NCBI GenBank assembly: GCA_021828285.1
Contig: JAKASG010000022.1
Span: 1 to 41,031, forward strand
Direction of reading: 5' to 3'
Origin: Acidobacteriota bacterium
GTDB lineage: Bacteria; Acidobacteriota; Terriglobia; UBA7540
DNA length: 41,031 nt
This document shows positions 1 to 41,031 of the stretch, in pieces; the stretch's first letter is position 1, and the number at the start of each line of letters is the position of its first letter. The translations under genes were made by a program, and so were the position numbers. The notes below the pieces were generated by a model that ran no database searches, had not been told where the DNA came from, and saw nothing but the letters and a program-made list of their open reading frames with translations.

Positions 1-77
1 GTTCCGGCCCGCATCCACTGCCGGAGAATTTTCGCTTCCTCCGCATCAAGGGAAATGACTGCCGCTTGTTTGCTCAT
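1..77 (-). CDS. IS630-family transposase, N-terminal fragment (continues off the left edge)
   Basis: The ATG at 77-75 opens a frame that stays open to the window edge, giving 25 residues beginning MSKQAAVISLDAEE and continuing KILRQWMRAG. This resembles the start of the helix-turn-helix DNA-binding region of IS630-type transposases, where a short lead with an 'L..EE...L..W.R.G' pattern precedes the homeodomain-like fold. The catalytic DDE domain would lie beyond the window. The gene lies about 40 bp inside the inferred element end, as expected. The identification is by pattern memory from a short fragment, so the family is probable and not certain. Confidence 0.6.
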   Translation of the reverse strand, partial: MSKQAAVISLDAEEAKILRQWMRAG

Positions 78-119
78 GCCGGCAGTCTGACATATAACGC
101 TTACTAATGCAACTAAACA
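1..119 (-). mobile_element. End of an IS630-type insertion sequence, cut by the window edge
   Basis: Only the first ~119 bp of the element lie in the window. Read on the minus strand it begins right after a CTAG at 120-123 with TGTTTAGTTGCATT and reaches a transposase start at 77. IS630-family elements insert at TA, commonly within CTAG, and duplicate it. The junction falls inside the MFS reading frame that enters from 1179. The family call rests on the 25 visible transposase residues and the target site; the other end and the inverted repeat are outside the window. Confidence 0.6.
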
Positions 120-1179
120 CTAGTTGCGTGCTGGCAACGGGACTGTCCTGGCCGACGAGTTGAAAACCCAGCGCATTGAATGCCGCATAAACGACTCCGG
201 CCAGACCGTTATAGATCAGAGCTCCAAGGATAAAGACGATGGGCGCGTGGGGCGTGAGCGCCATAGCGATGGAAACAAAGCTCGTGACCAGGCCCGCGCC
301 CAGATAGAGGGTTCCGCGGGAAACGTGATTCGCGGCGTATCCGCCGAGCAACGCGCCCAGCGATGCTGTGATGGCGCACCCCGCGCCCGTCACCCAGATC
401 ACCGTGGTTGCGCCGGTGTGGAAATCGTTGCCCATACCGGAGAAGAGATTGATGGCCGCTTCCGCGCCCGCCGGAACCAGAAAGAGAGCGAAGCCGGTGA
501 GAACCTCTTTTGTCTTGCAGGCTCGCCAGGTGGCCTTGATGGCGTCGGTAAAAATCTGACGGAAGTGGAAAGATGATTTTGTAGCTTCGGGAAAGGCTAG
601 TGTGAGTGAGGCGCCCAGCACGATGACGGCGCCCAGGCCGATTCCGAGCCAGTGAAGCGGAATGTGCGGCGAAAGCGACATGACAGCCAGTGAACCGGCC
701 GCGCCGCCTCCCAGGTTCGCCACGTTCGTCCAGCCGCTCACGGAGCCGCGGCGGGAATCGGGAGTGATTTGCGCGGTCCATCCGCCGAGGGCGCCGGAAA
801 AAAGCACGATGGAGAGTTCGCCCACCAGCAGCAACACCGTCAACATTCCCAGGTGTTTCGGCGACATCACGAACATCGCCGCCGCTAAGCAGACGGCCGA
901 GACCGTTGCCGTAAGCCACACGTACGCTCGGCGAGAGAGGCCTGTATCCATCAGAGGCTGAAGCAGAAATCCCCAGAACGTCGGCGACATCACGGCGGCG
1001 CTGATGGCGGCTACTTTGTAAAGCGGGATGCCAAGATGCGTCAACAGAAAAGGCAGCGCAGTGATGGTGAACCCCGCAACCAGGCCAAAGGGAAATAAGG
1101 CCAGGCCGACAATCCAGGCCGGCGGCAACTTCCCGTGGCCCGGCTGATCCGCTCCGTTGTTTACCAACCGTCCCTCCAA
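46..1179 (-). pseudogene. AmpG-like MFS transporter, 3' end disrupted by the IS insertion
   Basis: Major facilitator superfamily permease of the inner membrane, similar in layout to AmpG/muropeptide-type transporters. The frame gives ten recognisable hydrophobic segments, with the loop-2/3 region 'FLLQPLMDTGLSRR' near residues 72-85 and 'TPDSRRGSVSGW' near 139-150. Authentic sequence ends at about residue 352 (SPVASTQL). After that the frame crosses the CTAG at 120-123 and reads 25 foreign residues encoded by the IS before a stop at 46-48. The last two transmembrane helices are therefore missing, and the product is probably non-functional or altered. It lies 97 bp downstream of tamB on the same strand and may once have been co-transcribed. 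The substrate cannot be inferred. Confidence 0.75.
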
Positions 1180-1276
1180 AACTTCCGTTGTAGATTCGGA
1201 CTCGAGAAACTGTGCATGTTTCCTGAGTGGCCCGGCGCCGAAACCGGCTTTAATCGCGCGCCTCGCGTGTTTTTCG

Positions 1277-4200
1277 TTATCGGAATCGCCGGCGGAATTT
1301 CAGCTCAATCCCGAAAACGCCGTTGCGGTCGCGAATTCCGATGAGGGAAACGCGCTCGCTTAGGGCCCAATCGAATCGGATGACGCGGTATTGCGAGCTC
1401 GATGTATTGGTCGAGTACGTGAGTGTGAGGTCGGGTGAGAGCTGCTGTTCGATGGTCAATTGCGTTCCCATGACGGCGCCCGGAATGTCGCTTGCGGGAT
1501 TGACTTCAATCCGGCTCACACCGAAGATTCTTTCGATGCGCGCGCTGAGTTCGTTCGACAAGGCTTCGGAGAGCAGCGCGCTCGTTCCGACGGAAGAGAA
1601 AGCATGAGCGCCCGTTTGCGTCATTGCCTGACCTTGCCGCGAGTACCCGAAAGCGAGCAGCGTCGCGATTTGCTGAGCGGGAAGCGGCGGGTCCGAGCGG
1701 TAACTCAGCTTCAGCCGGTCGAGCGGGCCGGAGATTTCAAGCGTCAGCCGGTATTTGTCCACGCGGGTCGTTGCTTCGACGTCCACCAAAGGTTCGAGGC
1801 GGTAGGGACTGGTTAGGCTGATTTCTCCGCGCGTCAGGACGTAGCGGTTGCCGCGGAAAACCGTCTGGCCGCTCAAAAGGTTGAGCGCGCCGAGCACGCG
1901 GGGGCTCGCAAGCGTTCCTTCCAGACGGGCATTGGCGGTCAGCATCGCCTGGGTTTCGGGCGTGTAAAATCGCACCGGCGCCGGAGTCGAGACGGAGACG
2001 TTCAGGCCAATGTGCGATGCGAGCGATGAGGCGGAGCCGCCGAGGGAGAGGCCGGGCGATGCACTCGCGGAGCCCAGCCAGTTGATCGGATTGAAACTCG
2101 CGCTGACCAGCACGTCGCGCAGCCGGATGGCGCCGTCGAGGCGCGCTTGCGCGCCCGCGCCGGAAAGCCGCAGCTCGCCGTCCACGAGCGGCGTGATGTC
2201 CGGAAACTCGCGCAGTTCGACTTCACTGAAGCTCGCGCGCAAGTCGTAACGCGGTTCGCGGCCGATCGCGACAAAGCCGGAAGCTGTCACCGTACCACCG
2301 CCGCTCCGCCCGCGCAGGTTCTCGAGGATGGCGCGGTCGCCGCGCAACAGGATGTCGCCGTGCAAGTCCACAAGGCGCGCTGGCAGCTCGCCATAGCCGA
2401 GCGTCAATCCCGTGACCGTCAATTTGCCGTCCAAGGCGGGTTTGCTTAGAGTCCCGCCGACGTGCAGTTGAAGGCTTGATTGGCCCGCAGCGTGAACGGA
2501 CGGATCGAGCAGAGTCAGCGCTTCCGGGTTCGCGCGGCCGTTCACTTCGAGATCGAGCTTCTCGGCCGCTGCCAAGCCCACGGAGCCGCTCACCTGGAAA
2601 TCCGTCGCCGGTCCGCGCATTCGGAAAGGGTTGAAGCGAAGGGATCCATCGGCGTAATGAAGTTCAATGGGATCTGTGTTGCTCCATTCCGCGCCGGAGA
2701 GACTGACCTTAAGGTTTTGGATTTTCGCCTGTCCGATGATTCTCGCGGGCGACATAACTGGTCCGGAAAAGGCGAACGTTCCGGTGGCCCGCGCCCGTGC
2801 GCTTGCACCGGCTCCGCGCAGCAAGGTCAGCCACGGAGCGACGTCGAGATTCTGGAACCGGCCTCCGAGCGTGGGACTCGAAAGATTCCGAATGTCCGCA
2901 TTTCCTGTGAATCCGACCGCGCCGGCTGGTCCGGAAACGTTCCCTTCGAAGTGCGCCACGCCGCCTTTTACGTCCGCCCGCGCGGTCAGGTCACCGACTG
3001 AGACTTTGCCGACCGCAAGCTTCTGGAATTGCCATTCGGAGGCGAGAGTCCAATCGGGAGACGATCCGCCGGCCGTCAGCTTGAAGCTGACGATTCCACC
3101 GAGCTTCGGCGTTTTCGACCGGGCAGCCGAATTCGGAATCGCGCCCTGGAAAATCCGCGCAAGCTCAAATTCACTTCCGGAGAGTTCCGCGGAAAATTTG
3201 CGTTTCGCGGGATCGAACTCTGCGCGTCCTGTCGCGCGGCCGGCGCCTTGCTCAATCCGGATGTTCTCAAGCGACCAGACGGACTCGGAAATTTTGAGTT
3301 GCGCTTCGGCCCTGTCGAATTTCTCGCCGTCCGCGCTCAGCGGCTCGATGGTTATTTCTCCGCTTCCATCGAGCCCTGCCGCCGTGCCCGTCAAATGGAC
3401 CTGGCCGCTCGCTCTGCCGGTGAGCCGAGGCGGCAACCCGGCGGCCGCTTCGAGTCCTTCGACGGGCGTCTGATTCAGCAGGAGTGAAATATCCAAAGTG
3501 CTTTGCGGCGTGAACGTCCAGTGGCTGAGCCCCGCTGCGAGATCGAGCTGAACCGATGTATTGACCCGCTCGAGGCGCAAGCCGGTGAGTGTCGCGAATT
3601 TTGAAGAAGCGCCGATCGCGGTTTCAAAGCGGTCCCAGCGTTCTCCCGCGAGCTCGAACGCTCCGCCTTTGAGCTCGCCGCGAATCTGCAAATGATCGAG
3701 CGCCCCGGAAATCGTTCCCGTAAAACTTCCCGGCGAATTTACGCTCACCGGAGCGGGCTGCTGAAGCTGGATGATCGCGTCGGCGAGCGGCCGCCATTCG
3801 GCAAGGTCGCGGGTTTTCGCCTGAATCTTCAGAGTTGAAGCGGCCGCTCCGAGCGTTCCTTGCGCTGTAAGCGTCGAGGCAGGCGAGCGCAGCCGCAATT
3901 GCTTGATGGCAATCTCGTACCCGTGATCGTTCGTGACGCGCGCCTGCGCCGTTCCGCCGAGCGGCAAAGTTCCTCCCGCGGGATGCTTCGGCGGCGCCGC
4001 ATTCAGATCGAGCTCCGCCTCGAGTTGCCGGAGATTGCCTTCCCACGACGCGCGGGCCGAGCCTGAAAGCGAGGCTACGGGGTGAAGCGTTTCGGCCACC
4101 GGGCCCGCTGCGGGAACCGCAGCAAGCAGACGTGCGAGCGAGCCGCTGGAAAGAGTGGATTCAACTCTGAATTTTGGAACCCCTTGTCCAAACGAAATCT

Positions 4201-5236
4201 GTGCGCGGCCCTCCGCCGTGGCTCCAAGCGCCGCCAGGCGAAAGCTGCGCAATTCCATCGTTTTTCCGGACGCCGCGAACCTGGATTCAAAATTCACGGG
4301 GCCCGGCTCGAAAAGCGGGCTTTGAATTTCCAGGCCTGCTGTGGTGAGGCGGCCGCTTGCACTCAGACCGCTCGAATCGTAACTCCCGCGCGTTTCAACT
4401 AGCGTCGAGCCGCCTCGCAGAAAGTCCAGATGCAATGCTCGCGCCCAAGGCGCGACCCCGCCCAAAAGCGAAAAAGTGAAGTTCGCGGTGGGCGAATCCT
4501 TCCTCGTTATGGAAATTTCGCCCGCGCCGTGCAAGCCGCCCGCTTCGGCCGATAACACCGAAATTTTCACCTTGGCGCCGGCGGTTTTGAAGCGCGCCGT
4601 GAAGCGAATTGGCGGAAGTTCGCCGAGCGGCGTGCGGGCGATCGTTCCGGTCGATGAAATGTCTCCCGTCAATTCCCGCCGCCGGCTTTCGCGGACGAGC
4701 ACTGCGACGCCATCAGCGCGGATCGCAAGAGGAAGTCTCCGGTCGTTCCAATAAATCCGCGTATGCGCCAAGTTCAGTGCACTCACCGACCAATTCATGA
4801 CGGGCGATGGGGTTGTTTGCCCGGCTTTTCCAGGCAGCGGAAGATTCGTCGCGCCGCTCGCGTCTGTTTCGACATGAATCGCAGCGCTCGCCCAACTGAA
4901 GCTTCGAACGTGCACGTGCCCGCGCAGCAACGCCATGGGACCGAGTTCGATGAAGACGCCTTCGGCGGAGAGCAGCGGAGGATTTGCGGCCGCTTCCGTT
5001 CCGCGCAAGGCCACGCGGCGGAAGGTCATGCGAAGAAGCAGCGGATTGAACGTCATGCCGGCGAGCGTCGCCTTCGCCCCCGTCGCGCTTTCAACCATCC
5101 ATTCGATTCGGCGCTCCACTTTCCCACGGAACCACGCCGTCCGCGCAATCGCGACCGTCAACGCCGCGAGCACCAACACCACGGCAATGGTCCAAAGGAC
5201 GAATCGCACGCATTGCAGCGCGATGCGCGACTTCAT
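1277..5236 (-). CDS. tamB: TamB-like translocation and assembly module / AsmA-type inter-membrane protein
   Basis: A 1319-residue protein with one N-terminal transmembrane anchor (about residues 9-30, VLWTIAVVLVLAALTVAIA). It is followed by a very long repetitive beta-rich periplasmic region and a C-terminal TamB (DUF490) domain, roughly the last 350 residues. The C-terminal region carries typical segments: 'LRDVLVSASF', 'ANARLEGTLASPRVLGALN', 'RGEISLTSPYRLEP' and 'SEALSNELSARIERIFG'. TamB-family proteins span the periplasm as a hydrophobic groove, working with an Omp85 partner in outer-membrane protein insertion or lipid transport. Its start overlaps the stop of the preceding SurA-N-like gene by ATGA (5233-5236), so the two are translationally coupled, and the Omp85 gene is first in the same operon. 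Length matches the family (about 1250-1400). The precise role, beta-barrel assembly or phospholipid transport, is open. Confidence 0.88.
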   Translation of the reverse strand: MKSRIALQCVRFVLWTIAVVLVLAALTVAIARTAWFRGKVERRIEWMVESATGAKATLAGMTFNPLLLRMTFRRVALRGTEAAANPPLLSAEGVFIELGPMALLRGHVHVRSFSWASAAIHVETDASGATNLPLPGKAGQTTPSPVMNWSVSALNLAHTRIYWNDRRLPLAIRADGVAVLVRESRRRELTGDISSTGTIARTPLGELPPIRFTARFKTAGAKVKISVLSAEAGGLHGAGEISITRKDSPTANFTFSLLGGVAPWARALHLDFLRGGSTLVETRGSYDSSGLSASGRLTTAGLEIQSPLFEPGPVNFESRFAASGKTMELRSFRLAALGATAEGRAQISFGQGVPKFRVESTLSSGSLARLLAAVPAAGPVAETLHPVASLSGSARASWEGNLRQLEAELDLNAAPPKHPAGGTLPLGGTAQARVTNDHGYEIAIKQLRLRSPASTLTAQGTLGAAASTLKIQAKTRDLAEWRPLADAIIQLQQPAPVSVNSPGSFTGTISGALDHLQIRGELKGGAFELAGERWDRFETAIGASSKFATLTGLRLERVNTSVQLDLAAGLSHWTFTPQSTLDISLLLNQTPVEGLEAAAGLPPRLTGRASGQVHLTGTAAGLDGSGEITIEPLSADGEKFDRAEAQLKISESVWSLENIRIEQGAGRATGRAEFDPAKRKFSAELSGSEFELARIFQGAIPNSAARSKTPKLGGIVSFKLTAGGSSPDWTLASEWQFQKLAVGKVSVGDLTARADVKGGVAHFEGNVSGPAGAVGFTGNADIRNLSSPTLGGRFQNLDVAPWLTLLRGAGASARARATGTFAFSGPVMSPARIIGQAKIQNLKVSLSGAEWSNTDPIELHYADGSLRFNPFRMRGPATDFQVSGSVGLAAAEKLDLEVNGRANPEALTLLDPSVHAAGQSSLQLHVGGTLSKPALDGKLTVTGLTLGYGELPARLVDLHGDILLRGDRAILENLRGRSGGGTVTASGFVAIGREPRYDLRASFSEVELREFPDITPLVDGELRLSGAGAQARLDGAIRLRDVLVSASFNPINWLGSASASPGLSLGGSASSLASHIGLNVSVSTPAPVRFYTPETQAMLTANARLEGTLASPRVLGALNLLSGQTVFRGNRYVLTRGEISLTSPYRLEPLVDVEATTRVDKYRLTLEISGPLDRLKLSYRSDPPLPAQQIATLLAFGYSRQGQAMTQTGAHAFSSVGTSALLSEALSNELSARIERIFGVSRIEVNPASDIPGAVMGTQLTIEQQLSPDLTLTYSTNTSSSQYRVIRFDWALSERVSLIGIRDRNGVFGIELKFRRRFR

Positions 5237-5934
5237 CGGCGGGCCTCATTAGCGGCCGTTTCTCCATACATCCTGACGCGGCGGTCGGCGCTCTGCTGAT
5301 TCAGCCAGGCGGCAAGCCGGAAATTGATGTTGCGCTCCCGGAGAACGGCGCGAATCTGATCGCGTACTTGCGCGAGCGGCGGCGCTTCGCCGTGATGCCG
5401 CGAAGCGACTTCAGGGAGAAAACGCTTTTGATAGTATTCAGCAATTTGCGCGCTCGTCGGCGCGGCCGCCGCGCCGAAGCGCCGCTCGATGGAATCGAGA
5501 ATCTCAACGCGCGCTTCGATCCGCCACAACGCCTGCCGCTCGCTCAGGCCCAGCAGCCGAAGCGCTTTTTGAAACTTGGCCCGTCCGCCATACTCTTTGC
5601 GGATTTTGCCGAGCGTCGCCTGGGCGCTTTCACGCTCGGCGGGCGTTGCGGAATGAACAAGCCCTTGCGCGAGCAAGGTTTGCGCCACCAGCCGATCCAG
5701 TGCCTTGCGGAATGTCGCCCCGGAAGGGTTTCCCTCGGGCAACTTGCCGTTTAGAAAACGCTCGAAACGGTATTCGCGGCTCACCTCGCTCGTCGTAATC
5801 GCCTGGTTGCCCACGGACGCCACAACGCGGTCGAGCGTCTGCCCGTGCGCGCGCCGTGCGGCGAGCGGAGCAAGCAGGAGCGCCACAGAAATGGCACTCA
5901 GAAACTCTGGCCGACGCTGATGAAGAAATTCCAA
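5233..5934 (-). CDS. SurA N-terminal-domain-like periplasmic chaperone, without a PPIase domain
   Basis: A 233-residue exported protein. Residues 1-31 look like a signal peptide (hydrophobic SAISVALLLAPLAA, then AHGQ). The mature start 'LDRVVASVGNQAITTSEV' is the classic beginning of SurA/PpiD/parvulin-type chaperones ('D.IVA.VN...IT.SEV'). The rest is helical, with 'ALDRLVAQTLLAQ' and 'RFLPEVASRH' matching the N-terminal chaperone module, and it ends in a helix like the one that returns after the parvulin insert. No parvulin peptidyl-prolyl isomerase domain is present, so this is a minimal chaperone form. It overlaps the 3' end of the Omp85 gene by 37 bp and tamB by 4 bp. I infer that it escorts outer-membrane precursors to the neighbouring assembly protein. 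Confidence 0.75.
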   Translation of the reverse strand: MEFLHQRRPEFLSAISVALLLAPLAARRAHGQTLDRVVASVGNQAITTSEVSREYRFERFLNGKLPEGNPSGATFRKALDRLVAQTLLAQGLVHSATPAERESAQATLGKIRKEYGGRAKFQKALRLLGLSERQALWRIEARVEILDSIERRFGAAAAPTSAQIAEYYQKRFLPEVASRHHGEAPPLAQVRDQIRAVLRERNINFRLAAWLNQQSADRRVRMYGETAANEARR

Positions 5935-8795
5935 TGCGGTAACCGTTCGACCTGCGAGCTTGTGTTGCTCACTACCAGGAAGCGCGGCGGGTTCAAATCA
6001 TATCCCACTTCAAACCGCAGCGGACCGACCGGCGTGTTGTAAAGCAATCCCGCGCCGACCGCGTGCACGGTATAGTCGAAATCTTCGGGTTTCTGCGTGA
6101 CAGGACTCTGGCTCACTTTGAACAGGCGCATTCTCCGGATGCTCGAATAGACGTTGCCCATATCGTGGAACAGAACAAGGCCCAGCCGGCCTTGCGCAAA
6201 GCTCGTTCTCAATTCGAACGAGTTGAGAAACAGCGCATCGCCTCCGATGGGAAATCCTGTCTCCGGGTCGCGCGGTCCGGCCTGGTTGATGGAAAAGCCG
6301 CGGTGGGATTCGCTTCCGCCCATGAAAAACCGTTCGGGAAGTGGAATCTGGATCGAGGTTGTGCCTCCATAAGGCGACTCGACTCCGAGGCGAGTGTCGC
6401 GCGCGAAAGTCAGCCAATGGGTGATCGGATAATACGTGGCGTTTTCACCGGAAAACCGGAAAAAGTTTGCCTGCGACCCGAATCCCCTCCAGGAGATTCC
6501 CGCATCCGCAACGGTGTAGGAGCCCCGCGTCGCGTCAATGGGATTGTTGCGGTGGTCGTTTGCGTAACTCAGGCTGAACATTCCGATCCGCGCGGGCTGG
6601 CTCAGAATGGGGATTTCGGCCGGCGAAATCCGATTGGAAATGTCCAGGGCCTGGATGTCGCGGTAATTGAAGCTTGTGGAAATGAACGCATGCGGACTGT
6701 AGCGTTTTTCGAGCGTTACGCCCACTTCTTCACGTTTAGCGGTGAAGGTGAGTACGTTACTGCTCTCCTCGGCGAGCGCGCTGAACCGCAGGCTTACGCC
6801 TCGCCGCCTTTCGAACCGCGGCAGCAGATAAGACCACTCGGCGGATTTCTCGAGCGTTGAAAACTGGGCGCGCAAATCCATCGTTTGGGCTCGTCCACCC
6901 ACGTTGAGCCGGGTCACGTCGAACGACACGCGCGGGCTCGCTTTGTATTGCCCCTGCGGCTGGTTGCTGCCGAGCCGCTGCACATCAATCCCGCCGCCGT
7001 AACTGAGCGTCCATCGCCGTGTTTCTTCGACTTCGACGATGAGCGTTTTTGCGGTCTGTTCGCCTTCGGGCGCCTGTTCGGCGATCTTGACCTGGTTGAA
7101 AATCCCAAGGTCATAAAGCCGCTGCTGGGAGTCGAAGACCTGGCTTTCGTTAACAGGGTCGCCGGGCTTGAGTGCGAGTTGCCTCATAATCAAGCTCTTT
7201 CTCGTGTTTCGAACTCCGACAATTACGATGCGCCCGATCGTTTCGCGGCGGCCCGGCGTCACATCATAGGCGAGGGCGACGCGGTCCGGAGCCGGATGAG
7301 AAACCTTCCAGGTCATATTGGCGTTGACGTATCCCTGATTGCCGAGAAAGGAAAGCACAGTCGCCCGGTCCCGCGGGACGTTTTCGGGCGAATAAGGATG
7401 GCCGGTCCGATTGATGAGCGAAGGGAGCACGGCTTTTTGCATCCCGGTGCTGAGGCCGTTGATACGCAAGCTTTCGATCGTCGTCTGCGGGCCTTCCGAA
7501 ATCACAAAGTAAATGAAAATATCGCCCGCTTGCCCGTTGTAATTGCGCTGGATTTGGGGCGTGACGCGCGCGGCGAGAAAGCCCCGAGCGCGATATGCCC
7601 CTTCGAGCGCAGCGACGTCGCGCTCGAGCAAGCGATGACTGAAAGCCGAGCGCTCCATGACCCATCCTTGCGGACGGATGGAAAGCAGCGGCCCGAGCTG
7701 GTCCGAGGGAATGTGCCGATTGCCTTTAAACGCGTATCCCTGAAGAATGCCGCTCGGCCCAAGATTGACCTGATAAAGGACGTCGAGGTGTTTCGAGTCC
7801 GGCCGGGCGACGCGCGCGATCCGGACTGAAGCATTGAGATATCCGCGCCGCTCGAAGTAATCCTCCAGATCGCGGGTTCCGGCTTCAAGGGCAGATTGAT
7901 TCGCAAGACCCTCCGTAAAAATCGGGAGGATCGTGCGCAGCCGCGCGTCGGAAACGCGCGCGCCTTCAACGCGCACTTGGACGAGGGGGCCGGCGTCAGC
8001 GAACAGCACGAGATTTTCGGTGTTCGTTTTCGGATTGTAATCGTGCTGTGCGATGCGGATGATCGCTTCGGGATAATTGCTTCGGAGATAGAACTGGCGG
8101 ATCTTGGCCACCGCGCCGGCGAGACGCGAAGAAGTCGGACGCAGGCCCGGCCGAAGTCCCCCTTTACGCTTGAGAAGCTCGGAAGGGAAGACCGGCGCAC
8201 CGCGAAATTCGATCTTGCTCAAGCGCGCCGCGGGACCGAGCATGACCTGGAAAGTGATGTTGGCTTCCTGATCGCGCGGGTTGCGAGTGAGGCTGTAACC
8301 GACCATGGCGTGGTGGAAGCCCTCTTGGGCGAGCGCGGATTGGAGGCGTTTTTCAGCTTCGCTGATGCTGTCGCTCAGCAAGGGCGCGCCGAGCCGGAGC
8401 CGCGTTGCATCCGCTAACGATGAAGCCGTAAGTTCGGGCGATGCGCCGGTCACGCTGACGGTCCCGATAAAGTATCGCGCTGAACCCGCGAAAACCAGCA
8501 CGACGCCGCCTGCTTCGCGCCGAGCTTCAGCCCGAAGCCGGATGAACCGGCCTGTCGCGTAAAGCCGCTTCAAACTCGCATTCACTTTGGCGCGCTCGAG
8601 CGGTTCGTTGACCTTCTGGACAATTTCCGAAGTGAAGTTCACCCTCTCGACCGGAGGATCCGTTTCAATACGGATGGCAATCACACGCTCGCCCCATGCC
8701 CCAGTCTGTGGCTGAGCCATTGCAGATTGAAAAGCACTCGCCAGCACGACCGTCAAAATAAATCCGGCAATCCGCAAAATCATACAAGAATTCAT
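5898..8795 (-). CDS. Omp85-family outer-membrane assembly protein (BamA/TamA-like)
   Basis: About 965 residues from the chosen ATG at 8795. This start puts a signal peptide at the very N-terminus (ILRIAGFILTVVLASAF, then SAMAQ). An ATG at 8900 would add a 35-residue hydrophilic lead before it. Residues ~35-600 form a chain of POTRA-like repeats ('VRVEGARVSDARLRTILP', 'GYAFKGNRHIPSDQLGPL', 'IVIVGVRNTRKSLIMRQL' with 'LKPGDPVN'). The last ~350 residues are the bacterial surface antigen barrel, with the conserved loop-6 motif 'SHRGF' near residue 830 and a C-terminal aromatic residue (VGQSF), as in Omp85 beta-signals. The POTRA chain is longer than in E. coli TamA (three) and perhaps BamA (five). 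Being first in an operon with tamB favours a TamA-like role, but a housekeeping BamA cannot be excluded. Confidence 0.88.
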   Translation of the reverse strand: MNSCMILRIAGFILTVVLASAFQSAMAQPQTGAWGERVIAIRIETDPPVERVNFTSEIVQKVNEPLERAKVNASLKRLYATGRFIRLRAEARREAGGVVLVFAGSARYFIGTVSVTGASPELTASSLADATRLRLGAPLLSDSISEAEKRLQSALAQEGFHHAMVGYSLTRNPRDQEANITFQVMLGPAARLSKIEFRGAPVFPSELLKRKGGLRPGLRPTSSRLAGAVAKIRQFYLRSNYPEAIIRIAQHDYNPKTNTENLVLFADAGPLVQVRVEGARVSDARLRTILPIFTEGLANQSALEAGTRDLEDYFERRGYLNASVRIARVARPDSKHLDVLYQVNLGPSGILQGYAFKGNRHIPSDQLGPLLSIRPQGWVMERSAFSHRLLERDVAALEGAYRARGFLAARVTPQIQRNYNGQAGDIFIYFVISEGPQTTIESLRINGLSTGMQKAVLPSLINRTGHPYSPENVPRDRATVLSFLGNQGYVNANMTWKVSHPAPDRVALAYDVTPGRRETIGRIVIVGVRNTRKSLIMRQLALKPGDPVNESQVFDSQQRLYDLGIFNQVKIAEQAPEGEQTAKTLIVEVEETRRWTLSYGGGIDVQRLGSNQPQGQYKASPRVSFDVTRLNVGGRAQTMDLRAQFSTLEKSAEWSYLLPRFERRRGVSLRFSALAEESSNVLTFTAKREEVGVTLEKRYSPHAFISTSFNYRDIQALDISNRISPAEIPILSQPARIGMFSLSYANDHRNNPIDATRGSYTVADAGISWRGFGSQANFFRFSGENATYYPITHWLTFARDTRLGVESPYGGTTSIQIPLPERFFMGGSESHRGFSINQAGPRDPETGFPIGGDALFLNSFELRTSFAQGRLGLVLFHDMGNVYSSIRRMRLFKVSQSPVTQKPEDFDYTVHAVGAGLLYNTPVGPLRFEVGYDLNPPRFLVVSNTSSQVERLPHWNFFISVGQSF

Positions 8796-8911
8796 TGGAC
8801 GGGTGAACGGCCGGCTTGGGCTCCGCGCGACTCGCGCGTTGCCTGGGGAAGTAAATGCCGGATGCGGTTTCGAATTAGTCATTGCGCGTGGCGATTGCAT
8901 CCGTGTTCATT

Positions 8912-8925
8912 CCAAAGACATTATA
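8912..8925 (-). promoter_or_regulatory. Candidate -10 box for the Omp85-SurA-tamB operon
   Basis: On the minus strand a perfect TATAAT lies at 8925-8920, putting a start site near 8913. No good -35 is visible at 17 bp (AGTCAC at 8948-8943). The leader to the ATG at 8795 would be about 118 nt, or about 12 nt to the alternative ATG at 8900. Supported only by the -10 match. Confidence 0.35.
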
Positions 8926-9054
8926 AGGTGCATTGAGAAACGGTGACTCGAAGTTACGAACGCGCGCGATGTTCTTCCAACCCGGTGCGCGAGGCAGGAC
9001 TTATCGAAGCGGATTATTCTGTGGCGGCTTCACCCGCGCGACGGCCGTGCGGCG

Positions 9055-9567
9055 TTAGCCGGCTGGATTGAGCGGGCATGAAAGCCTGTATTTTCCCCAG
9101 GCGATTTCGATTGTGCCGCGGCCTTCGTGCTTCAAGAGACTGATGGCCATTTCATCCACTGGGATTTTCGAGGTCGAGAGTGTCATCGGCGACTCTGCGA
9201 CCTGGGTGCTTGGTTCGTACCTGTTGAATTGCTGCGTCGAGACGATGAGCCGCCACATTGTGGAGTCAACACGCCACACCAGCAAATAGTACGTGCCTTT
9301 GGGTACGACTTTGTCGCCGATGCGAACGGGGCCGTCCGTTTCAAGCGTGGTCGGGACGTCCGCACCCAGGCGCCAAAGCTGGCCCGGCTCAAGGAGTTCT
9401 AAAGGGTTGCGGCCATTGAGCCTGGGTCTTCCGTAGTTAATCGCCACTCGCGTACGGCCGAGAACGAGCCGCGCCGTCCCGCGCGCGTTCCCGTGAGCGC
9501 AGGCCGATGGCGCTTGCGCGGCCAGGGCCGCAAAGAGCAGGATGCCAAGGTGCTTCGGATTGAGCAT
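9055..9567 (-). CDS. Exported DUF2911 protein
   Basis: A 170-residue protein from the ATG at 9567, chosen because AAGGAA lies about 10 nt upstream and a signal peptide follows at once (LGILLFAALAAQAPSACAHG). The body matches DUF2911: 'VAINYGRPRLNGRNPLE' near residues 40-56, 'GQLWRLGADVPTTLET', 'VPKGTYYLLVWRV' and 'IEIAWGKYRLSCPL' at the end. The fold is thought to be a small beta-rich periplasmic domain of unknown function, frequent in Acidobacteria and Bacteroidetes. It starts 20 bp after the stop of the esterase gene on the same strand, so it is probably the last gene of a three-gene unit with the esterase and the small exported protein. No catalytic residues can be named. Confidence 0.8.
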   Translation of the reverse strand: MLNPKHLGILLFAALAAQAPSACAHGNARGTARLVLGRTRVAINYGRPRLNGRNPLELLEPGQLWRLGADVPTTLETDGPVRIGDKVVPKGTYYLLVWRVDSTMWRLIVSTQQFNRYEPSTQVAESPMTLSTSKIPVDEMAISLLKHEGRGTIEIAWGKYRLSCPLNPAG

Positions 9568-9586
9568 TGAAGATTTCCTTATCGTC

Positions 9587-10585
9587 TTAATGGCCGGGAA
9601 GTTCCGCGTTCGGCCGTGATGGTCCGGCGGCGTGCGGCGCATGGTCTTTCGCTTCAGCTCGCTTGAAGTATTTCCAGGCGAACACGAGCGTGCCCTTCAT
9701 GTTCGCATCTACAAAGTCCCAATCGTGCCCCCCCGGCCGCATCGTGAAGACGTGCGGGACGTGCTCCGCCGTGAGAATCTCGTCGAGCTGCTCCGCTCCC
9801 TTTTCAAATCCGAACCGGTCGCTCTCCGCGGCGGCGAAGTAGATTTTGAGTCCTTTGAAATTGTCCGGGTGCTTCGCCAGCGTGAGCGGGCTGTTCGCCA
9901 CCCAATACGTCTCGCTGATCGGCGATCCGAACGATTTTTCGAGAACGTACTCATAGTGGACGAATTGTTCGGGAAAGGGATTGGGAAGGCGGGCGATGAG
10001 AGCGGGAATGAGGGCGCAGGTCACGCTAAACAGGTTTGCGTGGCTCAGGCCCAGGTGCAATGAGCCATAACCGCCCATCGAGTCGCCGTCGAGCGCGCGC
10101 TCCCCGCGCGAAGGGATGGTGCGGTAAGTGCGGTCAATGAAGGGAATGAACTCGCGAATGAAAAAGTCTTCGTAGCGCACTTTGCCGCTCAGGGAATTCA
10201 CGTAAAACGATTCGCCCGCGTCTGGGAGCGCCACGATGAAATCCCCGACTTCGCCTTTGGCGAGCAGGTGGTCGAGCACAGCTTTTCCGCCGTTTTCCTG
10301 CCAACTGCGGTCGTTTTCGAAAAGGCCGTGAAGGTAATAGAGCACGGGATATCGCCGGTGACCGCTGGTCGTATAATCCGCGGGCAGCGCGACGCAGTAA
10401 CCGACGCTGCGCCCGAGGATGGCGCTCGGCACGGACCCGCAATGCATCACGGTCGGGCCATGCGGCGCTGCGGCCCATGCGGGGACAAGCGCGAGCAGGA
10501 GCGGCAGAGCGCATCCGAGGCCGCGCGCGCGCGCTTGCCGCCGCGTTAGCGACTTCATTTCCGGCGCGAGGTGAGAAAAGCCCAT
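9587..10585 (-). CDS. Putative exported esterase, esterase D / antigen 85 type alpha/beta hydrolase
   Basis: A 332-residue serine hydrolase with an N-terminal signal sequence (ALPLLLALVPAWAAAP, about residues 26-41). The nucleophile elbow is GDSMGG with Ser169; Asp256 (AAAESDRFGF) and His287 (PGGHDWD) complete the likely triad. 'YPVLYYLHGLFENDRSW' near residue 79 supplies the HG oxyanion-hole motif of esterase D/S-formylglutathione hydrolase-like enzymes. The leader makes a periplasmic carboxylester or feruloyl-type substrate more likely than S-formylglutathione. It begins 3 bp after the stop of the upstream small gene (TAA at 10591-10589), so the two are co-transcribed. No strong Shine-Dalgarno is seen, which fits coupling. 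A shorter start at 10558 is possible. Confidence 0.82.
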   Translation of the reverse strand: MGFSHLAPEMKSLTRRQARARGLGCALPLLLALVPAWAAAPHGPTVMHCGSVPSAILGRSVGYCVALPADYTTSGHRRYPVLYYLHGLFENDRSWQENGGKAVLDHLLAKGEVGDFIVALPDAGESFYVNSLSGKVRYEDFFIREFIPFIDRTYRTIPSRGERALDGDSMGGYGSLHLGLSHANLFSVTCALIPALIARLPNPFPEQFVHYEYVLEKSFGSPISETYWVANSPLTLAKHPDNFKGLKIYFAAAESDRFGFEKGAEQLDEILTAEHVPHVFTMRPGGHDWDFVDANMKGTLVFAWKYFKRAEAKDHAPHAAGPSRPNAELPGH

Positions 10586-10588
10586 GAA

Positions 10589-11104
10589 TTAGTCAGGATT
10601 CTGAGGATTGACTTTCGTGTGGTCGGTCTGAACGAAAACGTGGAACTTGCCGCTCTTGCTCGTCGCGCCGACGGCGCCACCCACGCTTGTGGCTGAAGGG
10701 GCGCCCGCAGCCGTTTCGCCATAAACGTCGCCATGAAGGCCCAGCGACTTATCGTTTTTCGGCTGAGCCTGGAATAAGAAATTGCCCGACGCGGCGCCTG
10801 TGGCGGATGCCGAATGGAACTCCTGCACGGCGCTCGGGGGCGGCGCCGGAGTCGAAGGCTTTCTGTTTTGCGCGCGCAATTTGTCGCGAACCGCCGCTTT
10901 GACGGCCGCGCTCGTGCTTTCCAGCATGATCTCTCGCAACTGAAGCGCGGGCTGCACTGCAGGCTTCTTCGGACTTTCGACCGGCGCGCTTTTCCTGGCT
11001 GCGCTCTGTCCCCACGCCGCGGGGCAGGTGAGGAGCAAAGCGACGGCTGCAAACTTCAAAGCTTGCCCGCGCCAAGACGTTCTCCATCGAGTCCATTGCG
11101 CCAT
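10589..11104 (-). CDS. Small exported protein of unknown function
   Basis: A 171-residue protein from the ATG at 11104. The frame is open further upstream to 11278, but this start gives an N-terminal signal peptide (ALKFAAVALLLTCPAAWGQ) after a short basic stretch. The mature part is low in hydrophobic residues and rich in Ala, Ser, Pro and Lys. It has a predicted helix with 'LREIMLESTSAAVKAAVRDKL' and a Gly/Ala/Ser-rich C-terminal half ending in 'KFHVFVQTDHTKVNPQNPD'. I recognise no family. It is first in a tight unit with the esterase (3 bp gap) and the DUF2911 gene, so a shared envelope role is plausible. Possibly a secreted or surface-attached protein. Confidence 0.6.
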   Translation of the reverse strand: MAQWTRWRTSWRGQALKFAAVALLLTCPAAWGQSAARKSAPVESPKKPAVQPALQLREIMLESTSAAVKAAVRDKLRAQNRKPSTPAPPPSAVQEFHSASATGAASGNFLFQAQPKNDKSLGLHGDVYGETAAGAPSATSVGGAVGATSKSGKFHVFVQTDHTKVNPQNPD

Positions 11105-11302
11105 AGCTGAATTTTGCTTCCAAACGCGCGCCCGAGTCAAGCTCGACAGCCGCTCCCGCGAGTTAGAGCCTCGTCCCAAAACCGGCAAGCCACGGAGACT
11201 CTCGGATTTCAGGGTTACTTCGGCCGAATTGCTTTTCGATTCCAACAAAAACCTGGTTTCCGTCAACGCGGACGCCACAGGGCGGCAGAGTTCGCTGCCG
11301 GG

Positions 11303-12583
11303 TCAATCGAGAGGCGAAATAAGATTTCCGTCCGCATCGAAGCTCATAGCGTATGCTTCGGGCAAGACTCGCCAATCGCGCGAGGCGCGGAGCTCATCGG
11401 CAACCGCTTCAGAAACAAGGAGGCAATTGAGGCGTTGCGTATTGCGGATCCAGGCAAGGCGCTGAGTGGCTGCGCCCGGGCCGCCGAGAGCGGCGAGTGC
11501 GGATTCGATCGCGGCGCGGTCATTCGGAAAATACATCGGCAACCGGGCAAGCGGGAAATTGAGCGAAGTGCGGACGTTGATATAGGTTTTTTCCAAATCC
11601 GCGCGGCGATAAAGGCGCTCACTAATGAAATCAGCGAGTCCGACGCCGAGGGCATTGCCTTGGCTTTTGGCGGTCAGGTCGCGCGCGTAAATCAAGCGGA
11701 TTTCCGGCGCTTCGCCCGCTGCGAGCGCCACGCCGCGTCCGATAACTTTCGTATCCATACCCGTGCCACTCACGTTTTTTCCGATTTCATCCACCACCAG
11801 CAGGTCAAGTTTCTCGAAGGGAAACCGCGGGACGAGCGCGCGCGCCTCGAGGAGCGCCTCTTCTTCTGTCTCGGGAATTGCTTCCGCCCGGGCGGCGCGA
11901 ACGGAGCAAACTTCGTGGAACTGGTTTTCGATGAGGCCGACCCCAGCGATGACCTTTCCTGCGCCAATGGCCTTGTCCGCCATCGCGCGCAACACCGGCT
12001 CCCAGCCGTGCCGGCGAGCGAGACGATGAAATTCGCGCGCGCCTTCAGCTTTCCCCAGGCCGACAGCAATCATTTTGAGCAAGCCGCTTTCAATTTTTCC
12101 GGAAAAGCTCGTATGCGGCTTGATGCGATTCAAGACTAAAATCCCGCCGGCGTCTGCCGCCGCGCGATCCATGAAAGTTTCGAAGCCCTCGGGTGTACGG
12201 CCGAGTGAGACCGTCTCCATTGAGGCGACGACTTCCGCGCCGATGAAGTCAGGCGTGACGCCGTAACCAGCAAGAATTTGGCGCTGGCCTGCCGCGGTCG
12301 CGCCGCCGTGGCTGCCCATCGCGGGAACGACAAACGGGTGCGCTCCCTGGCGCTTGAGCCAGGAACAAATGCCGCGGACGGCTTCGCGGAAACTTGCAAT
12401 ACCGCGGCTGCCTGCTGTGACGGCGATGGAGCGGCCGGAGAAGTTCGCAGAGGGAAGCGCCAGGGCATCCAGCGCGCGCCCAATTTCGCCCTCTATGCCG
12501 CGGATCGCCGGGACCCTCGGGACGCTGCGCTCGAGCCAATATAATTGCGCGAGTTGGTTCGAGGCTCTCACCGAGGGCAGCAT
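11303..12583 (-). CDS. LarA-like / DUF2088 protein, nickel-pincer racemase homologue
   Basis: A 426-residue cytoplasmic protein related to the N-terminal domain of lactate racemase LarA (DUF2088). Key segments are 'VVPAMGSHGGATAAGQ' with His92, 'LNRIKPHTSFSG' with Arg153, Lys155 and His157, and 'GLLKMIAVGLGK' with Lys170. LarA itself binds a nickel-pincer nucleotide through a lysine and histidines in equivalent regions, but I cannot align each residue with confidence. Members of this family racemise or epimerise different 2-hydroxy acids, so lactate should not be assumed. No larB, larC or larE cofactor gene is nearby. It lies 32 bp after the small HMA-like gene on the same strand and is probably co-transcribed. 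The start is uncertain, with no clear Shine-Dalgarno. Confidence 0.72.
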   Translation of the reverse strand: MLPSVRASNQLAQLYWLERSVPRVPAIRGIEGEIGRALDALALPSANFSGRSIAVTAGSRGIASFREAVRGICSWLKRQGAHPFVVPAMGSHGGATAAGQRQILAGYGVTPDFIGAEVVASMETVSLGRTPEGFETFMDRAAADAGGILVLNRIKPHTSFSGKIESGLLKMIAVGLGKAEGAREFHRLARRHGWEPVLRAMADKAIGAGKVIAGVGLIENQFHEVCSVRAARAEAIPETEEEALLEARALVPRFPFEKLDLLVVDEIGKNVSGTGMDTKVIGRGVALAAGEAPEIRLIYARDLTAKSQGNALGVGLADFISERLYRRADLEKTYINVRTSLNFPLARLPMYFPNDRAAIESALAALGGPGAATQRLAWIRNTQRLNCLLVSEAVADELRASRDWRVLPEAYAMSFDADGNLISPLD

Positions 12584-12615
12584 GGCATAGAAACAGACTG
12601 CAATAGGCGTGATGG

Positions 12616-12915
12616 CTATTTCGCGTTGACGGGCGTGACGCCCGTGACGGGCCAGGCGAAGTCTTTGAACTCGCCCGTATAGTCGAAAGCACCCGGCGCA
12701 ATGGGAGTGGGCGGTTCGGCGGGAATCCCGAAAGCGCGCGCCTGGGCGACGACTTCCGCCTCATGGATGCGCGAAGCGTCGTACTCGACGATCAAGTTTT
12801 GATTCTTCACCGAAAGTCCGCGAATTCCATAAACGGTCGAGAACCGCCGGAAATTCTCGAAGTCTTGCGCCGAAAGGTCCCGCGTCAGTTTCAGTGGCGT
12901 TGTCAAAAAAGTCAT
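12616..12915 (-). CDS. Small protein with an HMA-like ferredoxin-type fold, no CxxC
   Basis: A 99-residue protein from the ATG at 12915, chosen for GGAGG about 8 nt upstream. Residues ~15-70 show the beta-alpha-beta-beta-alpha-beta spacing of heavy-metal-associated domains: a first helix 'AQDFENFRRFSTVYGIRGL', then 'LSVKNQNLIVEYDASRIHEAEVVAQARAFGIP', like 'V.V..N.V.V.YD...........A....G'. The CxxC metal-binding motif of true HMA domains is absent and the protein has no cysteine at all. The C-terminal 30 residues are Pro-rich and unassigned. The gene is transcribed divergently from the copper ATPase (215 bp between the starts), so a copper-related or regulatory role is possible but unproven. 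The fold assignment is by eye. Confidence 0.5.
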   Translation of the reverse strand: MTFLTTPLKLTRDLSAQDFENFRRFSTVYGIRGLSVKNQNLIVEYDASRIHEAEVVAQARAFGIPAEPPTPIAPGAFDYTGEFKDFAWPVTGVTPVNAK

Positions 12916-13084
12916 CGAATCAACCTCCGAATGCATTGATGATACCACGGAGCGGGCGGTTCCGGTTCAGGACTCCGAAAAGCTTCGATGCCATCGCGGC
13001 AGCGGCGAATCGGAGTTATGATGGGTTCATCTAAATATGATCGGCGGCAGCGGCTCGAACCACAGTTTGAGCGCGGCGGCGCAG

Positions 13085-13099
13085 GGTCGCGAAGCGACC
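13085..13099 (+). promoter_or_regulatory. Short perfect hairpin in the copper ATPase leader
   Basis: GGTCGC-GAA-GCGACC at 13085-13099 can form a 6-bp stem with a 3-nt loop, 31 nt before the TTG start of the ATPase. It may be an RNA structure or an operator half-site pair. Two TATGAT sequences (13017-13022 and 13036-13041) lie upstream as possible -10 boxes, without a convincing -35. Confidence 0.25.
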
Positions 13100-13130
13100 G
13101 TCCACGCGACGAAAAAGCGGGAGATAAACT

Positions 13131-15542
13131 TTGGCAACAGTTACCGATCCCGTCTGCGGAATGGAAATTGATCCGGCAGAAGCCGCCGGAACCTCCGTCT
13201 ATCGAGGCACGAAATATTATTTCTGCAATCCGCATTGCCTCGAATCCTTCCAGGCCGGCCCAGAAAAATACCTGAATTCGGCAGGACATGCGGCAGGGAA
13301 GGGTGATGCCGCTGCGTCCGCCGCCGCCGAATACACCTGCCCTATGCATCCTGAAGTGAGCAGCCCGGAACCCTCCTCGTGCCCTTCGTGCGGGATGGCG
13401 CTCGAACCGCTGACGCCCGCCACGAAAACCGAATACGTGTGCCCGATGCACCCGGAAATCGTGCAGCCTGAGCCGGGCGCTTGTGCGATCTGCGGGATGG
13501 CGCTCGAACCCCGCTCGGTGACGCTCGAAGAAGAGACGAGCCCCGAAATGACCGACATGACGCGGCGATTCTGGATCAGCGCCGCGCTCACCGTTCCCGT
13601 GCTGGCGCTCGATATGGCGGGAATTCTGCCGCGCGGATCCTTCAGCGAGATGGCGCGAGGCCGGTGGGCGGGTTGGGTGGAGATGGCGCTCGCTACGCCG
13701 GTTGTGCTGTGGGGCGGCTGGCCGCTTTTTGTGCGGGCGTGGGCGTCGTTCGTTCATCGCAGCCTGAACATGTTTACGCTCATCGGCATCGGCACGGGAA
13801 CTGCGTATGTCTATAGCCTGATTGCAGCCCTTTTCCCCGGGATTTTTCCAGCCTCCTTCCGCGGGCCGGATGGGCAAGTCGCCGTCTATTTCGAAGCGGC
13901 CGCAGTCATCACGACTCTGGTCCTTTTGGGACAGGTTCTGGAGTTGCGCGCGCGCAGCCGCACGTCGAGTGCGATCAAAGCGCTGCTCGGGCTCGCTCCC
14001 AAGACGGCGCGGCTCCTCTATGACGACGGCAGCGAGGAAGATATTCCGCTCGAAAGAGTGCAGCCCGGCAACCGGCTCAGAGTGCGGCCCGGTGAAAAGG
14101 TTCCGGTGGACGGCACGGTGCTCGAAGGCGCAAGCGCCGTGGATGAATCACTCGTGACGGGTGAATCCCTGCCCGTCGAAAAACAGGGCGGCGACCGCGT
14201 GATCGGCGGAACGGTGAACGGCACGGGAAGCTTTGTGATGCGTGCTGAACGCGTCGGCAGCGAGACGCTGCTCGCGCAGATCGTTCAAATGGTCAGCGAA
14301 GCGCAGCGCAGTCGCGCGCCGATTCAGCGGCTGGCAGACGTTGTCTCCTCTTACTTCGTTCCGTCGGTGGTGGGCGCTGCGGTCATTGCATTCATCGTCT
14401 GGTCGCTGGTGGGTCCCGAACCGCGGCTCGCCCATGCACTGATCAATGCCGTCGCGGTGCTCATCATTGCTTGTCCGTGCGCGCTCGGACTCGCGACGCC
14501 GGTCTCGATCATGGTGGGCACGGGACGCGGAGCGCTGGCAGGCGTGCTGATCAGGAACGCCGAAGCGCTCGAAACGCTCGAGAAAGTGGATACGCTCGTC
14601 GTGGACAAGACGGGGACGCTCACGGAAGGCAAGCCGCGCGTCTCGAGGGTGATTGCCGCCGGCCGTTTCAGCGAAGACGAGACGCTCCAAATTTCGGCGA
14701 GCGTCGAGCGGGCAAGCGAGCATCCTCTCGCGGGTGCGATCGTAGCGGAAGCCAGGCGCCGCGGGGTGGCCCCCGGTGACGTGAAGGAATTTCGGTCGTT
14801 CACGGGGCAAGGAGTTGCGGGAGTTCTTGACGGCCGGAAAATCGCTCTCGGCAACGCGCATTTTTTGGGGACGCTCGGCGTCGCGCTCGGCAAGATGGCG
14901 CAGGCCGGCGAAGCGCTCCGGCGCGAAGGGCAAACCGTGATGTTCCTGAGCGTGGACGGGGAACCGGCCGGACTGATTTCCGTCGCCGATCCGATCAAAA
15001 CGACCACTCCCGAGGCGGTCAAGGCATTGCATGGAGAAGGAATTCGCATTGTGATGGTGACGGGCGACGCCCGCGCCACCGCGGAAGCGGTGGCCCGGAA
15101 TCTGGGGATTGATGAGGTGGTGGCGGAAACGCTGCCGGCGGGAAAAGGGGAAATCGTGAAGCGGCTCGCAGCGGAGGGCCGGATTGTCGCCATGGCGGGC
15201 GACGGCGTCAATGACGCTCCTGCACTTGCGCTCGCGCATGTCGGCATTGCCATGGGCACGGGCGCGGACGTGGCGATGGAATCCGCGGGAATGACGCTCG
15301 TGAAAGGCGATTTGCGAGGCATCGTGCGCGCGCGCCGCTTGAGCCGCGCAACGATGCGCAATATCCGCCAGAACCTGTTTTTTGCGCTCGCTTACAATTC
15401 AATCGGCATTCCCATCGCCGCCGGCGTGCTCTATCCGGTTTTCGGCTTGCTGCTGAGCCCGATGATCGCTGCGGCGGCCATGACGTTCAGTTCCGTTTCT
15501 GTCATTTCCAATGCCCTCCGTTTGCGCAAGGCGCCGCTTTAA
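13131..15542 (+). CDS. copA: Copper-translocating P1B-type ATPase with YHS and twin metal-binding N-terminal domains
   Basis: An 803-residue Cu(I)-exporting ATPase of the inner membrane. The start is TTG at 13131 with CGGGAG about 8 nt upstream. Residues 5-48 are a YHS domain (DPVCGM, then FCNPHC). Residues 69-93 and 103-127 are two CPMHP...CGMALEP heavy-metal-binding domains. There is no classical CxxC HMA domain. The core has the CPC metal motif at 448-450, phosphorylation site DKTGT with Asp492, the 'SEHPLA' nucleotide-site HP, '[11 protein letters not shown]' and the last helices with 'YNSIG' and '[16 protein letters not shown]'. The YN and MxxSS signatures specify Cu(I). The enzyme is expected to detoxify copper or supply cuproenzymes. 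It is divergent from the HMA-like gene. No regulator is visible beside it. Confidence 0.93.
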
Positions 15543-15679
15543 CGCGAGTGAATCGTTCATGAATGCTGGCAGCGATGGGCGATCAGCCTCGCGCGCGAAT
15601 TGCGCCGATCCCCGATTTCAAATTTGCGCTGAGAATGGTAGAATCGCGCGCGATAGCCACACCGGCTTGCGAGGGAAAA

Positions 15680-15883
15680 ATGCCCAAAAAGCATCCAGTA
15701 GAGACTCCGCTCGAATTCGATTCGATGACGCATCCGATGGTGGCGGCGACGCTCACCGGCATCATCTACAATGCGCGTCTCCGCAACCGCGAATCCAAGC
15801 TGAACATTCCGGATAGCGAGGTTTTCTCCGACATCATCAATCTTTGGCGGGCGGTCAAAGGCGAGCTGGCTAAAAACTCATAG
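15680..15883 (+). CDS. 67-residue conserved-looking small protein of unknown function
   Basis: Starts at the ATG at 15680 with GAGGGA about 5 nt upstream, which decides the start against an in-frame ATG at 15563. The product is soluble and predicted mostly helical: a basic start (MPKKHPVETPLEF), then 'MTHPMVAATLTGIIYNARLR', and 'SEVFSDIINLWRAVKGELAK' at the end. It has no cysteine, no signal peptide and no recognised domain. It lies 138 bp after copA on the same strand and faces tlpA. Codon use matches its neighbours and the ribosome site is good, so I take it as real. Confidence 0.6.
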   Translation: MPKKHPVETPLEFDSMTHPMVAATLTGIIYNARLRNRESKLNIPDSEVFSDIINLWRAVKGELAKNS

Positions 15884-15909
15884 CGGCAAGCGGCGCAGAA
15901 TCCACCTGC

Positions 15910-15944
15910 CCGCGAGCAGGAAGCTCGAGTGCGGCGACTCGCGG
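15910..15944. terminator. Hairpin between convergent genes
   Basis: CCGCGAG at 15910-15916 pairs with CTCGCGG at 15938-15944 (7 bp), between the stops of the 67-residue gene (15883) and tlpA (15967). An overlapping CCTGC/GCAGG pair offers an alternative stem. There is no T-tract, so termination is a guess from position. Confidence 0.35.
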
Positions 15945-15966
15945 CCTGAAACAGGAGCGCCCGCTT

Positions 15967-16503
15967 TCACATTGACGCGCGCATCGGACGGCCGGCAAGA
16001 TCTTCCACGAATTGGATGATGTGCGGATCCCCCCAATCGTAGGCGCCAATGATCTTTTCCGCCAGGTGGCCGTCGCGGCCGAGGATGTAAGTTTCGGGAA
16101 ATTTGAAAGTGCCGAAGCGCGCGGCCATGCTGCCGCCCGGATCGCGCGCGATGGGATAAGTGAGATGATATTGCTTGATGAAGGCTCGAAGCGCCCGGCC
16201 GCTCTCATCCACGCTGACACCGATCACGACCACGCCCCTGCCGTGAAGTTCGGAAGCGAATTGTTCGAGTGAAGGCGTTTCCTCGACGCAAGGCGGACAC
16301 CATGTCGCCCAGAAATTCACCAGTACCACCCGGCCGCGATACTTCGCCAGGCTCACGGGCGCTCCATCCACGCCGGGCAGGACGAAGTCCGGCGCGCGCT
16401 CGCCGATTTTGACCGGACGATTGGATTGGGGACGAAACGCGAGCACGACGATTCCAATGAGGATCGCCGCGAGGAATGCGATTTCGCCGATCTTTTTACT
16501 CAT
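15967..16503 (-). CDS. TlpA/ResA-family membrane-anchored thiol-disulfide oxidoreductase
   Basis: A 178-residue thioredoxin-fold protein held in the inner membrane by an N-terminal helix (residues ~8-23, IAFLAAILIGIVVLAF) and facing the periplasm. The redox motif is WCPPC (Cys69 and Cys72) within 'NFWATWCPPCVEE', as in ResA/TlpA/CcmG. 'FKFPETYIL' carries the cis-proline (Pro136). Such proteins reduce apocytochrome c or other periplasmic thiols, or metal sites such as CuA. Copper-linked function fits the nearby copA but is only context. The gene is convergent with the 67-residue gene and divergent from the GT2 gene, with just 30 bp between the two starts. Confidence 0.88.
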   Translation of the reverse strand: MSKKIGEIAFLAAILIGIVVLAFRPQSNRPVKIGERAPDFVLPGVDGAPVSLAKYRGRVVLVNFWATWCPPCVEETPSLEQFASELHGRGVVVIGVSVDESGRALRAFIKQYHLTYPIARDPGGSMAARFGTFKFPETYILGRDGHLAEKIIGAYDWGDPHIIQFVEDLAGRPMRASM

Positions 16504-16519
16504 ACCCGCCGCTATCCAT

Positions 16520-16533
16520 TATAATTCTGTCTT
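16520..16533 (+). promoter_or_regulatory. Candidate -10 box directly upstream of the pterin operon
   Basis: TATAAT at 16520-16525 is a perfect -10. Transcription from it would begin near 16532, almost on the TTG codon at 16533, so the first message would be leaderless or nearly so. The -35 region is poor (TTTACT at 16495-16500, with a 19-bp spacer) and lies within the start of the divergent tlpA. Confidence 0.4.
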
Positions 16534-17615
16534 TGAGCGCTTCACAGCAAAATACTCCCGGGCGGAACGTTTCCGCGATCGTTCCGGCGCGGAATGAGGA
16601 AGACAACCTCGCGCGCGTGGTGCGCTCTCTTGCCGGTCAGCCGGAAGTCCGCGAGATCATCGTTGTGGATGATCAATCCACGGACGGCACGCCACGTGTT
16701 CTTGAGACGCTCGGCAGCCAGTTTCCCACGCTCGCAGCATTCCGGCTCGATGCCCTTCCGGCAGGATGGGTAGGGAAGAATTACGCGGTTGCTTCGGGCG
16801 CGGCCAGGGCATCGGGCGAGTGGCTGTTGTTTACCGATGCGGATACGGATCATGCTCCGGGCAGCTTGAGCGAAGTTCTGCGGAGGGCGAAAGCGGCGGG
16901 CGCGGACTTGATTTCGCTTTCGCCCGGCCAGGAGATTCGGACGTGGTGGGAGAAGGCTGTGATTCCGCGCGCCTTGGTCGAACTGGCGCGGCTTTTTCCG
17001 TTTGACAAAGTGTCGGATCCGGACTCGCCGGTCGCAGCGGCAAACGGGCAGTATCTGCTGGTGCGGCGCGCCGCTTACGACCACGCCGGCGGACATGCCG
17101 CAGTGAGCGGCGAAATTCTCGAGGACGTCGCGCTCGCGAAACGCGTCAAGAAGTCAGGCGGACGAATCCTCTTTCTGCCCGGCGGCCCATGGGTGCGAAC
17201 TCGGATGTACTCGACGTTCGGAGCGATGTGGGCGGGCTGGACAAAGAACTTGTATCTTTTGTACGGCCGGAGCATCCGAAAGATTTTGGCGGGTGTTGCG
17301 AAGCTGTGGCTTCTCGACGTGGCGCCGATCGTGCTCTTCTTTGCGAACCTGGCGCTTGCGCTGGGCGGCGAACGCCGGTATGAGGAGATCGCTCTCGGGG
17401 TGACTGCAGCGTTTTGCATCTTGATGGCGACGCTCTATGGCAGGCGGCTCGTGCAGCTCGGATTTTCAAGAGCGTTGGCCTGGTATGATGTCCTTGGTTC
17501 GGCGCTCTTCGGACTGCTTCTGTTGAATTCGCTTCGAGCGTACTTATGGAGCGGATCGATCGTCTGGAAAGGCCGCCGATATCCGACGGGGAGGGCGAAA
17601 GAGGCGATGCCATGA
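16533..17615 (+). CDS. Membrane-associated family 2 glycosyltransferase
   Basis: A 360-residue GT-A glycosyltransferase if started at TTG 16533. An in-frame ATG at 16476 would overlap the divergent tlpA start. Motifs (numbered from the TTG): 'SAIVPARNEEDN' at the N-terminus, 'EIIVVDDQSTDGT' with Asp46-Asp47, DxD in 'LLFTDADTD' (about 102-104), acceptor-side 'EILEDVALAKRVKKSG' and 'WAGWTKNLY'. The C-terminal third has three or four hydrophobic segments (LLDVAPIVLFFANLALAL and others), so it sits in the inner membrane. The layout resembles HpnB/CrtQ-like enzymes that glycosylate lipids. It overlaps the first PTPS gene by 4 bp (ATGA), so it belongs to the pterin operon. A pterin-glycoside role is speculative because the membrane segments suggest a lipid acceptor. 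Confidence 0.82.
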   Translation: MSASQQNTPGRNVSAIVPARNEEDNLARVVRSLAGQPEVREIIVVDDQSTDGTPRVLETLGSQFPTLAAFRLDALPAGWVGKNYAVASGAARASGEWLLFTDADTDHAPGSLSEVLRRAKAAGADLISLSPGQEIRTWWEKAVIPRALVELARLFPFDKVSDPDSPVAAANGQYLLVRRAAYDHAGGHAAVSGEILEDVALAKRVKKSGGRILFLPGGPWVRTRMYSTFGAMWAGWTKNLYLLYGRSIRKILAGVAKLWLLDVAPIVLFFANLALALGGERRYEEIALGVTAAFCILMATLYGRRLVQLGFSRALAWYDVLGSALFGLLLLNSLRAYLWSGSIVWKGRRYPTGRAKEAMP

Positions 17616-18019
17616 TTTACGTCACACGCCGCGGAGAATTTTCAGCTTCGCATTACTATCACAATCCCGCCCTCAGTGCAGAGGAGAACCAGCGCCTCTT
17701 CGGCAAATGCAATAATCCGCACGGCCACGGGCACAATTATACGGTCGAGGTGACCGTCGGGGGCGAGGTGGACGGCCGGACGGGCATGGTGATGGACGAA
17801 AAGGAATTGAAGCGAGTGCTCGAGGAAGCGGTGCTCCAGTCGTTCGACCACAAATTTTTGAACATGGAAGTTCCTGTTTTCCGCACGCTGATTCCAACGA
17901 CGGAGAATATCGCGGTCGAGGTCTGGAAGCGGCTCGGTCCGCGGCTTGCCACCGGCCGGCTGCAGCGGGTCCGCGTTTATGAGACTCCGGAGCTTTACGT
18001 GGATTATTTCGGCGAATGA
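17612..18019 (+). CDS. 6-pyruvoyl-tetrahydropterin synthase, copy 1
   Basis: A 135-residue protein from the ATG at 17612, with GAGG upstream and ATGA overlap with the GT2 gene. It matches PTPS/QueD enzymes, which convert 7,8-dihydroneopterin triphosphate. Zinc ligands are His14, His39 and His41 (CNNPHGHGHNY); the catalytic cysteine is Cys33; Asp79-His80 (FDH) complete the triad; Glu124 in 'VYET' anchors the pterin. From Cys33 the offsets to these residues (+6, +8, +46, +47, +91) are the same as from Cys42 in rat PTPS (His48, His50, Asp88, His89, Glu133), and 'GMVMD' and 'TTENIAVEVW' are also shared. This favours a biopterin-type PTPS over queuosine QueD. All catalytic residues are intact. It partly diverges from the next gene, with which it forms a tandem pair. 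Confidence 0.88.
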   Translation: MIYVTRRGEFSASHYYHNPALSAEENQRLFGKCNNPHGHGHNYTVEVTVGGEVDGRTGMVMDEKELKRVLEEAVLQSFDHKFLNMEVPVFRTLIPTTENIAVEVWKRLGPRLATGRLQRVRVYETPELYVDYFGE

Positions 18020-18480
18020 TTGCTGAACTTACTCGACGCTATCGCTTTTCAGCAGCGCATCGCCTGCACAATGAGGCGCTCGGCGAGGAAGAAAACGCGC
18101 GCCTCTACGGCAAGTGCAACAATCCTTACGGCCACGGCCACAATTACGTGCTCGATGTCACGGTGCGGGGCCAAATTGACGAGGGGACCGGCATGGTCAT
18201 GGATCTTGGCCTTCTCGACCGCATAGTGAACGAGCAGGTGCTCGAGCGATTCGACCACACCCATTTGAACCTGGACGTTGCGGAATTCGCGCGGCTGGTT
18301 CCAACCACGGAAAATCTCTGCCTCGAAATTCACCACCTCTTGCGCGAGCGCCTGGCTCGGGAGGCTTCGCGCGCCACGCTCCGGCGGATTCGCCTGGCGG
18401 AAACAAACTCCAATTTCTTTGAATACGAAGGCGAAGGCGCGAGCGGCGGGGAGCGGCGAACGAAAGGGGACGGTTCATGA
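18016..18480 (+). CDS. 6-pyruvoyl-tetrahydropterin synthase, copy 2
   Basis: A 154-residue second PTPS whose start overlaps the stop of copy 1 (ATGA at 18016-18019). Active-site residues are intact: His15, Cys34, His40, His42 ([11 protein letters not shown]), Asp80-His81 (FDHTH) and Glu129 ('[13 protein letters not shown]', close to the 'YETDNN...Y.GE' ending of animal PTPS). It has a longer helix between the last two strands ([15 protein letters not shown]) and a charged 14-residue tail. The two copies share the motifs but differ through most other positions, so this is an old duplication or two separately acquired enzymes. They could form a hetero-oligomer or act on different intermediates, such as 6-pyruvoyl and carboxy or sepiapterin-type products. 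It overlaps folE by ATGA. Confidence 0.88.
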
Positions 18481-19085
18481 GACGAAATTCGCGCAGCGCT
18501 CGCCGCAGCGAAAGCCGCAGCACGAAGCTCGATCCCGTGGCGGTTGCCATGCGAAAGGTCCTGCGCGAGCTGGGCGAAGATCCTGGCCGCGAGGGATTGG
18601 CGCGCACTCCGGAGCGCGTGGCGAATTCATTGCGCTTTTTGACCCGGGGCTACCATCAGGATGTCAATAAGGTTTTGAATGACGCCTTCTTCCACGTCGC
18701 TTATGACGAAATGGTGATCGTCAAGGACATCGAAGTCTTCAGCCTGTGCGAGCACCATTTGCTTCCTTTTTTCGGGCGGTGTCACGTTGCCTACATCCCG
18801 AACAAACGAGTTATCGGGCTCAGCAAAATTCCCCGGTTGGTGGATGTTTTCGCGAGGCGTTTGCAGGTTCAGGAGCGCCTGACGAACCAGATTGCCGCGA
18901 CGATTATGGAAATGATCGCCCCGCAGGGCGTGGGAGTGGTGATCGAAGCGAGGCATCTTTGCATGGTCATGCGAGGCGTGGAAAAGCAAAACTCCGTGGC
19001 GGTGACTTCCGCGATGCTCGGCGTATTTCGAGCCAAGGAGCAAACGCGGGCGGAGTTTCTGCGGCTGATTCGTGAACGGGCCTGA
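18477..19085 (+). CDS. folE: GTP cyclohydrolase I
   Basis: A 202-residue homodecameric enzyme that opens GTP to 7,8-dihydroneopterin triphosphate, the first step of folate and biopterin synthesis. Zinc ligands are Cys91, His94 ([10 protein letters not shown]) and Cys162 ([10 protein letters not shown]). '[13 protein letters not shown]' near residue 38 and '[23 protein letters not shown]' are diagnostic, and Cys/His spacing is canonical for type IA. The N-terminal ~18 residues are basic and variable. ATGA overlap with PTPS copy 2 couples its translation. The next gene, an SDR, begins inside its last codons. No folB, folK or folP is adjacent, so the product is more likely used by the two PTPS enzymes than for folate in this operon. 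Confidence 0.95.
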
Positions 19086-19866
19086 AAGCGCAATCCGCGC
19101 TGATTCAATGAGGGAAAAACCGCGCGCCAATGAAACGATTGAGAGCGTGACGCCCGCGAGGCGGCTTGAAGGAAAAGTCGCTGTGGTCACGGGGGCGAGC
19201 CGAGGCATCGGCCTTGCGATCGCGCGCACGCTTGCCGAAAGCGGCGTGCAAGTCGTGATGGTGGCGCGGGGCAAGCAGGCGCTTGAAAAAGCGGCAAGGC
19301 GCGTAGGAAGGGGCGCGATCGCTGCGCCCGCCGACGTCTCGCAGCCGCACGATGTCGAGAGCATTTTCCGGCGCGTAGCGCGCCATCCAGGGCGGCTTGA
19401 CATCCTCATCAACAACGCCGGAGTTTTCACCTTCAAGCCTTTTCGCGCGACCACTCTGGAGGATTGGCGCAAAAATCTGGACATCAATCTCACGGCGCTC
19501 TTCCTCACCACACGCTCCGCGCTGCCGCTGCTCATGAAGAGCGGCGCCCCGCACATCATTAACATTCTTTCTACCAGCAGCCGGCATGCCTTTCCCAAGT
19601 GCAGCGCTTACACGGCGGCGAAGTTCGGCGCGCTTGGCTTCACGCAGGTCATCCACCGGGAGCTGCGGCCCGAGGGAATTCGGGTGACGGCCATTCTTCC
19701 CGGAGTTACCGAAACGCGGATGCTGAGCGAGTTCGACTTCGCCGTTAACCGCAACGGCATTTTGCAGCCGCAGGACGTTGCGGACGCGGTCACGTCATCC
19801 TTGACCGCCCCGAGCCGGGCGACCTACGAAGAAATTTTGCTGATGCCGTCTAAAGGCTTTGTTTGA
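19072..19866 (+). CDS. Short-chain dehydrogenase/reductase, candidate sepiapterin-type reductase
   Basis: A 264-residue SDR if started at the GTG at 19072, which overlaps folE by 14 bp. An ATG at 19108 would remove 12 residues. The Rossmann motif is TGASRGIG (residues 40-47), followed by Arg66 after the second strand, which favours NADP(H). 'NNAG' is at 114-117, and the catalytic set is Ser167, Tyr180 and Lys184 (YTAAK), with Ser-Tyr spacing of 13 as usual. 'PGVTETRML' follows. SDRs are functionally broad. The operon position after GTP cyclohydrolase and PTPS suggests reduction of 6-pyruvoyl-tetrahydropterin, the sepiapterin reductase step. The enzyme could instead be an unrelated beta-ketoacyl-type reductase, and sequence alone does not decide. 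Confidence 0.85.
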
Positions 19867-19911
19867 AAATGTGCGCTGAACGCGCCTGTTTGCAAGGGCA
19901 ACCCGAAAACG

Positions 19912-20559
19912 CTACGCGGCCGTTGCTTTCCGTGCTTGCGGAGCATCGGTCATGCGGCCGAGGACATAAGCCTGGATCCGCGCGACGTCAGCAGGCGCAA
20001 TGCGGGTGAAGCGGACGCCCAAACCGAATTTTTCAACGCAATAGACCACTTCTGCTCGCGCCGAGACGATTTCGCGGTTTTCGTCGAGGTAGAACCGCAG
20101 GGTCACCGGCGAGCCAAAGGGAACCACCTCCTTGGTTTGGACGAACATTCCGCCGATGCTGATGTCGCGTGCGTAGGCGAGCATCGTCAACTGGGAACAC
20201 TCGACTTGAGTCACGAGTGGCGCGCGCGGGTGCTCGCGCTTCTCCACCTGCAAGGTGCAAATCCAGCGGAGAAGCGTTTGCCGGTTCCGCTCGGATATAT
20301 CTGTGAACTCCAACCCCATGCCTTGCCCGGGAACCGAGTAGCAGACGCGTGCCGCGGCCTTTATGAGCGCAGCGTTCTTCGCCGGCCTGAACTTGATGCG
20401 CAAAATCTCGCCCGCAGAAGGCGAATCCGGCGCAGCCACGAACATGCCCCCACCGCCGATACTTTTCACCTGGCTTTCATGTTTCTTTGAGCCTTCCCAG
20501 AACTCCACAGGAAACGTCACGTCCAAACGAGGATATTTTCTGGTTGCACTCTGCTCCAC
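19912..20559 (-). CDS. Tandem PilZ-domain protein, candidate c-di-GMP receptor
   Basis: A 215-residue cytoplasmic protein with two PilZ domains. The second (about 105-205) has both c-di-GMP-binding motifs: RxxxR (Arg108-Arg112, REHPR) and DxSxxG (132-137, DISIGG). The first (about 5-100) keeps RxxxR (Arg7-Arg11, RKYPR), but its second motif reads VKSIGG, lacking the Asp/Asn, so it may not bind c-di-GMP. PilZ proteins couple c-di-GMP to pili, motility or exopolysaccharide. The pilus motor genes are 12 kb away on the other strand. It is convergent with the SDR gene (45 bp) and divergent from rpsO. Pro/Ala-poor tail 'APQARKATAA' at the end. Confidence 0.85.
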   Translation of the reverse strand: MEQSATRKYPRLDVTFPVEFWEGSKKHESQVKSIGGGGMFVAAPDSPSAGEILRIKFRPAKNAALIKAAARVCYSVPGQGMGLEFTDISERNRQTLLRWICTLQVEKREHPRAPLVTQVECSQLTMLAYARDISIGGMFVQTKEVVPFGSPVTLRFYLDENREIVSARAEVVYCVEKFGLGVRFTRIAPADVARIQAYVLGRMTDAPQARKATAA

Positions 20560-20607
20560 GTTTTCCTCCGCATTCGCGTGGCGTCCCCTCCAACGAAGCT
20601 GGTACCG

Positions 20608-20635
20608 ATGGTATCAGAGTTTAATATCTATGCAA
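20608..20635 (-). promoter_or_regulatory. Candidate promoter of the PilZ gene
   Basis: On the minus strand TTGCAT (20635-20630) and TACCAT (20613-20608) are separated by 16 bp, about 50 bp before the ATG at 20559. Both boxes are imperfect. Confidence 0.3.
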
Positions 20636-20733
20636 CATCAAATTCCAGCGAAAGAATGCCCGTTTCTGCGCCCCCGCGGGAGTTCCCGGGTCTCTTACGA
20701 GATAGATTCCAGAATTGACTTTAAATTAGATTT

Positions 20734-20763
20734 TGCCACGCTTGAAACTTCCGTGCTATCCTT
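20734..20763 (+). promoter_or_regulatory. Candidate promoter of rpsO-pnp
   Basis: TTGCCA at 20734-20739 and an extended -10, TGC-TATCCT (20755-20763), with an 18-bp spacer. Transcription would start near 20770 and give a short leader to rpsO, whose AAGGAG site lies about 10 nt before its ATG at 20813. A TTGACT at 20716-20721 has no matching -10. Confidence 0.35.
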
Positions 20764-20812
20764 GAAGAGTTAATAGAGAGCAAAAGGGTTGAAAGTTAAG
20801 GAGAGTTAGCGG

Positions 20813-21082
20813 ATGCCACTCGCGCCCGAGACAAAGGCCAAGTTAATGGGGAACTTCCAGATCCATACGACGGATACGGGTTCTCCCGAAGTGCAGGTCG
20901 CGCTTTTGAGCGAGCGAATTAATCAATTGACCGAGCATTTTCGGGTTCATCGTCAGGATCACGCCTCCCGGCGTGGTCTGCTCATCCTCGTGGGCCGGCG
21001 CAAGCGGCTGCTCGAGTATCTGAAGCGGTCGGATACAGAGCGCTACCAGAAGCTGATTGAAGGTCTGGGAATCCGCAAGTAG
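20813..21082 (+). CDS. rpsO: 30S ribosomal protein S15
   Basis: An 89-residue small-subunit protein that binds 16S rRNA h20-h22 and organises the platform. '[19 protein letters not shown]' (residues 18-36), '[19 protein letters not shown]' and '[10 protein letters not shown]' are the universal S15 signatures, and length is canonical. AAGGAGAG precedes the ATG. It is followed by pnp after 287 bp, the common bacterial rpsO-pnp order. S15 often represses its own translation through its leader; no specific pseudoknot could be identified here. Confidence 0.97.
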
Positions 21083-21283
21083 CCCCGTGGGGACAGCAGG
21101 GTTCAGGTTTCAGAAGCTTGACGCGATACAAGCGGCCTTTCGAACGACCGCCGGGGATGGTATTCTCTGGCCGTCGGATTCAGGAATAGGGCGGAGGCTT
21201 TTTTCTTCGCTCCATCCCCCCGCAGATTCAACTTTTCAATCAAACCCAAAAGAGATCGAAGCAAGGGTCACGGTGTTGTTTTG

Positions 21284-21330
21284 CCCGCACAAGTGTGGGG
21301 CTCGGAAGGAGGCTTCCGGGCGCACGAGCC
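21284..21330 (+). promoter_or_regulatory. Structured leader upstream of pnp (stem-loops)
   Basis: Two adjacent hairpins lie 40-85 nt before the pnp ATG. The first is CCCGCA (21284-21289) with TGTGGG (21294-21299) around a CAAG loop. The second pairs GGCTCG (21299-21304) with CGAGCC (21325-21330), with an inner GAAG-GAGG-CTTC hairpin (21305-21316). The position resembles the leader hairpins through which PNPase autoregulates with RNase III in enterobacteria. The function here is inferred. Confidence 0.4.
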
Positions 21331-21369
21331 GCTGAAGCATGTTTCGACGACGATGGAGGAAAAGGAAAA

Positions 21370-23502
21370 ATGGAGAGTTTGAGTGTTGAATTAGGAGCAA
21401 CCCAGCTTTCAATCGAAGTGGGAAGAATGGCAAAACAGGCGAACGGGTCTGCTTACGTTCGTTACGGCGATACGGCGGTGCTTGCAGCGGCGTGCGCTGC
21501 GCAGCCGCGGGAAGATATTGATTTCTTTCCGCTGACCGTGGATTACCGGGAATACAGCTATGCGGCGGGGAAGATTCCGGGCGGGTTTTTCAAGCGCGAA
21601 GGCCGGCCAACTGAAAAAGAAATTCTGACTAGCCGGTTGATTGATCGGCCGATCCGGCCCCTATTTCCCGAAGGCTTCAAGGGCGATACGCAGATCATGG
21701 CCATGGTCCTTTCCGCGGATACGGAAAACAACCCGGACGTTATCGGAATGGTTGCGGGGATGACCGCGCTTTATCTTTCGGACATTCCCTTTTTAACACC
21801 GATTGCCGCGATTCGCGTCGGCCTGCTCGAAGGGCGGCTCGTGACGAACCCGACGTACGAAGAAATCAAGGCCAGCTCGCTGAACATGGTGGTTGCGGCG
21901 AGCGAGGCGGCGATCGTGATGGTCGAAGCCGGGGGAAAGGAAGTCTCCGAGGAAGCGATCGCGGAAGCGCTCCAATATGCGCACGGCGAAATCCGAAAGA
22001 TCATCGCCGTCGAGAAGGAGCTTTTTACGAAGCTCGGCGTGAAGAAGCGCGAATACGTTGCGCCCACGCGCAATGAAAAGCTGTTCAATGAAATACGGAA
22101 GAAGATTGAGCCGCAGCTCCGCGATGCGATGGACACTTCGAAATATCCGAAGCTCGAGAGCCAGCGAAAGATTGCCGAATTGCAAAAGGCGCTCATCGAG
22201 ACTTATCCAGAGGATGAGGAACCGCTGCGCAAGGAAGCAGGCCAGTACTTCGATCTTGTGTACGATAGGATCTTCCGCGAAGACGTGGTCCTGAAGCGCC
22301 AGAGGCCCGACCGGAGGGCATTCGACACCGTCCGGCCGATTTCCTGCGAAGTGGGGGTGCTGCCCCGCACGCACGGCTCCGCGCTCTTCACGCGCGGTGA
22401 GACCCAGGCGCTGGTCACGGTGACACTTGGAACGGCCGACGACAGACAGCGCCTCGACGTGCTCGAAGGCGAGGCGTTCAAGCGGTTCATGCTCCATTAC
22501 AATTTTCCGCCTTTCAGCGTGGGCGAGGTGAAAATGGTGCGCGGACCGGGGCGGCGCGAGATCGGCCATGGGGCGCTGGCCGAGCGCGCGCTGGTTACAT
22601 TGATTCCTGAAGAGGACCGCTTTCCCTATACCCTCCGAGTCGTTTCGGAGATTCTCGAGTCCAATGGCTCATCGTCCATGGCGACGGTGTGCGGAGGATG
22701 CCTGGCGCTGATGGACGCCGGAGTGCCCATCAAGGCGCCGGTGGCGGGCATCGCAATGGGACTGGTCATGGAGGGCGAGAAATACTCGATTCTGACCGAT
22801 ATCGCCGGAGCCGAGGACCATTACGGCGACATGGACTTCAAAGTAGCGGGCACGGCGGCCGGCGTGACCGCGCTGCAAATGGACATCAAGACCTCCGGTA
22901 TTACGCCGAAGATCATGGCCGAGGCTCTTGCGCAGGCGAAGACGGCAAGGCTTCACGTGCTTGAGAAAATGCTTGGGGCGCTGCCTGAAACGCGGCCGGA
23001 GATTTCACTCTTTGCTCCTCGCATTTACACCCTTCACATCAATCGCAGCCGCATCGGCGAATTGATCGGACCGGGCGGGAAAGTGGTTCGGGGCATCGTC
23101 GAGCAGACCGGCGCGAAAATTGACGTTGAAGACGACGGCCGAGTCAGCGTGGCCTCGGCGGATGCGGATGCGGCGAACAAGGCGATCAAGATGATCAATG
23201 ACATCATGGCGGAAGCCGAACTTGGCAAGACTTACCTTGGCAAAGTCGTTCGCCTTGCGGACTTCGGCGCATTCGTCGAGATTTTTCCGGGGACGGACGG
23301 ACTGCTTCACATCAGCGAAGTTGCCGAGCATCGCATTCGCGAAATCAGGGACGAATTGAAGGAAGGCGATCAGTTGCTCGTCAAGGTCATCTCGATTGAC
23401 GGCAACAAAATCCGCCTTAGCCGCAAAGCCGTGCTTCGCGAACAGCGCCAGAAAACGGGCCAGGGCGCTGCGGAATCCCCGGAGGCCGGGCCCCAGCAAT
23501 AG
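21370..23502 (+). CDS. pnp: Polynucleotide phosphorylase
   Basis: A 710-residue 3'-5' exoribonuclease that phosphorolyses RNA. The ATG at 21370 is preceded by GGAGGAAAAGG. Domain order is RNase PH 1 (about 1-140), an alpha-helical linker, RNase PH 2 (about 315-540), KH (about 555-620; 'IGELIGPGGKVVRGI') and S1 (about 620-690; 'VVRLADFGAFVEIFPGTDGLLHISE'). Signature segments include 'GKIPGGFFKREGRPTEKE' and 'TRGETQALVTVTLGT' in the catalytic cores, with 'DFKVAGT' near the phosphate site. It forms a trimer and may join a degradosome. It follows rpsO, and a hairpin at 23535-23560 may end the message. Everything expected of the family is present. Confidence 0.97.
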   Translation: MESLSVELGATQLSIEVGRMAKQANGSAYVRYGDTAVLAAACAAQPREDIDFFPLTVDYREYSYAAGKIPGGFFKREGRPTEKEILTSRLIDRPIRPLFPEGFKGDTQIMAMVLSADTENNPDVIGMVAGMTALYLSDIPFLTPIAAIRVGLLEGRLVTNPTYEEIKASSLNMVVAASEAAIVMVEAGGKEVSEEAIAEALQYAHGEIRKIIAVEKELFTKLGVKKREYVAPTRNEKLFNEIRKKIEPQLRDAMDTSKYPKLESQRKIAELQKALIETYPEDEEPLRKEAGQYFDLVYDRIFREDVVLKRQRPDRRAFDTVRPISCEVGVLPRTHGSALFTRGETQALVTVTLGTADDRQRLDVLEGEAFKRFMLHYNFPPFSVGEVKMVRGPGRREIGHGALAERALVTLIPEEDRFPYTLRVVSEILESNGSSSMATVCGGCLALMDAGVPIKAPVAGIAMGLVMEGEKYSILTDIAGAEDHYGDMDFKVAGTAAGVTALQMDIKTSGITPKIMAEALAQAKTARLHVLEKMLGALPETRPEISLFAPRIYTLHINRSRIGELIGPGGKVVRGIVEQTGAKIDVEDDGRVSVASADADAANKAIKMINDIMAEAELGKTYLGKVVRLADFGAFVEIFPGTDGLLHISEVAEHRIREIRDELKEGDQLLVKVISIDGNKIRLSRKAVLREQRQKTGQGAAESPEAGPQQ

Positions 23503-23534
23503 GAAACGGCGCTCGGTCCCGGGTTCGAAACGCA

Positions 23535-23560
23535 GCGGCCAGCTCAGCACAGGCTGCCGC
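23535..23560 (+). terminator. Hairpin after pnp
   Basis: GCGG-(C)-CAGC at 23535-23543 pairs with GCTG-CCGC at 23553-23560, 8 bp with one bulged C and a 9-nt loop, 33 bp after the pnp stop. No T-run follows, so it could be a processing or 3'-end-protecting hairpin. Confidence 0.35.
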
Positions 23561-23581
23561 CCGGACTTTCGAAACAGTTCA

Positions 23582-23590
23582 TGATATACT
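23582..23590 (+). promoter_or_regulatory. Extended -10 promoter for the peroxiredoxin pair
   Basis: TGA-TATACT (23582-23590) is an extended -10. CGGACT at 23562-23567 is a weak -35 at 17 bp. A start near 23597 leaves a leader of about 33 nt with GGAGGT (23617-23622) before GTG 23630. This would let both peroxiredoxin genes be expressed separately from pnp. Confidence 0.45.
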
Positions 23591-23629
23591 CGGGAGCGTT
23601 TTTGACACTTGGGCGTTGGAGGTGCGATC

Positions 23630-24157
23630 GTGAAGCGGCATGCAGCGATTGTAATGCTGGCGGCAGCGTTCATCGGGACGGCGCAAGCGGGCCGCGCGGC
23701 GGCGCTCAAGGTGGGCGAACGGGCGCCGAACTTCGCGCTGCGCGACCAGTCCGGGAAATTGATTCGATTGAGCGATTATCACGGCAAAACCGTGGTTCTG
23801 GCTTTCTATGTTCTTGCATTCACCGGCGGGTGAACGCTGGAAATGAAGGGATATCAGTCTGATATCTCGAAGTTTGAAAAAGCCAACAGTCAGATCCTCG
23901 CCATCAGCACGGACAGCCCGTCTGCGAACAAGGCTTTCGCGGCGGAACTCAAGCTGACTTTTCCTGTGCTGAGCGACCCGACGGGCCGCGTGACGCGCGA
24001 ATACGGCATCCTGAATCCCAAATTCGGGTTTGCCAATCGCACGACGTTCGTCATAAACGGCCAAGGAATCATCCGGGACGTTGAGACCGGCAGCGCTGCA
24101 CTCAATCCTTCGGGCGCGTGCAACGTTTCCACCTCAATGAGTCACGGCAAGAAATAG
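23630..24157 (+). CDS. Exported peroxiredoxin with in-frame TGA (selenocysteine) at the peroxidatic site
   Basis: A 175-residue AhpC/TSA-type peroxiredoxin whose frame is interrupted only by TGA at 23831-23833 (codon 68). GTG 23630 is chosen for GGAGGT seven bases before it and because it opens a signal peptide ([16 protein letters not shown]). The region around the TGA reads '[18 protein letters not shown]', aligning with AhpE/BCP 'FFPLAFTGICQGEL', so the TGA takes the place of the peroxidatic cysteine. 'AISTDSP', '[16 protein letters not shown]' and '[13 protein letters not shown]' continue the fold without loss. The only cysteine of the mature protein is Cys164 near the C-terminus, a possible resolving partner. 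It would reduce peroxides in the periplasm. The stop reading would leave a 67-residue fragment. A stem-loop follows the TGA. Next gene begins 7 bp later. Confidence 0.85.
23831..23868 (+). promoter_or_regulatory. Candidate bacterial SECIS element 1
   Basis: After the TGA at 23831-23833, arms 23848-23856 and 23860-23868 form a 9-bp stem (one G-U) capped by loop GUC (23857-23859), or AGUCU if the last pair opens. The loop G is 23 nt after the TGA. Bacterial SECIS hairpins start within the same gene, about 16-37 nt after the UGA, and E. coli fdhF also needs a G-U in the loop. Confidence 0.65.
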
Positions 24158-24164
24158 TCGTCCC

Positions 24165-24632
24165 ATGCCATTGCCAGAAGCCGGCGACGCCGCGCCTGAT
24201 TTCGAACTGCCCGCGCACGACGGCAGCAGCGTGCGGCTGGCCGATTTCCGCGGCAGGAAGAATGTCGTTCTCGCCTTCTTCTCGATGGCCAATACGCCGG
24301 GGTGAACCCGCGAACTCAAGGCGTACCAGGATGGCCTCGCCGAATTTGAAAAAGCGCAAACTCAAGTTCTCGGATTGAGCGTCAACCGTGAGGCGGCGAA
24401 CGCCGCCTTCGCGAAGAAAATCGGCGCTTCCTTCCCTCTGCTCTGCGACACGACGCGAGAGGTTACAAAGCGTTACGGCGCACTCAGCAAATTTCGCTTG
24501 GCTCGCCGCGTAACGTTCGTCGTGGACAAGGACGGCATCATTCGCCACGTTGACACTGACCGCGCTGCATTGGATCCCAGCTCCACCCTCGACGCCTGCC
24601 GGCAACTGAGCGCCGCCTCTCACTCGCGGTAA
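24165..24632 (+). CDS. Cytoplasmic BCP-like peroxiredoxin with in-frame TGA (selenocysteine) at the peroxidatic site
   Basis: A 155-residue peroxiredoxin starting at ATG 24165, 7 bp after the previous gene, with no signal peptide and no clear Shine-Dalgarno, which suggests coupling. The frame has one TGA at 24303-24305 (codon 47). The surroundings, '[18 protein letters not shown]', match BCP/thiol peroxidase 'F.P...TPGCT.E', so the TGA again replaces the peroxidatic cysteine. '[11 protein letters not shown]' at the start, '[16 protein letters not shown]' and '[14 protein letters not shown]' are standard. Cysteines are Cys94 and Cys145; Cys145 lies in '[12 protein letters not shown]', comparable with 'AALNPSGAC' of the first gene, and could resolve a selenenic acid. 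It is a paralogue of the upstream gene but cytoplasmic. Confidence 0.85.
24303..24341 (+). promoter_or_regulatory. Candidate bacterial SECIS element 2
   Basis: After the TGA at 24303-24305, GGCG (24320-24323) pairs with CGCC (24338-24341), then an internal loop, then CCA (24326-24328) with TGG (24332-24334), capped by GGA (24329-24331). The first loop G is 23 nt after the TGA, exactly as in element 1. The stem is weaker and the loop has no GU, but a G in the first two loop positions is kept. Confidence 0.5.
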
Positions 24633-24668
24633 TTAGCAGGCGGGGGACTCTCAGCAACCCGGTGCTTC

Positions 24669-26561
24669 CTATTTGTAGAGATCAATGGAAATGATCTTGC
24701 CTTGGTGCGGATGGCCGGCGATGCCATGGAAAGTGACGCGGGCGCGCCGGCCTTTGAGGTCCTGGCAAGGGTGAAGCACCCCGGTGGGGGAGTATCTGAT
24801 GGCGCGGAACCGGATATTGAAGTAATCATCGGCGTAAAACTTGAACGATTCGTGCGGCCCATGGAGGTTGATCTCCATCCCTGCCGATCGCGTGCATTGG
24901 ACAGCCGTTATGTCCCCGGCGGCCGTAGCGCTTCCACGGCGCACGAGTTCGGGAGGGTGGATGGGAAGCTGCGGGCCCGGCGCGGACGCCGGCTGCTCCG
25001 GTGCAAAGCTTGATGCTTTCGTTTCTTGATTCGCCTCGGCCTTCCCCGCCGCTTGCGCGCGGGCGGCTTCCGCTTTCTGGTACGCCATATATCTCTGAGC
25101 TTGTCGAACCACTTCTTCAGCAACGCTCGATTCCGCCATGGAGTGAGCGAAGGGTTCAGCGCTTTCTGCGACGCGGATGGCGTTCTCCGGTTGCATCATC
25201 TGAAGCAGGACTTGAGCCGTTGTGATGCGGTAACCAAAATTACTCGGATCAAGTTGGACGGCCATGACGGCGTCCGTGTGGGCTTGATGGAAGTGCTCAC
25301 CGCGTGACGAATAGAACGAGGCCAAGGCGTTCCACGCGGGCGCAAACTTTCGATTAATATGGACGGATTCGCGGAGGCTTGACTCGACGCGCGCTTCGGT
25401 CGCGGCGTCCATCGGCTGGCTCATTGCTATCGTCCCGTAATAATATTGCGTCAGGTAATTTTGGGTGTTCAGCTGGACGGCCCGCGCGAACCATTGTTCG
25501 GCCTTCGCCACGTGCCCTTGGCGATATTCGAGGAAGCCCATGCTCTCACAGGGCGTGGCGTCCTGCGGATCGAGTTTGATCGCGTCTTCGAGCATCGCGC
25601 GTCCTGCGGAAACATTGCCCGTTGCCGCGAGAAAGTCCCCGCGCACAGCTTCCGCAGCAGATCGTGAAAGCGGCCTTGCCACGAAGGTGCTGTCGTCAAC
25701 GACGGTTGAGCCTTTGACGCGAATGGCCGTATAGCTGAATAGCCGGACGTACCGATCGAGGTTGTTCTCCAGGTCGTCGAGATTGCCGAAAGCTTCGGTG
25801 GCCGCCAAAACCGGGTCCATCTTGTTGCCCAGCAGTTGGATGTATTCGGCAATGAGGCTTCTATTTTGCTTGAACCCCTGGGACATCAGATAGTGCGTCA
25901 AGGCCCAGGTTTCGGCATCGAAGACCGTCATTTTGTCTTCCCGATTGTAATAAGGCGACCGGCGATTGACCGCGAGGAGAGTTTTCAGCGGAATCATCTC
26001 CGTTTGTCGGAGCACGCTCAGATATGCTCCGTCGGGCTTGCCCAGCACAACCTCTTTATTTTCGATGAGTGAATCGCCGTAGTATTCCGAAAGCCCCTGG
26101 CTGAGCCACAATGGCACCCGCATGGGGCTCAGACCGGCGAGGATAAAAGTGTAGCCCTGGAGCGGCGTGCGAAAGGATGAGTCATTACCCGTATTAAGCT
26201 GAATCAGCGCGTAATCTTTTTCGCGACTCTCCTCGAACCATCCCGTCCATTGCGGCGCGCCCTTGAGATGCGCCTGGGGCGGCATTAGGGCTTCCAATTC
26301 TGCGCGGTCCTTGACGGCGATGATGACAAAAGGCGTGCTTGGGTCGAGGCGGATTTCCGGAAAGGCAAGGCGAAATGCGGCACGAACGCGCTCGAAGCCG
26401 CCGGCAACGTGCTGCGCCTGCTTTGGACCGGCGTCGCTGACCACTGTGAAGTGCGGACTTCGCACTTCGAGCCAAACAGGGGGCCTGGCGCGCGCAAAGA
26501 CACTCGCTGGAAGGAGCAGCGCCCATACGGAAATCCATTGATAAATACGGCATCGTCCCAT
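24669..26561 (-). CDS. Exported TPR protein with a degenerate gluzincin-like domain
   Basis: A 630-residue exported protein: signal peptide at ~8-24 (QWISVWALLLPASVFARA). A peptidase MA-like region follows (about 30-230) with 'WLEVRSPHFTVVSDAG' and 'VPLWLSQGLSEYYGDS' (150-164). TPR repeats occupy about 300-470 ('EDAIKLDPQDATPCESMGFLEYRQG', 'KAEQWFARAVQLNT', 'VMAVQLDPSNFGYRITTAQVLL'). A Pro/Ala/Gln-rich linker leads to a C-terminal beta domain containing 'PCQDLKGRRARVTFHG'. In active relatives an HExxH precedes the 'W...GL.EYY' helix; here the place reads QGYTFI (135-140), so His and Glu are gone and proteolysis is unlikely. Probably a periplasmic scaffold or binding protein. It is convergent with the peroxiredoxin pair (36 bp). 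Confidence 0.72.
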   Translation of the reverse strand: MGRCRIYQWISVWALLLPASVFARARPPVWLEVRSPHFTVVSDAGPKQAQHVAGGFERVRAAFRLAFPEIRLDPSTPFVIIAVKDRAELEALMPPQAHLKGAPQWTGWFEESREKDYALIQLNTGNDSSFRTPLQGYTFILAGLSPMRVPLWLSQGLSEYYGDSLIENKEVVLGKPDGAYLSVLRQTEMIPLKTLLAVNRRSPYYNREDKMTVFDAETWALTHYLMSQGFKQNRSLIAEYIQLLGNKMDPVLAATEAFGNLDDLENNLDRYVRLFSYTAIRVKGSTVVDDSTFVARPLSRSAAEAVRGDFLAATGNVSAGRAMLEDAIKLDPQDATPCESMGFLEYRQGHVAKAEQWFARAVQLNTQNYLTQYYYGTIAMSQPMDAATEARVESSLRESVHINRKFAPAWNALASFYSSRGEHFHQAHTDAVMAVQLDPSNFGYRITTAQVLLQMMQPENAIRVAESAEPFAHSMAESSVAEEVVRQAQRYMAYQKAEAARAQAAGKAEANQETKASSFAPEQPASAPGPQLPIHPPELVRRGSATAAGDITAVQCTRSAGMEINLHGPHESFKFYADDYFNIRFRAIRYSPTGVLHPCQDLKGRRARVTFHGIAGHPHQGKIISIDLYK

Positions 26562-26630
26562 GGCGGCGACCGTCTATTCTAAAGCATTTTTTTCGAGCTC
26601 GGCTTGAACAATTCGAGCGACTCGTTGCGC

Positions 26631-28115
26631 TCACCGGGCCCAGTCGCGGGCGCGTTCTACGGCGCGCAGCCAATTGGCGTAAAGCTCTTCGCGCCGCGCC
26701 GCGGGCATGGCCGGGTCAAACACGCGCGCAATCGTGCGCTGCGAAGCAAGCGCCCCCTCATCTTTCCAGAAGCCTGTTGCAAGCCCGGCAAGATAAGCAG
26801 CGCCGAGCGCCGTGGATTCCGTCGTGGCCGGGCGCTCGACGGGCAGGCCGAGAATATCCGCCTGAAACTGGCAAAGAAAATCGTTGCGCACCGCTCCGCC
26901 GTCCACCCGCAAGCTTTGCGGCTGAACGCCGGTATCACTCTTCATGGCGTCCATCACGCCGCGCGTCTGATAGGCGATCGATTCGAGCGCAGCGCGCGCG
27001 AGATGAGTGCGATTCGTGCCTCGCGTGAGGCCGACGATGGTTCCGCGGGCTCGGGCGTCCCAGAAGGGCGCGCCCAAGCCGACGAATGCCGGCACGAAAT
27101 AGACGCCTCCCGCGTCGGGCGCCGACTGCGCCAAAGCTTCCGTCTCGGCTGCCTCGCGGATGATTCCGAGGCCATCGCGAAGCCACTGGATGGCGGCGCC
27201 GGCAATGAAAATGCTCCCTTCGAGCGCATAAGCGGTCTTCCCGCCTCGCTGCCATGCGACCGTAGCAATCAGGCCGGAAGCGGAACGGGGAACTTCAGAC
27301 CCGCTATTCATCAAAAGGAAGCAGCCCGTGCCGTAAGTGTTCTTCGCGCTGCCGGGTTCGAAGCATTGATGGCCGAAGAGAGACGCCTGCTGGTCGCCCG
27401 CCACGCCGGCGATGGGAACGCCCTGTCCGAAGACGCGAGTCTCGGCCAGCGCCTCGCTCGAGGATTTCACCGCGGGCAGAAGCGCTCGAGGGATGCGGAA
27501 GTAGCGCAGGATTTCATCATCCCAGGCGAGCGTGTGGATGTTGAATAGCAGCGTGCGAGAAGCGTTCGAGACATCGGTGAGGTGCGCGCGTCCTTCGGTC
27601 AGGTTCCAGAACAGCCATGAGTCAATGGTGCCCGCTGCAAGCTCGCCGCGCTCGGCACGCGCGCGCGCTCCGGGGATGTTTTCGAGAAGCCAGGCAATCT
27701 TTGTGCCGGAAAAATAGGCGTCCGTCACCAATCCTGTCTTTTCTCGGAGAATGCGGTCAAAACCTTCGCGGCGGATGCGCTCGCAATGCCCGGCCGTGCG
27801 CCGGCACTGCCAGACAATCGCCCGATGGATGGGCTTTCCGCTCGTCCGTTCCCAAATCACAACCGTCTCGCGCTGATTGGTGATGCCGATCGCGGCGAGA
27901 TCACCCGGCGAAACTTTGGCTCCCGCCAGGGCTTCTGCGGCCACGTCTTTTTGCGAGCGCCAAATTTCCTCTGCGTCGTGCTCAACCCAGCCGGGCTGCG
28001 GGTAATATTGTTTGAACTCGCGCTGCGCCGCCGCGCGAACGCGTCCTTCGACGTCGAACAGAATTGCGCGCGAACTCGTCGTTCCCTGGTCGAGCGCCAA
28101 TAAGAATTTTGACAT
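26631..28115 (-). CDS. glpK: Glycerol kinase
   Basis: A 494-residue FGGY-family kinase phosphorylating glycerol to sn-glycerol-3-phosphate with ATP. The start is ATG 28115; the frame is open further upstream, but this start gives the usual N-terminus '[18 protein letters not shown]' and typical length. '[14 protein letters not shown]', '[15 protein letters not shown]', '[19 protein letters not shown]' and '[13 protein letters not shown]' are glycerol kinase signatures, and '[20 protein letters not shown]' closes the ATP site. It lies 69 bp before the TPR gene on the same strand; no glpF or glpD is adjacent. A weak AAGGCG is the only ribosome site seen. Assignment is secure from the two full-length domains. 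Confidence 0.96.
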
Positions 28116-28483
28116 TGGCACGCCTTGTGCAGCCCAATCGGACGGACTATCGCTTTTCCGGGCGACGCAACAGATTATCGAAATGCGGCGCAACGTTCAA
28201 ATGGAAGTGGCTTTTCTGATTGATGATATCAAGCTGTCAAGTTCTTGACCTCTTGGCGCATTCGATCTGCCGGGCGATTGAAAAATGACGCAAAATGCAT
28301 TATAAAGTTTTCGTACAAATCGGGATGGAGACGTAACCCATTGTTTCCAAAAGATTTGCACACAACGTGACGGTTTCAGTGGCCGCGTTCCTGGCCCTTT
28401 GCATCTAAGCGGTGAATGCCCGTCGAGTCGCGAATTCAGTTGCCCGGCGGGCAGGAAAGATCACATCAGAAGGAGGAGACAAA
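28116..28483. other. 368-bp divergent intergenic region between glpK and the coiled-coil gene
   Basis: This gap holds the strong plus-strand promoter at 28278-28306 and, on the minus strand, a perfect TTGACA at 28240-28235 facing glpK that has no good -10 at 16-18 bp. Short A/T-rich stretches surround both. No small ORF with a ribosome site, no tRNA and no long hairpin was recognised. Confidence 0.5.
28278..28306 (+). promoter_or_regulatory. Strong sigma-70 promoter of the coiled-coil membrane protein gene
   Basis: TTGAAA (28278-28283) and TATAAA (28301-28306) are separated by exactly 17 bp, near consensus. The start would be near 28313, giving an untranslated leader of about 170 nt before the AGGAGG site of the gene at 28484. 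It is the best promoter match in the window. Confidence 0.7.
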
Positions 28484-29413
28484 ATGGACGAAGAGAATCC
28501 TCAGCACAATGCATCCCATGCTGTGTTCGGACTGAATGATGACAAACATTCCCGATCCGGGTCTGACGATGATCCGGGGGGCCAGGGAGCGATGAAGACG
28601 GGCTCATGGGGAATGCCTGTTCTCATTATCGTGGTCCTCGCACTTTGCGTGCTTACCGGAACGAATCTTTTCCTGGCCGTCCAAGCGAAAAAAACCGCGG
28701 CCAGCCATGCCGAGGCGCTCGCACTGCTCACCGGGCGCATGAATGCCTCAGACGATAATTACGCGCAGTTGAAAGCGCAATTCGAAGTGACGGCGGAAAA
28801 ACTGGGAATGACCCAAGGCGAGCTGACCCACGAACGCGCCCTTGCAGCGAACATCGAACGCCAGCAGCGAATCGCCGTGTACCGGCTCAGCCGGGACCTC
28901 CGAGCGAAGGCGAACGCCAAAGACGTCAACAATGATGTGACCCAACTGCAGTCGGAAGCATCCAACATTTCGCAGAATCTCGTCGGAACGCAGAAGGATC
29001 TTGACGCAACCAAACAAGCCCTCACGGACACCAACACCAATCTTACCGGCCAGATCGCACACACGCACGCCGAGCTGGTCGCCCTGGCCCACCGCACCGA
29101 CCGCGACTATTTCGAGTTCAGCTTGCCGCGGAAACATGCTCGCGCCAAAATCGGCGACATTCTCGTCCAGCTCGACAAGACCAACTGGAAGAAGAACCTC
29201 TACACGGTCAACCTGCTCTTCGACGACCACCTGACGCTGAGGAAGAACGAGGCGATTGATTCGCCCGTCTTTTTCTACGTGTCGGGCGCCGTGGCGCCTC
29301 TCGAGCTGGTCGTCAACAAGGTGACCAGAGACTCGGTTTCCGGTTACCTGAGCACGCCGAAAGGTCTCTACCCGAATATTCCGAACGTTCTTTCGGCGAG
29401 GCCTGAAGCGTAG
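28484..29413 (+). CDS. Single-pass membrane protein with coiled coil and a beta-rich C-terminal domain
   Basis: A 309-residue protein from ATG 28484, with AAGGAGGAG close upstream. Residues 1-42 are hydrophilic and acidic. A transmembrane helix at ~43-66 (MPVLIIVVLALCVLTGTNLFLA) is followed by a long heptad-rich coiled coil (about 70-205) including 'AEALALLTGRMNASDDNYAQ' and 'TQLQSEASNISQNL', then a C-terminal domain (about 210-309) starting 'DRDYFEFSLPRKHARAKIGD' and including 'VNLLFDDHLTLRKNEAID' and 'VFFYVSGAVAPLELVVNKV'. That domain looks like a compact beta fold. I do not recognise the family; similar coiled-coil membrane proteins occur in Acidobacteria. It has its own strong promoter and is probably monocistronic. 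Confidence 0.65.
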   Translation: MDEENPQHNASHAVFGLNDDKHSRSGSDDDPGGQGAMKTGSWGMPVLIIVVLALCVLTGTNLFLAVQAKKTAASHAEALALLTGRMNASDDNYAQLKAQFEVTAEKLGMTQGELTHERALAANIERQQRIAVYRLSRDLRAKANAKDVNNDVTQLQSEASNISQNLVGTQKDLDATKQALTDTNTNLTGQIAHTHAELVALAHRTDRDYFEFSLPRKHARAKIGDILVQLDKTNWKKNLYTVNLLFDDHLTLRKNEAIDSPVFFYVSGAVAPLELVVNKVTRDSVSGYLSTPKGLYPNIPNVLSARPEA

Positions 29414-29492
29414 GATCACCGGCTGAAACGTTTTCCGCGCGTGCCACTCTGGGGGCGGCATGAGCTGCTTGCTTGGCGGGGATTGCTGGATT

Positions 29493-29526
29493 CTTTCCGG
29501 AACGCGGCATTGAGGCCGCAGGAAAG
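29493..29526. terminator. Hairpin downstream of the coiled-coil gene
   Basis: CTTTCC (29493-29498) pairs with GGAAAG (29521-29526) and GCGGC (29504-29508) with GCCGC (29515-29519) around a 6-nt loop. It lies between the convergent stops at 29413 and 29652. No clear T-run follows on either strand. Confidence 0.4.
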
Positions 29527-29540
29527 CCCTCCTGAGTGGC

Positions 29541-29568
29541 CCGCCGGATGAATCCAAAATCCCGGCGG
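29541..29568. terminator. Second hairpin between the convergent genes
   Basis: CCGCCGG at 29541-29547 pairs with CCGGCGG at 29562-29568 (7 bp, loop of 14). Together with the preceding hairpin it may serve as a bidirectional end. No T-run is seen. Confidence 0.35.
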
Positions 29569-29651
29569 CGGGGTCAGTGCGCAGCATCCCTGAACTTCCG
29601 CGAACGGCGCCTAACAAGGCAGGTTTAGGTTAGGTTTTGGAAGGGAAGGTC

Positions 29652-29990
29652 CTACTGTTTCGTTGCAGGCGACCTGTGCCTTTCAAACAGGGCCGCAAGA
29701 TCCTTATAAGAGCGTCCGCCCACTACACGCTCGACGACTGCGCCCTTCTGAAAGAGAATGAGCGTGGGGATGGCTTGAACGCCATACCGGATCGCTAATT
29801 CCGGTGCTTCGTCCACGTTGATTTTGGCGAAGATGAAATTGTCGCCGTAAACCGCCGCAAGTTTTTCGAAAATGGGCGCGATAGCCCGGCAGGGGCCGCA
29901 CCACTCCGCCCAAAAGTCGGCAAAGACCGGCTTTTCGCCCGTCTCAAGTTCCTTCCAATCTTCGTGATGCACGTGTCTGATGTTGTCCAT
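29652..29990 (-). CDS. Thioredoxin
   Basis: A 112-residue cytoplasmic thioredoxin from ATG 29990; the frame is open to 30131, but the upstream part is unlike any thioredoxin. The redox motif is WCGPC (residues 30-34) in 'FADFWAEWCGPCRAIAP', and 'YGVQAIPTLILF' holds the cis-proline, followed by 'VGG'. Canonical length and motif order. Partners are not evident. A possible ribosome site AAGGAG lies about 19 nt upstream, which is far, so the start is not certain. It could supply electrons to the cytoplasmic peroxiredoxin, 5 kb away, as thioredoxins do for BCP-type enzymes. Confidence 0.9.
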   Translation of the reverse strand: MDNIRHVHHEDWKELETGEKPVFADFWAEWCGPCRAIAPIFEKLAAVYGDNFIFAKINVDEAPELAIRYGVQAIPTLILFQKGAVVERVVGGRSYKDLAALFERHRSPATKQ

Positions 29991-30174
29991 TAGCTTTGGT
30001 CCGTCTTTTCTCCTTATAATGGTTAAGATGCCGTGAGCGGCGTTTGGATTCATCCGGCGGTGAGCCAAAACGCCCGTCGGAACGGCGCCATTCGCGCGCA
30101 TAAGATCCGGACAAAGCAGGCGGATGCACACACCGCTACAAAACCGGCCTTGATAGCCGCAAGCTTTGAATTAT

Positions 30175-30936
30175 ATGGCAATGCGACGGGGACAAAATAA
30201 GATCAGGCTCGACCGGCTGCTCGTCGCGCGCGGGGCGGCGGAAACGCGAGCACGGGCCCAGGCGATGATCCTCGCCGGTCAGGTTTTGGTAAACGAACAG
30301 AAAGTTGAGAAGTGCGGAGCGGTGGTGGAAGCTGGAGCAAGCCTGCGTCTCGCCGGCCCGCCATCAAAATACGTCAGTCGCGGAGGATTCAAACTTGAGG
30401 GGGCGCTCGATGCATTCGGCGTCGATCCGCGAGGGAAAATCTGTCTCGATATCGGCGCTTCGACCGGCGGATTCGCCGACTGCCTTCTTCAGCGCGGCGC
30501 CGCAAAAATCATTGCTGTCGACGTGGGCCGGAACCAACTTGACTGGCGTTTACGGTCCGATCCCCGCGTTATCGCTTTCGAGAAGGTAAACGCCCGCTAC
30601 CTGAGCCTCGACCAGACCGGCACTCGCGCGGAGCTGTTGACGATGGACGTATCGTTCATCTCCGCCACCAAAATCCTGTCCCAAATCCCGCCCCTGCTCG
30701 AAGCGGGCGCGGACGTGCTGGTGCTGGTGAAACCCCAATTTGAAGCCTCGCGGCGCGAGGTCGGCAGCGGGGGAATTGTGCGCGACCCTGTGGTGCAACA
30801 AGAAGCCGTCCGGAAGGTCACGCGCTCGCTCGAGGATCTCGGGTTCTCGACCGTGACCTCCGCCGAAAGCGTCGTGCCGGGGGCCGGCGGCAACCGCGAA
30901 TTTTTCCTGCATGCGATTTGGCCGAAAACCCATTAG
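30175..30936 (+). CDS. tlyA: TlyA-family S4-domain rRNA methyltransferase
   Basis: About 253 residues with ATG 30175 (TTG 30166 and ATG 30181 are alternatives; no strong ribosome site). An N-terminal S4 RNA-binding domain (IRLDRLLVARGAAETRARAQAMILAGQV) is followed by 'KYVSRGGFKLEGALDAF' and an FtsJ-like Rossmann domain with the SAM motif 'CLDIGASTGGFADCLL', then 'DVGRNQLDWRLR', 'MDVSFIS' and 'VLVKPQFEA'. These match TlyA enzymes that 2'-O-methylate rRNA; the older name hemolysin is misleading. It lies 40 bp before nadK on the same strand, an arrangement seen in many bacteria (tlyA-nadK-recN). Confidence 0.9.
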   Translation: MAMRRGQNKIRLDRLLVARGAAETRARAQAMILAGQVLVNEQKVEKCGAVVEAGASLRLAGPPSKYVSRGGFKLEGALDAFGVDPRGKICLDIGASTGGFADCLLQRGAAKIIAVDVGRNQLDWRLRSDPRVIAFEKVNARYLSLDQTGTRAELLTMDVSFISATKILSQIPPLLEAGADVLVLVKPQFEASRREVGSGGIVRDPVVQQEAVRKVTRSLEDLGFSTVTSAESVVPGAGGNREFFLHAIWPKTH

Positions 30937-30976
30937 AATGTAGGATTCCACGGCATCCGACGGAGCTTGAAGAACG

Positions 30977-31840
30977 ATGCAGATCAAGACGGCGGGCATT
31001 ATATCGAAACCGAAGAAGGCGGAAATTCGGCCGCTCGCCGGGCCGCTCATCCGCTGGCTGGAAGAGCACAGTATTGACGTTCTCATTGACCGCGAAACGG
31101 GTGCGATCCTCGGAGGCAAGCAGAAATCTCTGAGCCGCAATGAAATCGCGCGGACCGTGGACTTGCTCGTTGTCCTTGGCGGTGATGGAACGCTGCTCGC
31201 CGCCGCGCGCGCTCTCAACCGGAAGTCCGTCCCTATTCTCGCCGTCAATCTCGGTGGCATGGGCTTCCTCACCGTCTTCACTCAAGACGAGCTTTATCCA
31301 GCGCTTGAGGCGCTATTGCAGGGCGAGTGCTGTGTTGATTCGCGCGTCCAGCTCGAAGGGGAGCTTGTGCGCGCGGGTGAATCTCTCTCGACTTTTCTCG
31401 CTTTGAACGACGTGGTTCTCAATAAGGGCGCCATTGCGCGGATCCTTGATTTCGATGTCTTCGTGGACGGGCAGTTCATTTCAACCTACAAGTCCGATGG
31501 GCTGATTGTTTCGACGCCCACCGGCTCGACGGCCTATTCGCTGGCCGCAGGAGGGCCTGTGGTCGCTCCTTCGGTGGCCGCGTTCCTCATCACGCCTATC
31601 TGCCCCCATACGCTGACCCATCGGCCGCTGGTTTTGCCGGATACGGTAACCATTGAAATCGCCGTCAAGAGCCAGCGCGAAGCCGCTTATCTCACGGTGG
31701 ACGGGCAGGTCGGCATTGCGGCCCACAGCGACGACCTCGTGCGGCTGAAGAAGTCTTCATCCGTGGTGAAACTTATTCAACCGGCGAGCAAAGGCTACTT
31801 TGAAATTCTCCGCCAGAAGCTCAAATGGGGTGAGCGCTGA
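30977..31840 (+). CDS. nadK: NAD kinase
   Basis: A 287-residue cytoplasmic enzyme phosphorylating NAD to NADP. GGAG lies ~10 nt before the ATG. 'VVLGGDGTLLAAAR' holds the GGDGT motif (68-72), 'VNLGGMGFLT' follows at 90-99, 'ALNDVVLNKG' is the site of the NE/D motif, and 'YKSDGLIVSTPTGSTAYSLAAGGP' is the conserved glycine-rich region, with 'LTVDGQ' near the end. The first 60 residues form the variable N-terminal lobe. It follows tlyA directly. NADPH from this step would feed thioredoxin-dependent peroxidases and the SDR. Confidence 0.95.
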   Translation: MQIKTAGIISKPKKAEIRPLAGPLIRWLEEHSIDVLIDRETGAILGGKQKSLSRNEIARTVDLLVVLGGDGTLLAAARALNRKSVPILAVNLGGMGFLTVFTQDELYPALEALLQGECCVDSRVQLEGELVRAGESLSTFLALNDVVLNKGAIARILDFDVFVDGQFISTYKSDGLIVSTPTGSTAYSLAAGGPVVAPSVAAFLITPICPHTLTHRPLVLPDTVTIEIAVKSQREAAYLTVDGQVGIAAHSDDLVRLKKSSSVVKLIQPASKGYFEILRQKLKWGER

Positions 31841-31940
31841 GAAGGCTCGTCAAGGGAGCGATTCGTAAAGGAGTTGCAAAATCGCCCATTCTGCTGAGGG
31901 GGAGGATGTTGCGCGCGGGGCGACTTCACCAAAGTGAATG

Positions 31941-31969
31941 TTGACTTTAAGGTTTGAGTCCTTTACGAT
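31941..31969 (+). promoter_or_regulatory. Sigma-70-like promoter of the pil genes
   Basis: TTGACT (31941-31946) and TACGAT (31964-31969) are spaced by exactly 17 bp, about 95 bp before pilB. A start near 31976 gives a leader of roughly 90 nt. A weak stem (GCGATT/AATCGC at 31858-31863 and 31880-31885) just upstream could end the nadK message. Confidence 0.6.
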
Positions 31970-32037
31970 GGCTTCAACTACGTGGGGGTTTTTCCGGGAT
32001 GATTCTCTGTGGCTTGCGGAAAGACGTCATGAAACGA

Positions 32038-32057
32038 GGGGCGCGCGCCCCCCGGGG
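32038..32057 (+). promoter_or_regulatory. GC palindrome in front of pilB
   Basis: GGGGC-GCGC-GCCCC (32038-32051) is a perfect hairpin and its 3' arm runs into CCGGGG (32052-32057), just before the pilB ATG at 32065. The GGGG near 32054 is the best Shine-Dalgarno candidate and could pair with the C-run, so the structure may control translation. Confidence 0.35.
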
Positions 32058-32064
32058 ATAGGGC

Positions 32065-33795
32065 ATGTCGGGAAAGCTTGGGGAATTACTTCTTAAGGAA
32101 AATCTGATTTCGGCCGACCAATTGAAGCAGGCGCTGGATCATCAAAAGGCCAACGGCGGGCGCCTGGGCAATTCTCTGGTGAAGCTCGGCTTTTTGACCG
32201 ACGATGAAGTGACGGCGGTGCTTTCCCGCCAATACGGCGTTCCTTCCATCAATCTTGCCTATTTTGACGTCGATCCAAGCGTAACCAAGCTGGTGCCCAT
32301 CGAAACGGCCACCAAATATCAGGTGTTGCCGCTCAGTCGCGTCGGCTCTTCGCTGACACTCGCCATGGTGGATCCGACCAATGTGTTCGCCATGGACGAC
32401 ATCAAGTTCATGACCGGCTTCAACATCGAGCCGGTCGTCGCTTCCGAAACCGCGATTAATGACGCCATCAAGAAGCACTATGGGACGGTCGAAGACGCCG
32501 AGCGGAAAAAGGAAATCGAGGACCTCGTCAGCTTCATTGACGAGGGTCAGACGGAAAGCGTCGAGCTGGAAGCGGATAATGACGCAGGCCTGAACCTGGC
32601 GGAGCTTGAAAAAGCGGCGGAAGAAGCTCCGGTCATCAAACTGGTGAACTATATTCTGACCGATGCGGTGAAGCGCGGCGCGAGCGACATCCACATGGAG
32701 CCTTACGAGAAAGAATACCGCGTGCGCTACCGCATTGACGGCCTGCTGCAAACGATCATGAATCCGCCCACCAAACTGCGTGATGCCATCATCAGCCGCG
32801 TCAAGATCATGGCGAAGCTCGATATCTCCGAAAAGCGGCTGCCGCAGGACGGGCGCATCATGATCAGGATGATGATGAACGGGAAAAAAAAGCAGCTCGA
32901 CTTCCGCGTTTCCGTTCTGCCGACCTTGCACGGCGAGAAAATCGTCATGCGGCTGCTCGACAAGGAAAATCTGCGGCTCGATATGACGAAGCTGGGCTTC
33001 GAGGTGGAATCCCTCGCGAAGTTCCAGAAAGCCATTTTCAAGCCTTATGGAATGGTGCTGGTCACGGGGCCCACCGGCAGCGGCAAAACCAACACGCTTT
33101 ACTCCTCGATTTCACAACTGAACAAGACCGATACGAACATCATCACAGCGGAAGATCCTGTGGAATTTCAGTTGCCCGGCATCAACCAGGTGCAGATGAA
33201 GGAGCAGATTGGGCTCAACTTCGCCGCAGCGCTGCGTTCTTTCCTTCGGCAAGATCCGAACATTATCCTGGTCGGCGAAATCCGCGATTTTGAAACGGCA
33301 GAAATCGCCATCAAAGCCGCATTGACCGGCCACCTGGTGCTTTCCACCCTCCATACGAACGATGCGCCCTCGACGGTTTCCCGCTTGATGAACATGGGCA
33401 TCGAGCCTTTCCTTGTGGCTACCTCCGTCCATTTGATTTGCGCTCAACGGCTGGTGCGACGCATCTGCTCTGATTGCAAGGCCGAGGATGACGTGGGACC
33501 TCAAGTGCTGATTGACGCCGGCTTCACGCCCGAAGAGACGAAGAAAATCAAAGTTTACAAGGGGACGGGTTGCACCACTTGCGGCGGCAAGGGCTATAAA
33601 GGGCGCGTGGGTCTTTATGAAGTGTTTGAAATCACGGATGAGGTGCGCGAGCTGATCCTGGTCGGCGCCTCCGCGCTTGAGCTGAGGAAGAAAGGCATCG
33701 ACCAGGGCATGATTACTCTTCGCCGAAGCGGGCTCATCAAAGTAATGGCGGGACAGACGACGCTCGAAGAGGTGATTCGAGAAACGGTGAACTGA
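32065..33795 (+). CDS. pilB: Type IV pilus assembly ATPase PilB
   Basis: A 576-residue hexameric extension motor of the GspE/PilB family. An N-terminal MshEN domain (about 1-150; 'GELLLKENLISADQLKQALDHQ') is a known c-di-GMP-binding module in some family members. The ATPase core holds Walker A 'GPTGSGKTN' (335-343, Lys341), 'LVGEIRD' and 'LSTLHTND'. The tetracysteine zinc motif is 'CSDC...GCTTCGGKGYKGR'. First of a pilB-pilT-pilC run (98 and 53 bp gaps). The zinc motif and MshEN domain separate it from PilT. Possible c-di-GMP control links it to the PilZ protein. Confidence 0.95.
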   Translation: MSGKLGELLLKENLISADQLKQALDHQKANGGRLGNSLVKLGFLTDDEVTAVLSRQYGVPSINLAYFDVDPSVTKLVPIETATKYQVLPLSRVGSSLTLAMVDPTNVFAMDDIKFMTGFNIEPVVASETAINDAIKKHYGTVEDAERKKEIEDLVSFIDEGQTESVELEADNDAGLNLAELEKAAEEAPVIKLVNYILTDAVKRGASDIHMEPYEKEYRVRYRIDGLLQTIMNPPTKLRDAIISRVKIMAKLDISEKRLPQDGRIMIRMMMNGKKKQLDFRVSVLPTLHGEKIVMRLLDKENLRLDMTKLGFEVESLAKFQKAIFKPYGMVLVTGPTGSGKTNTLYSSISQLNKTDTNIITAEDPVEFQLPGINQVQMKEQIGLNFAAALRSFLRQDPNIILVGEIRDFETAEIAIKAALTGHLVLSTLHTNDAPSTVSRLMNMGIEPFLVATSVHLICAQRLVRRICSDCKAEDDVGPQVLIDAGFTPEETKKIKVYKGTGCTTCGGKGYKGRVGLYEVFEITDEVRELILVGASALELRKKGIDQGMITLRRSGLIKVMAGQTTLEEVIRETVN

Positions 33796-33893
33796 CGTTC
33801 AGGGCGGCGACGCTCGAATGGCCCGCCGCGCGACGCGGGCTTTGGGGTCCGTGCAGCGGGACGCGGCTTGAGGTTTTCTGGAGGCAATCGCCC

Positions 33894-35024
33894 ATGGCAA
33901 TTCCTTCGTTGAGTGAGCTTCTCAAGCGGATGGTGGACTCGGGAGGGTCCGACCTCCATATCACCACCAATTCGCCTCCGCGTATCCGCGTCCATGGCGA
34001 GCTCAAACCCTGCGACGACCTGCCGGTGATGGGCGCCGCGGACACCAAGCAGCTTTGCTACAGCATTCTTACCGACGCGCAGAAGCACCGTTTCGAAGAA
34101 GATTTAGAGCTGGATTTCTCCTTTGGCATCAAGAATATCGCGCGCTTCCGCGGCAACCTCTTCAATCAGCGAGGAGCGACCGGCGGTGTTTTCCGCGTGA
34201 TTCCGTTCGAGATCAAGACGTTCGAACAACTCGGCCTTCCGGCCATCTTACGCAAGTTGTGCGAGAAGCCGCGCGGCCTGGTCCTCGTCACCGGGCCGAC
34301 GGGGAGCGGAAAGTCCACCACGCTCGCCACCATGCTCGACCTGATCAATCAATCGCGCTTCGAGCACATGATCACCATCGAGGATCCGATCGAATTCATT
34401 CACCCGCACAAGAAGTGCCTCGTCAACCAGCGGGAGGTCCATGCGGATACTCACTCGTTCGCAAATTCCTTGCGCGCCGCGCTCCGCGAAGACCCCGATA
34501 TCGTCCTCATCGGCGAAATGCGAGACTTAGAAACTATCGAAGCGGCGCTTCGGATTGCGGAGACGGGCCACTTGACCTTCGGAACTCTGCACACCAATTC
34601 CGCTTCTTCGACCATCAACCGCATCATTGACGTTTTCCCTTCGCACCAGCAATCCCAGATCCGCGCGCAGCTTTCGCTCGTTCTCGAAGGGATTCTCTGC
34701 CAGTCGCTCCTGCCGAAGGTGGGAGGCCGAGGCCGCGCCATGGCCATGGAGATTCTGATTCCCAACGCGGCGATTCGCAATCTGATCCGCGAGGATAAAA
34801 TCCATCAGATTTATTCCGCCATGCAAGCGGGGCAGGAAAAATACGGAATGCAGACGTTCAACCAGTCGCTTTACACGCTTTATCAGCAGAAAGCCATTAC
34901 GCTCGAAACGGCGCTCGCGCGATCGAGCAATCAAGATGAGCTTCAGGATATGATTAACCGCGGCGCCCCGACAGTCGGCGCCGCACGACCGGCCGCCGGC
35001 CCTTACGTTCCCGCCAAACATTAG
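33894..35024 (+). CDS. pilT: Type IV pilus retraction ATPase PilT
   Basis: A 376-residue retraction motor driving twitching motility. GGAGG lies 9 nt before the ATG. Walker A is 'GPTGSGKST' with Lys140, followed by 'ITIEDPIEF', Walker B 'IVLIGEMRD', the His box 'TGHLTFGTLHTNSAS', and the PilT-specific 'AIRNLIREDK' near residue 293. The N-terminal PAS-like domain begins 'DLHITTNSPPRIRVHGEL'. Length agrees with PilT (about 345-380). It follows pilB by 98 bp and precedes pilC. The tail 'TVGAARPAAGPYVPAKH' is short and variable. Confidence 0.96.
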   Translation: MAIPSLSELLKRMVDSGGSDLHITTNSPPRIRVHGELKPCDDLPVMGAADTKQLCYSILTDAQKHRFEEDLELDFSFGIKNIARFRGNLFNQRGATGGVFRVIPFEIKTFEQLGLPAILRKLCEKPRGLVLVTGPTGSGKSTTLATMLDLINQSRFEHMITIEDPIEFIHPHKKCLVNQREVHADTHSFANSLRAALREDPDIVLIGEMRDLETIEAALRIAETGHLTFGTLHTNSASSTINRIIDVFPSHQQSQIRAQLSLVLEGILCQSLLPKVGGRGRAMAMEILIPNAAIRNLIREDKIHQIYSAMQAGQEKYGMQTFNQSLYTLYQQKAITLETALARSSNQDELQDMINRGAPTVGAARPAAGPYVPAKH

Positions 35025-35077
35025 GCGGACGCGAGGGCAAGCGCAATGCCGAAACCGCAGAAGGAGGCTGAGCCAAC

Positions 35078-36292
35078 ATGCCGCAATTTGAATATCGTGG
35101 GACGGCCCGCACCGGGCAAGCCGTGTCAGGAGTCCGCGCGGCGGCGACGCGCGAGGCGCTTGACGCCACGCTTCGCCGTGAGCAGATCACTCCGACCCGC
35201 ATTGTTGAAAAGGGGAAGGAAATTGCCGTGCCCAAGCCCGTGGGCGGCAAGGTCAGCACGAAAGATTTGGCCGTTTTCACACGCCAATTCTCCGTGATGA
35301 TTGACGCCGGCCTTCCGCTCGTTCAGTGCCTGGAGATCCTTTCCTCGCAGCAGGAGAACAAGGCGTTCCAGCGAGCGCTCGCAGGTGTTCGCTCCTCGGT
35401 CGAGAGCGGGTCCTCGCTCGCCAGCGCGCTGCGGCAATATCCCAAGATTTTCGACCAGCTTTACACCAACATGGTGGAGGCCGGCGAAGCCGGCGGTATT
35501 TTGGACACCATCCTGCAGCGCCTCGCCGCCTACATCGAAAAGGCCGTCAAGCTGCGCCGGGCGGTCACTTCGGCGCTGATCTACCCGATCGCCGTCGTGA
35601 CCATCGCCACAGGCGTGGTCACGCTCCTCCTGTGGAAGGTGGTGCCGATTTTCGCCACCCTGTTCACCGGAATGGGCTTCCAACTTCCTTTGCCCACGCG
35701 CATTGTCATCGAGTTGAGCCACATCGTCGCCACTTTCGGGCCCTATTTGGTGGTCCTCGCCGTCGCCCTGTTCTTTGCGACTCGTTGGTATTACACCACT
35801 CCCGACGGGCGCATGGTGATTGACCAGTTCATCCTGAAGATTCCGCTTCTCGGCCCGACCATGCGGAAGATTGCCGTCGCGCGCTTCACCCGCACGCTCG
35901 GCACGCTGATCACCAGCGGCGTCCCGATGCTCGAAGCGATGGACGTCACTGCGCGCAGCGCCGGCAACGCCGTCGTCGAGAAGGCTATTTTCGCCGTGCG
36001 AAAAGCCATCGAAGGCGGCCGTACGATTGTGGATCCGTTGCGCGAGACGGGCGTCTTCCCCAATATGGTGTGCCAGATGATCGGCGTCGGCGAGCAAACC
36101 GGCGCGCTCGACGCGATGCTCCAGAAAATCGCCGATTTTTACGAGGATGAAGTGGATGCCGCCGTCGGCGACCTGCTCACCGCGATGGAACCCATGATCA
36201 TCTTGTTCCTCGGCATCGTGGTCGGCGGCGTCGTCATTTCCATGTACATGCCGATGTTCAGCTTGATAGGTAAGCTGGCGGGAGGCCATTAA
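35078..36292 (+). CDS. pilC: Type IV pilus inner-membrane platform protein PilC
   Basis: A 404-residue polytopic platform that the PilB and PilT motors act on. AGGAGG lies ~10 nt before the ATG. Two GspF/T2SSF domains: about 75-195 ('KDLAVFTRQFSVMIDAGLPLVQCLEIL', 'ALRQYPKIFDQLYTNMVEAGEAGG') and about 280-400 ('VARFTRTLGTLITSGVPMLEAMDV', 'VFPNMVCQMIGVGEQTGALDAML'). Three hydrophobic segments (LIYPIAVVTIATGVVTLLLWKVVPI; PYLVVLAVALFFA; PMIILFLGIVVGGVVISMYMPMF). The last gene before a strong terminator. No pilA, pilD or pilMNOPQ is in the window. Confidence 0.95.
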   Translation: MPQFEYRGTARTGQAVSGVRAAATREALDATLRREQITPTRIVEKGKEIAVPKPVGGKVSTKDLAVFTRQFSVMIDAGLPLVQCLEILSSQQENKAFQRALAGVRSSVESGSSLASALRQYPKIFDQLYTNMVEAGEAGGILDTILQRLAAYIEKAVKLRRAVTSALIYPIAVVTIATGVVTLLLWKVVPIFATLFTGMGFQLPLPTRIVIELSHIVATFGPYLVVLAVALFFATRWYYTTPDGRMVIDQFILKIPLLGPTMRKIAVARFTRTLGTLITSGVPMLEAMDVTARSAGNAVVEKAIFAVRKAIEGGRTIVDPLRETGVFPNMVCQMIGVGEQTGALDAMLQKIADFYEDEVDAAVGDLLTAMEPMIILFLGIVVGGVVISMYMPMFSLIGKLAGGH

Positions 36293-36355
36293 TCACCCCC
36301 CGGCTGCTGATCCATCTGCTCGGAGGCTTTCGACAGATTGTTCGGAAATTTGAGG

Positions 36356-36402
36356 ACGGCCCGGCGCGAATCAGAAAAGTTCGCTCCGGGCCGTTTCCGT
36401 TT
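36356..36402 (+). terminator. Strong rho-independent-type terminator of the pil genes
   Basis: ACGGCCCGG (36356-36364) pairs with CCGGGCCGT (36386-36394), and inside it GCGAA (36366-36370) with TTCGC (36380-36384) around a 9-nt loop. It is followed by TTTCCGTTT. A 14-bp near-perfect stem with a T-rich tail, 64 bp after pilC, makes it the clearest terminator in the window. Confidence 0.75.
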
Positions 36403-36443
36403 CAGGAGACGCAGCAGGGACCTCGGGCAGTCCGGGGGCCAGC

Positions 36444-37694
36444 TCACTTCAAGTGGAACAAGACGCCGGCGCCCGGCCCGACCCACCGCATGAACCTCGT
36501 AAACGCCATCTCTTTCCCGGTAAACGGCGAAACCCAGATCAGCCGCCGGTAGGGTTTGCGAAGCTCGATCGAGAAGTGCATGGAGGCCTTGAGATCGCGA
36601 TTGACGAGGAGAAGATATGTCTGGCCTTCGGCGTTCTTGAATTCGCCGATGAGGAAACTCGCCGGCTCGGGCTTCGCGTGCAGCACGGTCGCGTTGATTG
36701 AGGCGACGAGCGGGCTCGCGCTCAACGGCTTGCTTCCTTTGGGCACAGGCGCAGAAAAATAAACGCCTGTGCTGTGAAGCGTGATGAGAACGGGCACCAG
36801 GTTTTCGACTTCCTCGTTCACTCGCCTCAACATTGCCCAGGTTCGCGTGCGGTGCCCGAAGGCGTCTACGGCCGCGTCGCGAAAATTGCCGTAAGCGGGG
36901 GCGAAGTAAGGGAAATACTCAATTCCGCGCGCGCCGTAGGCGAGTGCGGAGTAAACTTGGAGGTGAAGCGTCGCATCGGAGGGGGCCATGAAGTTGAAGT
37001 GTGCGTCGGAAAGCACCGTCACCCAAAACGGCGTTTTTGTTTCGAGCCCCCATTGCCGGATCGCTTCGAGGTTTTCGAAGAAGCGATCGAGCAAGACGCC
37101 TTGTTCGACCGAGTAGTTGTCAAAACTGAGAAATGGCGGATGAACCTCGTGGATGAAGCGCTTCAAATAATCGTCGTAGCTCGTCACGCCCATGTCGCCG
37201 AGCGTCGCGTCGCTCGGCAGCAGGTTGATATACGAAGGCTCATCCGGCATGGTCTTGCTCAGCAGCCGGACAACTTTTCCAAGTCCAGGCATCTGCCGCA
37301 CGGTCGGCTCGTCATACAAAAATAGTCCGAGGACGGTCGGATCGTCATTGATTTCACGAGCGAGCGATGCAAGATTCTTTCGAATTTCGCGTTCGCCGGG
37401 CATTTTCGTCCAGTGATACCCGTTGGCCCGCGGATCGGTGACCAGGCACGTAAGGCCCGCCGCGGCAACGAGTGTCAGATCGTTGACGGAGCAGAAGCCC
37501 GAGACGTTCAACCCCGCCTGCCGCATGAGGCTGAGCTGGCGAGGGCTTGAAGGCGAATGCGTCCAGGCGATGAGCACGAATTGATGCGGGCCGAAGGGTG
37601 CTCGGGCAGGGGCTCCGGCCTGCGCTCGCGCCATAGCGCACGCGAGAACCGGAATCAAGGCGAACGTGATTCGTCTATAGTGCATCGAATCCAT
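36444..37694 (-). CDS. Exported protein with a TIM-barrel glycoside-hydrolase-like layout
   Basis: A 416-residue exported protein: signal peptide at ~5-26 (ITFALIPVLACAMARAQA). The body alternates strands and helices in the manner of beta/alpha barrel glycosidases: 'GLNVSGFCSVNDL', 'VLGLFLYDEPTVRQMPG' with Asp128-Glu129 at a strand end, 'PPFLSFDNYSV', 'TPFWVTVLSDAHF' and 'ALAYGARGIEYFPYFAP', then a C-terminal beta part ('FLIGEFKNAEGQTYLLLVNRD', 'FSPFTGKE'-like end). Glu129 could be the acid/base; no second acid was assigned with certainty. I recognise no exact family. It lies next to a GT4 gene (92 bp) on the same strand, so a glycan-linked role is plausible. Confidence 0.6.
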   Translation of the reverse strand: MDSMHYRRITFALIPVLACAMARAQAGAPARAPFGPHQFVLIAWTHSPSSPRQLSLMRQAGLNVSGFCSVNDLTLVAAAGLTCLVTDPRANGYHWTKMPGEREIRKNLASLAREINDDPTVLGLFLYDEPTVRQMPGLGKVVRLLSKTMPDEPSYINLLPSDATLGDMGVTSYDDYLKRFIHEVHPPFLSFDNYSVEQGVLLDRFFENLEAIRQWGLETKTPFWVTVLSDAHFNFMAPSDATLHLQVYSALAYGARGIEYFPYFAPAYGNFRDAAVDAFGHRTRTWAMLRRVNEEVENLVPVLITLHSTGVYFSAPVPKGSKPLSASPLVASINATVLHAKPEPASFLIGEFKNAEGQTYLLLVNRDLKASMHFSIELRKPYRRLIWVSPFTGKEMAFTRFMRWVGPGAGVLFHLK

Positions 37695-37786
37695 CGGATA
37701 ACGGTTCGCCTCGCCCGCCCATTGAAGCGCGCCGTCCCAGAGCCTAATCGGCCAGGGGCAAGATTCTATATCAAAATGGCGGTTCG

Positions 37787-38893
37787 TTACGGGTGCATTT
37801 TAAGGGCCTCGTCATAAGCCGCGAGCGTCGCCTCGGCTGTCCGCCGCCAGGTGAATTGCCTGGCACGAGCGAACCCGCGCTCGACGAGCCGGGTTCGCAA
37901 ATCCGAATCTTCAGCCGCTTGCCGGATCTTTTCCGCGATGTCGTCCGGGTCGTTTGGCTCGGCGTAGAGCGCGGCGTCGCCGCCGGTTTCAGGCAGGGAT
38001 GAAGCGCTCGAAGTGACGACGGGCGTGCCATGCGCCATCGCTTCGAGCACCGGCAGCCCGAATCCTTCCTCGAGCGATGGGAACAGGAAAACGTTCGCGG
38101 CCTCATAGAGCTTCGCAAGCTCCGCCGCTGAAACGTACCCGAGCGCTCGCACCCGCTGTTCGAGCCGCCGCTCATGTATGTAGTCGAACACCGCTTCATG
38201 TCCGTAGCCTTTTCCGCCCGCAAGCAGGAGTTGAAATTCTGCCGGCAGCCGTTCGAGCGCCCGCAGCATGTTGAGCGTGTTCTTGCGCGTTTGAATTGCG
38301 CCCGCCGTGAACAGGATTTTTCCTCCGTCGCCCGCCCATCGCCTTCGTTCCGCGTCGCGCTCAGCTTGGCTCAGGCGCTTGCCCGGCAAATCCACGCCCA
38401 GCGGAATAACGCGAATTTTCCCGGCCTCGGCTCGAAGAAGATCAATCAGTTGCTCTCGCACGCAGTGAGAAGCGGTGAGCACGAGGGCCGCGCGGGCGAC
38501 CGCTTCGCGCAGCAGTGTTGAGAACTTACGCCGAAAATCCGCGGTCGAATAATCCGTGCCGGTCAACGGAAACGCGTCGAAAACGGTCACGATTTCGCGG
38601 CGAAATCGGAATCCCGGCGGCCGCTGCGCGAGACTGTGAAAAAGCTCCGCCTGCCAGGGCAGCCAGAACGTGAACGGCTCCTGATAGAAGCGCGTTCCGA
38701 ATCGCGCTTCGCCCGGCGTTCGCGGGCAAAGAAATTCGCGCCGCTGGCCGAAACGCGAAACGCGATAGCAAAGGAGAAACCGGTGCGGGGTCTCGAGCGC
38801 GGCAAGTTCTTCAATCAGACGCCGCGAATACATCGCGATGCCCGAAGGCTCGGGATCCATCGCATAAGTTGCGTCCAGCGCGATAACCGCCAT
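37787..38893 (-). CDS. Family 4 glycosyltransferase
   Basis: A 368-residue GT-B enzyme. The N-terminal part begins '[27 protein letters not shown]'. The C-terminal donor domain is typical of GT4: '[21 protein letters not shown]', '[24 protein letters not shown]', then '[19 protein letters not shown]', with the E-x7-E pattern ([10 protein letters not shown]). These enzymes often transfer mannose or related sugars from nucleotide donors to lipid-linked glycans. The donor cannot be told from sequence. Neither signal nor membrane helix was seen, so it is cytoplasmic or peripheral. Upstream is the kinase gene on the same strand (130 bp). Confidence 0.88.
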
Positions 38894-39022
38894 CTCAGGG
38901 ATTTTCTGCGGAATTCACTCCGAAGTCGAACTCTTTTTAGCCCGATCACCCCGCGCGGCAACCATGCGTCCATCAAATCACTCAGCGCGGCCCATTCCCT
39001 TCGCGGAACGCGCCTCTTCGCT

Positions 39023-41031
39023 TCACTTTTTCTCGAGTAGCGCCGGCCAATTAACGACCAGGGTAAAAGGTAAGGTGTTTATCTGGTTCGTTCCCGTCAC
39101 GACGATGAACTTTTTGCCGTCCCCCGCGGCATCGTAGCTTCGAACAACGAGCGGCGGAGGATGAGTCTGGAACAACGCGTGGGTGCTTCCGATTTGTATA
39201 GAATCGCCCTTTTCGCCGATGTCCACGGCCATCAGCTCCTCGTTTAGCGAAACGTAATAAAGTTCCTTCCCATCCGCCCGCCACGTCGGGACGGTTCCAC
39301 CGCCGGACGAGACCTGCCATTTGCCATTTGCTTTGGGAAAAGCCGTAATATAAATCTCCTGCCGCCCCGACTCATTCGAGCTGTACGCCAGCCATTTGCC
39401 ATCCGGTGAAAATGCCGGATCACGCTGCTGAAATGGGCTGGCAAGGAACGCGTAAGGCTTGCGATTGCCGAACAGGGGAAGAATCCAGACGTTCTCGCTG
39501 GTTTTTGGTTCGACACCTTCGCGCACGAAGGCCAAATAGCGGCCGTCCTCCGACCATGACCTCGGGCTCTCATTCGCACTGTCATTCAAAAGCAACCTCG
39601 CTGCGCCCATGCCGTTTGAAGGCTTCACATACATTTGGTATCTTCCCCTTCGATTGGAAGCGAAAGCGATTCGCTTCCCATCGGGCGACCAGAGGGGGTC
39701 TTCGTTGGTCGAACCGTTGAAGGTGAGCCGCGTGAGCGTATTTCGCTCGAGATCGCTGATCCAAATGTCAAAACCGCCGACCCGCGAAATTTGGAGCGCA
39801 AGGCGCTTCCCGTCGGGCGAGAGCCGCGGAAAATACACGAGGTACATGGGTGTTCCCGTGCTTCCTAACTGTCCCCCATTCCGGTCGAACCATTCGAGCT
39901 GATAGCCGCCGGTTAACTCGGAGGTCGGGCTATAGGCCAACATTCCATTCTTCGATGCACTGACCAGCGTGCGCCGGGCGACTTCCATAACGCCCACTTT
40001 GTTCTCGATGACCACCGGGTTGCCCGCCAGTTTGAGTTGCGACAATTCGAACCGCTGGGCCATCAAGTTCCCGCCGTCGACGAATAAAAGATGGCCCGAG
40101 GCATAGACAGCATTTGAACTTCCTTTCAAAATGAACTTGGGTTCGCCCCCATTGAGAGTAGCCACATAGGTCCCTGTATAATCTGGGTTGGCGGAGCTGG
40201 AATAAAAAATGAAATGCCGGCCATCGGGCAAGATCTGCGGCCATCGATGGCTTGTCTCCGTCCGAGCGGCGCTGAGTTTTGTCACGGCGACCGGCTTGCC
40301 GCCGTTTTCCGATATTTCTTCGATGGGCGAGTCAATATTGGGGCTGAACAGAATCGTTCCGCTCGCTGCCCACGTTCCACCGCGTCCCCATGCCGCGTCG
40401 CAAAGATCCACGGGAGCACCGCCCGCGATGTCAATCTTCTTCAGCTTGCCATTCGCGAAGAAGGCGATGAACCGGCTATTTGGCGACCAGAACGGCGCCA
40501 TTGCATTTTCCGTCCCTTCGAGCGGCTGGGGTTGTGTCGAATCAAGCGATTGCACCCATAAGCGGTCCTTCCTGTCCGGACTATTCGCGAGGAATAAGAG
40601 GCGGCTTCCGTCCGGGGAAAGCTGCGGGGTGGCAGCATTGATGGGGCTGAAGGCAAATCCCGCGCCCGCTGGTGGCGCGATTTCCGCAACAATCGCGGGT
40701 GACGGCGCGCGCGCAAGCCGAAAATACGCCGCCGTAACCGCAATCGCGGCAATAAACAAAATCCCCGCCGCCGCCCAGGGCAACGCGCGCTGTAGCGCGG
40801 ATCTATGGCCCGCGATTCGAGCAGAATCCTCGTAGGGGCGGGTTTCTAAACCCGCTCCTGCGTCCGGCGTACAGCTTTGCGTCTCTTCAATCGTGATCCG
40901 CGCTTCGCCGATGGCTTGCAACCGATGCTTCAGGTCTTTCGTCAGGCAACGGTGAATCAGCCGCTGAATTGTCTGCGGCGTTGTTTCCGGTATTGCCGTC
41001 CAGTCCGGCTCTTCTTTGATGACGCTCGCCA
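39023..41031 (-). CDS. Ser/Thr protein kinase with C-terminal TolB/PD40 propeller (5' end off the right edge)
   Basis: The frame is open to the window edge, so the start lies outside. The visible N-terminus is the last part of a eukaryotic-type kinase ('KEEPDWTAIPETTP', 'LIHRCLTKDLKHRLQAIGEARI', subdomain XI). A transmembrane helix follows (ALPWAAAGILFIAAIAVTAAYF), then about 560 residues of PD40/WD40-like beta-propeller repeats with the recurrent 'SPDGKRIAFASNRRG', 'SPDGKWLAYSSNESG' and 'SPDGSRLLFLANSPD' pattern. The kinase would be cytoplasmic and the propeller periplasmic. This kinase-propeller fusion is abundant in Acidobacteria. It would sense an extracytoplasmic ligand; none is known. 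Only about 670 residues are seen. Confidence 0.88.
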   Translation of the reverse strand, partial: ASVIKEEPDWTAIPETTPQTIQRLIHRCLTKDLKHRLQAIGEARITIEETQSCTPDAGAGLETRPYEDSARIAGHRSALQRALPWAAAGILFIAAIAVTAAYFRLARAPSPAIVAEIAPPAGAGFAFSPINAATPQLSPDGSRLLFLANSPDRKDRLWVQSLDSTQPQPLEGTENAMAPFWSPNSRFIAFFANGKLKKIDIAGGAPVDLCDAAWGRGGTWAASGTILFSPNIDSPIEEISENGGKPVAVTKLSAARTETSHRWPQILPDGRHFIFYSSSANPDYTGTYVATLNGGEPKFILKGSSNAVYASGHLLFVDGGNLMAQRFELSQLKLAGNPVVIENKVGVMEVARRTLVSASKNGMLAYSPTSELTGGYQLEWFDRNGGQLGSTGTPMYLVYFPRLSPDGKRLALQISRVGGFDIWISDLERNTLTRLTFNGSTNEDPLWSPDGKRIAFASNRRGRYQMYVKPSNGMGAARLLLNDSANESPRSWSEDGRYLAFVREGVEPKTSENVWILPLFGNRKPYAFLASPFQQRDPAFSPDGKWLAYSSNESGRQEIYITAFPKANGKWQVSSGGGTVPTWRADGKELYYVSLNEELMAVDIGEKGDSIQIGSTHALFQTHPPPLVVRSYDAAGDGKKFIVVTGTNQINTLPFTLVVNWPALLEKK

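Follow-up and report, generated by a model that had tools for sequence, protein, structure and literature searches.

Adjacent peroxiredoxin genes with TGA at the catalytic codon: a predicted pair of paralogous selenoproteins in an Acidobacteriota genome

Introduction

Peroxiredoxins with selenocysteine (Sec) at the peroxidatic position are already known from bacteria. They belong to PF00578/COG1225, carry a TxxU site and were first found in Eubacterium acidaminophilum; the two genes described here share with them the fold family, the Thr three residues before the catalytic position and, as predicted, the peroxidatic Sec (available portions of PMC13188914 and PMC9312934). They differ in lacking the Pro of the PxxxTxxU motif that the available text of PMC13188914 gives for Sec peroxiredoxins, and in forming a paralogue pair with a split predicted location. 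More than one such enzyme per organism is on record, with 91 Sec peroxiredoxins in 78 organisms (PMC5029168, in part) and two in Alkaliphilus metalliredigenes (PMC1794560, in part).

Adjacent selenoprotein genes are likewise known. The available portions of PMC13188914 list grdAB, prdBC, frh/hdr, a peroxiredoxin with a SELENOW-like protein, a peroxiredoxin-like with an AhpD-like protein, and the SAO and Tso operons. The present locus resembles these in the adjacency of its genes; by the description in those portions, however, the known clusters unite different proteins (Tso neighbours aside), whereas here the neighbours are paralogues of one enzyme type. We found no tandem Sec/Sec peroxiredoxin pair in the open-licence literature, a weak absence given its partial coverage. 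PMC13188914, PMC1794560, PMC9312934, PMC12013277 and PMC5029168, in the portions available, describe Sec peroxiredoxins and mixed selenoprotein operons and no tandem Sec peroxiredoxin pair, and those of PMC2398784 gave no match on operons, adjacency or Acidobacteria. A thin search of the same literature found PxxxTxxU in one paper only and the combination of selenocysteine, peroxiredoxin and "active-site proline" in none.

Results

The gene pair

The window is the whole stretch of DNA that was analysed, 41,031 nucleotides of contig JAKASG010000022.1 (assembly GCA_021828285.1). Its positions 23630-24632 hold two AhpC/TSA peroxiredoxin genes, each with TGA at the peroxidatic-Cys codon. The features, with the evidence for each, are:

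23618..23622, + strand: Shine-Dalgarno-like GGAGG, 7 nt upstream of the copy 1 GTG (sequence reading)
23630..24157, + strand: copy 1, predicted Sec peroxiredoxin gene with a signal-peptide-like N-terminus, 175 aa (frame, Pfam, hydrophobicity)
23831..23833, + strand: putative Sec codon TGA at the copy 1 peroxidatic position, FTGG-U-T (frame and alignment)
24165..24632, + strand: copy 2, predicted Sec peroxiredoxin gene without a signal-like stretch, 155 aa (frame, Pfam, hydrophobicity)
24303..24305, + strand: putative Sec codon TGA at the copy 2 peroxidatic position, TPG-U-T (frame and alignment)

Copy 1 starts with GTG at 23630 and stops with TAG at 24155-24157, its single in-frame TGA being codon 68. 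Copy 2 starts with ATG at 24165 and stops with TAA at 24630-24632, with codon 47 as its single in-frame TGA. The gap between the genes is 7 bases, and the two TGAs lie 472 nt apart. Translated with C at the TGA, both match Pfam AhpC-TSA (PF00578) far above its cut-off of 26 bits, copy 1 at 132.1 bits (E 1.3e-38) and copy 2 at 126.9 bits (E 5.5e-37). A first-pass annotation, made from the letters alone, had described both frames as intact save for one TGA at the active-site Cys codon; the coordinates and the domain matches bear this out for both. The closest solved relatives in sequence are AhpE/PrxQ-like Cys peroxiredoxins (PDB 4x1u, 1xvw and 2ywn), with copy 1 matching 4x1u at E 5e-27 and copy 2 matching 2ywn at E 1.2e-22. 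In 2ywn a Cys stands where the window copies would have Sec, and presumably the same holds for the AhpE structures. The NCBI PrxU model (NF040737), which we take to be of the E. acidaminophilum type, gives the copies 73.5 and 41.9 bits with C at the Sec codon, far under its cut-off of 270.

Upstream of the pair lies a 735-aa gene that we take to be PNPase-like. A promoter and terminator scan of 23400-24800 returned no terminator and a single promoter-like site, on the opposite strand. Elsewhere in the window (16060-16482, - strand) is a thioredoxin-fold gene whose WCPPC site has Cys and not Sec; from the motif, it is presumably TlpA/ResA-like.

Selenocysteine machinery and other in-frame TGAs of the source genome

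The source genome is a draft of 119 contigs and 92.7% completeness. It contains a tRNA-Sec (72.7 bits, anticodon TCA, confirmed with ARAGORN), and profile searches matched SelA at 561.3 bits, SelB at 349.8 bits and SelD at 377.7 bits. tRNA matches of about 52 bits or less probably reflect cross-matching by other tRNAs, since similar ones also turn up in the control genomes, and were not counted. The first-pass annotation had tied its Sec interpretation to the presence of selA, selB, selC (tRNA-Sec) and selD, and all four are there.

The selD match (L018 1353; C9:1323-2243) has one in-frame TGA, in an AAG-U-AAK context, and the SelD of this genome probably contains Sec itself. Among 13 AhpC-TSA matches in the genome, eight are without TGA, one of these eight being TlpA-like. 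A third peroxiredoxin-like gene (L104 1627; C54:5757-6152) has TGA at the catalytic codon (FYALDFTPV-U) and likewise lacks Pro at -7, and two further AhpC-TSA matches, L107 (C43:85164-85538) and L110 (C34:11590-11802), have one in-frame TGA each.

The pair in related genomes

Copy 1 was searched in 101 genomes, 38 of the same family and 62 from outside it. Forty stretches, picked by hand roughly from the top of the match table, together with the window yielded 61 close genes; this set excludes nine genes in eight distant named loci (L091-L098), and also L099, which is below the bit cut. The catalytic codon is TGA in 55 of the 61, both window copies included, and Cys in the other six, so the Cys homologues with which the first-pass annotation proposed alignment do occur at the same codon.

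At least 19 of the 38 same-family genomes hold a pair of TGA genes, and the true number may be higher because some contigs end beside the gene (L052 and L079, for example); the codon is TGA in all 38 copies. In these 19 stretches both TGA genes are on one strand, with their TGAs 480-694 nt apart in 18; in L067 the distance is 2303 nt, and the members are separated by open frames of 229 and 264 aa. Between copy 2 of the window and copy 2 of L061, 30 of 45 residues are identical before the TGA and 65 of 104 after it. The TGA in all 38 relative copies and the conservation of protein past the codon argue that its position is not due to chance. The 62 genomes outside the family gave no close-subfamily pair among the matches listed. 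The first-pass annotation had argued that two chance errors at one codon were improbable and that Sec accounts for both TGAs, and had named loss of conservation past the codon in relatives as a finding that would count against it; with 38 of 38 pair copies carrying TGA, conserved sequence beyond it and Sec machinery in the genome, its interpretation is supported.

Among the matches listed, 45 genomes have a TGA copy that scores 100 bits or more; a tRNA-Sec of at least 58 bits is present in 39 of them, against 36 of the other 56 (Fisher p 0.012). The association is moderate only, because many genomes have a tRNA-Sec without a close TGA copy among those matches. Renewed searches of the remaining six (G007, G017, G034, G037, G071 and G083, two of them 97-98% complete) gave no clear tRNA-Sec, and SelB is above its cut-off in all six. 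G012 (88% complete), from which a Cys copy alone was fetched, has neither tRNA-Sec nor SelB above cut-off.

Two side observations concern neighbouring loci. A gene of 149-150 aa, which we take to be small heat-shock protein-like, lies near the pair in all three relatives for which frames were listed (L061 1209-1661, L063 3367-3816 and L067 1072-1524). In a genome of another family, two distant peroxiredoxin matches with one TGA each lie close together on the same strand (G085:C58:7893-8312 and 8697-9104, the second being L121); this is perhaps an independent pair.

A SECIS-like hairpin after the TGA

Each window copy has a candidate bacterial SECIS (bSECIS) hairpin, with the triloop 23 nt after the UGA in both:

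23841..23875, + strand: bacterial SECIS-like hairpin of copy 1, triloop 23857-23859 (folding, family alignment)
24320..24341, + strand: weaker SECIS-like hairpin of copy 2, triloop 24329-24331 (family alignment)

The available portions of PMC13188914 describe bSECIS elements as having a loop of 3-9 nt with G in the first two places, an upper stem of 4-16 bp, the loop 16-37 nt after the UGA and an energy of -7.5 kcal/mol or lower. The copy 1 hairpin lies within all these limits, with a GUC loop, a 9-bp stem and -11.3 kcal/mol (z -3.05 against synonymous-codon shuffles). That of copy 2 has a GGA loop on a stem of 3 bp and 4 bp split by an internal loop, with an A-C mismatch at the fourth pair and -7.7 to -8.9 kcal/mol, and it is no more stable than shuffled sequence (z 0.28 and 0.66 for dinucleotide and synonymous shuffles; 0.37 in the synonymous shuffles run over the family). 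The z of +0.37 speaks against this hairpin when it is considered by itself, although its loop position, loop sequence and inner three pairs match the family. Rfam, applied to the window with gathering thresholds, returned no match, and the hairpins were instead scored directly.

With the U of UGA as nt 1, the triloop occupies nt 27-29, and the three innermost pairs each form in every one of the 55 close TGA genes. The loop is GGC in 37, GTC in 7, GGA in 7 and GGG in 4. Counting the six innermost pairs of every gene gives 330 cells, of which 314 are paired; 1000 synonymous-codon shuffles give 157 +/- 6 (maximum 180), and sliding the position by 1-3 nt gives 61-162. The cells are not independent events, since the 55 genes are related. 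The third inner pair is T-A in 46 genes and C-G in nine. This follows the Tyr codon before the loop, which is TAT with GAT after the loop in the 46 and TAC with GGY in the nine, and never mixed, so that the swap couples a silent change in the Tyr codon to a change from Asp to Gly. Elsewhere downstream in the same genes TAC outnumbers TAT by 71 to 21, compared with TAT in 46 of 55 at the hairpin. The set of nine includes L082, which is distant on the tree, and the change at the third pair therefore probably arose more than once.

The first hairpin pair is present in two of the six close Cys genes. Scored against synonymous shuffles, the 55 Sec genes have a mean folding z of -1.54 (37 under -1) and the six Cys genes one of -0.50 (two under -1). 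Of 13 Sec genes fetched later, which had no part in defining the hairpin, ten have all three inner pairs, some in other compensatory versions, and three have no hairpin at this place; over all 13, 54 of 78 cells are paired. In distant peroxiredoxins the position fails, with 34 of 114 inner cells paired in 19 Sec genes, much like the 39 of 120 in 20 Cys genes, and we confine the covariation claim to the close subfamily for this reason.

The active site

Thr is present at -3 of the peroxidatic residue in both window copies. The signature Pro of PxxxTxxC/U at -7 is absent: copy 1 has Val at this place and copy 2 has Ser, a point that the first-pass annotation overlooked. When the 55 close TGA genes are joined with the 13 fetched later, the Pro is absent in 64 of these 68 rows (46 Val, 14 Ile, 2 Leu, 1 Ala, 1 Ser) and present in L088, L157, L163 and L164. 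Judged by these alignments, absence of the Pro is a mark of most of the close Sec subfamily. Three of the six close Cys genes keep it (L084-L086); the other three, which nest among the Sec rows, share its absence and so look like reversions from the Sec subfamily. Among 20 distant TGA genes, 19 have a T/S..U site and all 19 keep the Pro (the twentieth, L130, is of another type and was set aside), as do 20 of 20 distant Cys genes. A tie between Sec as such and loss of the Pro was rejected on those 19 distant Sec genes. The archaeal Cys homologues L091 and L092 (Cenarchaeum) have SSPVC sites with Val at -7, so loss of the Pro is not exclusive to the Sec branch.

Unlike the AhpE/PrxQ-like enzymes, neither window copy has a Cys at +5, and each has one near the C-terminus instead. 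A near-C-terminal Cys column is occupied in 53 of the 61 close genes, copy 2 among them; in copy 1 the column holds Ser, and a Cys stands three residues before it. Seven of the 61 have no Cys within the last 28 aligned residues, one of them (L069) adjoining unread bases. Our likeliest guess from the alignment is that the C-terminal Cys is the resolving thiol, and a 1-Cys mechanism is possible for some members.

Duplication and predicted location

A maximum-likelihood tree was built from the 61 close genes with three distant Cys rows added, 64 rows in all. In all 20 pairs (the window and 19 relatives) one member falls in a group of 27 rows with moderate support (84/87) and its partner outside it. 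We call the member inside this group the second paralogue; it is downstream in 15 pairs and upstream in five (L054, L055, L067, L070 and L071). The group also contains L077, a gene of another family, so either the duplication may predate the family or the gene was transferred. Copy 2 of the window sits in a starred clade of eight rows (99/98), every one without a signal-like stretch, and copy 1 is on a long branch (0.6) of uncertain placement. At least five changes between Sec and Cys are needed on the tree, four of them forced by starred branches (the distant Cys outgroup counted), and L074, L075 and L087 are the Cys rows nested within Sec rows.

Location was judged from the best 11-residue Kyte-Doolittle mean within the stretch of at most 45 residues that precedes the domain, a heuristic and not a signal-peptide predictor, with a cut of 1.9 chosen after the values were seen. 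Copy 1 of the window reaches 2.79, which is signal-like, and copy 2 reaches -0.5. On this basis copy 2 would act in the cytoplasm, and copy 1 on the far side of the inner membrane. The first paralogue scores at least 2.15 in 20 of 20 pairs and looks exported. The second scores at least 2.49 in seven, where it too looks exported, and under 1.9 in 13, a count that includes L061, whose stretch is too short for a score, and the borderline L064 (1.66) and L065 (1.50). The exported/cytoplasmic split proposed by the first-pass annotation thus stands for the window by this heuristic, but it is not universal, since 13 of the 20 pairs are split and seven have two exported-looking members.

Discussion

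We give a probability of roughly 95% to the reading that the two genes are an operon-like pair of paralogous selenoproteins, with hairpin-directed decoding of both UGAs by SelB and peroxiredoxins split across the inner membrane. The pair would be co-transcribed, and SelB with Sec-tRNA-Sec would decode each UGA, directed by the short hairpin whose triloop lies 23 nt past it. The selenolate of each AhpE/PrxQ-like (AhpC-TSA) product would then attack peroxide, outside the inner membrane for copy 1 and inside the cytoplasm for copy 2, and the Cys near the C-terminus may serve as the resolving thiol. The sequence itself shows the frames, the place of the codon, the machinery, the conservation and, within the subfamily, the covarying hairpin; the insertion of Sec, the peroxidase activity, the locations, the role of the Cys and co-transcription are inferred.

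In a draft assembly of 119 contigs one might suspect mistakes in the reads or in the assembly, or decaying genes that have each gained a nonsense mutation, but a TGA shared by 55 of 61 close homologues across many separate genomes, with conserved protein downstream and a conserved hairpin, makes both hardly credible. Equally far-fetched is a changed code in which TGA means Trp, Cys or Gly throughout the genome. Several genes do have an in-frame TGA, L107 and L110 among them; against this, internal TGAs are absent from selA, selB and the large neighbouring frames of 735, 630 and 520 aa, the four TGAs that could be placed (both window copies, L104 and selD) are at known or likely Sec positions, and the genome has Sec machinery. 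Errors, pseudogenes and a changed code were rejected on the conservation of TGA in relatives, the TGA-free large frames and that machinery.

Two other alternatives accept the selenoproteins and differ on what they do or where. Since Sec decoding inherently couples readthrough of UGA to the supply of selenium, the codon could be mainly a selenium-controlled switch, giving the full enzyme with selenium and a product cut short at the active site under selenium scarcity. This follows from how such decoding works, but plain Sec decoding accounts for the same sequence facts and we consider a switch improbable. It is a little less improbable, though still unlikely, that copy 1 stays anchored in the membrane by an uncleaved signal rather than being released; the hydrophobic stretch is the sole evidence for its export, but an AQA-G site follows it.

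Returning to the selenoprotein pair, a broader account is that this is a distinct selenium-dependent peroxide defence from an old duplication, in which loss of the Pro was tolerated or favoured by the selenolate and the nested Cys genes are later reversions from Sec to Cys. We offer it tentatively, at somewhat less than even odds. If it is true, duplicated Sec enzymes are kept as a pair, in the window on two sides of the inner membrane. A gene caller that ends frames at TGA would truncate the two genes at their active-site codons. Such pairs are widespread among related bacteria (at least 19 of the 38 same-family genomes), and with its predicted Sec pairs, differing predicted locations, scattered changes between Sec and Cys and mostly missing proline, the subfamily may be a natural set in which to study why an enzyme keeps selenium.
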